A stretch of DNA of 64,000 nt from an uncultured Chlorobiaceae bacterium (GTDB taxonomy: Bacteria; Bacteroidota; Chlorobiia; Chlorobiales; Chlorobiaceae): contig CAIMCD010000026.1 in NCBI GenBank assembly GCA_903839405.1, positions 1 through 64,000 on the forward strand. The letters are read 5' to 3'. The notes beneath the pieces are model-generated. The model was not told the origin of the DNA. It saw only the letters and a list, made by a program, of their open reading frames with translations, and searched no databases. The translations under genes and the position numbers were made by a program. This document shows positions 1 to 64,000 of this stretch, in pieces. Each line of letters starts with the position of its first letter. Positions within the stretch are counted from its first letter, which is position 1.

Positions 1-55
1 GATATTATTAAACTAAAACTAAGACGTTGATCTTTAAACAAGGGGGTGAATTACA

Positions 56-253
56 TTGGTTAGTGTGCAGATAAATGATAACGAATCGATCGATAAAATG
101 CTGAAACGCTTCAAGAAGAAGTATGAGCGTGCAGGTGTTTTAAAGGAGTTCCGTAAAAACGCATACTTTGTTAAACCTTCAGTGGATGGTCGTTTGAAAC
201 GTTCGAGGAGCAGGCGTAGAGCGCAGAGGGCAAACGAAGAACGCAACTCATGA
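56..253 (+). CDS. rpsU: 30S ribosomal protein S21
   Basis: 65 aa basic protein, [33 protein letters not shown]...KRSRSRRRA, typical bS21; followed by a terminator hairpin. Confidence 0.95.
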
Positions 254-283
254 TTCTATCCTTGTGAAAGGGAAAAATTATGT

Positions 284-318
284 AAAGCAGCTCCCTCCAC
301 GGGAGTTGCTTTTTTTTT
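284..318 (+). terminator. Rho-independent terminator after rpsU
   Basis: AGCAGCTCCC-TCCAC-GGGAGTTGCT followed by a T-run. Confidence 0.85.
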
Positions 319-339
319 GTCAAACCAATCCATCGACTC

Positions 340-1641
340 ATGAGAGTTTTTAAAGGTGAAGTAACCGCGTTGCCGCCCGACAAGTCGATCTCCCATCGGG
401 CAGCTTTGATCGCCTCCTTGTCGGAAGGCACAACCGAGATAACAAATTTTTCCGCCGGATTTGATAACCAGTCGACCCTCGGCGTCCTGCAGGGTGCCGG
501 TATAACGCTTCGCCAGGAAGAGATAGCTGGTGCTTATGGCCGTTCGGTCAGAAGGGTGGTTGTTGAGTCGAAAGGGTTATGGAGTTTCACGCCGCCCGCG
601 GCTCCGCTGATGTGCAACAATTCGGGCAGCACCATGCGCATGTTTGCCGGAATTCTTGCGGCCCAGCCCTTCAAAAGCGAGTTGGTGGGCGACAGTTCGC
701 TCTTGAAGCGACCGATGAAGCGGGTTGCTGACCCTCTACGCCTGATGGGGGCTGAGGTGGAACTCTCCCCGGCCGGTACGGCGCCGATGATGATCAACGG
801 TACCAAGGAGTTGAAGCCGCTTGAGTACCGCCTGCCGGTTCCTTCAGCTCAGGTCAAGTCGCTTGTAGCCTTTGCGGCCCTTCATGCGGAGGGTGAAACC
901 CGCATTATTGAGGCTGTTCGTTCGCGTGACCATACGGAGGTGATGCTCGGCCTTGAGAGTTTTGAACGTGACGGCGAACGGGTGATTGTGGTGCCGGGTC
1001 GAAAGCCTCTTCTGGCAAAGCCCTTCTATATTCCGGCTGACCCTTCGGCCGCATGTTTCATTGTTGCGCTTGGCCTCCTGGCGCGGGGTTCAGAGATCAT
1101 GATTCGCGATGTTTGCTTGAACCCGACGCGCGCGGCATTTCTGGATATTCTTGTGGATGCCGGTGCGGGGTTGACGATTGAAAACGAGCGGGTGATTGGT
1201 GGCGAACGGATTGGAGATATTCTGGTGCATAACACCTCCGATATTGAGCCGCTTCGGATCAGCGACCCCAAACTTGTGGCCATTGTTATTGATGAGCTGC
1301 CCATGCTTGCGGTGCTTTCCGCCTTTGCAACCGGGAGCTTTGAGTTGCACCATGCCGCAGAGCTGAGAACCAAGGAGAGTGACCGGATTGATGCCCTGGT
1401 GGTCAACCTTCGCCGGCTTGGTTTTGCGTGCGAGGACTATCCCGACGGATTTGTGGTCAAGGGGCGCAACGTCACCCCTTCAGGCACGGTGGTGATTGAG
1501 AGCTTTGACGATCACCGCATTGCGATGAGCTTTGCCATTGCCAGCCGGGCAACCGGATGTGCGCTGGACATCACCGATATCAATGTTGTCGGGGTCTCCT
1601 TTCCGAACTTTTTTGAACTGCTTGAGAGTCTCGAAGCGTGA
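340..1641 (+). CDS. aroA: 3-phosphoshikimate 1-carboxyvinyltransferase (EPSP synthase)
   Basis: [38 protein letters not shown] motifs. Confidence 0.95.
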
Positions 1642-1663
1642 CATAGTGACGGCAAACGGCTAT

Positions 1664-1691
1664 GGAGAGGTCAGCTCTGGCCGACCTCTCC
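1664..1691. other. Intergenic hairpin between convergent genes
   Basis: GGAGAGGTC...GACCTCTCC perfect 9-bp arms, no clear T-run. Confidence 0.5.
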
Positions 1692-2465
1692 GATATGCTT
1701 CAAAAGGGCGGCGTTGAAGGCTTCCGCCTGCTCCATGTTTGAGATATGACCGGCTCCTGGAAGAAGCTGGAGCTGTGAACCGGGAATCCGGGCGCTGATC
1801 CCTTTAGCTGTTTCGGGCGTAGTGAGTTTATCCTCAGCTCCGCAGAGAACCAGCACTGGGCAGCGGATCTCCTCCAGACGAGCCGTTGCATCGCTTCGCA
1901 TCATGATGGCCCGCATGGCGGCGTTGATCACCTGCGCCGACTGCTGGGCGATCATCTCCCGCACTTCAGCCTCCAGTTCCGGCCGTGAGGTGAGGGTTTC
2001 AGGGGTAAAATAGTTCGGCACCATGCGCCTTGCCGCCTCCTCAGCCCCAAGGGTTTCCACGGCCTGAATAAACTCTTCGCGTCCTGAGCGGGCTTCGGGG
2101 GTGTCGGCTTCAGCTCTGGTATCGCACAGCACCAGGGAAGCGGTTTTATTCGGGAAGAGGCGGTAGAACTCCAGAGCCTGGTATCCACCCATGGAGAGCC
2201 CAACCACCGTCGCCTTCTCAATATTGAGTGCCGCAAGCAGCGCGGCCAGTTCATGCGCGTAGCCGGTAAAGTCCCACTCCGCTCTTTCTTCCGACTCATC
2301 AATGCCGTAAGCGTTCGGCGCTATAACCTGCACTCCGGCATTGCCGAGTGCCAGAATCTGGGGTATCCACATGGCCGCCGAAAGGGGGAATGCATGCAGA
2401 AGCAGCACCGGATAGTTGCCGGGCTCGGTTTTTGGCGGCGCGTCAGCCGATAAGAAAGTCAGCAT
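1671..2465 (-). CDS. Alpha/beta-fold hydrolase
   Basis: VLLLHAFPLSAAMW, GLSMGGYQALE nucleophile elbow, GAGHISNMEQ catalytic His. Confidence 0.85.
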   Translation of the reverse strand: MLTFLSADAPPKTEPGNYPVLLLHAFPLSAAMWIPQILALGNAGVQVIAPNAYGIDESEERAEWDFTGYAHELAALLAALNIEKATVVGLSMGGYQALEFYRLFPNKTASLVLCDTRAEADTPEARSGREEFIQAVETLGAEEAARRMVPNYFTPETLTSRPELEAEVREMIAQQSAQVINAAMRAIMMRSDATARLEEIRCPVLVLCGAEDKLTTPETAKGISARIPGSQLQLLPGAGHISNMEQAEAFNAALLKHIGEVGQS

Positions 2466-2468
2466 GCT

Positions 2469-2795
2469 TTAGTTTTCCTGGCTTTTTGGGTATCCCTTGA
2501 TTTCACGGATAATGCTGTTGGCTTCACCGAGAATTTTTTTTGCTTCGTCACGGGCGGTGTCGATAATCTCCTGTGAGCGTGTTTTTGCATCGTTACTATA
2601 GGCATCGTCATGCTCACTCTGTTCATAGTAATCGGTTGCCTTGTCGAGTGCGTGCTTGACCTTGCCTGAAATAATCTGCTGGATCTCCGTACCCTTGTGC
2701 GGCGCGAAGAGCAGGCCCATGATGGTGCCTACAGCGGCACCAAGCCCGGCGCCGAAGAAGAGCCCTTTGTAAAACTTGTCCTGTTGTTGTTCCAT
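2469..2795 (-). CDS. YtxH-like domain protein
   Basis: N-terminal GLFFGAGLGAAVGTIMGLLFAPHKGTE glycine-rich TM segment followed by a charged helix. Confidence 0.75.
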   Translation of the reverse strand: MEQQQDKFYKGLFFGAGLGAAVGTIMGLLFAPHKGTEIQQIISGKVKHALDKATDYYEQSEHDDAYSNDAKTRSQEIIDTARDEAKKILGEANSIIREIKGYPKSQEN

Positions 2796-2832
2796 AGTGT
2801 TATCAGGTTTTGTGTTACAGGAATATACAACT

Positions 2833-4242
2833 TTAAGGTTTTAACATACCCATAATCTCTTCGCGCGACTCCACAATTCGCTCAACCAGGTCAGGATGGC
2901 AGAGCACCCTGAATTTCTTGGTGTAACGTTCAAACGAGAGAATAAAATCCGACTGGAAAACCGATTCCTGCAGATCGTCAAACCGGATGTATTCGCCCTC
3001 AAGCTGCTCGTTGTAGTGGGTGTGAGCCGCACGGGTCGGGTAGACCCTCAGCTCCTTGAGGTCGGCGTAATCAAAAATATCCTTTTTCGAAGGCGGGTCA
3101 ATCAGCACCTCATGGCCGTGCAGATCAAGATGGTAGCGCTGGTTGAGAAAGCGGCAGATAGCCTGCTCCATGTTGCGGCGCATCTCACTATTGCTGTTAT
3201 AGATAAACCACCCTTCATCCGCCTCTGAGCTTCCGGCAAGGTAGGGTTGCACGGTGATGGAGCGTTTGTAGACCCGGCGCATCAGAATATCCTCAAGCAG
3301 TTCACCGAGCGGATGGTTCCCCTCCGGCATGAGCCGCTTCAGCTCGTAGAGCACCCGGTCATCGGCATTGCTGTAAAAGAGATCGCGCAGGGCGGCGGGT
3401 GCGATGAGCCCCTGGTTCGCAATATCCTGCAGAAGCCGGCGCAGCATGGCCGAGAGCGAGCGGCTGGTGTGGTGCCAGTAGACGTTGCGCATCATCATGT
3501 ACTTGGCAAAGAGGAGGCTTTCAAGCGGCGCAATCCCTTTTTCCGTAATGGCAAACCGCTCCCGCGCCGGGTCGGGCACAAACGACTCGATCAGCCGCTC
3601 AATGTCGATGCTGCCGTAGGGAATGTTGCAGTGGTGGGCGTCGCGCATCAGGTAGTCCATCTTGTCGGGGTCGAGGGTACCGCTGATCAGCTTGCCGAAG
3701 CGATTTGCAGAGCTGCCGGTGATGAGGTTGATCACCAGCTCGGGCGACACCTTCCACTCCTCCTGCAAAATTTCCGCAATGGTGGGACTCCCCGGATTTT
3801 CCTCAAAAATAAAGTGGCGGCAGAGATGTTCGTGGTGCGAAAAAACCGGTTCGCCCTTGCAGCAGGGAATCTGCTCCTCAATCACATGGGCGTGCGGGTA
3901 GTGGCCAATATCGTGCAGCAGGCTTGCCGCGAGCAGCATCCGGCAGTTGTGTTCATCAAAGCGGAAGCTCTCGCTTTGCAGCTTCACGGCCAAGGGAGAG
4001 GTGAGCATTCGCTGCAAGATGAGCTTCATCAGGTGATAGACCCCGATGGAGTGCTCAAAACGGGTATGGTTTGCTCCCGGATAGACCTGCTGCGAAAAGG
4101 AGAGTTGGCGGATTCCCTTGAGGCGCAGGAAGGATGGGTGCGAAAGAATTTTTTTCAGCGGCCCGCTGAGCGCAATATGGCCCCAGATCGGGATGCGGAT
4201 AAATCCCTCATCGGACTGGAAAAGCAGGTTTTCAGCGATCAT
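2833..4242 (-). CDS. HD domain phosphohydrolase (SAMHD1/dNTPase-like)
   Basis: HTRFEHSIGVYHL, LLHDIGHYPHAH, DPDKMDYLMRDAHHC motifs. Confidence 0.88.
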   Translation of the reverse strand: MIAENLLFQSDEGFIRIPIWGHIALSGPLKKILSHPSFLRLKGIRQLSFSQQVYPGANHTRFEHSIGVYHLMKLILQRMLTSPLAVKLQSESFRFDEHNCRMLLAASLLHDIGHYPHAHVIEEQIPCCKGEPVFSHHEHLCRHFIFEENPGSPTIAEILQEEWKVSPELVINLITGSSANRFGKLISGTLDPDKMDYLMRDAHHCNIPYGSIDIERLIESFVPDPARERFAITEKGIAPLESLLFAKYMMMRNVYWHHTSRSLSAMLRRLLQDIANQGLIAPAALRDLFYSNADDRVLYELKRLMPEGNHPLGELLEDILMRRVYKRSITVQPYLAGSSEADEGWFIYNSNSEMRRNMEQAICRFLNQRYHLDLHGHEVLIDPPSKKDIFDYADLKELRVYPTRAAHTHYNEQLEGEYIRFDDLQESVFQSDFILSFERYTKKFRVLCHPDLVERIVESREEIMGMLKP

Positions 4243-4322
4243 GAAATTTGTGTGCTTTTATGAGAGTCAGCATGTGATTGTGATGTTTCATGGATGAAAC
4301 AAAGTTCAATTCAAAACATTAT

Positions 4323-6086
4323 TTATGCGTGTGTATCTGCTCCAAGTTGTTTTAGTAACCAATTGAGTTGATTTCTTGCTTTTGAAATCATTTCACTGAA
4401 TGTTAAAATATCTGTATTTGGTTCATGATTCTTCAGATTTAGCAAGTCATTCCCTTTCTTGCCGCCGATTACAAGAACTTTGATTTCGTTTTCTATGAAT
4501 GGCAAAAAGTCATTACGATAACCCGTAGCTTGTTGATAGTCAGTGTAAGTAAGCGAATGATTCGGTCGTTTGAACTCAATCAATAAATACTTGTTATCTG
4601 CATTCATATTCAGTAATAAGTCAGGTCGTTTATTTGCACGTTTTCCAGAATATGTTTTGCCCAATAAATCTTCAACTTGACGTTTTAATGTTATATTGCT
4701 ACTGAAGAATGAATATTCTAATCCAAAAACCCAAAGATTTTTAGCAAGTAAATCATGAATGTTTTTTTCTTCAGTACTTGAGTTTCTGCACAAGTAATCT
4801 AGTTTTTCTAAAAATATTAAACGACTATTAGCTTGTTCTCCAATGATAGCAAGTTCGATCAATCCAAATTGATTAAGCACCTCTGCAAGTTTTGCAATAT
4901 CAGAATGAGATGCCTCATTGATATATTCAAGAATTGTTCGATAATCAGTTCTTTCGAGCGCATCAAGAAGAACACTTACAATTGGTTCGACTTTCGATTC
5001 AGGTTCACCATAATAGCGTTCTAAAATCGATTTAATTGATTGTTCAGCAAATTTACGTTTGTATTCTGGTAGTTCTTGTAATCGCTGATTTATTCTTTTT
5101 TGTAGGCGAGCTTGAGCTAAGCTGATTTCTTGCCCATATTCTTGCTTAAATTTTTCTCTAAGTACAGGGAAGACGTCTTTTTTTACGGCTTCAAAAAGCT
5201 CACTGTTTTCAACTAACGCTCCCCAATCTGCTGTAACATGATCGATTAACCCATCAATTTCTATTTCACCGTATAGTTTTTTTAATAGCTTTGGAGGGAA
5301 GTCATTAGCTTCTTCTAATCCAAAATATTCTGGCTTTCCAACAATCTTTCCGTCAACACGTATCGAAATCCCTGGAGCTCTAAGATTTTTTCTTTGATTT
5401 GATATCGTAAAGCGGAGTCTTATTTTACCTACGTCAGGTAAATTTTTTTCATATTCAGTATAAGCTCCCTTAACATCATCAATTCCTAAGAGTTTACCAT
5501 CGACCTCAATATTAAAGTCTTCTTCCCGTCCGTATTCATGCAATAGTATTTGTCGGAGCTTATCTGCATTAGGAAATGTAAAGCCTTGATTTAAGCCTGT
5601 AAGTGTAATTCGTGTTCCATGATCTATTTCATAGTCTTTTTGAGAATCCAGATTAATCGGTAATTTTTCTATATCTTCAGCTTTTCCATAGTCTTCTTTT
5701 GTTAAAACGAATGTGCATTTTCTTCCGCGAGCCCATGTTTCAAGTTTCATAGAGCTAGCTGCCATTAAGCCAGCAAATTTACCTATTCCCTTACGTCCTT
5801 TTGCCTTTCTCTTTTTGTTTTTTGTTATTTCACCTCTTCTGATCCGACGATCATTGGCTATGAAAAGATATTCCTGCCTTAGTTCATTTTCAGTCATGCC
5901 AGAACCATCATCTTGAATAATAATCGCTTGTTCAGTTAGTGGCTCTGGTAATGTAATTTTAACTGTATCTGCTTCAGCATCCCAAGCGTTATCGATTAGT
6001 TCTTTAAGAGCTTTTTCGGAAGAACGATAGTTTTCCGATAAAAGCTTTGCTAGTCGTGTATTAACATGAAATCTGATCTCGTTCAT
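4323..6086 (-). CDS. GHKL/MORC-like ATPase fused to a C-terminal Shedu-like (DUF4263-type) PD-(D/E)XK nuclease module; putative defense protein
   Basis: N-term: ELIDNAWDAEAD (N box), IIQDDGSGMT (G1), GRKGIGKFAG (G2 lid). C-term: EKNIHDLLAKNLWVFGLEYSF...KRPDLLLN...KYLLIEFKRPNHSLTYTDYQQATGY, a PD-(D/E)XK-like D...EFK pattern. Visibly AT-richer than flanks. Confidence 0.75.
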   Translation of the reverse strand: MNEIRFHVNTRLAKLLSENYRSSEKALKELIDNAWDAEADTVKITLPEPLTEQAIIIQDDGSGMTENELRQEYLFIANDRRIRRGEITKNKKRKAKGRKGIGKFAGLMAASSMKLETWARGRKCTFVLTKEDYGKAEDIEKLPINLDSQKDYEIDHGTRITLTGLNQGFTFPNADKLRQILLHEYGREEDFNIEVDGKLLGIDDVKGAYTEYEKNLPDVGKIRLRFTISNQRKNLRAPGISIRVDGKIVGKPEYFGLEEANDFPPKLLKKLYGEIEIDGLIDHVTADWGALVENSELFEAVKKDVFPVLREKFKQEYGQEISLAQARLQKRINQRLQELPEYKRKFAEQSIKSILERYYGEPESKVEPIVSVLLDALERTDYRTILEYINEASHSDIAKLAEVLNQFGLIELAIIGEQANSRLIFLEKLDYLCRNSSTEEKNIHDLLAKNLWVFGLEYSFFSSNITLKRQVEDLLGKTYSGKRANKRPDLLLNMNADNKYLLIEFKRPNHSLTYTDYQQATGYRNDFLPFIENEIKVLVIGGKKGNDLLNLKNHEPNTDILTFSEMISKARNQLNWLLKQLGADTHA

Positions 6087-6228
6087 TAGCTACAGCTTAT
6101 GATTGATAAAATAATTTCAATAAAAAATTTTATTGAGCAATATTATAGCCTATTCGTATTTTTTGCATCATTCTTATTTTGTCGATTTCTCTCATAATCC
6201 TTGCCGTTTTCGTCAGTAGTACAATGAT

Positions 6229-6323
6229 GCGCGGTTACTGAAGGATATCCTCAAAGCTGAGCTCACGGTCTTGCCGGTTTTGTACCGCTTATTGATGGCC
6301 TCGATGTACTCCTGAATGGTCAT
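6229..6323 (-). pseudogene. Possible truncated start of a methylase/helicase-type gene (MTIQEYIEAINKRYKTG...)
   Basis: Reverse-complement translation from ATG at 6323; resembles the N-terminus of large ISP-type/N-6 methylase proteins from memory; too short to be sure. Confidence 0.25.
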
Positions 6324-6366
6324 GCGATTGTTTTACAGATTCTTGTTGTGGATGGGGGCGTTGTGC

Positions 6367-6408
6367 TTATCACAACTGCGCGGTATTATGAACGCACAGT
6401 TGTGATAA
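6367..6408. repeat. Inverted repeat
   Basis: TTATCACAACTGCG...CGCACAGTTGTGATAA arms around a 12-nt loop, with a 2-nt TG bulge. Confidence 0.7.
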
Positions 6409-6524
6409 TATAAACAAGGGATTGCGATTTTTTTTCAGGTGGGAGCTGACTTTAAGCGCTGAAGTGGTTTTATGCTCTTCAGCGCGCGAGTTTCTTTTAG
6501 CATCCAACTTTGTGCGCGAAGCAT

Positions 6525-8027
6525 TTATCCTGCAGAGCGTCGGGCTTCTTTGAGGTGCAGTTGGCAGACTTTTCGGAAGTGGTGGCCGTAGATGGCCAGG
6601 GTTACGGCGAGCGGGATGGAGTGCTGGCGGTTGAAGAATGTCCATACCAGCATTTTCCAGTACTGGAACCGTTCCCGTCCCACCACGCCGAGCAGCACCA
6701 CCGAGCGGATAAAGGCGAGCAGGTGGCTGAGGCGGAACCGTTCCTGGTATTGTGGCGCCCGGTATTCCTGCAGGAGGGTGCGCACTCTCTGGTAGTAGTG
6801 TTTCGGGCTGTAGAGCTGGGTCATCATGTCGGTATATCCCTTGCGCAGCACATCCAGATCCATTTTCGGAATAATGTTGGTGTTGCTGTCAACATTGTCG
6901 CCGCTTGAGTTATGCAGCAGCCGTCCCTCTTTTTGCATCCGTTCGTAGAGGCGGGTGCCGGGAAGGGCCTGCAGGATGCCGACCATGGCCGTGACAATGC
7001 CGCTTTTCTGGATGAACTCAACCTGTTTCTGGAAAATGGAGGGGGTGTCGCTGTCGAACCCTACAATAAAACCGCCCTGAACCTCCATGCCGGCGTGCTG
7101 GATTTTATGGATATTTTCAAGCATGTCCCTTGAGGTATTGTGCTGCTTGCCGCAGGCTTGCAGCGCCTGATCGTCCGGGGTTTCAATGCCGATAAAGACC
7201 TGGGTGAAGCCCGCCTCTACCATGAGCCGCATCAGTTCCGGGTCGTCAGCCAGATTGATGGAGCACTCGGTATAGAGTCGGGTGGTTGTTTTGTTGGCTC
7301 TCTGCCACTCAATCAGGCGCGGCAGCAGCTCTTTTTTCAGGTAGGCTTTGTGGGCAATGAAGTTATCGTCCACAAAAAAGATGCTGTCCCGCCATCCCAA
7401 TTTGCGCAGTCCATCAAGCTCCACAATAATCTGCTGGCTGGTTTTGGTGCGGATTTTATGGCCAAGTAGCGCCGTAACGTTGCAGAAGTCGCACTGGTAG
7501 GGGCACCCTCTTGAAAACTGCAGGGCCATTGAGGCATATTTCTTGATGTCGAGCAGCTCCCACTGCGGCGCAGGAGTGTGGGCAATATCCGGGAACAAGC
7601 TCGACGAGTAGTATTTCTGCAGCTTTCCCTTTTCCAGATCTTCAAGGAATGGCGGAAGGGTCAGCTCGGCTTCGTTGAGCACAAAGTGATCAACCGTCGG
7701 AAAGTCCTGATGTTCGGAGGTAAAGAGCGGGCCACCAGCCACCACTTTGCGATTGGCGTGGTTGCACTCTGCAATTACCTTACGGGCGGACTCCTGCTGG
7801 ACGGCCATGGCGCTGATCCATACCATGTCGGCCCACAGAATATCCTCCGGGCGAAGGGGGGCAATATTGAGGTCAACCAGTTTCCGCTCCCAGCTTTCAG
7901 GCAGCATTGCGGCTACGGTCAACAGGCCGAGCGGCGGAAGCGATGCTTTTTTGTTCACAAACTTCAAGGCGTGCTTGAAACTCCAGAAGGTGTCAGGAAA
8001 TTCGGGATAGATCAACAGAACTCTCAT
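6525..8027 (-). CDS. B12-binding-domain radical SAM protein (DUF4070-type)
   Basis: PPLGLLTVAAMLP B12-domain N-term; FSRGCPYQCDFCNV CxxxCxxC radical SAM motif; FIGIETPDDQALQ. Confidence 0.9.
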   Translation of the reverse strand: MRVLLIYPEFPDTFWSFKHALKFVNKKASLPPLGLLTVAAMLPESWERKLVDLNIAPLRPEDILWADMVWISAMAVQQESARKVIAECNHANRKVVAGGPLFTSEHQDFPTVDHFVLNEAELTLPPFLEDLEKGKLQKYYSSSLFPDIAHTPAPQWELLDIKKYASMALQFSRGCPYQCDFCNVTALLGHKIRTKTSQQIIVELDGLRKLGWRDSIFFVDDNFIAHKAYLKKELLPRLIEWQRANKTTTRLYTECSINLADDPELMRLMVEAGFTQVFIGIETPDDQALQACGKQHNTSRDMLENIHKIQHAGMEVQGGFIVGFDSDTPSIFQKQVEFIQKSGIVTAMVGILQALPGTRLYERMQKEGRLLHNSSGDNVDSNTNIIPKMDLDVLRKGYTDMMTQLYSPKHYYQRVRTLLQEYRAPQYQERFRLSHLLAFIRSVVLLGVVGRERFQYWKMLVWTFFNRQHSIPLAVTLAIYGHHFRKVCQLHLKEARRSAG

Positions 8028-8225
8028 GGCTCACTTGCCTCCGGCAATACGGTTTTTTATAGTTACAGAGGGGGAAAAGTACGACTGTCCTCTCGGGGTT
8101 TCCAGGAGTTAAAAACAGTGATTGTGCTGTGTAAAGTTCCGTAACGTAAAAAAGAAGCGATTTATTTTATGGTCGCCTGAGGCAAGGGGAGTGAGGGGTT
8201 TTGCTCTTTTGCAGGTGGAGCGATG

Positions 8226-8960
8226 TTAGTAGCGGTCGAGTGTGAATTTTTCGCCGAGGTACATTTTGCGGACCTCAGGATTGGCGGCAATCTCTTCCGG
8301 CGTGCCATGCATGAAGATGCTGCCATCAAAGAGCAGGTAGGCGTGGCTGGTAATGGACAGGGTTTCATGCACGTTATGGTCGGTGATGAGTACACCGATG
8401 TCGCGCTTGATGAGCCCTTCAACAATCTGCTGGATATCCTCAACCGCAATGGGGTCCACTCCGGCAAAGGGTTCATCGAGCAGGATGAATTTCGGGTTGA
8501 GCGCCAGAGCCCTTGCAATTTCCGTGCGCCGTCGTTCACCGCCGGAGAGCGCATAGCCCATGCTTTTGCGGATGGAGGAGATGTTCAGCTCTTCGAGCAT
8601 CATGGCGGTTTTCTCTTTCCGTTCTGCTTTTGAGAGGGAGGTGAATTCAAGCACACTTAAAACATTCTCCTCAACCGTCATGTTCCGGAAGACGGAGGCC
8701 TCCTGCGGCAGATAGCCGATGCCGAGGCGCGCCCGCTTGTACATCGGCAGGCGGGTGATATTGGTTTTATCCAGAAAGACCTCGCCGCCGTCCGGGCGTA
8801 CAAGGCCGACAATCATGTAGAAGGTTGTGGTTTTACCCGCACCGTTTGGCCCGAGCAGCCCGACAATCTCCCCTTGCTTTACCTCAATGGAGGAGCTTTT
8901 GACAACTTCGCGTTTGTTGTAGACCTTTTTTAAGTTGCTGCAGCTCAGTGTTGCTTTCAT
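8226..8960 (-). CDS. lptB: LPS export ABC transporter ATP-binding protein
   Basis: [52 protein letters not shown], typical LptB. Confidence 0.93.
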
Positions 8961-9122
8961 GCCGGTGCTGAAAATGGAGTGTGCGGTGATGCTTTTTAGA
9001 AGAACTCACTTATGACGTTCTTGAATGTACAATTTATCCGCTTCAAAGGCAGTCGTAAAAACATCCCTTACCGTTATCACCCTGTCTGTTGCTCTTTTGT
9101 TAGCCGTCAAGCAGGGGAGCAA

Positions 9123-9156
9123 TAAAAAAACGAGACCAGAAGCCTCGTTTTTTTAT
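9123..9156 (-). terminator. Rho-independent terminator downstream of csmE-like gene
   Basis: AAAAAACGAG...CTCGTTTTTT symmetric hairpin. Confidence 0.75.
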
Positions 9157-9206
9157 TGGGTATGTCGTCGCTGATGATGCAAAAGGGGGTGAACTGCTTT
9201 GGCGGC

Positions 9207-9461
9207 TCAATCCTTGAACCGTTTTTCAATATCCTTGCAGGGTTTGGCATAACCGGTCACTTCAGGTGAAGAACCTCTCAAGCCTGATGAAGCTGAGCCG
9301 CCATACAGAAACGGATAAGCATTGACCAGCAAGCGCTTTGTTGTTTTTCCGATGTTTTCAAGGGAGTCGCCAACCACCCACCAGTGCCCGTCAATAAAAA
9401 CTTCTACGAATTTTCCGTAAGCTTCACCCCAGTTGGTAAAAACTCCTGATGTATTGCTCAT
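9207..9461 (-). CDS. csmE: Chlorosome envelope/baseplate protein, CsmA/CsmE family
   Basis: GVFTNWGEAYGKFVEVFIDGHW...NAYPFLYGG...LRGSSPEVTGYAKP matches the CsmA/CsmE signature (GHW, RGSSPEVxGYA). Confidence 0.75.
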   Translation of the reverse strand: MSNTSGVFTNWGEAYGKFVEVFIDGHWWVVGDSLENIGKTTKRLLVNAYPFLYGGSASSGLRGSSPEVTGYAKPCKDIEKRFKD

Positions 9462-9600
9462 GGTTAGCTGGTTTGATGGGTTAATGTCGCTATTAAGAGA
9501 ATTTAAAAAATCCCTTCATCATAAAAAAATATTTTATGTTTCAGGAGCTATGCTCTTTCATGAATAATTGCCTTCAACCTGTAAAAATTGCAACGGTCGT

Positions 9601-10128
9601 ATGGGAAAAGTTTTGCCTTACAAAGGGGTTTGGCCGCAACTGCACGAAACGGTTTTTATGACCGACGGTGCCTTTGTGGTTGGGGATGTGCATATCGGTG
9701 CCTATTCCAGCGTCTGGTTCAATGCCGTGGTTCGTGGTGACGTTTGCCCGATTCGTATCGGAGAGAAGTGCAGCATTCAGGATAATGCAACCCTGCATGT
9801 GACGCACGATACCGGCCCCTTGAACATCGGAAACTGTGTCACCATCGGTCATGGTGCGGTGCTCCATGCCTGCACGGTACAGGATTATGTGCTGATCGGT
9901 ATGGGCGCGGTACTGCTTGATGATTGTGTGATTGAGCCCTGGTCGATTGTTGCTGCCGGTTCACTGGTGCGGCAGGGCTTCAGGGTGCCGGAGGGCATGC
10001 TGGTGGCCGGAGTTCCGGCCAAAGTGATGCGGCCGGTGACCGAGGCGGAGCGCCTTAATATCAAGGAGTCGCCGGAAAACTATGTGCGTTATTCTGCCAG
10101 CTATCGGGATGGGGCAGAGGAGGCTTGA
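9601..10128 (+). CDS. Gamma-carbonic anhydrase family protein (left-handed beta-helix)
   Basis: SSVWFNAVVRGDVCPIRIGEKCSIQDNATLHV, hexapeptide repeats; ATG at 9601 preferred over TTG at 9568. Confidence 0.9.
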   Translation: MGKVLPYKGVWPQLHETVFMTDGAFVVGDVHIGAYSSVWFNAVVRGDVCPIRIGEKCSIQDNATLHVTHDTGPLNIGNCVTIGHGAVLHACTVQDYVLIGMGAVLLDDCVIEPWSIVAAGSLVRQGFRVPEGMLVAGVPAKVMRPVTEAERLNIKESPENYVRYSASYRDGAEEA

Positions 10129-10289
10129 ACCCGCTTTTAGCACTTCCATGCGCCCTTCAACTTTTTCAGCGGTGTTCTTGCCTGATTTCGCTAAATTAGC
10201 GCGAGAACTTTTTGATTGTGATTCCGGCAGACCTGGCGTTTTTTTCAGCCCCGCCTGTCTTTTTTCTTAACGCATCTTTTTCAATCTCC

Positions 10290-11492
10290 ATGGCTTTTAT
10301 AATGCAAAACGATGTTGTTGTTGTCGGAGGCGGTATCAGCGGCCTCAGCCTTGCTTTTTATTGCGCGCAGGCCGGCATGAAAACCACACTGCTTGAAAAA
10401 AATGAAACGACCGGCGGCTCGTTTGCTTCTCCGCACTACACGGCACAGGGTAAAAAGTTCTGGCTTGAGCTTGGGGCGCATACCTGTTACAGCTCATACC
10501 AGAATCTGCTCGATATTGTCGAGACCTGCCGCCTGAAGGATGCCATTACTCCCCGTGCAAAGGTGCCATTTACCCTCTTCATGGATGGCAAGATCAAATC
10601 AATTGTCTCCCAGCTCCATATTATGGAGCTGCTGCTTTCCGCCCCGAACATCTTCACGCTGAAGAAAACCGGCCAGAGCGTGAAGTCCTACTATTCAAAA
10701 ATTGTGGGGGAGAAGAACTACAATGAGGTGATCTCTCACTTTTTCAATGCGGTACCTTCGCAGCCGACCGACGATTTTCCGGCCGACATGATGTTCAAAA
10801 GCCGGGAAAAACGCAAGGATGTGCTGAAAAACTATACCTTTGCTGAAGGGTTGCAGAGCGTTGCCCAGGGCATTTCTGCAAGCAAGGGCTTGAACATCTT
10901 TTCCAGCCGTGAGGTGCAGACGATCAACTTTACGGATGGCATGTATGTGGTTAAAAGCAACGATGGTGGAGAGTATCTGGCCAAAACCCTGGTGATGGCA
11001 ACTCCCTCTTCGGTGGCTTCCAAACTGTTACGCGACATCCACCCCGACATCGCCACGCATCTCGGCCAGCTCCGGGCGGCCGATGTCGATTCGGTTGGCG
11101 TTATTGTCCGCAAGGAGAATATCTCGATGAAGCCGGTTGCGGCCCTTATTTCTCCAAACGATATTTTTTATTCGGTTGTCTCGCGCGATACGGTGCCTGA
11201 CGAGAACTTCCGTGGCTTTACCTTCCATTTCCGTCCCGGTCTGGATGACAAAACCAAGCGGGCGCGGATTACCGAGGTGCTCGGGGTGAGCTTTGCAAAG
11301 ATAGAGCATACGGTTTCCAAGCTTAACACCGTGCCAACCTTGCGGGTTGGTCACCACCAGTGGCTGGAAAAAACCGATAATATGCTTAAAGGCAAAAAGA
11401 ACCTGCTCTTGACCGGCAACTATTTCGGCGGCATGGCTATTGAGGATTGTGTGGTGCGCTCCAAAAGTGAATTTGAGCGACTGAAAGGGTAG
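10290..11492 (+). CDS. FAD-dependent oxidoreductase, protoporphyrinogen oxidase-like
   Basis: DVVVVGGGISGLSLAFYCAQAGMKTTLLEKNETTGG Rossmann motif; C-term NLLLTGNYFGGMAIEDCV; start at 10290 or 10302. Confidence 0.8.
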   Translation: MAFIMQNDVVVVGGGISGLSLAFYCAQAGMKTTLLEKNETTGGSFASPHYTAQGKKFWLELGAHTCYSSYQNLLDIVETCRLKDAITPRAKVPFTLFMDGKIKSIVSQLHIMELLLSAPNIFTLKKTGQSVKSYYSKIVGEKNYNEVISHFFNAVPSQPTDDFPADMMFKSREKRKDVLKNYTFAEGLQSVAQGISASKGLNIFSSREVQTINFTDGMYVVKSNDGGEYLAKTLVMATPSSVASKLLRDIHPDIATHLGQLRAADVDSVGVIVRKENISMKPVAALISPNDIFYSVVSRDTVPDENFRGFTFHFRPGLDDKTKRARITEVLGVSFAKIEHTVSKLNTVPTLRVGHHQWLEKTDNMLKGKKNLLLTGNYFGGMAIEDCVVRSKSEFERLKG

Positions 11493-11496
11493 GCTC

Positions 11497-12645
11497 TTGC
11501 TTCAGCTTCCCCCGGGCGATACTCTGGGGGCTCAGCTTTTTACTGGAACAGGTATGGAGACAATCATGAAATTCTGGACTTCATTTCAGGAGGGTTACCT
11601 GTTACCGGTAACGGTTTTGTTATTTGCCCTTCTTCTTTTTCTCGTAGCCAACTCCCTTTTCAAGAGGGTCATCCAGGGGATTCGCTCCTCCATCCGCGAA
11701 ATCGGCCTTCCCTTTGATCTTTTGCTCTGGCCTTTCCGCCTGCTGGTTTCCCTAATTGCTCTGGTTGTTCTGATTCACTCTCTCCCTCTTTCCGAATCTA
11801 TCCGTGAGTTGTGCCGGCACGGGCTGCTCATCCTCTCCATGATCGGGATCGCCTGGTTTATGATGCGGCTTTTTATTGTTTTTGAGCAGTTTATCCAGCA
11901 GCACTATTCGGAGAAGGTGAGGGAGAACGAGGCGGCGGCCCGAAAGATTGCCACGCATGCGAGCCTGACGCGCAAGATTCTCAATGTGCTCTTGGTGCTG
12001 GTGACGATATCGGGCGTGTTGATGACCTTTGACACGGTGCGTCAGGTCGGACTGAGCATTCTTGCCTCAGCCGGTATTGCCGGTGTCATTCTTGGTTTTG
12101 CCGCCCAGAAAAGCTTAGCGACCCTCATCGCGGGAATCCAGATTGCCATCACCCAGCCGATCAGTATCGGTGACGAGGTGGTGGTTGAAAAGGAGAAGGG
12201 GCGCATTGAGGAGATTACCCTCACCTATGTGGTGGTGCAGCTCTGGGATCAGCGCCGTTTGATTGTGCCCATTACCTGGTTTATTGACCGACCTTTTCAG
12301 AACTGGAGCCGCACCTCCGCCGAGCAGCTCGGCACGGTGTTTCTCTATACCGATTACCTGATTCCGCTCGACCAGCTCCGTCGGGAGCTGGAGCGGATTG
12401 TAACCGCCACTCCTCTCTGGGATCGTCGTGTGGTGAAAATGCATGTCACCAATACCTCGGCCACGGCGGTTGAGATACGCTCGCTCGTCAGTGCGGCGAA
12501 CTCGGCCGATCTCTGGGAGTTGCGCTGCCTCGTGCGTGAACAGTTGCTTGATTTTATCCGGAGCAACTATCCTGCTGGTTTGCCAAAAGGTGGCGAGAGC
12601 GCAACGCCGCTTGAGGCTTCCGGGACGGCAGGTGAGGAGTCATAA
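11497..12645 (+). CDS. MscS-family mechanosensitive ion channel
   Basis: ILASAGIAGVILGFAAQKSLATLIAGIQIAITQPISIGDEVVVE core MscS motif; in-frame ATGs downstream (e.g. METIMKFW) may be the true start. Confidence 0.9.
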   Translation: MLQLPPGDTLGAQLFTGTGMETIMKFWTSFQEGYLLPVTVLLFALLLFLVANSLFKRVIQGIRSSIREIGLPFDLLLWPFRLLVSLIALVVLIHSLPLSESIRELCRHGLLILSMIGIAWFMMRLFIVFEQFIQQHYSEKVRENEAAARKIATHASLTRKILNVLLVLVTISGVLMTFDTVRQVGLSILASAGIAGVILGFAAQKSLATLIAGIQIAITQPISIGDEVVVEKEKGRIEEITLTYVVVQLWDQRRLIVPITWFIDRPFQNWSRTSAEQLGTVFLYTDYLIPLDQLRRELERIVTATPLWDRRVVKMHVTNTSATAVEIRSLVSAANSADLWELRCLVREQLLDFIRSNYPAGLPKGGESATPLEASGTAGEES

Positions 12646-12734
12646 AAAAAATGGGATTGTATTGGTTTTCCATTAAATTCGCAGGTCGGCATTGAAGTAG
12701 TTGTTTTTGATTCAGTATTAAAAAGGAGGCATGC

Positions 12735-13163
12735 ATGGCTCAGGCAAAAGTAGGCGATATTGTAAAAGTTCATTATACCGGTACGCTCGAAGATGGCACG
12801 ATGTTTGACACATCGGCAAATCGCGAGCCGCTGGAGTTTAAAATCGGTGGTGGTCAGGTCATTCCCGGATTCGATACGGCCGTGCTTGATATGTCGCCCG
12901 GCGAGATCAGGGTTTCGGTTATTTCGGTTGATGAGGCTTACGGCCCTCACTCGGAAGAGCTGGTAACGGATGTGGATCGTGAGCGCTTTCCGGCCGACAT
13001 GGAGCTGGAGATCGGTCAGCAGTTGCAGGTCGGCCTTCCCGACGATCAGCAGGCCATTGTGATGATTGTCGATATTACCGACAAGGTGGTGACGCTTGAT
13101 GCCAACCATCCGCTTGCCGGCCAGGAACTTACCTTTGAAATCGAGCTTGTCGAGATTCTTTGA
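12735..13163 (+). CDS. FKBP-type peptidyl-prolyl cis-trans isomerase (SlyD-like)
   Basis: [17 protein letters not shown]...[15 protein letters not shown]. Confidence 0.93.
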
Positions 13164-13195
13164 GTCGCGCTCTTTTCGATAGAGTAGTGCCAAAT

Positions 13196-13237
13196 GAGGC
13201 GGGAAGGCTCCCTTGCTTTCCCGCCCTCTCTTTTTTT
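13196..13237. terminator. Bidirectional-type terminator between convergent genes
   Basis: GAGGCGGGAA...TTCCCGCCCTC hairpin followed by a T-run. Confidence 0.75.
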
Positions 13238-14510
13238 AGTGCACCGAGCATGAGATGCAGGGGTCGTAGGAGCGCACCACCATTTCGCAAAGCCTCTCTA
13301 TCTCCCGGTCGGTTTTCCCTTTTTTCAGCGCATCTTCGGCCATGGCCCGGAGGTCAAGCTCGATGTTGGCATTGTTCTGCGTTGTGGGGATGATGCAGTC
13401 CGCCTTCACGATTTTTCCCGCACGGTTTGTTTCCATATGGTGATAGAGCACTCCTCGCGGCGCTTCAACCGCCCCGGTTGCGGCCCCGGCTTTCGGACTC
13501 CAGGAAGTTTTTATCTCCCGAAGCTCCATATCGAGCAGCCTCTCAATCAGCGCTTCAGCCGTATAGAGTATCTCCACGCACTCAACCAGCCGGGCAACGG
13601 TGTTCATGAAGGGATTGTGCGACAGCGGCCGGAGGCTGAAACTTGCGGCCATCTCTTGTGCTTTCGGGTGAAGCAGTTGGTAGTTGTTGTTCAGTCGTGC
13701 CAGCGGCCCTGCCGCCGAAGAGGTGCGGCTGAGTCGGGTGAATTTGGAGGTGGAGTTTTCCCGGCAGTATTCGTTGGTCATCAAAAGGTAGTCGTTCTCC
13801 TCTTTGATAACGCCATCACTTGAAATAATTTTTCCGCCGATTGAGGGATAGGTGGAGCCGTTCGAGAGCGAGATAAACTCGGTTGCGCGACTGAAATCCG
13901 GGATTGAGAGGGTACGGAAAAAAGAGCTGGCGGTTTCAAGTGCGGCTTTTCGTTCATGGATCATGGTGTAGAGCTCGGCCAGTCGCGCCTTGTCGGGCGC
14001 TTTGCTGATGCCACCAACAACAAGGGTTACCGGATGGGTGGAACGTCCGGCGGTGGCCGAGCTGATCTCGTTGCCCAGCTCCTTGAGCAGCAATCCCGCC
14101 CGAACCAGATCGGGGTGGGAGTCGATCAGGGGGAGCACACTGGTGGTGCCAAGAAAATCCGGGGCGGCCAGAAAAAAGAGGTGGAGGGCGTGGCTCTGGA
14201 GGGTTTCGCCCTGCATGGCCAGCAGCCGGGTTGTTTCGGCCGCGACCGGCGGATGGATCTCCATGGCCCGCTCAACCGCCCTGATGCTGGCAAGGGCGTG
14301 GCTGATGGAGCAGATGCCGCAGATTCTCGAGGTCAGAAAGGGGGCCATTTCAGCGCTCATCCCCTTGAGCATCACCTCAAAAAATCTTGGTGTCTCCACA
14401 ACGGCCCAATTGGCCTCCACAAGCTGACCATCCCGGACGGAAATATGGATGTTGGCATGACCCTCCACGCGGGTCAGGTGGTGGATATCGATCCGGCACT
14501 CACGTTTCAT
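13236..14510 (-). CDS. hydA: NiFe hydrogenase large (alpha) subunit, group 3b-type
   Basis: [11 protein letters not shown] and DPCISCSVH NiFe ligand motifs; ATG at 14510 ([23 protein letters not shown]) preferred over the longer ORF. Confidence 0.92.
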
Positions 14511-15264
14511 GGCCGAGGAACGCTTCAAACGCATTATAGAAACCAAGTTTTTCCCGGCACTCTTCGGGGCTGAATTTTCTGTGTCTGACCAGCTCAAGAA
14601 AGGCCGCCATGTTGATCTCCTCGGTTGCGCCCCGGCATCCGAGGCAGGGCGTTTTTCCAGTTGTACATACCGCGTTGCATCCGCCCCGGGTGATCGGGCC
14701 GAGGCAGAGTTCACCCAGCTCAAAGAGGCAGGTGTTGAGCTGCTGCTTGCATTCAACGCATACCGGGTAGCTTGGGAGCGCTATTTGTGAGCCGGTGACA
14801 AGGCGCACCATGATGCGCTCCACCTCCTCCTTTGTGACCGGGCATCCGGGGATGGAGAGGTCAACCGTGACAATATCGCTCACTTTTCTGACCGGCAGGG
14901 TTTCGACGGCCATGCCGCTATAGACCTCGTTGCTGCACACCTCTGGCGGGAAGCGGTTTTTCAGGGAGTTGATTCCGCCGAAGCAGGCGCAGGTGCCGAA
15001 GGCGATCACTACTTTTGCCTGTTTGCGGATGGCTCGCAGCCGTTCAACTTCGTCAGAACGGCTGATGCTCCCCTCAATAAGCGCAATGTCGTAATCCTGA
15101 TGGTGTTCGTCGGAGATTTCGCGGAAGGTTCTAATGTCGAGCAGCTCCAGAAAGTCCGGAAGGGAGGACTCCCGGTTGGTCAGTTGCAACTGGCACCCTT
15201 CGCAGCAGGTAAAATCGAACGAAGCGATTTTTAGCTTCTCGAAGGTGTAGAGCGTCTGTTTCAT
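14500..15264 (-). CDS. hydD: NiFe hydrogenase small (delta) subunit
   Basis: [33 protein letters not shown], cysteine cluster motifs. Confidence 0.9.
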
Positions 15265-15267
15265 CGG

Positions 15268-16185
15268 CTAAATGGCCTCCTTGAGATTCATGATCGACCA
15301 GTAATCGAAGACCGGGCCGTCAACACAGGTAAAGGTTGATCCCACCATGCAGCGGCAGCACTTGCCCATGCCGCAGTGCATCCGCCGTTCCAGCGAAACA
15401 AACATGCGGTTCATGGGAATGCCGAGTCGGTCGAGCGAGCTGCAGACAACCTTGAACATCGGCGGCGGCCCGCAGACAATCGCCCAGGTGTGCTCTCGGT
15501 CAATCGTCATATCCTTGAAGAGATCAGTGATCATGCCGGTTTTTCCCTTCCATCCGGCACCGCCTCGCTCCACAATGGTGTGCACCTGGATGTTATGGTT
15601 CTTCTCCCATTCAGAGAGCTGCGGGGTGAAGAGCAGTTGTGCAGGCTCTTTGGTGCCGTAGAGCAGGGTTACATCCAGGTAGTGCTGGCGGTGTTCATTG
15701 ATCCAGAAGAGCGGTGCGCGCAGCGGAGCAATGCCAAGCCCTCCGGCAATCAGGAGCACATGGTTGTGGGTCATCTCATGCATCGGAAAAGCCGAGCCGA
15801 AGGGGCCTTTTATGGCCACCCGGGCTCCTTCGCTGCACCGGAAGAGGGCCGTGGTGACATGGCCGGCCTTGCGGACACAGAGTTCCAGAAACTCATGGTT
15901 GCTGCTTGAGCTTGAAATTGAGAGCGGCACATCACCGTAACCGGGCAGTTCAAGCATGAGAAACTGGCCGGGCCGGAAGCTGAAGCGTGCACGCTCCAGA
16001 GGGTCAAGGATGCGGAGCGTAAAGAGCCGTTCCTGCTGGGTGAGCGGCTGGATGGATGTGATGATGCTCGCGTAGCCCCGCTCGGTTTGCATCACCTCGG
16101 TGCGGCGGTTGAAATCCGGCACCGAGCTGTTGAACTCCTCGCCCTTTACCGGCTGGTGGGGGATGACGAATCGCCTGTCGTGCAT
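15268..16185 (-). CDS. hydG: Hydrogenase gamma subunit, FAD/NAD(P)-binding oxidoreductase
   Basis: [35 protein letters not shown]-term [12 protein letters not shown] at 16185 ([10 protein letters not shown]) preferred. Confidence 0.9.
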
Positions 16186-17225
16186 GACTCCTTCTCCATT
16201 CTGAGGTCGTTGATCACATCTTTCGGGTTGATTCCAGCCAGGCACGTTCGTCCGCACCGGTTGCACCCTACGCAGATCTGCTGGTTGGCATTTTCGGCAA
16301 ATCCCCGGTGCTGATGGTAGTAGCGGTACTTGAGGCGGTCGCCGTTTTTCGGGCGGAAGTTGTGGCCCCCCGCCACCTGGGCAAAATCCACCAGATTGCA
16401 GGAGTAGAGGGTTTTCTGGCGTGAAGAGCCCTGCTGGTTGCAGGCAAACGACTCCGTGACCGAGTAACAGTAGCAGGTGGGGCAGACCATGGCGCAACTG
16501 CCGCAGTTGAGGCATTTTGCCCCCCATTTTTCCCAGACCGGGGAGTCGAACTCAATGTCCAGAATATCGGGCAGGCCGGAGACCTCAATTTCCGTTTGAA
16601 AACTCTTTTTGATAAGGTTACGGCGTTCCATCAGCAGGCGGTTCTCGCGGGTGCCGGGTTCACGGCTCTCGAACTCCTTGAGGAAGCTGAAGGCTTTTGA
16701 GGAGTTGATGGAGAGGTAGTACTCCTCGCCGATATCCGAACAGAAGAGGTTGAAGCCGGTCGGCACGGTGTGATGGTTCATCGACTTGCAGAAGCAGTCC
16801 ACGAGCGGCAGATGGTCGATGCCGATCACAAAGGTGTTCTTGCGTCTGGCGAGGTAGTAGGGCGAGGGGAAGTTGCCGTTGAGCAGCACATCGTCAAGAA
16901 TGTTCAGGGCGGCAATATCGCACGCCCTAAGTCCTATCAGTACAATCGGATCGGCCTCGCACGCAACAAGCTGCTCCCACTCCTCCCCGTGAAACATAAA
17001 ACGCGAAAGCTCTTCGCGGAAGGGCAGGAAAAAATGTTTGGCGGATGATGCTGTTACACTGTACTCCAGCGCGATTTCTGCGGCTGAAGTGACCGGGCGG
17101 AACTGGTAGATGGCTTCCCCTTGGATGTTGCTCTCAACACGACACGGGCCGAAGGCGGTGTTGTTACCTACAAGGGCATCAAGAAAGCGATTGAACTCGG
17201 TTTTGGAAATGACTTTGTAGATCAC
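16146..17225 (-). CDS. hydB: Hydrogenase beta subunit, 4Fe-4S dicluster electron-transfer protein
   Basis: [17 protein letters not shown] and [17 protein letters not shown]. Confidence 0.88.
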
Positions 17226-17364
17226 TCTCCTAGCCTCCTTTTCTTCCTGTTATGAAAGAGAGCGTTCAATGAAACAGCAAGCCGTTACTTTTTATACTTG
17301 AAAGGTACACAATAGAATGCTCCGGGAAAAAGAGAGATTTTAGCAGTAAGGGCAGGAGTGCGCT

Positions 17365-18609
17365 TCACGCTCTTTTTTCAAGCAGATAGACCTTGTCGTT
17401 TTTCCTGACTTTCGGAGATTTGAAGGTAACGCTGTCGCCCTTCTGAGCTTCGGTGGCCGGCAGGTCGTTGGCCAGAAAGCTTTCCGGCGTAAGCAGCACA
17501 ATGCCGGTTTTCGGTCCCTGGATGGAGAGTTTATCGCCCTGTTTCAAACCCTTTGCATAGATGTAAAGCTCGGCCACCTCAGCCTTTGGGTAAAATTTGC
17601 GGATCTCGCCGATATAGGTTTTTTTCTCTTCGGCAAGTGAGCCGTACTCCCGGATCCAGGAGTCGAAGGGTTTGCCGAAATAAAATCCTTCGGAAAATCC
17701 ACGGTTATAGACCAGGGCAAGCTGTTGTTTAAGCTCAATGGTAAGCTGGCTGTATTGTGATCTGAACTCCGCATTGTGTCGGTGGTTGAGGCAGAAGTCG
17801 ATGGCCTGGCGGTAGGCGGCGGTGGCGGTATGCACATATTCCGGGCTGCGGCTTCGGCCCTCGATTTTGAAGGCGCTGATGCCTGCATCCATGAGCACGT
17901 CCAGAAACTCAATGGTGCAGAGGTCTTTCGGGCTCATCACGTAATCGGTGCCCAGTTCCAGCTCCTCGTTCTCCTCCGGATCGGTAATGATGTAGTGGCG
18001 GCGGCAGGGTTGCACGCACTGGCCGCGGTTGGCCGAGCGGCCAAAAAGCTCCTGCGACATGAAGCAGCGCCCCGAAACGGCCACGCACATTGCCCCGTGC
18101 ACAAAGCACTCAATCTGCACGTCAAGCCTCTCCTCTTTGATTTTAGCCGTAATATGCTTCACCTGCTCAAGGGTAAGCTCCCGCGCCAGCACAATCATTT
18201 TGGCCCCGAGGTTGGCAAAGAACCTGACGGCCGTGAAGTTGCTGACCGATGCCTGTGTTGAGATATGAAACGCGATACCGGCTTTCCTGCACGCTTCAAT
18301 CACGGCCATGTCGGAGCAGATGATGGCGTCGATCCCGGCTTTTTTGGCCGCCGAAATGGTCTGCGTCATCTTTTTGAGTTCGCCGTCATAGACAATCGTG
18401 TTGAGCGCCAGGTACCCTTTGGCGTGGTATTTGGTGCAAAGCGCCTTCAGCGTCGGGAAGTCCGCCGGGGTGAAGTTGCTGCTTCCAGCCCGCATGTTAT
18501 ACCCTTCCGCCCCAAAGTAGACCGCATCAGCGCCCGCCTTCAGTGCGGTAATGAGTCCGGTCAAGTCACCAGCCGGAGCAATCAGTTCAACCTTTTTTTT
18601 AACCTGCAT
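17365..18609 (-). CDS. Peptidase U32 family protein (TrhP/YegQ-like)
   Basis: [59 protein letters not shown]...[11 protein letters not shown]; start MQVKKKVEL at 18609. Confidence 0.93.
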
Positions 18610-18919
18610 GAGAGCTTTGCTGTTGAGAAATCCACCGCACCATTTCCTCCGCCCGAAAGGAGGGAACATGCTGCATAAGAAGCAAATAATGTACGCAACC
18701 GCCCGGAGTTATCAAGGATTGAATTTGATAGACGTATCTTATTTGTTATTTAATAGTAAAATACGGAACTTGAGAGGGGTAAGGAAAAGGTTCAGGGTGT
18801 TTCGGAAGCAGAAAGGTTTGAGGGTGGCTTGAAGGTTGTGTTTTATAAGGTTTACAATTCAAAAATCCGCAGATCAGTTGGATAGATCTGATAATAATAA
18901 CTTATGAAAGGAGAAATCA

Positions 18920-19819
18920 ATGAGAATGCGCGGATTGCTTGTCTATGGAGTTGTTCTACTCGCCTCTTCCCCTCTCTCTGCACAGAACTACCAGATTCGT
19001 CTGAGCCGTGATGCTAAAGCGGGAGAAAAATTTGAACTGAGTGCATCTGGCTCTGAGTCCGAGCAGTTGACAATGTCGACTCAAGGAAAAGTTTTCAAGA
19101 CGGAGAACTCATTCTTGGATGCCAAGTTGGACGGAACTATTACGGTTCTGGAGGTTGATGAGTTGATGCGGGAAAGCAAGCTAAGCCTGCTTGTATCGAG
19201 GTGTATGTCATCTATAGACGGGAATTTTAACGAGCAGGAAGCGCTGCCTGAAGGTACTCAGGTTGTTGCGCAATTACGTGACGGGAAAACAGAGTTTCTT
19301 GTTGATGGCAATGCCGCAACGGAAGAGATTGCAAAAATATTGAATCTGTTCATTGATCTCTCCCATTTAGCGATAACAGATGATGATATATTCGGCACGA
19401 AAGAGTCCCGGACGGTTGGGGAAAGTTGGCCTATTAACAGCGCCCTCGCCGCGAAAGGCTTTACCAGAGAAGCTGCCTTGCGGGGTTTAATTGTTGATAA
19501 AGAGAATATTAAGGGGTATACGAAAATCGACAAAATGGTTGAGGTTGACGGCACAAAGTGTCTCGAGATCAATGCGACGATGGAAATGAACAATTTCGCC
19601 TTGCCATTGCCGTCAGGACTGGCTATCGAGAGATCCAATATAGCTGGAACTTTTTCGGGAACCTACCCGGTGAATGTTTCGATGAGAAGCCTGTCAGATG
19701 GATCAAAGATCACGATGATGCTTGTGGCCAAGGGAAAACTTGCTCCTGATTCACCTGAGATTACCCTTTCCATAAACGAGGAGCAATCCATTCAAAAGAA
19801 GGAAACGCCACTCAAGTGA
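18920..19819 (+). CDS. Hypothetical exported protein
   Basis: Signal peptide MRMRGLLVYGVVLLASSPLSAQ; good SD (GAAAGGAGAAATC) upstream. Confidence 0.75.
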   Translation: MRMRGLLVYGVVLLASSPLSAQNYQIRLSRDAKAGEKFELSASGSESEQLTMSTQGKVFKTENSFLDAKLDGTITVLEVDELMRESKLSLLVSRCMSSIDGNFNEQEALPEGTQVVAQLRDGKTEFLVDGNAATEEIAKILNLFIDLSHLAITDDDIFGTKESRTVGESWPINSALAAKGFTREAALRGLIVDKENIKGYTKIDKMVEVDGTKCLEINATMEMNNFALPLPSGLAIERSNIAGTFSGTYPVNVSMRSLSDGSKITMMLVAKGKLAPDSPEITLSINEEQSIQKKETPLK

Positions 19820-20065
19820 GAGTGCTTGAGCATGGAATAAGTCAAAAAATAGTATCAATCTCTTACGTGGGCGCTTCATCTAAAAGATGAGATGCCATAA
19901 CAGCGCGCCTCTTCATACGCTCCATCCTCCGTCATCCAGCAAATCCCTCTGCTAATATTTCCACAAGAAGGCTTAAATTCCCTGTGAATTGTTGATGGGT
20001 GGAGCCGGAGGCTCTCCTCATGCGGGCGCGAGCTTATAACGGGTTTTAAATGAAGGTCGGAAATT

Positions 20066-20854
20066 ATGAATGAACGGTTTTTTCTGAAGCTGCTGCTTGC
20101 GCTGTTTTCAGGGCTTATTGCCGCCGAACTCTTGGTGGTGGGGCTTTTTGGCCTGCGGCTTGAGCTGATTATGCTTTTGTTTATTCTTGCGGCGGCATTG
20201 ACGGGCATGGTTATTGTGGCGCGGCTTTTGTTGCCGGAGCGTGCCGATACCGAGTCGGTTTCGATGCGGCGCGCTCGGGCAATGCGTGACGAGGGGGTGC
20301 GGGACCGGTTTCAGCACTATGGGGTGGACGAGGAGTTCCTTGGTGGCAAGAGTGCGGGACGCTCTTCAAAAGTGGTTGCTCCGTCACCGGCCGAAAGCCG
20401 GGAACCGCAGCGGGTTTCCATTGAACAGGCAATCCGTGAACACGCCGGAATGTATGGCGGGCTCATGGAGCTGCTTCAGGCGATGGAGAAGATTGATGAA
20501 CCCTCTTTCGAGCGGCTGATGGTCAAGGTTGGTTTTACCGGTATGACGAGGAGTGAGGTTATGGTGAAAATCCGCGCCATGGCGGCTGAAGAGACCGTGG
20601 TGAGCAGCGCGGCCCCGTTACGCTCTTCGCTTGATTCGGCCATCAACTCCTTTGCCAATGACCGGGAGAGTTTTGACGATTATATTCGCCGGAGCATGAC
20701 GGGTGGTGAGGATAAATCGTGCCGGGTGGAGGACTCTTTTTCGGTCGATCTTGACTCTGACGATCTTGCCCGGCCGGGCACTATGCCGGCCGATTTTTCC
20801 CACGATCCCAAAGCGGTTTTTTCAAAGCTCCGCAATACCGGGAGGGATGAGTAA
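20066..20854 (+). CDS. Hypothetical membrane protein
   Basis: Two N-terminal TM helices then an acidic cytoplasmic tail; stop overlaps the start of the next gene. Confidence 0.7.
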   Translation: MNERFFLKLLLALFSGLIAAELLVVGLFGLRLELIMLLFILAAALTGMVIVARLLLPERADTESVSMRRARAMRDEGVRDRFQHYGVDEEFLGGKSAGRSSKVVAPSPAESREPQRVSIEQAIREHAGMYGGLMELLQAMEKIDEPSFERLMVKVGFTGMTRSEVMVKIRAMAAEETVVSSAAPLRSSLDSAINSFANDRESFDDYIRRSMTGGEDKSCRVEDSFSVDLDSDDLARPGTMPADFSHDPKAVFSKLRNTGRDE

Positions 20855-21660
20855 TGGCGCCTGACAAGGTGGCTTTAAGCAAGGCAAAACTGAAGCACTA
20901 CGCCCGGCTCCACCAGAAAAAGTTTCGCGATTCGGAGGGGCTCTTTCTGGCTGAAGGGCTGCGCACCGTCAGGGAGCTCTGCCAGAACCTGCCCGATGAG
21001 GAGATGCTGGTGGCGCTGCTCTTTCGTGAAGGGGAGTGTGAGGGTGAGCGGTTTGCTCTGAAGCATAAGGGCAAGGTTTTTTGCGTGACGGAGAAGGAGT
21101 GTTTGCAGCTCACCGGCACCTCGACCCCACAGGGGATTTTTGGCGTTTTCCGCCAGCAACCTGCTTTTGCATCTGTTGATGAAGCTGCTCTCGCAACGCC
21201 GGGAAGCTCATTTATTGTCGCGCTTGATGATGTTCAGGATCCGGGTAATGTGGGCACCATCCTCAGAACCGCAGTCTGGTTCGGGGCTGAAGCCATGATC
21301 TGCAGTTCCGGCACGGCCGACCGGTACAATGCAAAAGCCGTTCGGTCATCGGCCGGGAGCATCTATGCCATTCGCCATTACGGGGTTGAGAGCCTTGAAG
21401 CGGAACTTCGTCGCTTGCAGGCCCTGGGCTACTCGATTGTGGCTTCGTCGCTCGATGGAGAGGATTTCAGCCAGTTCCACTCCCACCCCGCAAAACAGGT
21501 ACTGGTTATCGGCAATGAAGCCAACGGGGTGAGCGGGGCTGTTTTGGCGCTGGCCGACCGGCTGGTCAGGATACCACACGCAGGCGCAACGGTGCAGGTT
21601 GAATCGCTCAACGCCGCAGTCTCCGCCGCCATCCTCATGGAGCGCCTTGTGCTCGGCTGA
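20854..21660 (+). CDS. TrmH/SpoU-family RNA 2'-O-methyltransferase
   Basis: ALDDVQDPGNVGTILRTAVWFGAEA, VIGNEANGVSGAVLALADRLVRIPHAG, VESLNAAVSAAIL. Confidence 0.93.
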   Translation: MAPDKVALSKAKLKHYARLHQKKFRDSEGLFLAEGLRTVRELCQNLPDEEMLVALLFREGECEGERFALKHKGKVFCVTEKECLQLTGTSTPQGIFGVFRQQPAFASVDEAALATPGSSFIVALDDVQDPGNVGTILRTAVWFGAEAMICSSGTADRYNAKAVRSSAGSIYAIRHYGVESLEAELRRLQALGYSIVASSLDGEDFSQFHSHPAKQVLVIGNEANGVSGAVLALADRLVRIPHAGATVQVESLNAAVSAAILMERLVLG

Positions 21661-21725
21661 ATTGTGCATCCTCTTTGTTTCATTCTGATTCCCTTCTCTG
21701 GTGTCATTGCAACTCTCGTCTCTTG

Positions 21726-21793
21726 TGTCATCCCTCCCTTCGGTCGGGATGACAGAAAAAAAGTTGGGATGATCGGCGAAAGAGTGTCGGATG
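21726..21793. repeat. Palindromic dispersed repeat, copy 1
   Basis: TGTCATCCC-TCCCTTCGGTC-GGGATGACA hairpin plus downstream GAAAAAAAGTTGGGATGATCGGCGAAAGAGTGTCGGATGAC. Confidence 0.75.
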
Positions 21794-21972
21794 ACCGGTG
21801 ACAAACAGTTGGGATGATAAGGGAGTGGGTTCAGTTGACCTACAAACAGTTGGGTTGGCAGAAAAATAATCGGAATGGCTCCAAGAGGAATCCTGTTCTA
21901 CCAGAGGGTGCTGGCGAGTTCTTGCCATTCGGGGTTTATTGTGGCAACGAGCTGATTTTTCTTTTCTCGCCG

Positions 21973-22194
21973 TCATTTTTTGATCTCTTTTTCTTTGGCT
22001 AGAGCACTGAGTACATCGCGGCTCTCTTCAAAATAGACCAGTTTGTCAACGTTATACTTTTTTGTAAACCCCTCAATCATTCGGCTCTTGTGCTCCCGGA
22101 TTCTTCGCGGCAAATCATTTGTCATGCCGACGTACATGACTTTGTTTGTCCGATTGGTAAGAATGTAGATGCAATAGGGTTTATCCCGGCTCAT
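21973..22194 (-). CDS. GIY-YIG nuclease family protein
   Basis: YCIYILTNRTNKVMYVGMTNDLPRRIREHKS...FTKKYNVDKLVYFEE. Confidence 0.9.
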   Translation of the reverse strand: MSRDKPYCIYILTNRTNKVMYVGMTNDLPRRIREHKSRMIEGFTKKYNVDKLVYFEESRDVLSALAKEKEIKK

Positions 22195-22269
22195 TATTGT
22201 GTGTGGATTCTGTTTTTGGCATTCACTGGTTTATCACTGGCTTGTTGTGCCATTGCGATTTCTCTTTTG

Positions 22270-22383
22270 TGTCATTCCGAACAGAGAGAGGAATCTTGTT
22301 GGTTCCAGCAAGAGATCCCTCCCTTCGGTCGGGATGACAAGAAAAAAAAGTCGGGATGAAAGGCGAAAGAGTTTTGGTATGAC
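22270..22383. repeat. Palindromic dispersed repeat, copy 2 (longer)
   Basis: TGTCATTCCGAACAGAGAGAGGAATCTTG...CAAGAGATCCCTCCCTTCGGTCGGGATGACA imperfect ~70-bp palindrome, followed by the same AGAAAAAAAAGTCGGGATGAAAGGCGAAAGAGT tail as copy 1. Confidence 0.75.
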
Positions 22384-22398
22384 AACTCCTGTTCCAGT

Positions 22399-23238
22399 TT
22401 ATACCAGCAGTACCGGGTAGTCGATCTCCTCAATGAGATTGTGCACGGTTTCCCTTGGGAGATGCATCTGGTCGCTGAGTACCAGCAGGCCGGATTCGGC
22501 CATGCGGATGTAGCGGGCGAGGGTTTTTGCGTCAGATGGCGGGAGGTGGTAATACTCGGCAAGAGTATCCGGAGGCACCAATTTTTCAGAGAGCTCACAC
22601 TCCATTTCCACGGCTTTTGCGGGGTTAGCTTCAAGGATCAGCAGCGTGAGGGTGACGCCGGGATGGAGGAGAGCGAGCGCTGCCTTGAGCGCATGTCGGG
22701 CCCCTTCCGAGCCGTCATAGAGCGCCAGCACTGGCCCCTCTTTTGCCGAAAAGCCAGGCCGCATGAAGAGGAGCGGTTTTTTGCCTTCGGCCAGGGCTTT
22801 TCTGGCGGTTGAACCGAGCCCTTTTTTGCAGGAGGGGGAGCGGCCGCTGCGGCCAAGCACCAGCAGGTCAGCTTCCAGTGCGGCTGCAATAACCTCGGCC
22901 GGCACCATGCCCCGTGAAATCCGGAAGGAGTGCTCAATTCTCAACTCATTGGCAATACGCTGCAGGGCCTCCTTTGCACTTTTTGCCTGCAGGCGGAGGG
23001 ATCGCTCAAGTTCCGAGGGCTCTATTTTTTTCGGTTCAGCCGTGTAGATGCGGATCTCATGGCTGAAGGGGAGTTCGGCCATCCGGAGCAGATTGATATC
23101 TTCAACAAAAATACCGGTCAGATCAGCCTTCATCAGCCGGGCAAGTTCGGCAGCGGCTTTGAGTGAGGCGATGCTGTGCGCTGAACAATCAAGTGCAACG
23201 GCAATGTGGCGGATGAGGGTGGTTTGCGGCTCAGGCAT
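22399..23238 (-). CDS. Universal stress protein (tandem USP)
   Basis: HIAVALDCSAHSIASLKAAAELARLMKADLTGIFVED; ADLLVLGRSGRS; start MPEPQTT at 23238. Confidence 0.85.
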   Translation of the reverse strand: MPEPQTTLIRHIAVALDCSAHSIASLKAAAELARLMKADLTGIFVEDINLLRMAELPFSHEIRIYTAEPKKIEPSELERSLRLQAKSAKEALQRIANELRIEHSFRISRGMVPAEVIAAALEADLLVLGRSGRSPSCKKGLGSTARKALAEGKKPLLFMRPGFSAKEGPVLALYDGSEGARHALKAALALLHPGVTLTLLILEANPAKAVEMECELSEKLVPPDTLAEYYHLPPSDAKTLARYIRMAESGLLVLSDQMHLPRETVHNLIEEIDYPVLLV

Positions 23239-23272
23239 TGTGAGGCTCCTCGCGTTTACTTCCGGTGATTGC

Positions 23273-25696
23273 TTACTCCTTGTCATGCTCGGACGATGCA
23301 GAGAATTTTCTGAGCTTTTCGGCCATCTCACTGAGCCGTTTAACAGCCATGCCGTTGATGGTCTGCGGGGGGTAGTTGCCGCTGCTCTCCGGTTCCCCTG
23401 CCGGGATGCCGGTCAGGATCTCAATCCCTTCATCAACATGGGTTACCGGGAAGATAGCAAAAAGCCCCTTTCTGACCGCTTCAACCACATCACGGCGGAG
23501 CATGAGATTCTGGACATTCGATACCGGTATCAAGACGCCCTGTTTGCCGTTCAGCCCTCTTGCCTGGCAGAGGTCAAAAAACCCTTCGATCTTTTCGTTC
23601 ACCCCTCCGATGGCCTGTACCTCGCCATTCTGGTTGACCGATCCGGTGACGGCGAACCATTGCCGGATCGGTGCGCCTGAAATGGCCGAGAGGAGGGCGT
23701 AGAGTTCGGCCGACGAGGCGCTGTCGCCCTCGACTCCGCTGTAGGATTGTTCGAAGACCAGTGAGGCCGAGAGCGAGAGCGGCTGATCGAGCGCAAAGCG
23801 TCCGCCGAGAAAGCCCGAGAGGATCATCACCCCTTTCGAGTGGATCGGCCCGCCCATCTCAACCTCACGTTCAATGTCAATCACCTCCCCTTTTCCGAGC
23901 CGCACCCGTGCCGTGATTCTGCCCGGATGGCCAAAGCTCTCTCCTCCCGGCGAGTAGATGGCAAGGGCGTTGATCTGGCCGGTTTTTTCCGACTCCGTAT
24001 CGATGAGGATGGAGTTTTTCAGGGTCGCTTCCCGGATTTTTTCCCGGATTCTTGATGAGCGCAACACTTTTGCATCAATGGCATGTTGAACATCCCCGGC
24101 CTCGACCAGCTCTTTATTGGCGGAGGTGGCATAGTAGTCGGCCTCATGGACCAGGTCCGAGAGGCTCTGGAGGTGAGCACTTAGTTTTGTGCTCTCTGCT
24201 GCCAGCCGGCTGCCGTACTCAACCACCCGCGCAACGGCGCCCCGGTCGAAATGGTGCAGCTTGTCGCGTCGGGCAATGGAGCTGATCAGGTGGGCGTAGG
24301 CAACTTTCCCTGAGTTGTCGGCCGGCAGTTCATCGTCAAAATCCGCCGCAACCTTGAAAAGCTCGCTGAAGTCAGGGTCATACTGGGTGAGCAGGTAGTA
24401 GAGGGAGCGCTCTCCGAGTAGAATGACCTTGATTTCAAGCGGAATGGGTTCGGGTTCAAGCGAAACCGTGCTGACCAGGCTGTAGAGCTGGGCCAGCGAT
24501 TCAATGCGGATCTGGCGGGTGCGCAGCGCTTTTTTCAGGGCTTCGTAGGCAAAGGGTTCGCTGAGGAGTCGCCGGGCATCAATGAGCAGGTAGCCGCCGT
24601 TTGCCCGGTGCAGCGCACCCGGCTTGATCAGGGTGAAGTCGGTGAGGAGAGTGCCCATTTGCGCGATGTGCTCGATATCTCCAATCAGGTTGTGACACGC
24701 GGGTTTATCTTCATAGAGGAGGGGAGCGCCGGCGGTGGTGCTGTTATCGACAATCACATTGACCCGGTAGCGGTTAAACGATACCCCTTTATGCGAAGAG
24801 CTGCCGGGTGAGATGCCGGGAAAGGGTTCGCGTGCTTCAGGCTCTTTTTCAAGGAACTGCTCGAAGTTTTCAATAATGTCGTTTTCCAGGCTGTCCAGAT
24901 ACTCCTTCACCTCTTCAAGCGACTCATAGTTGTGGCGGAGTTCGGCAATCAGGGGCTTGACGGCGAAACTCGAAATCGTGCGGTTCAGCTCCTTGATCTT
25001 CTCCTGGGTTTGCCGCTGCCATTTGGGTATCTGGCTCATGATGGATTGCATCACGGTTTTCAGCCGGTTGATCTCCTCCTCAATGCTCTCCCGCTCCTCT
25101 TTTTTCAGCATCATGAACTCTTCGGGCTTGATGACCTCCCCGTTTTTTTCCGGGGCAAAGGCAAATCCGGTAGGAGTGCGGATGAGGGCAATGTTGTTTT
25201 CAGCGGCTTTTTTTTCCAGTTCAGCAATGGCATCGCTCTGCTCTTCCTGGAGTTTTTCACGGATGTTCTTTTCCTGAATCAGATACTCTTCGCTGCTGAA
25301 TGCGGCCGGCATAACGGTAAAGAGCGCTTCAAGGAGGTGCTGCATATCAAGCGAAAGCGCGCATCCCTTTCCGGCAGGAAGCTTTAGCGCCTTCGGGTGG
25401 CGGGGTTTTTCAAAGTTATTGACATAGCACCAGTCGGACGGAACCGGGGCATGGGGGGCGATGTTGCCCAAAAAGTGCATGATGGTGGTCTGTTTGCCGG
25501 TGCCGTTCGGCCCGAGGGCAAAGAGGTTGAAACCCTCATGCTTGATGCCCATGCTGAAGGTTATGGCGTCAATCGCCCGCTGTTGCCCGGTTGCGGGCAG
25601 TGGAGCCTCAAGCTCCGCCGTTGAGTTGAAGGTGAACTCTTCAGGGTCACAGATTCGGTAGAGTTTTTCGGGAGGAAGCTGTGCGGGTAGTGACAT
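23273..25696 (-). CDS. Lon-like ATP-dependent protease (AAA, LonB/Lon-family S16)
   Basis: [19 protein letters not shown] Walker [30 protein letters not shown] (Ser) and [12 protein letters not shown] (Lys) S16 dyad; start MSLPAQLPP at 25696. Confidence 0.9.
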
Positions 25697-25837
25697 AACT
25701 GATCGCTCCTGTTTGGGGGTTGATCTCTTGCTGGTCGCTCTATCTCTTGATGTAAAAGAGTATAACCCCCGCAAACGGTTGATCGTTTGCGGGACGTGAA
25801 ACTTCCGTGTGCAAGCGTGCGGCAGCCGAGCGGGGTA

Positions 25838-26599
25838 TCATGCGTTTTCGCCATCAATATTCATGGTTTTATGCAGATGCAGCGGCTTTGCCGATTTTGC
25901 ACGCAGACGGATGTTGAGCATTTCAACCGTTACGGAGAACGCCATGGCAAAATAGATGTACCCTCTCGGGATCTCATAACCGGCCCCTTCGGCAAGCAGC
26001 GTTACCCCGACAAGAATCAGAAAGCTCAGGGCAAGCATTTTAATGGTCGGGTGCGATTCGACAAAATCGCTGATCGACTTGGCTGCAAGCATCATGATGC
26101 CGATGGAGATGATAATGGCAATGATCATCACTTCCACATCTTTGGCCAACCCAACCGCCGTAATGACCGAATCGAGTGAAAAGACAATATCGATTACGGC
26201 AATCTGGATCATGGTGAAGGCAAAACTTCCCTTTGAGCGGCTTTTGATGCCCTCTTCTTCCGTGCCTTCAAGGCTTTGATGGATCTCCTGGGTGCTTTTT
26301 GCCAAGAGAAAGAGTCCTCCGCCAATCAGGATGAGGTCGCGTCCGGAAACCGGGTGGTTGAAGAGGGTCACAAGCGCCGCGGTCAGACCCATGACCCAGG
26401 TGATTGAGAGCAGAAGGGCGATCCGGGTGAGCATGGCGAGCCCCAAACCAATAACTCTTCCCTTGCCCTGCTGGCTGACAGGAAGGCGAGCAACAATAAT
26501 GGAGAGAAAAATAATGTTGTCGATGCCGAGTACAATTTCCAGTGCGGTTAAGGTTCCCAGAGCAATCCAGGCTTCCGGGTGCATGATCCAGTCCATCAT
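25838..26599 (-). CDS. TerC family integral membrane protein
   Basis: LTALEIVLGIDNIIFLSIIVARLP, IQIAVIDIVFSLDSVITAVGLA. Confidence 0.93.
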   Translation of the reverse strand: MMDWIMHPEAWIALGTLTALEIVLGIDNIIFLSIIVARLPVSQQGKGRVIGLGLAMLTRIALLLSITWVMGLTAALVTLFNHPVSGRDLILIGGGLFLLAKSTQEIHQSLEGTEEEGIKSRSKGSFAFTMIQIAVIDIVFSLDSVITAVGLAKDVEVMIIAIIISIGIMMLAAKSISDFVESHPTIKMLALSFLILVGVTLLAEGAGYEIPRGYIYFAMAFSVTVEMLNIRLRAKSAKPLHLHKTMNIDGENA

Positions 26600-26769
26600 T
26601 GGTACAATAAGGGTTGTCGTGTTCTGTGTATTTATGGGGTAATGTACTCCGGCGGATTGCATCCTGCAAACAACCGTTATTTTCCTGTTGCTGCTCAGGC
26701 CAGCTTACGCGTTTATTTTTCGTTACATTGCAACCGGGTTATTCTTTTGCCGGTTGCACGAGAGGCATA

Positions 26770-28173
26770 ATGTATGAACCAGATCCTGTTATGCAAAAAG
26801 ATCTTGAGTTGCTCGGTGCAGTAAGGGAGAGCTTTAAGCGGGGAGTGACGCGCGATTTTTCCTGGAGGCGCAGCCAGTTGCTGGCCCTTGAAACCTTTTT
26901 GGTCGAGTGCGAAGAGGAGATTGCCGGGGCCCTGCATGCTGATTTTCGCAAATCCGGGCCCGAGAGTTTTTTGACTGAAACCGGCTATCTCCGGAGCGAA
27001 ATCCGTTTTGCCCTGAACCACCTGAAAGCGTGGATGAAGCCCAGCCACGTCTCCATCCCGCTCATCTACCAACCGGCGAAAGCCTTTTATCGTCCGGAAC
27101 CTTACGGTGTTGTGCTGATTATCGGTGCATGGAACTATCCGCTCAACCTCGCTCTTGCGCCGCTCATCGGTGCAGTTGCCGCCGGCAACTGTGTTGTGCT
27201 TAAACCCTCCGAACATGCGCCCCACACCTCCTCGCTTCTTGCCGAAAAGCTCCCTTGCTATCTTGATCGAAGTGCCATTGGCGTTATTGAGGGTGACGGC
27301 GAAAAGAGCCGCGAGCTGCTTCTGGAGCGTTTCGACTATATTTTTTATACCGGAAGTCGCATGACCGGCCGTGAGGTGATGCATGCGGCGGCCCGCCACC
27401 TGACCCCGCTGACCCTTGAACTTGGCGGGAAATCCCCCTGTATTGTTGACGAGAAGAGCGATGTCCGTGTTGCGGCGCGCCGGATTGTGTGGGCCAAGTT
27501 TTTAAACGCCGGCCAGACCTGTATTTCGCCGGACTATGTTCTGGTGCACCACTGCCGGGAGATGGAGCTGCTTCGGGAGATGCAGCAGGCTTTACGGGAG
27601 TTTTATGGGGCCGACCCCAAGCAAAGTCCCGATTATCCCCGTATTGTTAATGATTACCACTTCCAGCGGCTTGAAAAGCTGCTGGAGGCCTCTTCTGTCT
27701 GGAGCGGGGGCGAGAGCGATCCGGCTGAGCGTTATCTTGCACCAACCATTCTCCGGGGGGTAAGTGCCGACTCACTCATCATGCAGTCGGAGATTTTTGG
27801 CCCACTGCTGCCGGTTATTGGTTATCAGGATTTGGCGGAAGCGGTTGCTCTTGTTCAGAGCGAGCCGGAGCCCCTTGCCCTCTATATTTTTTCTTCCGAT
27901 CCTGATGTGCAGGAGCTGCTTATGCGTCAACTCCGTTCCGGAGGGGTCTGTATCAACGACCTGCTCTTCCATGCAGCCACTCCCTCTCTGCCTTTCGGAG
28001 GACTTGGCAGCAGCGGATTCGGCGCCTATCACGGTCGAGCGGGTTTTGAAACCTTCTCCTTTCAGCGAAGTGTGCTTCGTCGTTCACTCTGGCCGGATCC
28101 CGGATTGCGTTATCCGCCCTACGGCCCTGTGAAGTTTGCGCTCTTGAAACGGCTTGTTACGTTTTTCCATTGA
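26770..28173 (+). CDS. Aldehyde dehydrogenase family protein
   Basis: LTLELGGKSPCIVDE, FLNAGQTCISPDYVL, GAWNYPLNLALAPLIGAVAAGN; ATG at 26770. Confidence 0.93.
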   Translation: MYEPDPVMQKDLELLGAVRESFKRGVTRDFSWRRSQLLALETFLVECEEEIAGALHADFRKSGPESFLTETGYLRSEIRFALNHLKAWMKPSHVSIPLIYQPAKAFYRPEPYGVVLIIGAWNYPLNLALAPLIGAVAAGNCVVLKPSEHAPHTSSLLAEKLPCYLDRSAIGVIEGDGEKSRELLLERFDYIFYTGSRMTGREVMHAAARHLTPLTLELGGKSPCIVDEKSDVRVAARRIVWAKFLNAGQTCISPDYVLVHHCREMELLREMQQALREFYGADPKQSPDYPRIVNDYHFQRLEKLLEASSVWSGGESDPAERYLAPTILRGVSADSLIMQSEIFGPLLPVIGYQDLAEAVALVQSEPEPLALYIFSSDPDVQELLMRQLRSGGVCINDLLFHAATPSLPFGGLGSSGFGAYHGRAGFETFSFQRSVLRRSLWPDPGLRYPPYGPVKFALLKRLVTFFH

Positions 28174-28420
28174 TGGGTATCATGGTGGCGGGATATGAGG
28201 CAACACTTCCTCTTTTGAAAGGGTGGATGTACGAAAACCATCCTGTATCTGGTTTTGCTTGAATGGAGTAATGTATTACTTTGCTTATGGGGTAACGAAA
28301 TGGGCGGATGGTGGCCTAGATGGTGTGAGAATGGTTTTTCAGTATTGGTATTGCTATGGTTCTCTTTGAATAAGGTGTTTAACTCTTGCAGATAACCCAA
28401 AAAAAGAAGAGAGGTGTTTC

Positions 28421-28888
28421 ATGCCTATCCGCAGATTGAGGGAGTTTTTGGACAGCCACGGGGTGAAGTATTTTGTCGTCAGCCACTCTCCGGCCTATAC
28501 CGCGCAGGAGATAGCGGCGGCGGCCCATGTTCCGGGAAAAGAGCTGGCGAAAACCGTTATGGTCAATATTGCCGGTAAAATGGCTATGGTGGTCTTGCCG
28601 GCTTCGCGTCAGCTTGATTTTGAACGGTTACGCAGAGTGAGTGCCACCCGGGAGGTTGAACTGGCCAGTGAGGAGGAGTTTGCCGGACTCTTTCCTGAGT
28701 GCGAGATTGGAGCCATGCCCCCTTTCGGTAATCTTTACGGTATGGAGGTCTATGTATCGGAAGAGCTTGAAGATGATGATGAGATTGCTTTCAACGCAGG
28801 AGCGCATACCGAATTGCTCCGTCTTGACTATGAAGATTACAAGAAGCTGGTGCATCCGAAAGTTGCACGGCTCTCTTTGGGTTTGTGA
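28421..28888 (+). CDS. YbaK/EbsC-type aminoacyl-tRNA deacylase-like protein
   Basis: SPAYTAQEIAAAAHVPGKELAKTVMV...MPPFGNLYGMEVYV. Confidence 0.9.
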   Translation: MPIRRLREFLDSHGVKYFVVSHSPAYTAQEIAAAAHVPGKELAKTVMVNIAGKMAMVVLPASRQLDFERLRRVSATREVELASEEEFAGLFPECEIGAMPPFGNLYGMEVYVSEELEDDDEIAFNAGAHTELLRLDYEDYKKLVHPKVARLSLGL

Positions 28889-29026
28889 GGTGCATTCACG
28901 TGATGGTTTTTTTGGGGGGAAATGTTACTTTTGCATTCATGGTAGTGATGAAGAGGAAGATGTTTTTGGGATGAGGGTTATCGCTCGGAAACAAGGTTGT
29001 TTTATTGCTGGATTGCATGTGTTTTT

Positions 29027-30223
29027 ATGAAGATTGCCTTATATGCGGGGACATATGTCCGGGACAAGGATGGTGCGGTCAAATCCATCTATCAACTGGT
29101 TTCTTCATTCAGGAATAACGGTCACGAGGTGGTGGTCTGGTCTCCTGATGTTTCGGCGGGGGATAATCATGACGGCTTGACGGTGCATACGCTGCCTGCA
29201 GTGCCGATACCGCTTTATCCTGACTACAAACTCGGTTTTTTCAAGAGTGAAACAAAGCGGCAACTTGATGCCTTTGCTCCTGATATTGTCCATATCTCGA
29301 CCCCTGATATCATCGGAAGGGAGTTTCTCCGCTATGGCCGCAAAAAATCCATTCCCGTAGCTTCGGCTTATCATACCGAGTTTCCATCCTACCTCAGTTA
29401 CTACCATCTTGGCTTTGCCGAGGGTGCAACCTGGAAATATCTGACCTGGTTTTACAACAGTTGTGATCTTGTGCTTGCCCCGAACGAGGGGGTACGGCGC
29501 AAGCTTGCGGCAAAACAGATCCATAATATTGCGCTCTGGTCGAGGGGAATCGACAAGGCGCTCTTTGACCCGTCGCGCCGTTCCGAACAACTCCGTTCAG
29601 CTTGGAATGCCTACGGCCGGAAGGTTATTTTGTATGTGGGGCGTTTTGTGGTCTACAAGGATATTGAGGTTCTGATGAAGGTCTATGACCGTTTTATTGC
29701 AGATGGTCGTGCCGAGCGGGTACGATTTGTGCTGATCGGTTCCGGTCCTGAGGAGGAGCAGATGAAGCGCCGGATGCCGGAAGCGGTTTTTACGGGATAT
29801 TTTACCGGAGAGGAGCTGGCTGAGGCCTACGCCTGTGGTGATATTTTTCTTTTTCCCTCAACGACCGAGGCTTTTTGCAATGTTGCCCTCGAAGCCCTTG
29901 CTTCAGGTCTGCCTGCAATTGTTTCAAATGCCGGTGGTTGCCAGGAGATTGTTGATCGCTCAAAAGGCGGAGTGGTGAGCCGTGCCGGAGATGATGAGGA
30001 TTTTTATCAGAAATGCCTTGAGTTGCTTGATGATACCAAGGTCTACGATGATCTCAAGGCACGCGGTCTGGCTTATGCCGAAACACGCTCCTGGTCTTCG
30101 GTCAACTCGGTCGTCATTGAGAGTTATCAGCAAATGGTTGACCGCTCAAGGGGCAGTGTTCTGCCTGAAGTTGCCGGCACACTCCTCACCTGCTTTGTGA
30201 CGCTATCCGCACTCTTTTTGTGA
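29027..30223 (+). CDS. Glycosyltransferase family 4
   Basis: MKIALYAGTYVRDKDGAVKSIYQLV, ILYVGRFVVYKDIEVL, IFLFPSTTEAFCNVALEALASGLPAIVSNAGG (E-x7-E). Confidence 0.93.
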   Translation: MKIALYAGTYVRDKDGAVKSIYQLVSSFRNNGHEVVVWSPDVSAGDNHDGLTVHTLPAVPIPLYPDYKLGFFKSETKRQLDAFAPDIVHISTPDIIGREFLRYGRKKSIPVASAYHTEFPSYLSYYHLGFAEGATWKYLTWFYNSCDLVLAPNEGVRRKLAAKQIHNIALWSRGIDKALFDPSRRSEQLRSAWNAYGRKVILYVGRFVVYKDIEVLMKVYDRFIADGRAERVRFVLIGSGPEEEQMKRRMPEAVFTGYFTGEELAEAYACGDIFLFPSTTEAFCNVALEALASGLPAIVSNAGGCQEIVDRSKGGVVSRAGDDEDFYQKCLELLDDTKVYDDLKARGLAYAETRSWSSVNSVVIESYQQMVDRSRGSVLPEVAGTLLTCFVTLSALFL

Positions 30224-30434
30224 ACCCCTTTTTCGGGAGTTGCTTGTAACCTCCTGCTCCTTCCTTTTCTTGTCGGTAACCGGCATGGTTTACTCTCTCT
30301 TTCTTCCGGAGTCGATAAAAAAAACTCCACCACTCCCTGGGATTTAACGGCGTCTTTTTTTTGTTTTGAGGGAGTGCAGGCCGGAAATAACCGGTGAATT
30401 GTTTTGGTTGCTAAATGCATAGAGAGAGAGCGTT

Positions 30435-31334
30435 ATGAAAGCTGGAATGATAGGATTGGGGAAAATGGGGTTCAATATGGCCGAGCATATGCTGGAGTGC
30501 CGTCACGAGCTTGTTGTTTTTGATCTGAGCGAGGAGGCCGTTACGGCTCTTGCTGCCAAGGGTGCGGTAGCGGCAACATCCCTTGCGGAGCTTGTTGCTC
30601 TGCTTGAAGCGCCCCGTCTGCTCTGGCTGATGGTTCCTGCCGGGGATCCGGTTGATACCACGCTTGAGGGGTTGCTGCCTCTGTTGGATCGGGGAGATAT
30701 TGTGGTTGACGGGGGCAATTCCTATTACGTTGATTCCCGCCGAAGGGCCGCACGCCTTGAGGGCGAGGGGATTTTTTTTCTTGATGCCGGTACCAGCGGA
30801 GGGCTTGAAGGGGCACGGCACGGGGCCTGTGTTATGGTCGGTGGTGAAAGATCAGCCTATGAGGCTCTGGAGCCCTTGTTGAAAGATATTTGTGTTGAGA
30901 AGGGTTACGGCTATATGGGCCGATCCGGTTCGGGCCATTTCGCCAAGATGGTTCATAACGGTATTGAGTATGGCATGATGCAGGCCATGGGCGAAGGGTT
31001 CAATCTGCTCGAGTCGAGCGACTTTGATTTTGACCTTGAAACGGTTGCCCGGGTCTGGGCTAATGGTTCTGTGATAAGGGGTTGGTTGATGGAGCTTATG
31101 GTTCGTGCCTTTGAGAACGATCCGAAGCTCGACTCGCTCCAGGGCCGGATTGCCGATTCAGGAGAGGGGCGCTGGACGGTTGAGGCCGCGCTTGAGCACG
31201 AGGTATCCATTCCGGTGATTGCCGCTTCTCTTTTCAGTCGTTATCGCTCCCGTTCCGAAGAAAATCTCTCCGACCGGGTTGTAGCGGCCCTGCGTCATGA
31301 GTTCGGGGGACATGCTTTTAGCCGAAAACCATAA
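30435..31334 (+). CDS. gnd: 6-phosphogluconate dehydrogenase (decarboxylating)
   Basis: MKAGMIGLGKMGFNMAEHM, DGGNSYYVDS, FLDAGTSGGLEGARHGACVMVGG, HFAKMVHNGIEYGMMQA. Confidence 0.93.
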   Translation: MKAGMIGLGKMGFNMAEHMLECRHELVVFDLSEEAVTALAAKGAVAATSLAELVALLEAPRLLWLMVPAGDPVDTTLEGLLPLLDRGDIVVDGGNSYYVDSRRRAARLEGEGIFFLDAGTSGGLEGARHGACVMVGGERSAYEALEPLLKDICVEKGYGYMGRSGSGHFAKMVHNGIEYGMMQAMGEGFNLLESSDFDFDLETVARVWANGSVIRGWLMELMVRAFENDPKLDSLQGRIADSGEGRWTVEAALEHEVSIPVIAASLFSRYRSRSEENLSDRVVAALRHEFGGHAFSRKP

Positions 31335-31346
31335 CTGCTTGCCATC

Positions 31347-32783
31347 ATGCCGACAAAACCCGATAATTGTACCATTGTTATTTTTGGCGCGAGCAGCGAT
31401 CTGGCCGCCCGCAAACTCTTTCCTTCACTCTGTGAGCTTGCCCTCTGGGGCCATCTGCCCCAAGAGTACCGCATCATAGGAGTCGGCCGCGCTCTCTTCT
31501 CCCATGAGGAGTTCCGTTCACAGGTTTATGAAAAGCTTTTAAGGTTTGCTCCTGCCACTCTGCAGGATGAAAACTTTTTTACCGCATTCTCTCAACGGCT
31601 CTTCTATGTCAGGGCGGATATGTCGGAGGTTACGGGCTATCATGATCTCTATAAAGAGATTATGGAGGCTTCCCAAGAGCCGGATACCTGCAGTCATATT
31701 CTCTTTTATCTTGCAACGCCTCCAGCTCTTGCGCCTGTTATTGTCCGAAATCTTCAGCTTGCCGGACTTGGTGAAAAAACACTCTCCTGCGGCGGATGGC
31801 GCAAACTCATTGTTGAAAAACCCTACGGACGCGATCTCGAGACGGCGCGTGAACTGAATGGTGTTATCGGGGGTGTTTTCAGTGAAGCGCGGGTTTTCCG
31901 GATTGATCACTACCTCGGCAAGGAGACGGTGCAGAATATCATGGTTTTCCGCTTCTCCAACGGCATTTTTGAGCCGTTGTGGAACCGACAGTTCATTGCC
32001 AATGTCACCATCACCATTGCGGAGGATTTTGGTATCCGCGACCGAGGTGCCTTCTATGAAGAGGCCGGACTCTTGCGGGATATTTTGCAGAATCACGGGT
32101 TGCAGCTTCTTGCCGCCGTGGCCATGGAGCCGCCGGTTGATCTTTCAGCCGATGCCGTGCGTGACGAAAAAGCCAAGGTTCTGCGTTCCATTCGCCCCTT
32201 TACTCCGCAAAACGCTGAACACGCCGTGGTGCTTGGGCAGTATGAAGGGTATTGTGCGGAAAAAAATGTGGATCCAAACTCCACGGTTGAGACCTTTGCC
32301 GCAGTAAAATTTTTTATCGATAACTGGCGCTGGAAGGATGTGCCCTTTTATATCAAGGCGGGCAAGAATCTTGCTGAAACCGTGACCGAGATCGTTATTA
32401 CCTTCAAGTGCCCCCCCCAGAACTTTTTCGGCCCGGCCGAAAGCTGCAGCTACTCGGCCAACCAGGTGATTTTGCGCATCCAGCCCGAAGAGACCATTGC
32501 CCTGCGCTTTGGGGCAAAACGTCCGGGTGAGGCGGTGATTACCGATCCGGTCTACATGAGATTCGACTATAAAACTTCATTCACTGCAGTCGGGATGACC
32601 CCCTATCACCGCCTGCTGCTTGACGCTATGGCCGGTGAGCAGATGAACTTTATCCGTCAGGATAGCGTGGAGTACTCCTGGGCGATTATTGATGCCATAC
32701 GCCGTGCGGTTGCGGGCAGGCCCCCGGAGCCCTATGCGGTGCACTCGCGGGGCCCAGAGGGGATGAACCGGATCTACGGTTGA
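31347..32783 (+). CDS. zwf: Glucose-6-phosphate 1-dehydrogenase
   Basis: [38 protein letters not shown]. Confidence 0.97.
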
Positions 32784-33580
32784 GCCGAGAACCAGAAGAG
32801 CTTGCCGTTGAGCGGTTTAACGAGGCTTGCGGGTAGATTCTTCTCTGTTTTGCGAAATATTTGTTCCGCAAGTTCCGCCTTTTTTTTGCCGGTGGTGAAA
32901 AAAAGGATGTTTCGGGCGTGGTTGATGAGCGGCAGGGTGAGGGTGAGCCGTCTTCCGGGTGGCCGGGCGTTTTGTGCTTCAACCGCGATCACCCAGCGGC
33001 TCTTTTCCTGCAGTGCATCCGGGTTTTCCATAAAGAGTGAAGCGGTATGGCCATCGTCACCCATGCCGAGCAACACAAGGTCAAATGCCGGGAAATCTTG
33101 CAATGCTTGAGGCTCTCTCTTCAGGAAAAAGGTGCGGATGGTGGCCTCATACGCTTTTGCGGCCTCTCTGCTATCCGCTGCTTCAGCGGCCATCCGGAAG
33201 AGATGAACCGGCGCAATGCTGGAGTGTCGGAGCAGGGTTTCCTGGATCATCCGGTAGTTGGTCTCCGGATGGCTGGGGGGCAGAGCGCGTTCATCCCCCT
33301 GAAAAAGCCAGGTGCTCTCCGGTAACTCTAAAAGTCCGCTTTTGCTGCTGGAGCATCCCTCCGGCAGCGGAAGGTTGTATTGGCGGAGGAGAGCGGTTGA
33401 GACTCCACGGGCGAGTTTTTGGTAGAGCGGGCGGGGCGAGTTGCCTCCGGCAAGCACGAGGGAGAAGTAGCCGTGATCGGCCACGGCACGCCAAGCTTCA
33501 GCCATGATGAGTGCGGCCGCATGGTCGGTCATTTCTGCTTCACTGCCGCTGTAACGGAATACGCTCTCTCTAGGCTTCAT
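32774..33580 (-). CDS. pgl: 6-phosphogluconolactonase
   Basis: [51 protein letters not shown]; tail-to-tail overlap with zwf. Confidence 0.95.
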
Positions 33581-33780
33581 TCTGTTGCTTCAATTTTCCC
33601 CGGGAAAAAAGATAACCCTGTTGCCATATGCAAACCGTATGACTCGGCAGAAAGGTTCCACTCTATCTGTAACATCCAGATGGAATTACTCGGTGAACGG
33701 TAAGCTGTGCTGCAATGTTTGACTTATTACAGATATTGTACGGTTAAGCGAGATAATAATTAAAGCGAGGAGAACAAATC

Positions 33781-34437
33781 ATGGCGGCATTTGATTTTGG
33801 AGTGAAAGTTGATCCGGTGCTGTTTGAGCGGTTGATCAATGAGCGATATCAGCTCAATGTTTCAAGCTATCTTCATCAGGCGTGGGAGCTGTTCAAAGAG
33901 CATATCGGCGAGTTTGTGGGATTTACGCTCATTACCTTTGCCATTTCAAGTTTGACGGCGATGTTTCATTCTGTTGGCAGCCTGCTTTTTTCGGCCATTA
34001 TGGCTTCGCTTTATGCCGGATACGGCATTGTAACCTTTATGCTGTTAAGCGGCCAGCCGATCCAGTTCAATGATTTTTTCAAAGGGTTCAACTATTTTCT
34101 GCCGCTTTTTCTGGCCAGTCTGGCTGGCGGGATGCTTGTGGGAATAGGGCTTGTGCTGTTACTGGTGCCGGGCATTTATCTTGCAGTTGGGTATATGTTT
34201 ACTTCCTTTCTTGTTCTTGATTACCGCATGGAGTTCTGGCAGGCAATGGAGACAAGCCGTGCCATTATTACCAAAAACTGGTTTGCTTTTTTCGGCTTTG
34301 CTCTTGTGCTTATGGCCATCAACCTGCTTGGATGCCTGGCTCTTGGTGTAGGGTTGCTGGTCTCTCTGCCGGTAACCTCCTGTGCGGTAGCCATTGCCTA
34401 CAAGGAGATTGTGGGCTTTTACGCTTCCGAGTGGTAA
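33781..34437 (+). CDS. Hypothetical multi-pass membrane protein
   Basis: Multiple hydrophobic segments; SD GGAG upstream. Confidence 0.75.
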   Translation: MAAFDFGVKVDPVLFERLINERYQLNVSSYLHQAWELFKEHIGEFVGFTLITFAISSLTAMFHSVGSLLFSAIMASLYAGYGIVTFMLLSGQPIQFNDFFKGFNYFLPLFLASLAGGMLVGIGLVLLLVPGIYLAVGYMFTSFLVLDYRMEFWQAMETSRAIITKNWFAFFGFALVLMAINLLGCLALGVGLLVSLPVTSCAVAIAYKEIVGFYASEW

Positions 34438-34489
34438 CATCAAGGGTGTTGGGGGATCAGCTAAACCATCATGAATCGAGGAGTGATCA

Positions 34490-35209
34490 ATGAGAAAAAA
34501 AGTTTGGGTTTTTGCCGGTGTGCTGGCATTTTTTTTAGCGTCTGTCTTGCCGCTGCGCGCTGAGGAGAGTCAGATTGTGGTATCGGCGGCTGGAACGGTT
34601 TCGGCCAAGCCGGATATGGCGGAGTTTGGTGTGGTGGTAAACTCAACCGCTAACAGGGCCGAAAAAGCTGCGGCTGAGACAGCGGAAAAATATCGTACCG
34701 TTCAGAGCGCACTCCGCTCCGCCGGTATTCCGCTGGAAGATGCTCCATCGGTAAGCTACACGGTGAGTCCCGAGTGGGAGTGGGATCAGGCAACCGCCAA
34801 AAACAACCTGAAAGGGTACAGTGCACGCCACACCATCAGGGTGAAGGTGCGCACTCTCGGCTCAATCGGGCGCGCCATTGATGCAGCCGTGCAGGGCGGG
34901 GCCAATGAGGTGCAGGGTGTCACCTTTCTTTCAAGCCGCTATGAACCGCTGCGTCAAGAGGCCCTTGCGCTGGCAGTACGCAATGCCCGCCGCGATGGCG
35001 AAATCATGGCTCGTGCGGCCGGTGGACGTTTGGGCCAGTTGATTGAAGTGAGTGTCAGCCGCCCTTCACTGCCGGTGCGTTCCAACATGGAGTTCATGGC
35101 CATGAAAGCAGCCCCCTCACCGGCTCCGACCGAGATCGCTCCATCCGAACAGGATATTGCGGTAACGGTTAGTTCACGCTGGCGGTATATCGCCTCTCCG
35201 GTAAAATGA
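34490..35209 (+). CDS. SIMPL (DUF541) domain exported protein
   Basis: Signal peptide; IVVSAAGTVSAKPDMAEFGVVVNSTANRAEKAAAE...VSYTVSPEWEW...TIRVKVRTLGSIGRAIDAAVQGGANEVQGVTF. Confidence 0.9.
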   Translation: MRKKVWVFAGVLAFFLASVLPLRAEESQIVVSAAGTVSAKPDMAEFGVVVNSTANRAEKAAAETAEKYRTVQSALRSAGIPLEDAPSVSYTVSPEWEWDQATAKNNLKGYSARHTIRVKVRTLGSIGRAIDAAVQGGANEVQGVTFLSSRYEPLRQEALALAVRNARRDGEIMARAAGGRLGQLIEVSVSRPSLPVRSNMEFMAMKAAPSPAPTEIAPSEQDIAVTVSSRWRYIASPVK

Positions 35210-35868
35210 AAAACGCGTTTCACCAAAAGCTCTCCAGATGGCGCCGTCCACTGAAAAAGAGCATTGTCGAGCGCTATGCCGAGAGTGGTGATGGCCGGGT
35301 TATTATTGATGTGGCGGCGCGGCGGGTTGAGGATCTCTATGAGGATTTCGACAAAACCGCTCCCTACCATAAAAAAGATCTGGAAGAGGAGCTGGTCTCT
35401 TACCTGACGGAGTGTGTACGTGAAATAGGCCGTGCGGAGTTTGTGATCCGCTTCATGTTTGAACGCTTCCCCTCCGAAGAGTTGATGCAGCGGGTGCGCA
35501 CCAGTGTCCATAAATTTTTTCTCTACCAGCGTGAACTTGAAGTTGCGGCCATGAAAAAAATGCTGAGAAACTCGGCGACGCTGCTGGTGCTCGGTATTGT
35601 GCTTCTCGGAATCTCCCTCTGGGTCAATCACCGGTTTGTGGAGGCGGGGAGCGACTCCCTCTTCAATTCGGTTTTCAGTGAAGGGTTGACGATTGTTGCC
35701 TGGGTCTCGATCTGGGAGGGGTTTGCAACATTTCTTTTGAACTGGGTGCAGCATCTCTTTCTTATAAGGCTCTTTATAAAAATTGCCACAGCGCCGGTGC
35801 AGTTTCAGCCTCCGTCAGCAGTTTCCCCAGAGAGCGCTTCGGATGCACCGGGGGAGTCGCCAGTTTGA
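35206..35868 (+). CDS. Hypothetical membrane protein, coupled to the SIMPL gene
   Basis: Start overlaps upstream stop (ATGA); two TM segments near C-terminus. Confidence 0.75.
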   Translation: MKNAFHQKLSRWRRPLKKSIVERYAESGDGRVIIDVAARRVEDLYEDFDKTAPYHKKDLEEELVSYLTECVREIGRAEFVIRFMFERFPSEELMQRVRTSVHKFFLYQRELEVAAMKKMLRNSATLLVLGIVLLGISLWVNHRFVEAGSDSLFNSVFSEGLTIVAWVSIWEGFATFLLNWVQHLFLIRLFIKIATAPVQFQPPSAVSPESASDAPGESPV

Positions 35869-36142
35869 CAGTGCTGAAAAAAAATGTATCTTTTCCGGAT
35901 ATTTTCCGATTGCCCATTGTTCCATTTTGTGCATAACGGCTCTCGGCCTTTCCTTCATTTTTCTTCGGGAACGCCCGTATAGGCCGGCACTCTCCTCTCT
36001 GTGGAGCGGGCAACTTTTTTCCCGGTTACTCTTTTAAGGGACTTTGCGCTTTCGCTCCCGCGCAGGGTTTTTGTTTCCCATGCATCTGCCGGAAAAGCCT
36101 GATGGCTCCGGATTAACTACTTATACAAGAGTGAGGTTGCTT

Positions 36143-36856
36143 ATGATTCGATTTTTTGCAATGGTTGTTTTGGTGGTGATGATGGCGCTTCCGGTAGCGG
36201 GCCGCTTGGTGGCGGGTGAAAAAATTCCATTCCAGACCAATCTTTCCCAACTCTCCCAATCTCCCGACCTGAAAAACAGGATCAATCCGAAGGTGCTCTC
36301 CATGGCGCTCTCCGGCTATTACTCCCTCAAAGAGCAGGGCAAGGTAGGGCGTGAGGGTATTTTGACCGTTATTGATTTCAACCGCCCCTCGGTTGATGAG
36401 CGCCTGTTTGTGATTGATATCAACCGGGGCCGCCTGCTCTACTCCGGGCTTGTGGCACACGGTAGCGGCAGTGGTGATAACTATGCCGAAAATTTTTCCA
36501 ATGCGTCTGGCTCCCATCAGAGCAGCCTTGGTTTTTTTACTACCGGCCCTACCTATTCCGGCAAGCATGGTTACTCGCTTAAACTGCTTGGCATGGAGCG
36601 GGGGATTAATGACCATGCCGAATCACGAAGCATTGTTATTCACGGCGCAGACTATGTTTCATACGACTTTATCCGCAAGCACGGCCGTCTTGGCCGGAGC
36701 CAGGGGTGCCCAGCCCTCTCGTTTGAGAGTTTTCAGCAGGTTATTGAGCTGATCAAAGGGGGAAGCTGCCTTTTTATTTATCACGCGGCAAATGATTATG
36801 TTATGAAGTCAACCATTCTCAACCCTGAAATTGCCCGACGGCCGACACTCTCTTAG
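36143..36856 (+). CDS. Murein L,D-transpeptidase catalytic domain family protein (YkuD_2-like)
   Basis: Signal-like N-term from ATG 36143; SIVIHGADYVS...GRLGRSQGCPALSFES. Confidence 0.85.
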   Translation: MIRFFAMVVLVVMMALPVAGRLVAGEKIPFQTNLSQLSQSPDLKNRINPKVLSMALSGYYSLKEQGKVGREGILTVIDFNRPSVDERLFVIDINRGRLLYSGLVAHGSGSGDNYAENFSNASGSHQSSLGFFTTGPTYSGKHGYSLKLLGMERGINDHAESRSIVIHGADYVSYDFIRKHGRLGRSQGCPALSFESFQQVIELIKGGSCLFIYHAANDYVMKSTILNPEIARRPTLS

Positions 36857-36871
36857 CACGATTTATAATCT

Positions 36872-38572
36872 ATGTTTGGAATTCTTCTTCTCTGGCTTGC
36901 CTTCTCCCCACTCCAGCCGGTTGCGCCAAAACCTGAAGCTGTGCGGCAGGAGCAGCTTCATACCAATGGTGTTCAGCCGCTCACTCAGAACAACCTTGAG
37001 AGTAACCCGGTAGCGGAAAAGATTCGCACTCATTTCAAGCAGCTCCTTACGAGGAAGAGTCCGGAGGGTGGGCGGGCACGGGAGCTCTTCAACATCCGCT
37101 TTGCGCAGTTCTATGAAGCCCGGGGGTATCAGCCGGTATGGACGAAGCCTGCCATGATTACGGAGCTGATCAGTGCGGTTGAGGCTGCCGGGGATGACGG
37201 GCTTGACTCTAGAGACTATCACCTGCAGGAGATTCGGGAGTATTTCCAAAAGCCGCCGGCCACCCCGGAGTTGCAGGCCTGTTACGACCTGCTTTTGAGC
37301 GATACCTTTCTTACCCTTGCCAGCCATCTGCATTATGGCAAGGTTGATCCGGTGAGCCTTGATACAAACTGGAATCTCAGCAATGCCGCAAGCCGCACGG
37401 CTTGGGAGTTGCGGCTTCAGAATGCCCTTGCCTCAGAACAGGTTTCGGCCATTTTGAAGGAGCTTCGTCCGCAGCACCCAAAATATGAGCTGCTCCGGAA
37501 AGGGCTTGCCCGATACCGGGCCATTGCCCGGAGTGGTGGCTGGCATGGTGTGTCGGACGGGCCGCCGCTGAAAGAGGGGATGCGGGACAGTCGTGTTCAG
37601 CAACTGCGTCGCCGGCTTGAAGCATCGGGCTGGCTTGTTGCCGCAAAAGCACCAGCCTCACAGCTCTATAACCGTGAGGTGGCTGAAGGGGTCAAGCGTT
37701 TTCAGGAGAGTTGCGGCATGAAACCGGACGGTGTAGCTGGAGTTGCAACCCTCAAAATGCTCAATATTCCTCTTGAGCGCCGCATTGAAGAGATACGCAT
37801 CAACCTTGAGCGCTACCGCTGGTTTCTCGGCGACCTTGGCCCGACCTACGTGATGGTCAACATCGCAAGCTTTACCCTGCACTATGTTGAGAACAACAGT
37901 TTCAAGTGGGGCACACGGGTGATTGTTGGAAAGCCGGCGCGCGAAACGCCGATCTTCAAGGCCGATATGCAGTATATTGTTTTTAATCCCCAATGGGTGA
38001 TTCCGCCAACCATTCTCGGAAAGGATGCGCTTCCGGCAATCCGCAAAAGCCGCTCCTATCTCGCAACCAAAAAGCTGAGCGTTATTGACCGTAACGGTCA
38101 TCAGGTTGATCCAGAATCGGTTAACTGGTCACAATACTCGGGCGCCAACTTCCCCTACCGTCTGCAGCAGAGTTCGGGCGATCACGGTGCGCTCGGCCGG
38201 ATCAAGTTTATGCTGCCGAACCCGCATGTTGTTTACCTGCACGACACGCCGACCAAAGATCTCTTTGAAAAGAGTTCCCGAACCTTCAGTTCCGGCTGCA
38301 TCAGGGTTGAAAATCCGCTGGATCTGGCGGAACTGGTGTTGCAGGATAGCGTGAAATGGAGCGGTGAGCGGATCCGGGAGGCGATCGATCGGGGCAAGAC
38401 CAGCACGGTTTACCTGCCGAAACGGATTCCGGTTTTTATTCTCTACATGACGGCGGTGGCCAAGGGCGATACGGTTATCTTCCTTGAGGATGTCTATAAC
38501 CGTGATGACACGGTGCTTAAAGCACTCAATAAACCGGTTCCCCAATATAAAATGGAAAGCTGCGGCTTGTAA
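36872..38572 (+). CDS. L,D-transpeptidase (YcbB/LdtD-like) with peptidoglycan-binding domain
   Basis: VAEGVKRFQESCGMKPDGVAGVATLKMLN PG-binding; VYLHDTPTKDLFEKSSRTFSSGCIRVENP YkuD catalytic motif. Confidence 0.93.
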   Translation: MFGILLLWLAFSPLQPVAPKPEAVRQEQLHTNGVQPLTQNNLESNPVAEKIRTHFKQLLTRKSPEGGRARELFNIRFAQFYEARGYQPVWTKPAMITELISAVEAAGDDGLDSRDYHLQEIREYFQKPPATPELQACYDLLLSDTFLTLASHLHYGKVDPVSLDTNWNLSNAASRTAWELRLQNALASEQVSAILKELRPQHPKYELLRKGLARYRAIARSGGWHGVSDGPPLKEGMRDSRVQQLRRRLEASGWLVAAKAPASQLYNREVAEGVKRFQESCGMKPDGVAGVATLKMLNIPLERRIEEIRINLERYRWFLGDLGPTYVMVNIASFTLHYVENNSFKWGTRVIVGKPARETPIFKADMQYIVFNPQWVIPPTILGKDALPAIRKSRSYLATKKLSVIDRNGHQVDPESVNWSQYSGANFPYRLQQSSGDHGALGRIKFMLPNPHVVYLHDTPTKDLFEKSSRTFSSGCIRVENPLDLAELVLQDSVKWSGERIREAIDRGKTSTVYLPKRIPVFILYMTAVAKGDTVIFLEDVYNRDDTVLKALNKPVPQYKMESCGL

Positions 38573-38576
38573 CACT

Positions 38577-39047
38577 ATGTCATTTCCGGTTGCTTTTTCG
38601 CTTCAATGGGAGTTCACGACCTCCTCTGCTCCCGATCAGGTTTTTGCGCTATTGGCCGACGTTCCCCGCTCGGCTTCCCATTTTCCGAAAGTCGGTCAAC
38701 TGGTTGATCTCGGCGGCAACACCTACCGCTGGGAGATGGAAAAGATCGGCATCGGTGGCTATACCCTGCAGCAGACCATCTACGCCTGTCGCTACAGCGC
38801 TGACGCCGCTGCACTGCAGGTTGGCTGGACGCCGGTTGCCGGAGTCGGAAACGGGATTGTGGAAGGGGGGTGGCAGGTCACCCCAAACGCGGGCGGCTCA
38901 ACGGTTACCTTCACAACCAAAGGCGAGCTGAGCGTCGATTTCCCCTCCTTCCTCCAGTTCATCATCGCCCCCCTCGTTCAGTTGGAGTTCACCGGCCTGA
39001 TAGAGAGCTACATTAAAAACCTGCAGGAGAGCTTCAGCAAGTTGTGA
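38577..39047 (+). CDS. SRPBCC-family (START-like/polyketide cyclase-type) protein
   Basis: WEFTTSSAPDQVFALLADVPRSASHFPKVGQLVDLGGNTYRWEM. Confidence 0.75.
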   Translation: MSFPVAFSLQWEFTTSSAPDQVFALLADVPRSASHFPKVGQLVDLGGNTYRWEMEKIGIGGYTLQQTIYACRYSADAAALQVGWTPVAGVGNGIVEGGWQVTPNAGGSTVTFTTKGELSVDFPSFLQFIIAPLVQLEFTGLIESYIKNLQESFSKL

Positions 39048-39117
39048 CGAGGGTTTAAGGCTGAAGACATCTCTTTCTATGCCCCTGATGGGCTACGGTG
39101 CTGGTTGAAAAATGAGG

Positions 39118-40335
39118 TCACGCGCTTTGGGGCAGGCGGCCGTTCCAGCAGCGGAGCGGCTCTTTTTCGATCATGATGGTGCAATAGTTGCACATGGTGC
39201 ATCGCGAAACATTTTGCTTCCCCTCCTCGAACTTCCTGACGAGGGAGGGTTCGATAATGAAGGGGCGACACATGGAGACGAAATCGGCCGCTCCGTCCGT
39301 AATAGCCCGTGATGCATCGTCGAGGGTATGCATCCCACCAACCACCACCACCGGGATTGAAACTGCCTTCCTGATGAGAGCCGCCACCTCAAGGTTGTAT
39401 GAACGGTATGGCTTCGGGCTCGCCGGACCGATCAGCGGCAGGATGCGGGCAAACCCCGGCCTCAGCATTTTTGGTAGAGCGGCCACCTTGAAATTGGCTG
39501 CGAGCAGCGCGTCGGTCGGTATCTTGGGCCCCCGCATGACCGCCAGCCCTTCGCTAATCGTACCGGAAGATATCTCCAAAGCGGAGCACCCGGATGCCTC
39601 CAGCATCTTCGCGATCTTCACCGCCTCATCAGGGCGCATCCCGCCCTTCATGCCATCGTAACCGTTCATTTTTGCCAGCACCGGATAATCCCCGAGCCGG
39701 TGCCGGATCCCCTTCATGATCTCTGAAACGATCCGGAAGCGGTTTTCGAGAGAGCCGCCCCAGCGATCCCGCCTTCGGTTGGTGTAGCCGGAGAGAAACT
39801 GCGCCAGAAGGTAGCCGTGCGCCAGATGCAACTGCACCCCGTCGAAACCCGCAGTCTGCACTCGTGTTGCTGCATCCACAAAGGCTTCGATGATCTTCCT
39901 TATCCCATCTTCCGTCAGCTCCTGCGGCACCTCCTCGCTGAAATAACGGTCGCGTAGCGGTGAAGGAGCAACCGTGCTCATGCCGGTCACAGCCGAACGG
40001 GTCTGACTGCCGCAATGGGCAATCTGCATAATTATCGGCACGCCCTCCTGGTGCACCGCGTCAACGAGCCGCCGGTAAGCCGGTACCAGCCGGTCGTCAT
40101 GCATCATCAGCATCCCGGGGAAACTGCACCTGCCCTGGGGCAGCACACCTGCATAGCCGGTAATAATGGCGCCAACACCGCCCCTTGCAAGGCGGAGATA
40201 GAGCTTTTCAAGCGACTCCAGCGGTGCCCCATCGGCATCGGCCATCCCCTCATGCGTTGCCGAACGGATAAAGCGGTTGCGAATGGATATTCCGCCGATT
40301 TGAGCCGGCTCAAAGATATTTGGTGATTCCGTCAT
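39118..40335 (-). CDS. NADH:flavin oxidoreductase (old yellow enzyme family)
   Basis: IFEPAQIGGISIRNRFIRSATHEGMAD, GFDGVQLHLAHGYLLAQFLSGYTNRRRDRWGGSLENR. Confidence 0.93.
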   Translation of the reverse strand: MTESPNIFEPAQIGGISIRNRFIRSATHEGMADADGAPLESLEKLYLRLARGGVGAIITGYAGVLPQGRCSFPGMLMMHDDRLVPAYRRLVDAVHQEGVPIIMQIAHCGSQTRSAVTGMSTVAPSPLRDRYFSEEVPQELTEDGIRKIIEAFVDAATRVQTAGFDGVQLHLAHGYLLAQFLSGYTNRRRDRWGGSLENRFRIVSEIMKGIRHRLGDYPVLAKMNGYDGMKGGMRPDEAVKIAKMLEASGCSALEISSGTISEGLAVMRGPKIPTDALLAANFKVAALPKMLRPGFARILPLIGPASPKPYRSYNLEVAALIRKAVSIPVVVVGGMHTLDDASRAITDGAADFVSMCRPFIIEPSLVRKFEEGKQNVSRCTMCNYCTIMIEKEPLRCWNGRLPQSA

Positions 40336-40498
40336 GAACATTGAAGCGTGAAGATTGTTTTTCGAAGTGAGCTTTTGTTGCAATTTGGGAAATCAATCCG
40401 AAATAAAAATTGATCTATGTCACAATCTTTACTTGAAGATGCGGATGGTGGTGGGGTGCTTTGGCATTAACGAGTGATGCGGAGGTCATGATCGGAAT

Positions 40499-40660
40499 AT
40501 GTCAACAAAGATGTCCGTTTCGATACGACTTGATGCGCCTGAAATGAACATCACATGTATTTTTAACTCGATCTATCTCGGGATAAAAGCCCCATTGCGG
40601 TATAAAGGTTTATGGGTAGGGTGTATTAATCTTCGCTTGTCATTGATAGCAGTTTGCTGA
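40499..40660 (+). pseudogene. Possible truncated ribbon-helix-helix antitoxin start (MSTKMSVSIRLD...)
   Basis: Translation of + strand from ATG 40499: MSTKMSVSIRLDAPEMNITCIFNS...; RHH-like first strand, then diverges. Confidence 0.2.
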
Positions 40661-42374
40661 TGAAGTGATGGACATCATCATGAATTTCATCGTGTGTCAT
40701 GCTCATTGCCACCTGATCACGCAGGAGCTGAAAAGAGGGAGTCGCATTTCGCAACTGATGGAAGAGGGAGTTATTGTTTTCAAACAACAGCTTTTTCCCA
40801 TCCACCACACTGAAGATATTTGCCGTAACCTCTTTCCAGCTTTTTCCTGGTGGTAGGGTTAAATTTTCGGCTGCAAAAAATCCATCAATGGATTTAAGCA
40901 CCGGTTGTGCAAAAAGGTCATCTTCCTGGCACTCCATCTGTTGCAAGGCAGTTCGTTTCCATGCGTTCGGAACAAGCAGGTAGTTTTCGATATTTTTCCG
41001 TCTCCACTCGGCAAGGGTTGGGTTGTCCAACGCCGGATGAAATGCATTCTCACTGCTGTCATAATCAAAGAGCATCAGCCGTGAGACCTTTGGGATGATC
41101 TGTTGCAGTGCAGCATAATGTTGATCGGCAGACTCTTTCATTGTTTTTTTGTCACCGCCATTCATCGGCTTGAAACAGAGCTTGTCCATAGCCACTTGTG
41201 CTCCGCATATGCCAGCCCAGGCCCGCAGGATTCGTTCATCACTTTCACCTTCCACATAAAGGATGTATGGCGAAGCCATCAGCCTGACAATCTCTTCGTT
41301 TGATACTTCCGACATGGCCCGCAATACTTCTGGGATAGAGTCAATACGCTTTGGTTGCTGGCTCATCATGGAGACAATCTGAGAAGCATCAACTCCCCGT
41401 GCAAACTCTTCGGCATGAGTGGCAATCAGGAATTGGGTGTTTCGTTCAAACGATTTTCGCTTGAAAAAATCAAGAATTTCCCGCTGCAGGTTGACGTGCA
41501 GATGGGCATCCGGTTCATCAAGCAGGATGGTTGTCGGCTTGTAACCGTACAAAAAAGCAAGCAGTGTAAGGGTTTGATGAAAACCGCTTCCTCCTGCAAT
41601 AATATCAAACTCTTTGCCATTCTGGCGATAGTCCACCGTTATATAGACATCTTTTTGCGAATCATACTTTGGCTCTCCGATTTTTACCTAAAACCATCGC
41701 TCAACAATTGCAGCTAATTCCAGCCACTCTTCCGTAGGATTACTGTTTTTTTGAGTTCGGCCATCAACCCCTTTTTCTGGAGAGGGGCAGACTCTCAACA
41801 ATAAATTACGCAATACACTGCCTGGCTGTCCTTTGCCTGCCTGCTGCCGAATTGGAGCAACATCCAGCCATTTTTCTGTCGGCTCCAAGCCTGAAAAAGG
41901 AGGTACATAGGCGATTTTTGGTAGGTTATTATCTTGTTCAAGTTTACGAAATCTTGTCCATCCACCCTCAGGAATGGCATAGATCGTTTGCGGAGAGTGG
42001 TAGCGCAATTCAACCCCGAAGATTTCGGTGTGACCGGGTGTGACTTGCCATTCCACCAAGATCTCGATAAGAATAAATTCCTGTTTCTTTTTTCCGTTGA
42101 TGAGAGGATATGCCCGATCTGTACGGTTTTTCCATAACAGATTGAACTCCGGAACCGGCAGAGCAGTGAAGTTGGGGAGTACAATTTGTATCCCTTGAGA
42201 GCCACTACGGTTAGATCGGTGGAATTCGTCCACACAATACTGCCATATTGCCAATGCCTGAAGCACGGTGCTTTTTCCGCTGTTATTTCTGCCGACAAGC
42301 AGATCAAATGGGGTGAAATCGTAACTCTGTTCCCCTACATTCTTGAAATTTCGCAGTGTCAAGCGGGTAATCAT
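40626..42374 (-). pseudogene. OLD-like AAA ATPase with TOPRIM-like domain, interrupted by an in-frame TAG
   Basis: N-part 41688-42374: LTLRNFKNVG, GRNNSGKST Walker A. C-part 40626-41636: ILLDEPDAHLH Walker B, YILYVEGESDERIL...LMLFDYDSSE TOPRIM-like. Stop at 41688-41690; codons between the parts stay in the same open frame. Confidence 0.8.
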
Positions 42375-42443
42375 AAGGGTATTCCAGTTTTACTGGCCAT
42401 TGGTAATTCAGCTTTTCTCAACATTATGAATATTTTTTCATGA

Positions 42444-42850
42444 TCACAATATTTTGAACACCTTCGCTTTTTCGGTTTTTGAATCGGTATAATGAACTCC
42501 GCCGGACGCTGGCGGCGGGGAAGTTTCATTCAAATCTTTTATAACCTGAATCGGTGTGCAATGACCTAATAGTTTTTGAGGAATATGGTAGCTATATAGT
42601 TTACAATATTTCTCAATTGTTTTTTCTAACTCCTGAAGATTTTTAACTCGTTTTTGCTGAAGCAGTTCTTCGATTCTTCCGTTAAAGCGTTCAACCATGT
42701 CGTTGGTTTTATCAAGCGGTGCTCAATTCAGCTTACCTTCGAAGTTCCAATCGCTGCATTCTCAGGATTGAGGATGCGCTTGTGAAAATTCTGCTTTCCA
42801 AATCGGTACAGTAGTCAACGCCGTCCGCAGGGAGAAGGAATACCAATCCT
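42444..42850 (-). mobile_element. Degraded IS481-like transposase remnant
   Basis: DMVERFNGRIEELLQQKR...LEKTIEKYCKLYSYHIPQKLLGHCTPIQVIKDL integrase-core C-terminus; upstream sequence is frameshifted. Confidence 0.75.
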
Positions 42851-42924
42851 TCTCTTTTCAAAACCATTTTTATATTTTTGCTAGGAAATGCAGCGCTTCT
42901 GAGACCAACCGGATACCAACAGAG

Positions 42925-43533
42925 ATGGCTACTCCTCGCACTATTCTGGCAATTGTTGGCAGTTACCGTAAAGGGGGCATGATTGACGGTGCCGTGGATG
43001 AAATTCTTCGCTCTGCACGGGAGGCGGGTGCCGAGACTCGCAAGATTTTTTTAATTGACCGCAAACTTTCATTCTGTACCAATTGCAGGAGCTGCACCCA
43101 AAAGGCGGGTAGCGGCCATGGCCTCTGTGTGCTTGATGACGATATGGAGAGCCTGTTTGGTGAGTTGGATCGGGCTGACGCCATTGTGCTTGGCTCCCCG
43201 ATGAATGCCGGCACGGTGACGGCCGTGATGAAGCTCTTTATTGAACGGCTGGTTGCTACGGCTTACTGGCCCTGGGGAGCAGCGGCTCCGAAAAGCCGGA
43301 ACCCCGAGAAAACGAAAAAAGCGGTGCTGGTGGCCTCTTCGGCCGCTCCGGCTTTTCTGGCAAGGTTTTCGGGAGATATTGTGAAGCGACTCAAAACGGC
43401 GGCTGGTATGCTTGGAGCCTCGATAATCGGCACGCTCTTTATCGGTCTTGCGGCGCAGCATCAGCATCAGGAGCTGAGCGAGCGTACCATCAAAAAAGCC
43501 CGACTCCTTGGCCAGAAACTCGCGACCGCCTGA
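42925..43533 (+). CDS. NADPH-dependent FMN reductase / flavodoxin-fold (iron-sulfur flavoprotein-like)
   Basis: ILAIVGSYRKGGMIDGAVDEILRSA, CTNCRSCTQ, DAIVLGSPMNAGTVTAVMKLFIER. Confidence 0.88.
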   Translation: MATPRTILAIVGSYRKGGMIDGAVDEILRSAREAGAETRKIFLIDRKLSFCTNCRSCTQKAGSGHGLCVLDDDMESLFGELDRADAIVLGSPMNAGTVTAVMKLFIERLVATAYWPWGAAAPKSRNPEKTKKAVLVASSAAPAFLARFSGDIVKRLKTAAGMLGASIIGTLFIGLAAQHQHQELSERTIKKARLLGQKLATA

Positions 43534-43698
43534 GTTTCACGGTAAAGGCAATGCGCTCTTGGCGTTGTATCGAAGTGATCTGCATTGTAATGGGGGTTCT
43601 TTTTGTATACTTTCACTTTTCCGGGGATCACATTCGCTCATTGCCCTGGTTATGAGAGATGACTCTTTGTTGTATACAATTTGCTAACTACTTCTGCT

Positions 43699-44055
43699 AT
43701 GAAACTCTTTCTGCATCGCAATCCTGATATCGGAGTTAAAAAACCCGCTTCCTCCCTTTTCAGTTGCTGCTCTTCGGGCGACCCAAACACAGCCCGCCCC
43801 GAGCCGCTCAAGGCTTGTGGCTTTCGGGCTTCACCGGCCGTGGCGATCGGAGCCCTCGCGCTTGGTGCTTTGGCCATCGGAGCACTTGCCATCGGCACCA
43901 TGACGATTGGCAGACTTTTCTTGGGCAAACTCAACATCGGTAACGCCCGCATTAAAAAACTCTCCATTGATGAGTTGATCATCGCTCACTCAGAGGGCGG
44001 CCCCACCTCCCTGCAGGGAAGCGGGGCGGATGAAGCGCCGGCAAGAGAGCGGTAG
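43699..44055 (+). CDS. Small protein with 5-residue-period repeat (pentapeptide/beta-helix-like)
   Basis: AVAIG ALALG ALAIG ALAIG TMTIG RLFLG KLNIG NARIK KLSID; ATG 43699 MKLFLHRNPDIG. Confidence 0.7.
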   Translation: MKLFLHRNPDIGVKKPASSLFSCCSSGDPNTARPEPLKACGFRASPAVAIGALALGALAIGALAIGTMTIGRLFLGKLNIGNARIKKLSIDELIIAHSEGGPTSLQGSGADEAPARER

Positions 44056-44233
44056 AGCGATTGGCTGGCTGGCGGATAAAAAAAACACCAATGAAAGGTG
44101 AGATCGGGATGGATTAAAGGCTATACTCCTTTTCAGAACCCTCTTTTCTGTTTCTCACTCCCGGCTGTTTCGGGAGCGGGTCTGGTCACTTGGTCGTGGG
44201 GAGAGGCTGAAAGAAATGTAACCCTTTGTACTC

Positions 44234-44773
44234 ATGAATGTTCTCTCTGAATCTCCTCTGCTTGACGAGTTGTTTCTGCCTTATAAGTCGGTGCTCGCTG
44301 GTGATTACGATGGTTACCGGAACCACGCTATGCGCGTTTTGAACTTTTGCCGGGCGCTTGCCGGTGAGGGTGAGGGGGTAGAGGATAAAATCGTCATTGC
44401 TGCTGTGTTTCACGATCTTGGCATCTGGACCGAGAGGAGCTTCGACTACCTTCATCCCTCCCAACTACTTGCCCGGAATTACCTTGATAGAGCCGGTAAA
44501 GCGTCGTGGAGTGAAGAGATAGAGGCCATGATCGCCGAGCATCACAAGCTTACCCGCTACAAGGAGCACCCCACGTGGCTGGTTGAAGCTTTCAGGAAGG
44601 CCGACTGGATTGATATTACGGGCGGCCTGCTCCGCTACCGTCTGGAGGATGATTTTGTGACCGATGTGCTTGAAGCTTTTCCCAACGCCGGATTCCATCG
44701 GAACCTGCTTGCGCTCTTTCGCCAACGCCTGAAATCCCACCCGTTCTCTCCACTGCCCATGATGAAGCTGTAA
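44234..44773 (+). CDS. HD domain-containing protein
   Basis: YRNHAMRVLNFCRAL...AAVFHDLGIWTERSFDYL. Confidence 0.85.
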   Translation: MNVLSESPLLDELFLPYKSVLAGDYDGYRNHAMRVLNFCRALAGEGEGVEDKIVIAAVFHDLGIWTERSFDYLHPSQLLARNYLDRAGKASWSEEIEAMIAEHHKLTRYKEHPTWLVEAFRKADWIDITGGLLRYRLEDDFVTDVLEAFPNAGFHRNLLALFRQRLKSHPFSPLPMMKL

Positions 44774-44954
44774 CAGGGGAGAGGGGGAAGTGCCAGATAT
44801 CGGGTATCGGGGTTTTTCTCTTCCTCTGGATTTGCCTATCTTTTCCATGGTAAAGGGATGCCCTTATTGGGTTAGCTTTTACAGGGTAGCCTCACGAGAA
44901 GAGTTCTTTTTATTTTCGGGACAGTTATTAATCAATTCAAATAAAGGAGAGTAG

Positions 44955-45341
44955 ATGAAAAAAGTAATGATTGCTTTGGTGGCGCTTGTGTTGATGAGTG
45001 GCTCTGCCTTTGCCAAGCAGGCTGCGGCCGTGAAAGCTCAGAGTGACGCTATGCCGCAGATGAACATGATGATGTGTGACGGCACGATGGGCTCGATGTG
45101 CCCGATGAACGACGTGATGCAGGCAATGCTGGAAACCATCAAAACACAGCAGAAGCTGATTGTGAGTGGCAATGCGTCAGAGAAACAGGAGCTGGTGAAA
45201 GAGCTGGATCAAAAAATTGCAGCGCTTGAAGCCGGCCTGACTAAAATGAAAGCCATGCCGATGCCCTGTATGCAGAATCCAGCGTGTCCTCAGCCAAAAG
45301 CTTCCGCCAGCAAGGGACCAAAGAGACCAATTAAGCGTTAA
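44955..45341 (+). CDS. Hypothetical exported Met/Cys-rich protein
   Basis: Signal peptide MKKVMIALVALVLMSGSAFA; MPQMNMMMCDGTMGSMCPMNDVMQAM and MKAMPMPCMQNPACPQ; SD AAAGGAG. Confidence 0.8.
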   Translation: MKKVMIALVALVLMSGSAFAKQAAAVKAQSDAMPQMNMMMCDGTMGSMCPMNDVMQAMLETIKTQQKLIVSGNASEKQELVKELDQKIAALEAGLTKMKAMPMPCMQNPACPQPKASASKGPKRPIKR

Positions 45342-45364
45342 CGGTCATTGCTGAATCGGTAGTA

Positions 45365-45401
45365 AATAAAAAAGCCCGGGAGTTGTTCCGGGCTTTTTTA
45401 T
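45365..45401. terminator. Bidirectional-type Rho-independent terminator
   Basis: AAAAAAGCCCGGGAGTTGTTCCGGGCTTTTTT. Confidence 0.9.
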
Positions 45402-45417
45402 TCGAGCTTTTGCTGGT

Positions 45418-49104
<3,687 letters not shown>

Positions 49105-49285
49105 TCTTTAATGCATGGCGGCGGTTAAAAAAAAGAAGAATATACGATTAACTCAGCAATTCCTCTCTCTTCACCATCCTGTTGCAGGGGAGTAATTTTC
49201 TGTGAAAATTTTAGCCCGGAATTCCTACATTATGAATTATTATTTCCCGGCCCCATACTTTATTCACCACCTTTATCGGTAAACG

Positions 49286-50152
49286 ATGCGCCAACTACTT
49301 ATTCGTGCGGCAAAAACCCTCGCCTGTGCCCTTTGTTTACAGCCACTCCTCCATACACCGCTTCAGGCGGCACCCCTCTTGCCGGTTGTACCCTTTGAAA
49401 TCGGTACGGATCTCTCTCACTACAGCTATGAAGAACCCGGTGTGATGAAAACCTCTGGCACCATGATTGGGCTTTCCGGCGCCGCAAGCTTTGATGCTCC
49501 CCGAAGCATTGGCGTGATTAATACCTTCAGGATTGAAGCTGCGGCCTCACAGGGGAGTGTTGACTATACCTCTCTTGGAGGAACGGGTACCATTCAGGAT
49601 GTGCACGATTCCATGATTGAGGCAAGGGCACTGGTTGGTAAAAAGCTGCATGGAGCGGCAAACTCCTCTCTCACCCTTTTTAGCGGCTATGGATACCGGC
49701 ATTTGAATGATAATGGTGGCGGACGGGTTTCTTCAGAGGGTAATCCCGGCTATGACCGCGAGTCGAGATACTCGTATCTCCCCATCGCTCTTGAACTCTC
49801 CTCCTTGCGCACTTTCGGGTGGGGCGTGGGTGGAATGGTTGAGTACGATTATTTCCTGAGCGGCACGCAGCACAGCCGACTCACCGATGCCAACAATGAG
49901 GTGTATACCTATTCAAACAACCTGACCAACCAGCAGCATAGCGGTTACGGTTTGCGGGCTTCCCTGAAAGTGACCAAAAAAATGCGAGCCTCCACCCTCC
50001 TCTTTGAGCCCTTTTTGCGCTACTGGAACATCGCTACTTCCGACCGGGATACCATTATTGTTTATGTGAGCGGAGTGCCGGAAGTGCGGAGTTACGTTGA
50101 ACCCAAAAACAGCACCACCCAGTACGGCCTGAAGGTATCACTGCTCTTTTAA
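49286..50152 (+). CDS. Hypothetical outer-membrane beta-barrel-type protein
   Basis: Signal peptide; amphipathic strands, C-terminal TTQYGLKVSLLF ending in aromatic F. Confidence 0.75.
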   Translation: MRQLLIRAAKTLACALCLQPLLHTPLQAAPLLPVVPFEIGTDLSHYSYEEPGVMKTSGTMIGLSGAASFDAPRSIGVINTFRIEAAASQGSVDYTSLGGTGTIQDVHDSMIEARALVGKKLHGAANSSLTLFSGYGYRHLNDNGGGRVSSEGNPGYDRESRYSYLPIALELSSLRTFGWGVGGMVEYDYFLSGTQHSRLTDANNEVYTYSNNLTNQQHSGYGLRASLKVTKKMRASTLLFEPFLRYWNIATSDRDTIIVYVSGVPEVRSYVEPKNSTTQYGLKVSLLF

Positions 50153-50174
50153 GCTCGCCCGTAGCGGGGAGTTC

Positions 50175-50855
50175 TTACTCTCCGCTCTCAATTTTTGCTA
50201 CTCTTTTTTCAAGCCAGGCGTGGATCAATGCAATGCCGTTTTGGGCAATCTGGTGAGCTATCGGATACTCCTGATAGGTGAGATCCTCCAGATGCAGCTT
50301 CAGCCACTCCTCGGCAGCCCGCCCTTTTGCAATCGGCAGGATATCGTCATACATGCCGTGCATGACCAGAAACGGCACTTTTTGCAATGTTTGTCTGGCC
50401 GCTTCATCCAGCCCGATTTTTTCGGGCAACTGTCCTGAACAGGCAATAACTCCGTGCAATAGCTCCGGTTCACTGAAGGCGGTCATGTAGCTCATCACTG
50501 ACCCTTGACTGAATCCCATCAGAAAGACCTTGTTTCCCATCGGGTGGTACTCTGCAATAATATCGCGGATAAAGCCGATGAGCTGCAGGCGGGCCTCATT
50601 GGCCGCCTGGTAATCAACCGTAATGCCTTCTCGGGTAAATTCAAGCGGAAACCAGCCGAACATGCCGACATCAAGCGTGTGAGGCGCCCTTGCGCTGATG
50701 TAGTGCAGGCCGCCCGGCAGTTGGGGAGCAAGCTGCATCAGATCTTTTTCGTTGCTGCCATAGCCGTGAAGCAAGATCATGATCGGAGCATTTTCCTCTT
50801 GTGTTGCGGGTGGAAGATCCAGGTAGGTCAGCGAGAGGTGTTTTCGTTGCAGCAT
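50175..50855 (-). CDS. Alpha/beta hydrolase (phospholipase/carboxylesterase family)
   Basis: APIMILLHGYGSNEKDLMQLAPQLP, FLMGFSQGSVMSYM. Confidence 0.92.
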   Translation of the reverse strand: MLQRKHLSLTYLDLPPATQEENAPIMILLHGYGSNEKDLMQLAPQLPGGLHYISARAPHTLDVGMFGWFPLEFTREGITVDYQAANEARLQLIGFIRDIIAEYHPMGNKVFLMGFSQGSVMSYMTAFSEPELLHGVIACSGQLPEKIGLDEAARQTLQKVPFLVMHGMYDDILPIAKGRAAEEWLKLHLEDLTYQEYPIAHQIAQNGIALIHAWLEKRVAKIESGE

Positions 50856-50867
50856 GGTAACCTTGTT

Positions 50868-51962
50868 TTACTTATTGGATTCGTTGATAACCTGGGAAAT
50901 GAAACCGCCGCCGAGCACCTCATTCTGGCGGTAAAAGACCGCCGCCTGGCCGGTTGCTACGGCATTTTTTGCGGCAAGGAAGCTCACGGTTGCCATATCA
51001 CTCCCGAGGGGCTCAATGGTGCACTCGCTCTGGGGGTCACGGTAGCGGATTTTTGCCGAGGCCTCTATAAGGCTGTCCAGTTTTTCGATACCGATCCAGT
51101 TGAGGCCGGAAGCGACGAGCGTCCGACATGCAAGGGCGGATTTTTTGCCAACATGGATACGGTTATGCTCCGTGTCGAGCGCGGTGACATAGAGCGGCTC
51201 TTTGGATGAGATGCCGAGTCCCCGCCGCTGGCCGACGGTATAGAAGGGATAGCCGCGGTGTTTGCCCAGAATTCGGCCGCTTTCGTCCACAATTTCACCC
51301 CCCTCAACCCTCTCTGCAAGGCCGGGGATGGCACCCGAAAGATAGCTGCAGTAATCGTCATGCGGCACAAAGCAGATCTCCTGGCTCTCCTTTTTCTCCG
51401 CTGCCCGTACGCCGAACTCGTGTGCCAGCCGGCGAACCTCCGGTTTGGTGAGTTTTCCGAGTGGCAAAAGGGTTTTTCCCAGATCGCTCTGGGAGAGCAT
51501 CCAGAGGAAGTAGCTCTGGTCTTTTTGCGGGTCAACCCCCTGGTAGAGGCGGTGGCGCCCGTTGCTGAAAGCGGTTGAGGCAAAGTGGCCGGTGGCAATA
51601 AAATCGGCCTTGAGCAGTTTGGCACCTTCAAAAAGGCCAAACCACTTGATTTTTTTATTGCAGACCATGCAGGGATTTGGGGTTCTGCCACCAAGATAGT
51701 CGTCATGAAAATAGCTGATGACATCCGACCGGAATTTCCGGCTGAGGTTCAAACTGAATACCGGAATCTGGAAATCCGGATGGTCGCTGATGACGAGCGG
51801 CGATGGGTGCAGCGCCGGGTTCTCCTCAAGCGAGTCGAGCACCTTGATGTTCAGGCCAATGACCCGGTACCCCTCTTTTTGGAGGAGGCAGGCGGTAACA
51901 GCGGAATCAACCCCGCCGGATATGCCGACGACAACGGTTTTTTGTGTTTGCATAAGGTTCAT
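50868..51962 (-). CDS. mnmA: tRNA-specific 2-thiouridylase
   Basis: VVVGISGGVDSAVTACLLQKEGYRVIGL, GGRTPNPCMVCNKKIKW, IPFYTVGQRRGLGIS-like motif; start at 51962 or 51953. Confidence 0.95.
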   Translation of the reverse strand: MNLMQTQKTVVVGISGGVDSAVTACLLQKEGYRVIGLNIKVLDSLEENPALHPSPLVISDHPDFQIPVFSLNLSRKFRSDVISYFHDDYLGGRTPNPCMVCNKKIKWFGLFEGAKLLKADFIATGHFASTAFSNGRHRLYQGVDPQKDQSYFLWMLSQSDLGKTLLPLGKLTKPEVRRLAHEFGVRAAEKKESQEICFVPHDDYCSYLSGAIPGLAERVEGGEIVDESGRILGKHRGYPFYTVGQRRGLGISSKEPLYVTALDTEHNRIHVGKKSALACRTLVASGLNWIGIEKLDSLIEASAKIRYRDPQSECTIEPLGSDMATVSFLAAKNAVATGQAAVFYRQNEVLGGGFISQVINESNK

Positions 51963-52191
51963 GGCGTTTGCATGCAGGGCTTTGTTCCTGCATGACAGGG
52001 GCATTTTATTCTTGAGCGTTATTCGGTTCCCTTTTAAGGGCAGGCAGAGAAGCGCAGAGGAAAAATAAGAAAGCGCTTCACAATGCAAAAACCGAAGTGT
52101 TCCGCTGTGATGGCGCTTTTACCTGAAGTTCAAGATGCGGTAAGATGAACGCTCGCGCTTTATTATGTTTTGACGTAAAACTATTGTATAT

Positions 52192-52470
52192 ATGAGCTAT
52201 CGAAAAAAGGTGGATTGTATGGTCACATTTCAGAAACCATTGTTACCGTTCATTACCATGGTACAACAAGAGGAAAAAGCGGGTAGCGAAACCATGAAAC
52301 TGGATTCAGCACAGATGGCGAGCGACATGCCGTTGACTAGCACTCAGGAAGAGGGTCGCGAGGCGGAGAAGGCCACTCCGGCTCCGCAAGGGGAGGTTAT
52401 GCGGCATCCTCATAACCGGGTTCCGGGAGCATACAAGACCTTGACCGGCTATGAGCATTGGGTTGGATAA
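52192..52470 (+). CDS. Hypothetical protein
   Basis: 92 aa ORF without overlapping alternatives; weak support. Confidence 0.4.
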   Translation: MSYRKKVDCMVTFQKPLLPFITMVQQEEKAGSETMKLDSAQMASDMPLTSTQEEGREAEKATPAPQGEVMRHPHNRVPGAYKTLTGYEHWVG

Positions 52471-52506
52471 CCGGTTGACGCTGAGCCGCTCTGGCGTTAA
52501 CCGGTT

Positions 52507-54474
52507 TTATAAAGGTAACGAAAGAGCGCCGGTTGGGCAGTGTTCGGCCATGAGAGCCACGTCACTCTCTTGGTATCCGCCGTTCTGCTCAATGGTACGG
52601 ACACAGATTCCACAGTCGACGCATTTTTCCCGCTCCATCTTGATCGTGGTATTTTCAGCTTTATAAAATCCTTGGTGATCATGTTTTTCGGCCGTATAAA
52701 GGGGAGTGTATCGGGTGGCAAGCTCCCGCAGGCGGCAGTCACCGGTAGCATTGCAGCGGCATTGCAAGCAACGTTCGGCTTCCTTGCGGGCATCCTCTTC
52801 GCTATATCCTGCAACAACTTCCATGAAACTCTCGGTGCGTGTTTTTGCCGATAGCTCTTCCAACGCTACCCGTTCTGCGAGTGGAGCCCTTTTGTAGAAA
52901 GCCTCCGGGGCTTCATCCCTGGCTCCGTAGCTTGAGTTGAAAGGGTGGAGCGGCGGTGTAACTTTTTCCTTCTGTAAAAAGAGGTTGATGCTGTGTGCCG
53001 CCCGTTTTCCCTGTGCCACAGCGCGGATGGCAAGATCGGTGCCGGTCACACAATCTCCTCCGGCAAAAATCCACTCGGCGGCTGATTGCAGGGTCTCTGA
53101 ATCGACCTGCAGTTTGCCGCTCCCGGTGGTGTTTATTGATGCCGCACTCCCGGTAAGAGGATCAATCTCTTGACCGATAGCCGAGATGAGGGTATTGGCC
53201 TTCAGGATGAACTCTGAGCCGTCGACCGCTATTGGTCGGCACCGGCCGCTCTCGTCGGGCTCTCCGGGCCGCATGGTGAGAGCGGTAATTTCAAGCGTGC
53301 CGTCCACCTGCCGTATCAGGATTGGGGCCGCATGTTCAATGATTGAAACTCCTTCGGCCAGCGCCTCTTCAATTTCGGCGCGGTTTGCCGGCATCTCTTT
53401 TCTGGAGCGGCGATAGAGGATTGTTACGCTAGAGGCTCCAAGACGGAGCGCGGTTCTTGCCGCGTCAATCGCGGTATTGCCGCCGCCGGTCACCACCACC
53501 CGCTCTCCGGGACAGGGTTTGACGCCGGAAGCTGCTTTGCGCAGAAAATCTATGCCGCTGGTCACACCCTCTGCATCTTCGCCGGGAATCTGCATGGTTG
53601 CTGCCTTCTGGGCTCCGACCGCCAGCAAGAGTGCATCGAACCGGCTGCGGAGTGCTTCAAGGGTGATCTCTTTGCCGAAGGTGGTGTTGAAACAAAACTC
53701 CACCCCCATATCGCAAAGTGTTGCAAGGTCGCTCTCAATAACCGTTTCCGGGAGCCGGAAACGTGGAATACCGTAACGCATCATCCCCCCGGCTTCAGCA
53801 CCGGATTCAAAAATGGTCACCTCATGTCCCAGGCAGAGCAGGAAATAAGCCGCACTGAGGCCAGTGGGGCCGGATCCGATAATGGCTACTTTTTTTCCGG
53901 TTTTGGCTGCAACCTCAGGGATAAAACGCTCATCCTGCTGCATGTCGGTGTCGGCCGCATAGCGCTTGAGTGCGCAGATTGAAACCGGCTTGTCAACACC
54001 GTGGCGTCGGCACTCATCCTCGCAGGGTGCCGGACATATCCGGCCAAGAATTCCGGGAAGGGGAATGCTCTTTTTGATGATTTCTATGGCGTTACGGTCC
54101 TGATGCTCGGCAATTGCCGCAACAAACTCCGGAATATTACATCCAGCAGGGCAGTTCAGCTCACAGGGGCCCAAGCAGTCGCCACCATGCTGACGGATGA
54201 TTCTCTCAAGACTCTGGCGCCTCATGGCTGTTAGGGTTTCATTTTCGGTTTCAATAACCATCCCTTCCGAAATCTCGGTATGACATGCCGGCACAAAGAG
54301 GTTTTTTCCCTTGATCTCCACAATGCACATCCAGCATGAACCTGTTGCTTCAAGCGCGTTATCAAAGCAGAGGGTCGGAATAGCAATTCCAGCCACTGTT
54401 GCGGCATCAAGAATCGAGGTTCCGGGTGCGGCTGTAACCGGCTGCTGGTTGATGGTCAAAGAGAGTTGATTCAT
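52507..54474 (-). CDS. GltD-like FAD/NAD(P) oxidoreductase with N-terminal 2Fe-2S and C-terminal ferredoxin-like domains
   Basis: TILDAATVAGIAIPTLCFD...GSCWMC; GPCELNCPAGCNIPEFVAAIAE; KVAIIGSGPTGLSAAYFLLCLGHEVTIFE; VVVTGGGNTAIDAART; C-term CVDCGICVRTIEQ...EHCPTGAL. Confidence 0.9.
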   Translation of the reverse strand: MNQLSLTINQQPVTAAPGTSILDAATVAGIAIPTLCFDNALEATGSCWMCIVEIKGKNLFVPACHTEISEGMVIETENETLTAMRRQSLERIIRQHGGDCLGPCELNCPAGCNIPEFVAAIAEHQDRNAIEIIKKSIPLPGILGRICPAPCEDECRRHGVDKPVSICALKRYAADTDMQQDERFIPEVAAKTGKKVAIIGSGPTGLSAAYFLLCLGHEVTIFESGAEAGGMMRYGIPRFRLPETVIESDLATLCDMGVEFCFNTTFGKEITLEALRSRFDALLLAVGAQKAATMQIPGEDAEGVTSGIDFLRKAASGVKPCPGERVVVTGGGNTAIDAARTALRLGASSVTILYRRSRKEMPANRAEIEEALAEGVSIIEHAAPILIRQVDGTLEITALTMRPGEPDESGRCRPIAVDGSEFILKANTLISAIGQEIDPLTGSAASINTTGSGKLQVDSETLQSAAEWIFAGGDCVTGTDLAIRAVAQGKRAAHSINLFLQKEKVTPPLHPFNSSYGARDEAPEAFYKRAPLAERVALEELSAKTRTESFMEVVAGYSEEDARKEAERCLQCRCNATGDCRLRELATRYTPLYTAEKHDHQGFYKAENTTIKMEREKCVDCGICVRTIEQNGGYQESDVALMAEHCPTGALSLPL

Positions 54475-54514
54475 ATGGGTAGGCCCAAAGAAGCGTTACG
54501 GGTTGTTGTTGGCG

Positions 54515-55489
54515 TCAGAGAGGCGCTTCGCCGAAATTTTTTTCAATAAAGAGGGCGACTTTTTCAAGCAGCCACATTGGTGTTGATGTGGCTCCGCATA
54601 TGCCGACACTCTCAACACGCTTGCCATCAACTCCTTGCAGCCACTCCGGCTTAATTTCATCGCTGTCTTCGATAAAGAAACTCCGGGGATTGGCGGCCTT
54701 GCAGATATTGTAGAGCACCATGCCGTTTGAGCTTTTTCTGCCGGCCACAAAGATAATGCAGCTATTGGCGAGGGCGAAGTCGTGGAGTTTCTGGTTGCGG
54801 TTTGATACCTGCAGGCAGATGGTGTCCTTGAATACATAGGGTGGCATGGGGCGCACACCGCTCATGTCGGCCGTAATATCAATATCGCGGATGGCCATCC
54901 ATGGAGTATGACCATTGTTGCCCGCTTTGGCGAAAAGGGTTTCGAGATTTCTTTTCAGCTCATAAAATCCCGGTACATCCATGGTGGTCTGGGAGATGAG
55001 CGCACTTTTCTTGCCGCGCTCAAGAGCCTTTATCTCTTCCGGGTCACTGAGGTCGGCATGTTTGATAATGATCGCCTGATTGTCGCACTGGCCGTTGATG
55101 CCGATCACTTCCGGATGGGTATGTTTTCCGTAGATGATGATCTGGTAGCCGAGTTGGTAGAGGAGCCTGGTGGAGAGTTGAAGCCGCGAAACAACCGGGC
55201 AGGTGGTATCGGTAACGGTCAGGTTGTTCTCTTTTGCAATCCGGTAGGTTGAGGGAGGCTCTCCGTGCGCCCTGATGAGCACGTCAGCATTTTTCAACTC
55301 ACTGACCGCCGTGTCATCAATGGTGACCAGACCGAGCGCTTCAAGGCGTTTTACCTCGACCTCATTATGCACCACATCACCGAGAGAGTATAATCCTCTC
55401 TTCTGGCGGAGTTTTTCTTCAGCGATATGGATGGTTCCCTGCACGCCGATGCAGAAGCCTGATGAAGTTCGGTCGAGGTTTACTTTCAC
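54515..55489 (-). CDS. ispH: 4-hydroxy-3-methylbut-2-enyl diphosphate reductase
   Basis: [28 protein letters not shown]-like, [22 protein letters not shown]. Confidence 0.95.
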
Positions 55490-55555
55490 GCTGCGCTGGA
55501 TTAAAAATCAAAAATGAAAAGACAAAAGTAACAACTATGGAGACAAATGGCAACG

Positions 55556-56371
55556 TTATACTTCCACCAGTTCCACATCCGGCAGTTCGGAACCCATGAA
55601 TAACTGATAGAGCTGGCTGAATTTCTGAGGCAGGTCGCTGACCAGGAGGTGCGGGGTGGATGCTTTGCTGGATGAGTTAAGCAAACCTGATTCCGCAAGG
55701 AGTGTTTTTGTTCTGAGGGCGACCGCTTCGGCCGAATCGATAATACGGATTTGAGGCCCCATGATACGGGCAATCACCCGCCGCAGAATCGGGTAGTGGG
55801 TACAACCAAGCACCAGGGTATCGATTCCCTCACTCCGGATTCCCGCAAGATACTCTTCGGCGATCAGTCGGGTTGCAGGATGGTCAATAAAGCCCTCCTC
55901 GGCCAGTGGCACAAAGAGGGGGCAGGCTTGTGAGACAACCTGTATTTCAGCATTAAGCTGGTTAATGGCCCTTGCATAAGCATTTGACCCCACCGTGGCC
56001 TGGGTGCCGATAACACCGATGCGGCCGTTTTGGGTTACCTTGACTGCATGTTCTGCACCGGCTTTCAGCACCCCGATTACCGGCAGGGAATCAGATGATT
56101 TTTCAACCAGATCCAAAGCAAGGGCAGAGACCGTGTTGCAGGCGACAATGATCAATTTCGGCTGATAGCGCATCAGAATGGCCGTATCGTCCGCCGCATA
56201 CTTGCGGATTGTAACCTGGGATTTTGTGCCGTAGGGTACCCGCGCGGTATCGCCAAAATAGATAATGCGCTCTGAAGGCAGTGCCGCCTGAACCGCCTTC
56301 AGGACGGTCAGGCCGCCAATACCCGAGTCAAAAATACCTACAGGACTTTCAGGGGTGATGGTATGGTGCAT
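55556..56371 (-). CDS. murI: Glutamate racemase
   Basis: [56 protein letters not shown]. Confidence 0.97.
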
Positions 56372-56395
56372 TGCCAGCTCTTCCTCATTGATCGT

Positions 56396-57487
56396 TCAGA
56401 CGTTAAAGCGGAAAGTAATCACATCGCCATTTTTGACAATGTAATCGCGCCCTTCCGAACGAAGTTTTCCGGCTTCCTTGACTTTCTGCTCCGATCCGAG
56501 ATCAATAAGATCACGGTATGACATCACCTCTGCACGGATAAATCCTTTTTCAAAATCCGAATGGATTGCTCCGGCCGCTTCCGGCGCAGCGGCACCCTTG
56601 CGGATAGTCCAGGCATGAACCTCTTTTTCGCCGGCGGTAAAATAGGTCTGCAGGCCGAGCAGGTCAAATGCCGTCTGGATAAGCCGGTCGAGGCCCGACA
56701 TCTTAAGGCCGAGACTTTCAAGAAATTCCGGACGATCCTCTTCCGGGAGTTCGGCGATTTCAGCTTCTGTTTTTGCGCTGATAATCAGCATTTTTGAGCC
56801 TGACGCGGCAGCGATCTCCGCTACTTTTTGGGTGTAGCTGTTTCCGTCGGGAAGATCGCTCTCGGCCACATTGGCTGCAAAGAGGATCGGCTTCGAGGAG
56901 ATGAGGAAGAATTGGCGGGCAATCAGCTCCTCTTCAGGGGTTTCAACGATTTTGCGAACAGGAATGCCTTCACCGAGGCCGGTGAGTATTTTTTCGGCTA
57001 CGGCAAGCTGCAGCAGCAGCTCTTTTTCCTTCTTGGCATTTTTTCTGAGCCGTTCAATCCGGCGCTCCATACTGTCCAGATCGGCCAGCATGAGCTCGGT
57101 CTCAATTGTGGCGATGTCGTCCGCCGGATCTATTCTACCCTCAACATGGATAATATTGGTGTCGTCAAAACACCGTACAACATGCACAATGGCATCGACT
57201 TCGCGGATATGGGAGAGGAACTGGTTTCCGAGTCCTTCACCCTTGCTTGCCCCTTTGACCAGTCCGGCAATATCGACGATTTCCAGGGTTGTGGGTACGA
57301 GCGTCGGTGTTTTTACAACGTTTGCAATAAGCTGCATTCGTTCGTCAGGCACGAGGACGGTGCCGACATTGGGTTCTATGGTACAGAAGGGGTAATTAGC
57401 CGCTTCAGCCTGTTTTGCGGTTATGGCATTAAAAAGAGTGGACTTCCCGACATTTGGCAGCCCGACTATGCCGCAGCGAAGTGACAT
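56396..57487 (-). CDS. ychF: Redox-regulated ATPase YchF
   Basis: [50 protein letters not shown]. Confidence 0.97.
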
Positions 57488-57605
57488 AAAAGAAAGAGTT
57501 TGCTAGATTGAGTAACCACGAAAATAAAACACATATGGTTTTAACATGTAACCAATATGTTTGGAAAAAGCAAATATTTTTTATAAAATGACAAGCTCAT
57601 TTAAA

Positions 57606-58325
57606 ATGCCATTGAAACAGCAAATCGGGAATAAGCGTATCATTATTGCTCTTGACGGGCCAGCAGCATCCGGGAAAAGTACAACAGCCCGCAAAGTTGC
57701 CCAGAGGCTTGGATATATCTATATCGATACCGGTGCAATGTACCGCTCAGTAACCCTGAAGGCTTTGGAGCAGGGTAGTTTGGAGGTAGTACGACGCTCT
57801 CCTGAGTGCGTTTCAGCTTTGCTTGAAAACATTTCGATCTGTTTTCAGGGTGAGAAAATTTTTCTTGATGGCCGGGATGTGAGCCTGGAGATTCGCGATA
57901 ACCGGGTTAGCCGGGAGGTAAGCTTTATCAGTTCACTCAAGCCGGTACGCGACCGACTGCTCGAAATGCAGCAGGAGTTCGGCCGGGAGCGGGGAGTTGT
58001 GATGGATGGTCGGGATATCGGAACGGTTGTTTTTCCCGATGCCGAGCTTAAAATTTTTCTTGTTGCTGATGCCCGCGAACGGGCAAAGCGGCGCTACCTG
58101 GAGCTGAAGGCAAAAATGACTGAAGGCAGTGAGTTGCCGGATATTGAGTCACTTGAAGAGGAGATCAAAAGCCGCGACCGGGCCGATGCTGAACGGGAGC
58201 ATGCTCCGTTGAAAAAACATCCTGAAGCGGTTGAAATTGATACATCAGGATTGACGATTGAGGCTCAGGTCGATATGGTTTGTGATCTTGCTCGCGAAAT
58301 TATAGCAGGACAACCGGGCAGATAG
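57606..58325 (+). CDS. cmk: Cytidylate kinase
   Basis: [59 protein letters not shown]; start at 57606 or 57588. Confidence 0.95.
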
Positions 58326-58430
58326 ACCCGCAATATATTTTGAATACAATTGTTTTATTAACCACAAAACCGCATGCTGTAATCTCTCGCAGCAAGTAGG
58401 CTAATTTACAAGAGAGGAAGGAAAAAATTA

Positions 58431-60200
58431 ATGGCTGAAGCATTCACACAGGAGAAAAAGGTCAAGGAAAGACCTTCCAGAAAAAAAATCAAAATTTTTG
58501 CTTATTACGAGCCCGCTGAACTTGCTCAGATGGAGCAGCTTTATGCAAGCACGCTCAATGAGATCACCGAGGACGAGATTGTAAAGGGCAGAATTGTTTC
58601 GATATCCAACAAGGATGTCACCATTGATGTCGGATACAAGTCGGAAGGTATTGTTTCGTTGCTTGAGTTCCGTGACGATGATGAGGTTCAGGTAGGCGAT
58701 GATGTTGAAGTCTATCTTGAGAACATTGAAGACAAGATGGGGCAGCTTATTCTTTCAAAGAAGAAAGCTGACGTTTTGAGAATCTGGGACAAGATCTATG
58801 ATTCAATTGAAAACGATACCATCATCAATGGTAAGATTATCAACCGCGTCAAGGGTGGTATGACCGTCTCTCTTTCCGGTGTTGAGGCCTTCCTTCCTGG
58901 TTCGCAGATTGATGTCAAGCCGGTTCGTGATTTCGACGCACTTGTTGGCCAGACCATGGACTTCAGGGTTGTCAAAATCAATCCGGTCACCCAGAATATT
59001 GTTGTCAGTCATAAAGTTATTCTCGAAGAGGCCTACGCTGCCCGTCGTGAAGAGATGCTTGCCAATATCAAGGTGGGCATGGTGCTTGAAGGTACAGTCA
59101 AGAACATTACCGACTTCGGTATCTTTGTCGACCTTGGCGGTCTTGATGGTCTGGTGCACATTACCGACATCACCTGGGGCAGAATCAACCATCCTTCAGA
59201 GGTTGTTGATCTTGACCAGCCGATCAAGGTTGTGGTTGTCGGCTTTGACGAGAACACCAAGAGAGTCTCTTTGGGCATGAAGCAGCTTGAGTCTCACCCT
59301 TGGGAGAATATCGAGATCAAGTATCCTGTCGGCTCCAAAGCCCAGGGCCGCGTTGTCTCCATTACCGATTACGGCGCATTTGTGGAAATCGAGAAGGGCA
59401 TCGAAGGCCTTGTCCACATCTCCGAGATGAGCTGGACACAGCACATCAAGCATCCGGGTCAGTTTGTTACGCTTGGTCAGGAAGTTGAGTGCATGATTCT
59501 TAATATCGACAAGGATCACACCAAGCTCTCCTTGTCCATGAAGCGGGTGAACGAGGATCCATGGATTGCGCTTTCTGAAAAGTATGTTGAGGGCTCCCTG
59601 CATAAAGGTACCGTCAGCAATATCACGGACTTCGGCGTTTTTGTAGAACTTGAGCCCGGCGTTGACGGACTGGTTCATATTTCTGATCTCTCATGGACCA
59701 AGAAAATCCGCCATCCAAGTGAACTGGTCAAGAAGAACCAGGAGCTTGATGTCAAAGTGCTCAAGTTTGACGTGCATGCCCGTCGTATTGCTCTTGGTCA
59801 CAAGCAGATCAATCAGGATCCTTGGGATGAGTTCGAACAGAAATATGCGGTTGGTGCAGAAACCCCTGGCCAGATTTCCCAGATCATCGAAAAAGGCGTT
59901 ATTGTGATTCTGCCTGGTGATGTGGACGGTTTTGTGCCGGTGTCACACCTGCTTCAGGGTGGCGTAAAGGATATCCACTCATCATTCAAGATCAGTGATG
60001 AACTGCCGCTCCGCGTTATCGAGTTCGACAAGGAGAACAAGCGTATCATTCTTTCAGCTCTTGAATATTTCAAGGACAAGAGCAAGGAAGAGATTGAGGC
60101 CTACCTGGCTGCTCACCCGAATGAGAAGAAGGAGATTGAGGCGGCAACTGCCGAGCTTGAACCTCCGGTCAAATCTTCCGAGAAGAAAAGCGCAGAGTAA
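58431..60200 (+). CDS. rpsA: 30S ribosomal protein S1
   Basis: Six tandem S1 repeats ([29 protein letters not shown] etc.), follows cmk. Confidence 0.97.
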
Positions 60201-60231
60201 GTAATTGCTGTTTGCTCTTCATTTCGATTAT

Positions 60232-60270
60232 AAAAAAAGCCTTCCTTGTCAACAGGGAAGGCTTTTTTTA
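60232..60270 (+). terminator. Rho-independent terminator after rpsA
   Basis: AAAAAAAGCCTTCCTTGTCAACAGGGAAGGCTTTTTTT. Confidence 0.92.
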
Positions 60271-60353
60271 TGTGCATATCGTACCGCAAACAACAAGTCA
60301 TACGTTTTACGCATGCCAGAAGTTGAAAAAAACTGCATTTGATTGGGGTATGA

Positions 60354-61298
60354 TCAGGTGAGACACTCTGAATGAATGAACTTCACCACAGCATCGCACA
60401 ACTGATTCAGGCCGGGTTGTTCAAGGGGATAGTGACCGGCATTTTCAAGCACCACCACATGTACAGGCACGCGACTAATGCGATTGAGGAAAAGCTCGCT
60501 GAGATGCAAGGGTGTCCAGGTGTCTTTTTCCGGCTGTGTCAGTAAAATCGGACAGAGATCAAAAGCTTCGGGCTCAACCACTGGCTTATAGGTCGTGAGA
60601 GAGCTGAGGAACTTCATGGTGACCCATTTGCCGGCCGATGTTTTGTCTTTCAGACAAGCCTTGAGCGCCGCTTTATTGTTGACCAGTGCCGACATTTTGC
60701 TCGCCAGACTCATCGGCATCCGAAGGGTTGCCAGTGGTGTTCTGGCTGCCAGGTGGGTCAATGGCACACCGATACGACTCATAAGGAAATTCAGCGCCGT
60801 TTCATCGCGAACCTGTTGTTCCTGCTGGTCAAGGAAGGTCATGCCCACAATGCCCTTGACCTTTTTGTTGAGTGCTGCCACGTGCCAGGCAAGCATACCG
60901 CCGGCACTGAGACCGTAGAGCACGATGGGGCGATTATCTTTTGCAAGCTCGGCATCAATGAGGTCACTGCCCGCCTGAACCCAGTCGTTATAGGTCACAA
61001 GCGCACCGGCAGCTACCTTGGTCATACCATATTCAGGCATGTCGATGGCAATGGTTTCAAATCCACGCAGGAAGAGGGGAGAGCCGAGGATGGTGGACAT
61101 TTGCCGCCCGTTGGTGCCAACTCCATGAAACAAGATCACTTTCACTGCTGCCCGGGGATTGCGAAAGCAGTCAAGATGAATCTGGTGTCCATGCCATAGC
61201 CACCACTCTTCCGACGGCAAATGACTTGCTTCAAGCTGATATTCTTTGGGAAGAAAGGCCTGGATTTCCCGCCAGTTCGATTGGGTCTTGTAGTCCAC
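60354..61298 (-). CDS. Alpha/beta-fold hydrolase
   Basis: VKVILFHGVGTNGRQMSTIL, VLYGLSAGGMLAWHVAAL, VLENAGHYPLEQPG. Confidence 0.88.
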   Translation of the reverse strand: MDYKTQSNWREIQAFLPKEYQLEASHLPSEEWWLWHGHQIHLDCFRNPRAAVKVILFHGVGTNGRQMSTILGSPLFLRGFETIAIDMPEYGMTKVAAGALVTYNDWVQAGSDLIDAELAKDNRPIVLYGLSAGGMLAWHVAALNKKVKGIVGMTFLDQQEQQVRDETALNFLMSRIGVPLTHLAARTPLATLRMPMSLASKMSALVNNKAALKACLKDKTSAGKWVTMKFLSSLTTYKPVVEPEAFDLCPILLTQPEKDTWTPLHLSELFLNRISRVPVHVVVLENAGHYPLEQPGLNQLCDAVVKFIHSECLT

Positions 61299-61322
61299 CG
61301 CAGTATCTGACTTGAAGTTTTT

Positions 61323-62240
61323 TCAGTAACCGTAACTTTTCAGATAGTTCTGATTCTTGCGCCAGTCGGGCCGGACTTTGATGAAGAGCTCAAGGAAAAC
61401 CGGGCGGCCAAGCATCTCCTCAATATCCTTTCTTGCCGTTTGCCCCAACTTTTTCAGGGCGGCTCCCTTGCTGCCGATCAGGATCTGTTTCTGGGTTTCA
61501 CGCTCAACAATGACCGAGCAGCGGATAAGATCCTTTCTGGTAGGGTCATCTTCGTGCTGCTCCTTGAACTCGTCGATCACCACTTCGGTCGAATAAGGTA
61601 CTTCACGACCGTAGAGCAGAAATATTTTTTCCCGGATTATTTCACTCACAAAAAACCGTTCAGGAGCCGTGCTGAGTGTATCTTCAGGATAGAGCGGCTG
61701 GTGCATGGGTAGAAACGGCCTCGTGGCATCAACAAGCTGCTGGAGGTTAAGGCCCTTCAGCGCGGAAACCGAGAGAATCGCCGCTGGATTCCAGCTTTTT
61801 TTGATGATCTCCTCAGCTTCAGCCTGACGCTCCTTGGTGACCAGATCGCATTTATTAAGCACGGCAATAACCGGTTTGCCTGCCGGGTTCAGCCAACTGG
61901 TAAAGAGCTCTTCGGCGAACTCCCGGTCAAAAAGATCTTTTTTGCCTGAAAAAGGGAGTAGGGCAATAACCACATCAGCATCTTTGAGGGTATCACGGAT
62001 GATGGAGAGCATCGACTCATGCAGTTTTTGCTGAGGCTTCATGATGCCCGGTGTATCAAGAAATATGATCTGGCACTGGTTGTTGTGGTAGATGCCGGTG
62101 ATTTTTTTTCTTGTAGTTTGCGGTTTAGGTGTTACAATGGAAAGTTTAAAGTCAAGCAGCTCATTGAGCAGGGTTGACTTGCCTGCATTAGGCGGGCCGA
62201 TGATAATGGCGAAACCGCAGGAAAAAGGAGCTGAGTCCAT
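61323..62240 (-). CDS. era: GTPase Era
   Basis: [49 protein letters not shown] domain [23 protein letters not shown]. Confidence 0.96.
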
Positions 62241-62334
62241 GGTATTATTTTTACAGGTTCAATCTCTTTGAGCGGGTACTATACTAAATTATAGTCTCTA
62301 ATGATAATTGAAAAAGGCCTAACTCAATACTCGA

Positions 62335-63558
62335 ATGGAAAAACAAAGAAAACTTGATCTGTGGCTTGTGGTTCCGACGGTCGGGCTTTTGGTGTTCGGA
62401 CTTATGGCTATTTTCAGCGCAACGCACGGTGGCGGTGATAGTTCGCTTTTTTATCGCCAGTTGGCATGGGGATGTTTTGGCGTTCTTGCCATGATACTTG
62501 TTTACTATAATGATGTTCGTTTTATCAAGGATAATGCCTATATCTTTTACATTGTAGGTGTTGTTTTGCTGGTGGCTGTTCTGGTTTTCGGTCGAAAAAT
62601 TGCTGGACAGACAAGCTGGGTAAAAATCGGTATGTTCAGTTTTCAGCCTTCTGAAATAGCCAAAATGGCAACTATTCTGGCACTGGCAAGATTTCTTTCC
62701 GATGATGAAACGGATATCAATTCAATACCGCATCTGCTTATTGCTCTTGCTATCCCCTTTATACCTATTTTTCTTATTATGCTGCAACCCGATATGGGAA
62801 CAACGCTTACCTTTTTTCCATTTATCGGGGTCATGATTATTATGGCCGGTTTTGATATCTATCTTCTCATGTTACTTTATTTTCCGCTTATCCTGATACT
62901 TACCGGGTTTTTTAATACCTATTTTGTTATAGCTCTCGCACTGCTTTTTTTTCTGGCGCTGTTTTTACAGCATAAAAAATTCAAGATTCATCAGTTACTT
63001 CTTATTGGTTCAGGTCTTGCTGCTGGTCTTTTTACGCACCGTTTTGCAGCAGAGATACTGAAGCCGCATCAGATGAAAAGGCTTCAGACCTTTATTGATC
63101 CGATGTCTGATCCCCGGGGAGCAGGATATAATGCCCTGCAGGCAAAAATAGCAATAAGTTCGGGTGGCTTTTTGGGAAAAGGGTTTCTTGCGGGAACGCA
63201 GACACAGTTGCGTTTTATTCCAGCCCAGTGGACGGATTTTATATTTTGTGTTATTGCAGAGGAACTTGGTTTTATTGGGGCTGCTCTCTTGATGGCGCTG
63301 TATCTTTCGCTCATTCTGCGGTTGATCTGGGCAATTTTTTCCATTAAAAACCGTTTTGTTGAGTTGACTCTTGCCGGCTTTGTATCACTCTTGTTTATTC
63401 ATGTGGTTATCAATATCGGCATGACCGTTGGTCTGATTCCGGTTATTGGTGTTCCACTGCCCTTTGTCTCTTATGGAGGCTCTTCTCTTGTGGGGAATAT
63501 GGTTATGGTCGCTCTTGCGCTGAGTTTTTACAGGAATAAGCGGAGTCTTGGCTATTAG
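62335..63558 (+). CDS. rodA: Rod shape-determining protein RodA
   Basis: SEDS family: [65 protein letters not shown]. Confidence 0.96.
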
Positions 63559-63574
63559 ATGATTTTTTAGCCAA

Positions 63575-63606
63575 ATAAGAAAGCGCACCAGAGTGCGCTT
63601 TCTTAT
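63575..63606. terminator. Bidirectional terminator-like hairpin
   Basis: ATAAGAAAGCGCACCAGAGTGCGCTTTCTTAT between convergent genes. Confidence 0.8.
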
Positions 63607-63628
63607 CGAAATGGGTGTTTCGGTCGGC

Positions 63629-64000
63629 TTACTTTATTTTGTAAACAAAACGTTTGCCCTCTTTGCCGGAAGGGATGCGTTCGATTTCAGGATCGGTCAA
63701 GCCATATTTATTAAACCAAAGACTTACTGTAGTTCCTTTTGTATTAAGAGCTTCAGCAATATCCCGAGGTTTGAAGGTTTTTTCAGGATTTGACTGGAGC
63801 AGCTCTTTGATTGAAGCTCCAAGCTGACCGCGGCCATATTTTGATGGAGCAGCTTTTACCGGCGTTGCACCTTCAAGTTTCGAGAGGTTCAGTTCAAGCT
63901 TTTTTATGACGCTTGACAGCTCATCTTCCAATGGCTTGATTTTTCCCTGGAAATCTTGCTGAATTTGCGCGATTTGTTCCTGAAGGTTCTTTTTGTCTTC
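63629..64000 (-). CDS. Hypothetical protein with coiled coil and winged-helix-like C-terminus (partial, runs off window end)
   Basis: Frame stays open to 64000 (EDKKNLQEQIAQIQQDFQGKIKPLEDELSSVIKK...); FKPRDIAEALNTKGTTVSLWFNKYGL HTH-like. Confidence 0.75.
   Translation of the reverse strand, partial: EDKKNLQEQIAQIQQDFQGKIKPLEDELSSVIKKLELNLSKLEGATPVKAAPSKYGRGQLGASIKELLQSNPEKTFKPRDIAEALNTKGTTVSLWFNKYGLTDPEIERIPSGKEGKRFVYKIK

Follow-up and report, generated by a model that had tools for sequence, protein, structure and literature searches.

A GHKL ATPase-Shedu nuclease fusion gene at a variable site of an uncultured Chlorobiaceae bacterium, a probable stand-alone anti-phage nuclease

We asked whether a single gene of an uncultured Chlorobiaceae bacterium (contig CAIMCD010000026.1), which joins an ATPase to a nuclease, could act by itself in defence against phages. 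The window, that is the whole stretch of 64,000 nucleotides that was analysed, holds this gene as an intact reading frame with an ATG start. An initial annotation had proposed that a GHKL ATPase is fused to a Shedu-like nuclease in one ORF, and both domains are confirmed here by profile and structure evidence. By analogy with a characterised protein of like architecture, we consider the product to be an anti-phage nuclease of the paraMORC3 or Shedu type I-D kind that would work on its own and be gated by ATP, with a probability of about 0.86. The gene is divided as follows.

4323-6086, minus strand: GHKL ATPase-Shedu nuclease fusion gene, 587 aa (open reading frame and domain matches; GC outlier)
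5655-6023, minus strand: GHKL (Bergerat-fold) ATPase domain, residues 22-144 (Pfam HATPase_c_3, PDB profile matches, Foldseek)
5217-5648, minus strand: transducer (S5-like or Hsp90-middle-like), residues about 147-290 (AlphaFold2 alpha-beta region; alignment)
4785-5201, minus strand: helical linker, residues about 296-434 (AlphaFold2 helices)
4347-4775, minus strand: Shedu-type PD-(D/E)XK nuclease domain, residues about 438-580, with E440...D489...E504-x-K506 (SduA_C, hhalign, PDB match, model core)

Pfam HATPase_c_3 matches residues 22-144 of the 587-aa protein with E=3.3e-27. A profile of the ATPase half, compared with PDB sequences, found Hsp90/HtpG chains best (1.3e-9), with MORC3 at 2.6e-4. 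Foldseek matched the N-terminal half to Hsp90, TRAP1 and SMCHD1 with E-values near 1e-15 and alignments of about 370-430 columns into Hsp90 and SMCHD1; the TM-scores are low (about 0.25-0.3), so that the E-values speak for the ATPase module, the whole-chain arrangement being unmatched. The GHKL half dominated the Foldseek searches of the PDB and viral libraries, which gave no information on the nuclease domain. The Bergerat-fold motifs quoted in the initial annotation are all present, namely ELIDN (E29/N33), DDGSGM (D59/G61/G63) and GRKGIGKF (97-104). Moreover, E29, N33, D59, G61, G63, G97, G100 and K103 are invariant in alignments of the window protein with 11 and with 12 homologs (12-14 full-length family members were aligned). 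MORC, SMCHD1, Hsp90 and MutL share the fold and motifs of this ATPase module, but are without the Shedu nuclease domain. The region that follows was modelled by AlphaFold2 as alpha-beta, with mean pLDDT mostly 75-93 over residues 147-290, and contains a VDGK-VGKP motif whose K247 is invariant in the family alignments; its S5-like name is one that we infer from the MORC/paraMORC literature (PMC2292703). The helical linker was modelled at lower confidence (pLDDT about 42-92), the whole model, built on 13 sequences, having a mean pLDDT of 74 and a pTM of 0.52.

The C-terminal domain was identified by several routes. Pfam SduA_C (Shedu, DUF4263) matches residues 438-517 (E=2.3e-6) at 28.3 bits, which barely clears the gathering score of 27, and some homologs score below it. 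By hhalign, a C-terminal profile of 14 sequences matched one built from ten canonical Shedu domains of the same class with a probability of 96.1% and an E-value of 3.1e-9; across all PDB sequences it matched Shedu SduA best (8ti8, E 8.5e-4). One PADLOC SduA model was matched by 12 of the 13 family members. The D...E-x-K signature proposed earlier is found as RPDLLL (D489) and IEFK (E504/K506), and E440, D489, E504 and K506 are invariant in alignments of 12 and 13 family members including the window protein. The AlphaFold2 model has an alpha-beta-beta-alpha-beta core in which D489 opens strand 490-494 and E504/K506 close strand 500-505, and this predicted placement at strand ends is the one expected for PD-(D/E)XK nucleases. 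The C-terminus folded alone without an alignment gave a poor model (pLDDT 36), which was left out of the evidence. The nuclease domain family is that of canonical Shedu SduA (PDB 8ti8, 8ti9), whereas the N-terminal region of the canonical protein gives way here to a GHKL/transducer module; the reading frames of Shedu genes detected within the same class span 226-485 aa. The bacterium's own genome contains a second Shedu-type domain (contig C21:13224-13643, L126:7766-8587; SduA_C 34 bits), which is broken by TGA and TAA codons and is probably a degraded canonical Shedu gene.

This arrangement has been described before. Iyer, Abhiman and Aravind (2008, PMC2292703) defined paraMORC3 proteins by their GHKL and S5 domains and, at the C-terminus, a conserved domain of the restriction-endonuclease fold that carries E-D-ExK. 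The family was sporadic and mobile in distribution, and stand-alone members, found mainly in proteobacteria and bacteroidetes, were described explicitly. They inferred DNA looping in restriction-modification (RM) systems, without experimental test, and considered non-RM roles for stand-alone paraMORC3. The window protein resembles paraMORC3 in its intact GHKL ATP-binding motifs and in its C-terminal E-D-ExK nuclease domain (E440, D489, E504, K506), with its core topology and Shedu profile match. More recently, Adams et al. (2025, PMC12137116) characterised VcSduA from the Vibrio cholerae WASA lineage, a horizontally carried single gene that encodes GHKL motifs I-IV, a clamp-like middle and DUF4263. 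VcSduA guards E. coli against T1-like Drexlerviridae and its own host against vibriophage X29, protection is abolished by E27A or K557A, and infected cultures survive at every multiplicity tested (PMC12137116). The authors assigned it to Shedu type I-D and proposed that the ATPase controls the nuclease. The window protein is like type I-D, as defined in PMC12137116, in combining an SduA_C/DUF4263 nuclease with a distinct enzymatic N-terminal regulatory domain (GHKL). It has the architecture of VcSduA, whose essential glutamate and lysine correspond to E29 and K506, and its kinship with VcSduA rests on this architecture and on the published description. However, VcSduA is longer, its ExK lysine being K557 rather than K506, and the two proteins may represent separate branches. 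It shares a published architecture and is no new kind of system. The BbrUII/HgiDII type II restriction enzymes (NF050001) also have a GHKL-type N-terminal half in common with the window protein; membership of that family was rejected, as the match scored 155 bits (2.5e-45) against a cut-off of 550 and no adjoining methylase was recognised.

Taken with these precedents, a working model can be proposed. With ATP, two copies of the GHKL module would probably pair by their N-terminal ATPase heads, and a clamp made up of transducer and helical linker would probably close around DNA. Closure driven by ATP would then probably position or license the paired C-terminal Shedu domains, with a metal-dependent E440-D489-E504-x-K506 site, to cut invading phage DNA while the cell is spared. 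For the window protein we infer dimerisation, clamp gating, DNA as the substrate and the trigger. By analogy with VcSduA, whose architecture it shares (PMC12137116), phage defence by the window protein would depend on the ATPase glutamate as well as on the nuclease lysine.

The gene stands out from its surroundings. Its GC content is 34.9% (GC3 23%), whereas the mean over 48 window ORFs is 53% (sd 4.5%), in agreement with the AT-richness noted in the initial annotation; in codon usage it deviates more than any of the others. Promoter-like sites at the gene were not above chance, a search for a terminator found none, and no flanking direct repeats of at least 8 bases were found around it. The gene had also been said to have no paralogous partner alongside, and this holds: its flanks are an HD-domain gene and a radical-SAM gene, and reading of the translated flanking ORFs revealed neither a methylase or helicase nor any other partner.

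2833-4242, minus strand: flanking HD-domain gene, left edge of the variable site (genus conservation; HD name read from the sequence)
6182-6324, minus strand: scar left by deletion of a type ISP restriction-modification gene (blastn matches at either end of the intact gene in congener L087)
6525-8027, minus strand: flanking radical-SAM gene, right edge of the variable site (congener synteny; name read from a CxxxCxxC motif)

The HD-domain gene is present in 61/65 genus genomes. We compared the interval 4243-6524 of the window with the matching intervals of 20 syntenic congener stretches (L069-L088). The gap between the HD-domain and radical-SAM genes ranges from about 100 bp to 7.9 kb across the genus, and its cargo differs between species. 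The site is near-empty (about 100-370 bp) in five congeners (L069, L080, L082, L081, L075), holds DuOB/DUF488 genes in three (L070, L072, L083) and a methyltransferase-like gene in another (L088). In L087 it extends to about 7.9 kb and includes a 1066-aa type ISP restriction enzyme (L087:5143-8340, minus strand; Pfam Type_ISP_C 3.3e-88). The scar in the window joins some 50 bp from the 5′ end of such a gene (MTIQEYIEAINKRYKTG) with some 100 bp from its 3′ end (RELSFED...). Therefore, given the near-empty intervals, the differing cargo and the scar, this interval is a variable spot, one that has housed at least two different restriction-type genes. The fusion gene was acquired into it horizontally.

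That a deleted type ISP gene adjoins the fusion gene raises the question of whether the latter is an orphan, the GHKL restriction subunit of a lost RM system, either BbrUII/HgiDII-like type II or of the type ISP of the neighbouring scar, and now functionless. The N-terminal half does match the BbrUII/HgiDII family and PADLOC REase_II models, and some homologs lie within RM operons. However, the full-length BbrUII model fails by far, the match being mostly to the ATPase half, and the close homologs L002, L112, L114 and L115 are likewise without a methylase operon. The ISP enzyme of L087 has no GHKL gene with it, and thus the ISP and GHKL genes look like independent cargo. Moreover, the window gene is intact with invariant active sites. 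We consider a functionless orphan improbable.

Full-length copies of the gene are sporadic within the phylum. A search with the protein found no full-length copy in any of 36 congeners, and only 3 of the 395 genomes of the phylum, including that of the window, carry one. The closest homologs instead come from viral contigs (L112, 65% identity; L113, 63%; L114, 57-58%; L115, 53-54%). In a maximum-likelihood tree the window protein clusters with L112 and L113 (99/97), apart from the other copies in its own phylum, a position that fits horizontal transfer. Between the window gene and its homolog in L112, third codon positions diverge far more (0.595) than second positions (0.172), showing that the protein is under constraint. 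The neighbourhoods of these and other copies were examined at a handful of loci. The L113 copy lies near a tail fibre gene and a phage methylase, and that of L114 near a head maturation protease and a spanin-like protein. An integrase was found near the L115 and L116 copies, with a DNA polymerase also near the latter, and the L115 copy is adjoined by a SIR2-like/AbiH-like gene. An IS110-type transposase and a reverse transcriptase are found near the L112 copy; this reverse transcriptase is followed by a small membrane-protein-like gene (L112:10594-12700) and is possibly defence-associated. In Verrucomicrobiota, the L003 homolog is part of a type I RM operon that also encodes a ResIII helicase, an N6-methylase plus specificity domain and an AAA_13 protein, and that of L004 is preceded by a helicase, KilA-N, an Eco57I methylase and an AIPR protein. 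Homologs on rhizobial plasmids have a DEAD/ResIII helicase divergent to the gene. No recognisable defence neighbour was seen at L002, L008 or L019.

Two sets of more fragmentary or distant relatives were also seen. Members of this family that are truncated or have a broken frame are present in other genomes (L009, L010, L022, L117). A further group (L120-L125, L089, L090) comprises GHKL proteins, 555-672 aa long, whose C-terminus bears E-x-K but which have no SduA_C match; these are related but more distant putative ATPase-nuclease fusions, and that of L124 adjoins a DNA cytosine methylase-like gene.

Given that the nearest kin are on viral contigs, and that the GHKL fold is common to phage RIIA proteins, the product might be a phage protein for counter-defence or superinfection exclusion and not part of host defence. 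Tblastn of deposited phage genomes gave no match, though there is a match to one PHROG family. The likeness to RIIA is limited to the GHKL fold, with low TM-scores; plasmids and RM operons also carry homologs, and the window copy has no flanking phage gene. Superinfection exclusion borne by a prophage is, besides, itself a form of defence and overlaps with the explanation that we favour. We regard a phage protein acting other than in host defence as very improbable. The distribution bears also on whether the protein is a MutL-like DNA repair or mismatch-processing enzyme recruited into housekeeping, a reading for which MutL models match the ATPase motifs at 2.6e-8 and which recalls the non-RM roles considered by Iyer et al. 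(PMC2292703). We find this scarcely credible for a gene that is sporadic in the phylum, whose site is near-empty in congeners, and whose relatives lie in mobile and prophage contexts; the bacterium's own genome has a standard MutL-like gene at another locus (L126:1417-3294, identified by reading the ORF). The C-terminus matches a PD-(D/E)XK Shedu domain, and the contexts of homologs are mobile or restriction-associated rather than one housekeeping locus. With homologs in prophages, plasmids and restriction operons, and the window copy at a variable chromosomal site, the earlier proposal of a stand-alone defence protein is well supported.

Lastly, a wider reading is possible in addition to that of a stand-alone anti-phage nuclease. 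The window protein and its phage-borne kin could form a GHKL-Shedu branch separate from VcSduA, able to act by itself or to serve as an interchangeable effector in type I and type IIG restriction operons; we put this forward tentatively and consider it rather unlikely. If true, one ATP-gated nuclease would serve both free-standing and modification-guided defence. The compact homologs of about 587 aa could be easier than VcSduA to solve or assay for control of the Shedu nuclease by the GHKL clamp. In summary, an experimentally validated but little-studied defence architecture is extended to another lineage, and its close relatives are tied to prophages and RM operons.
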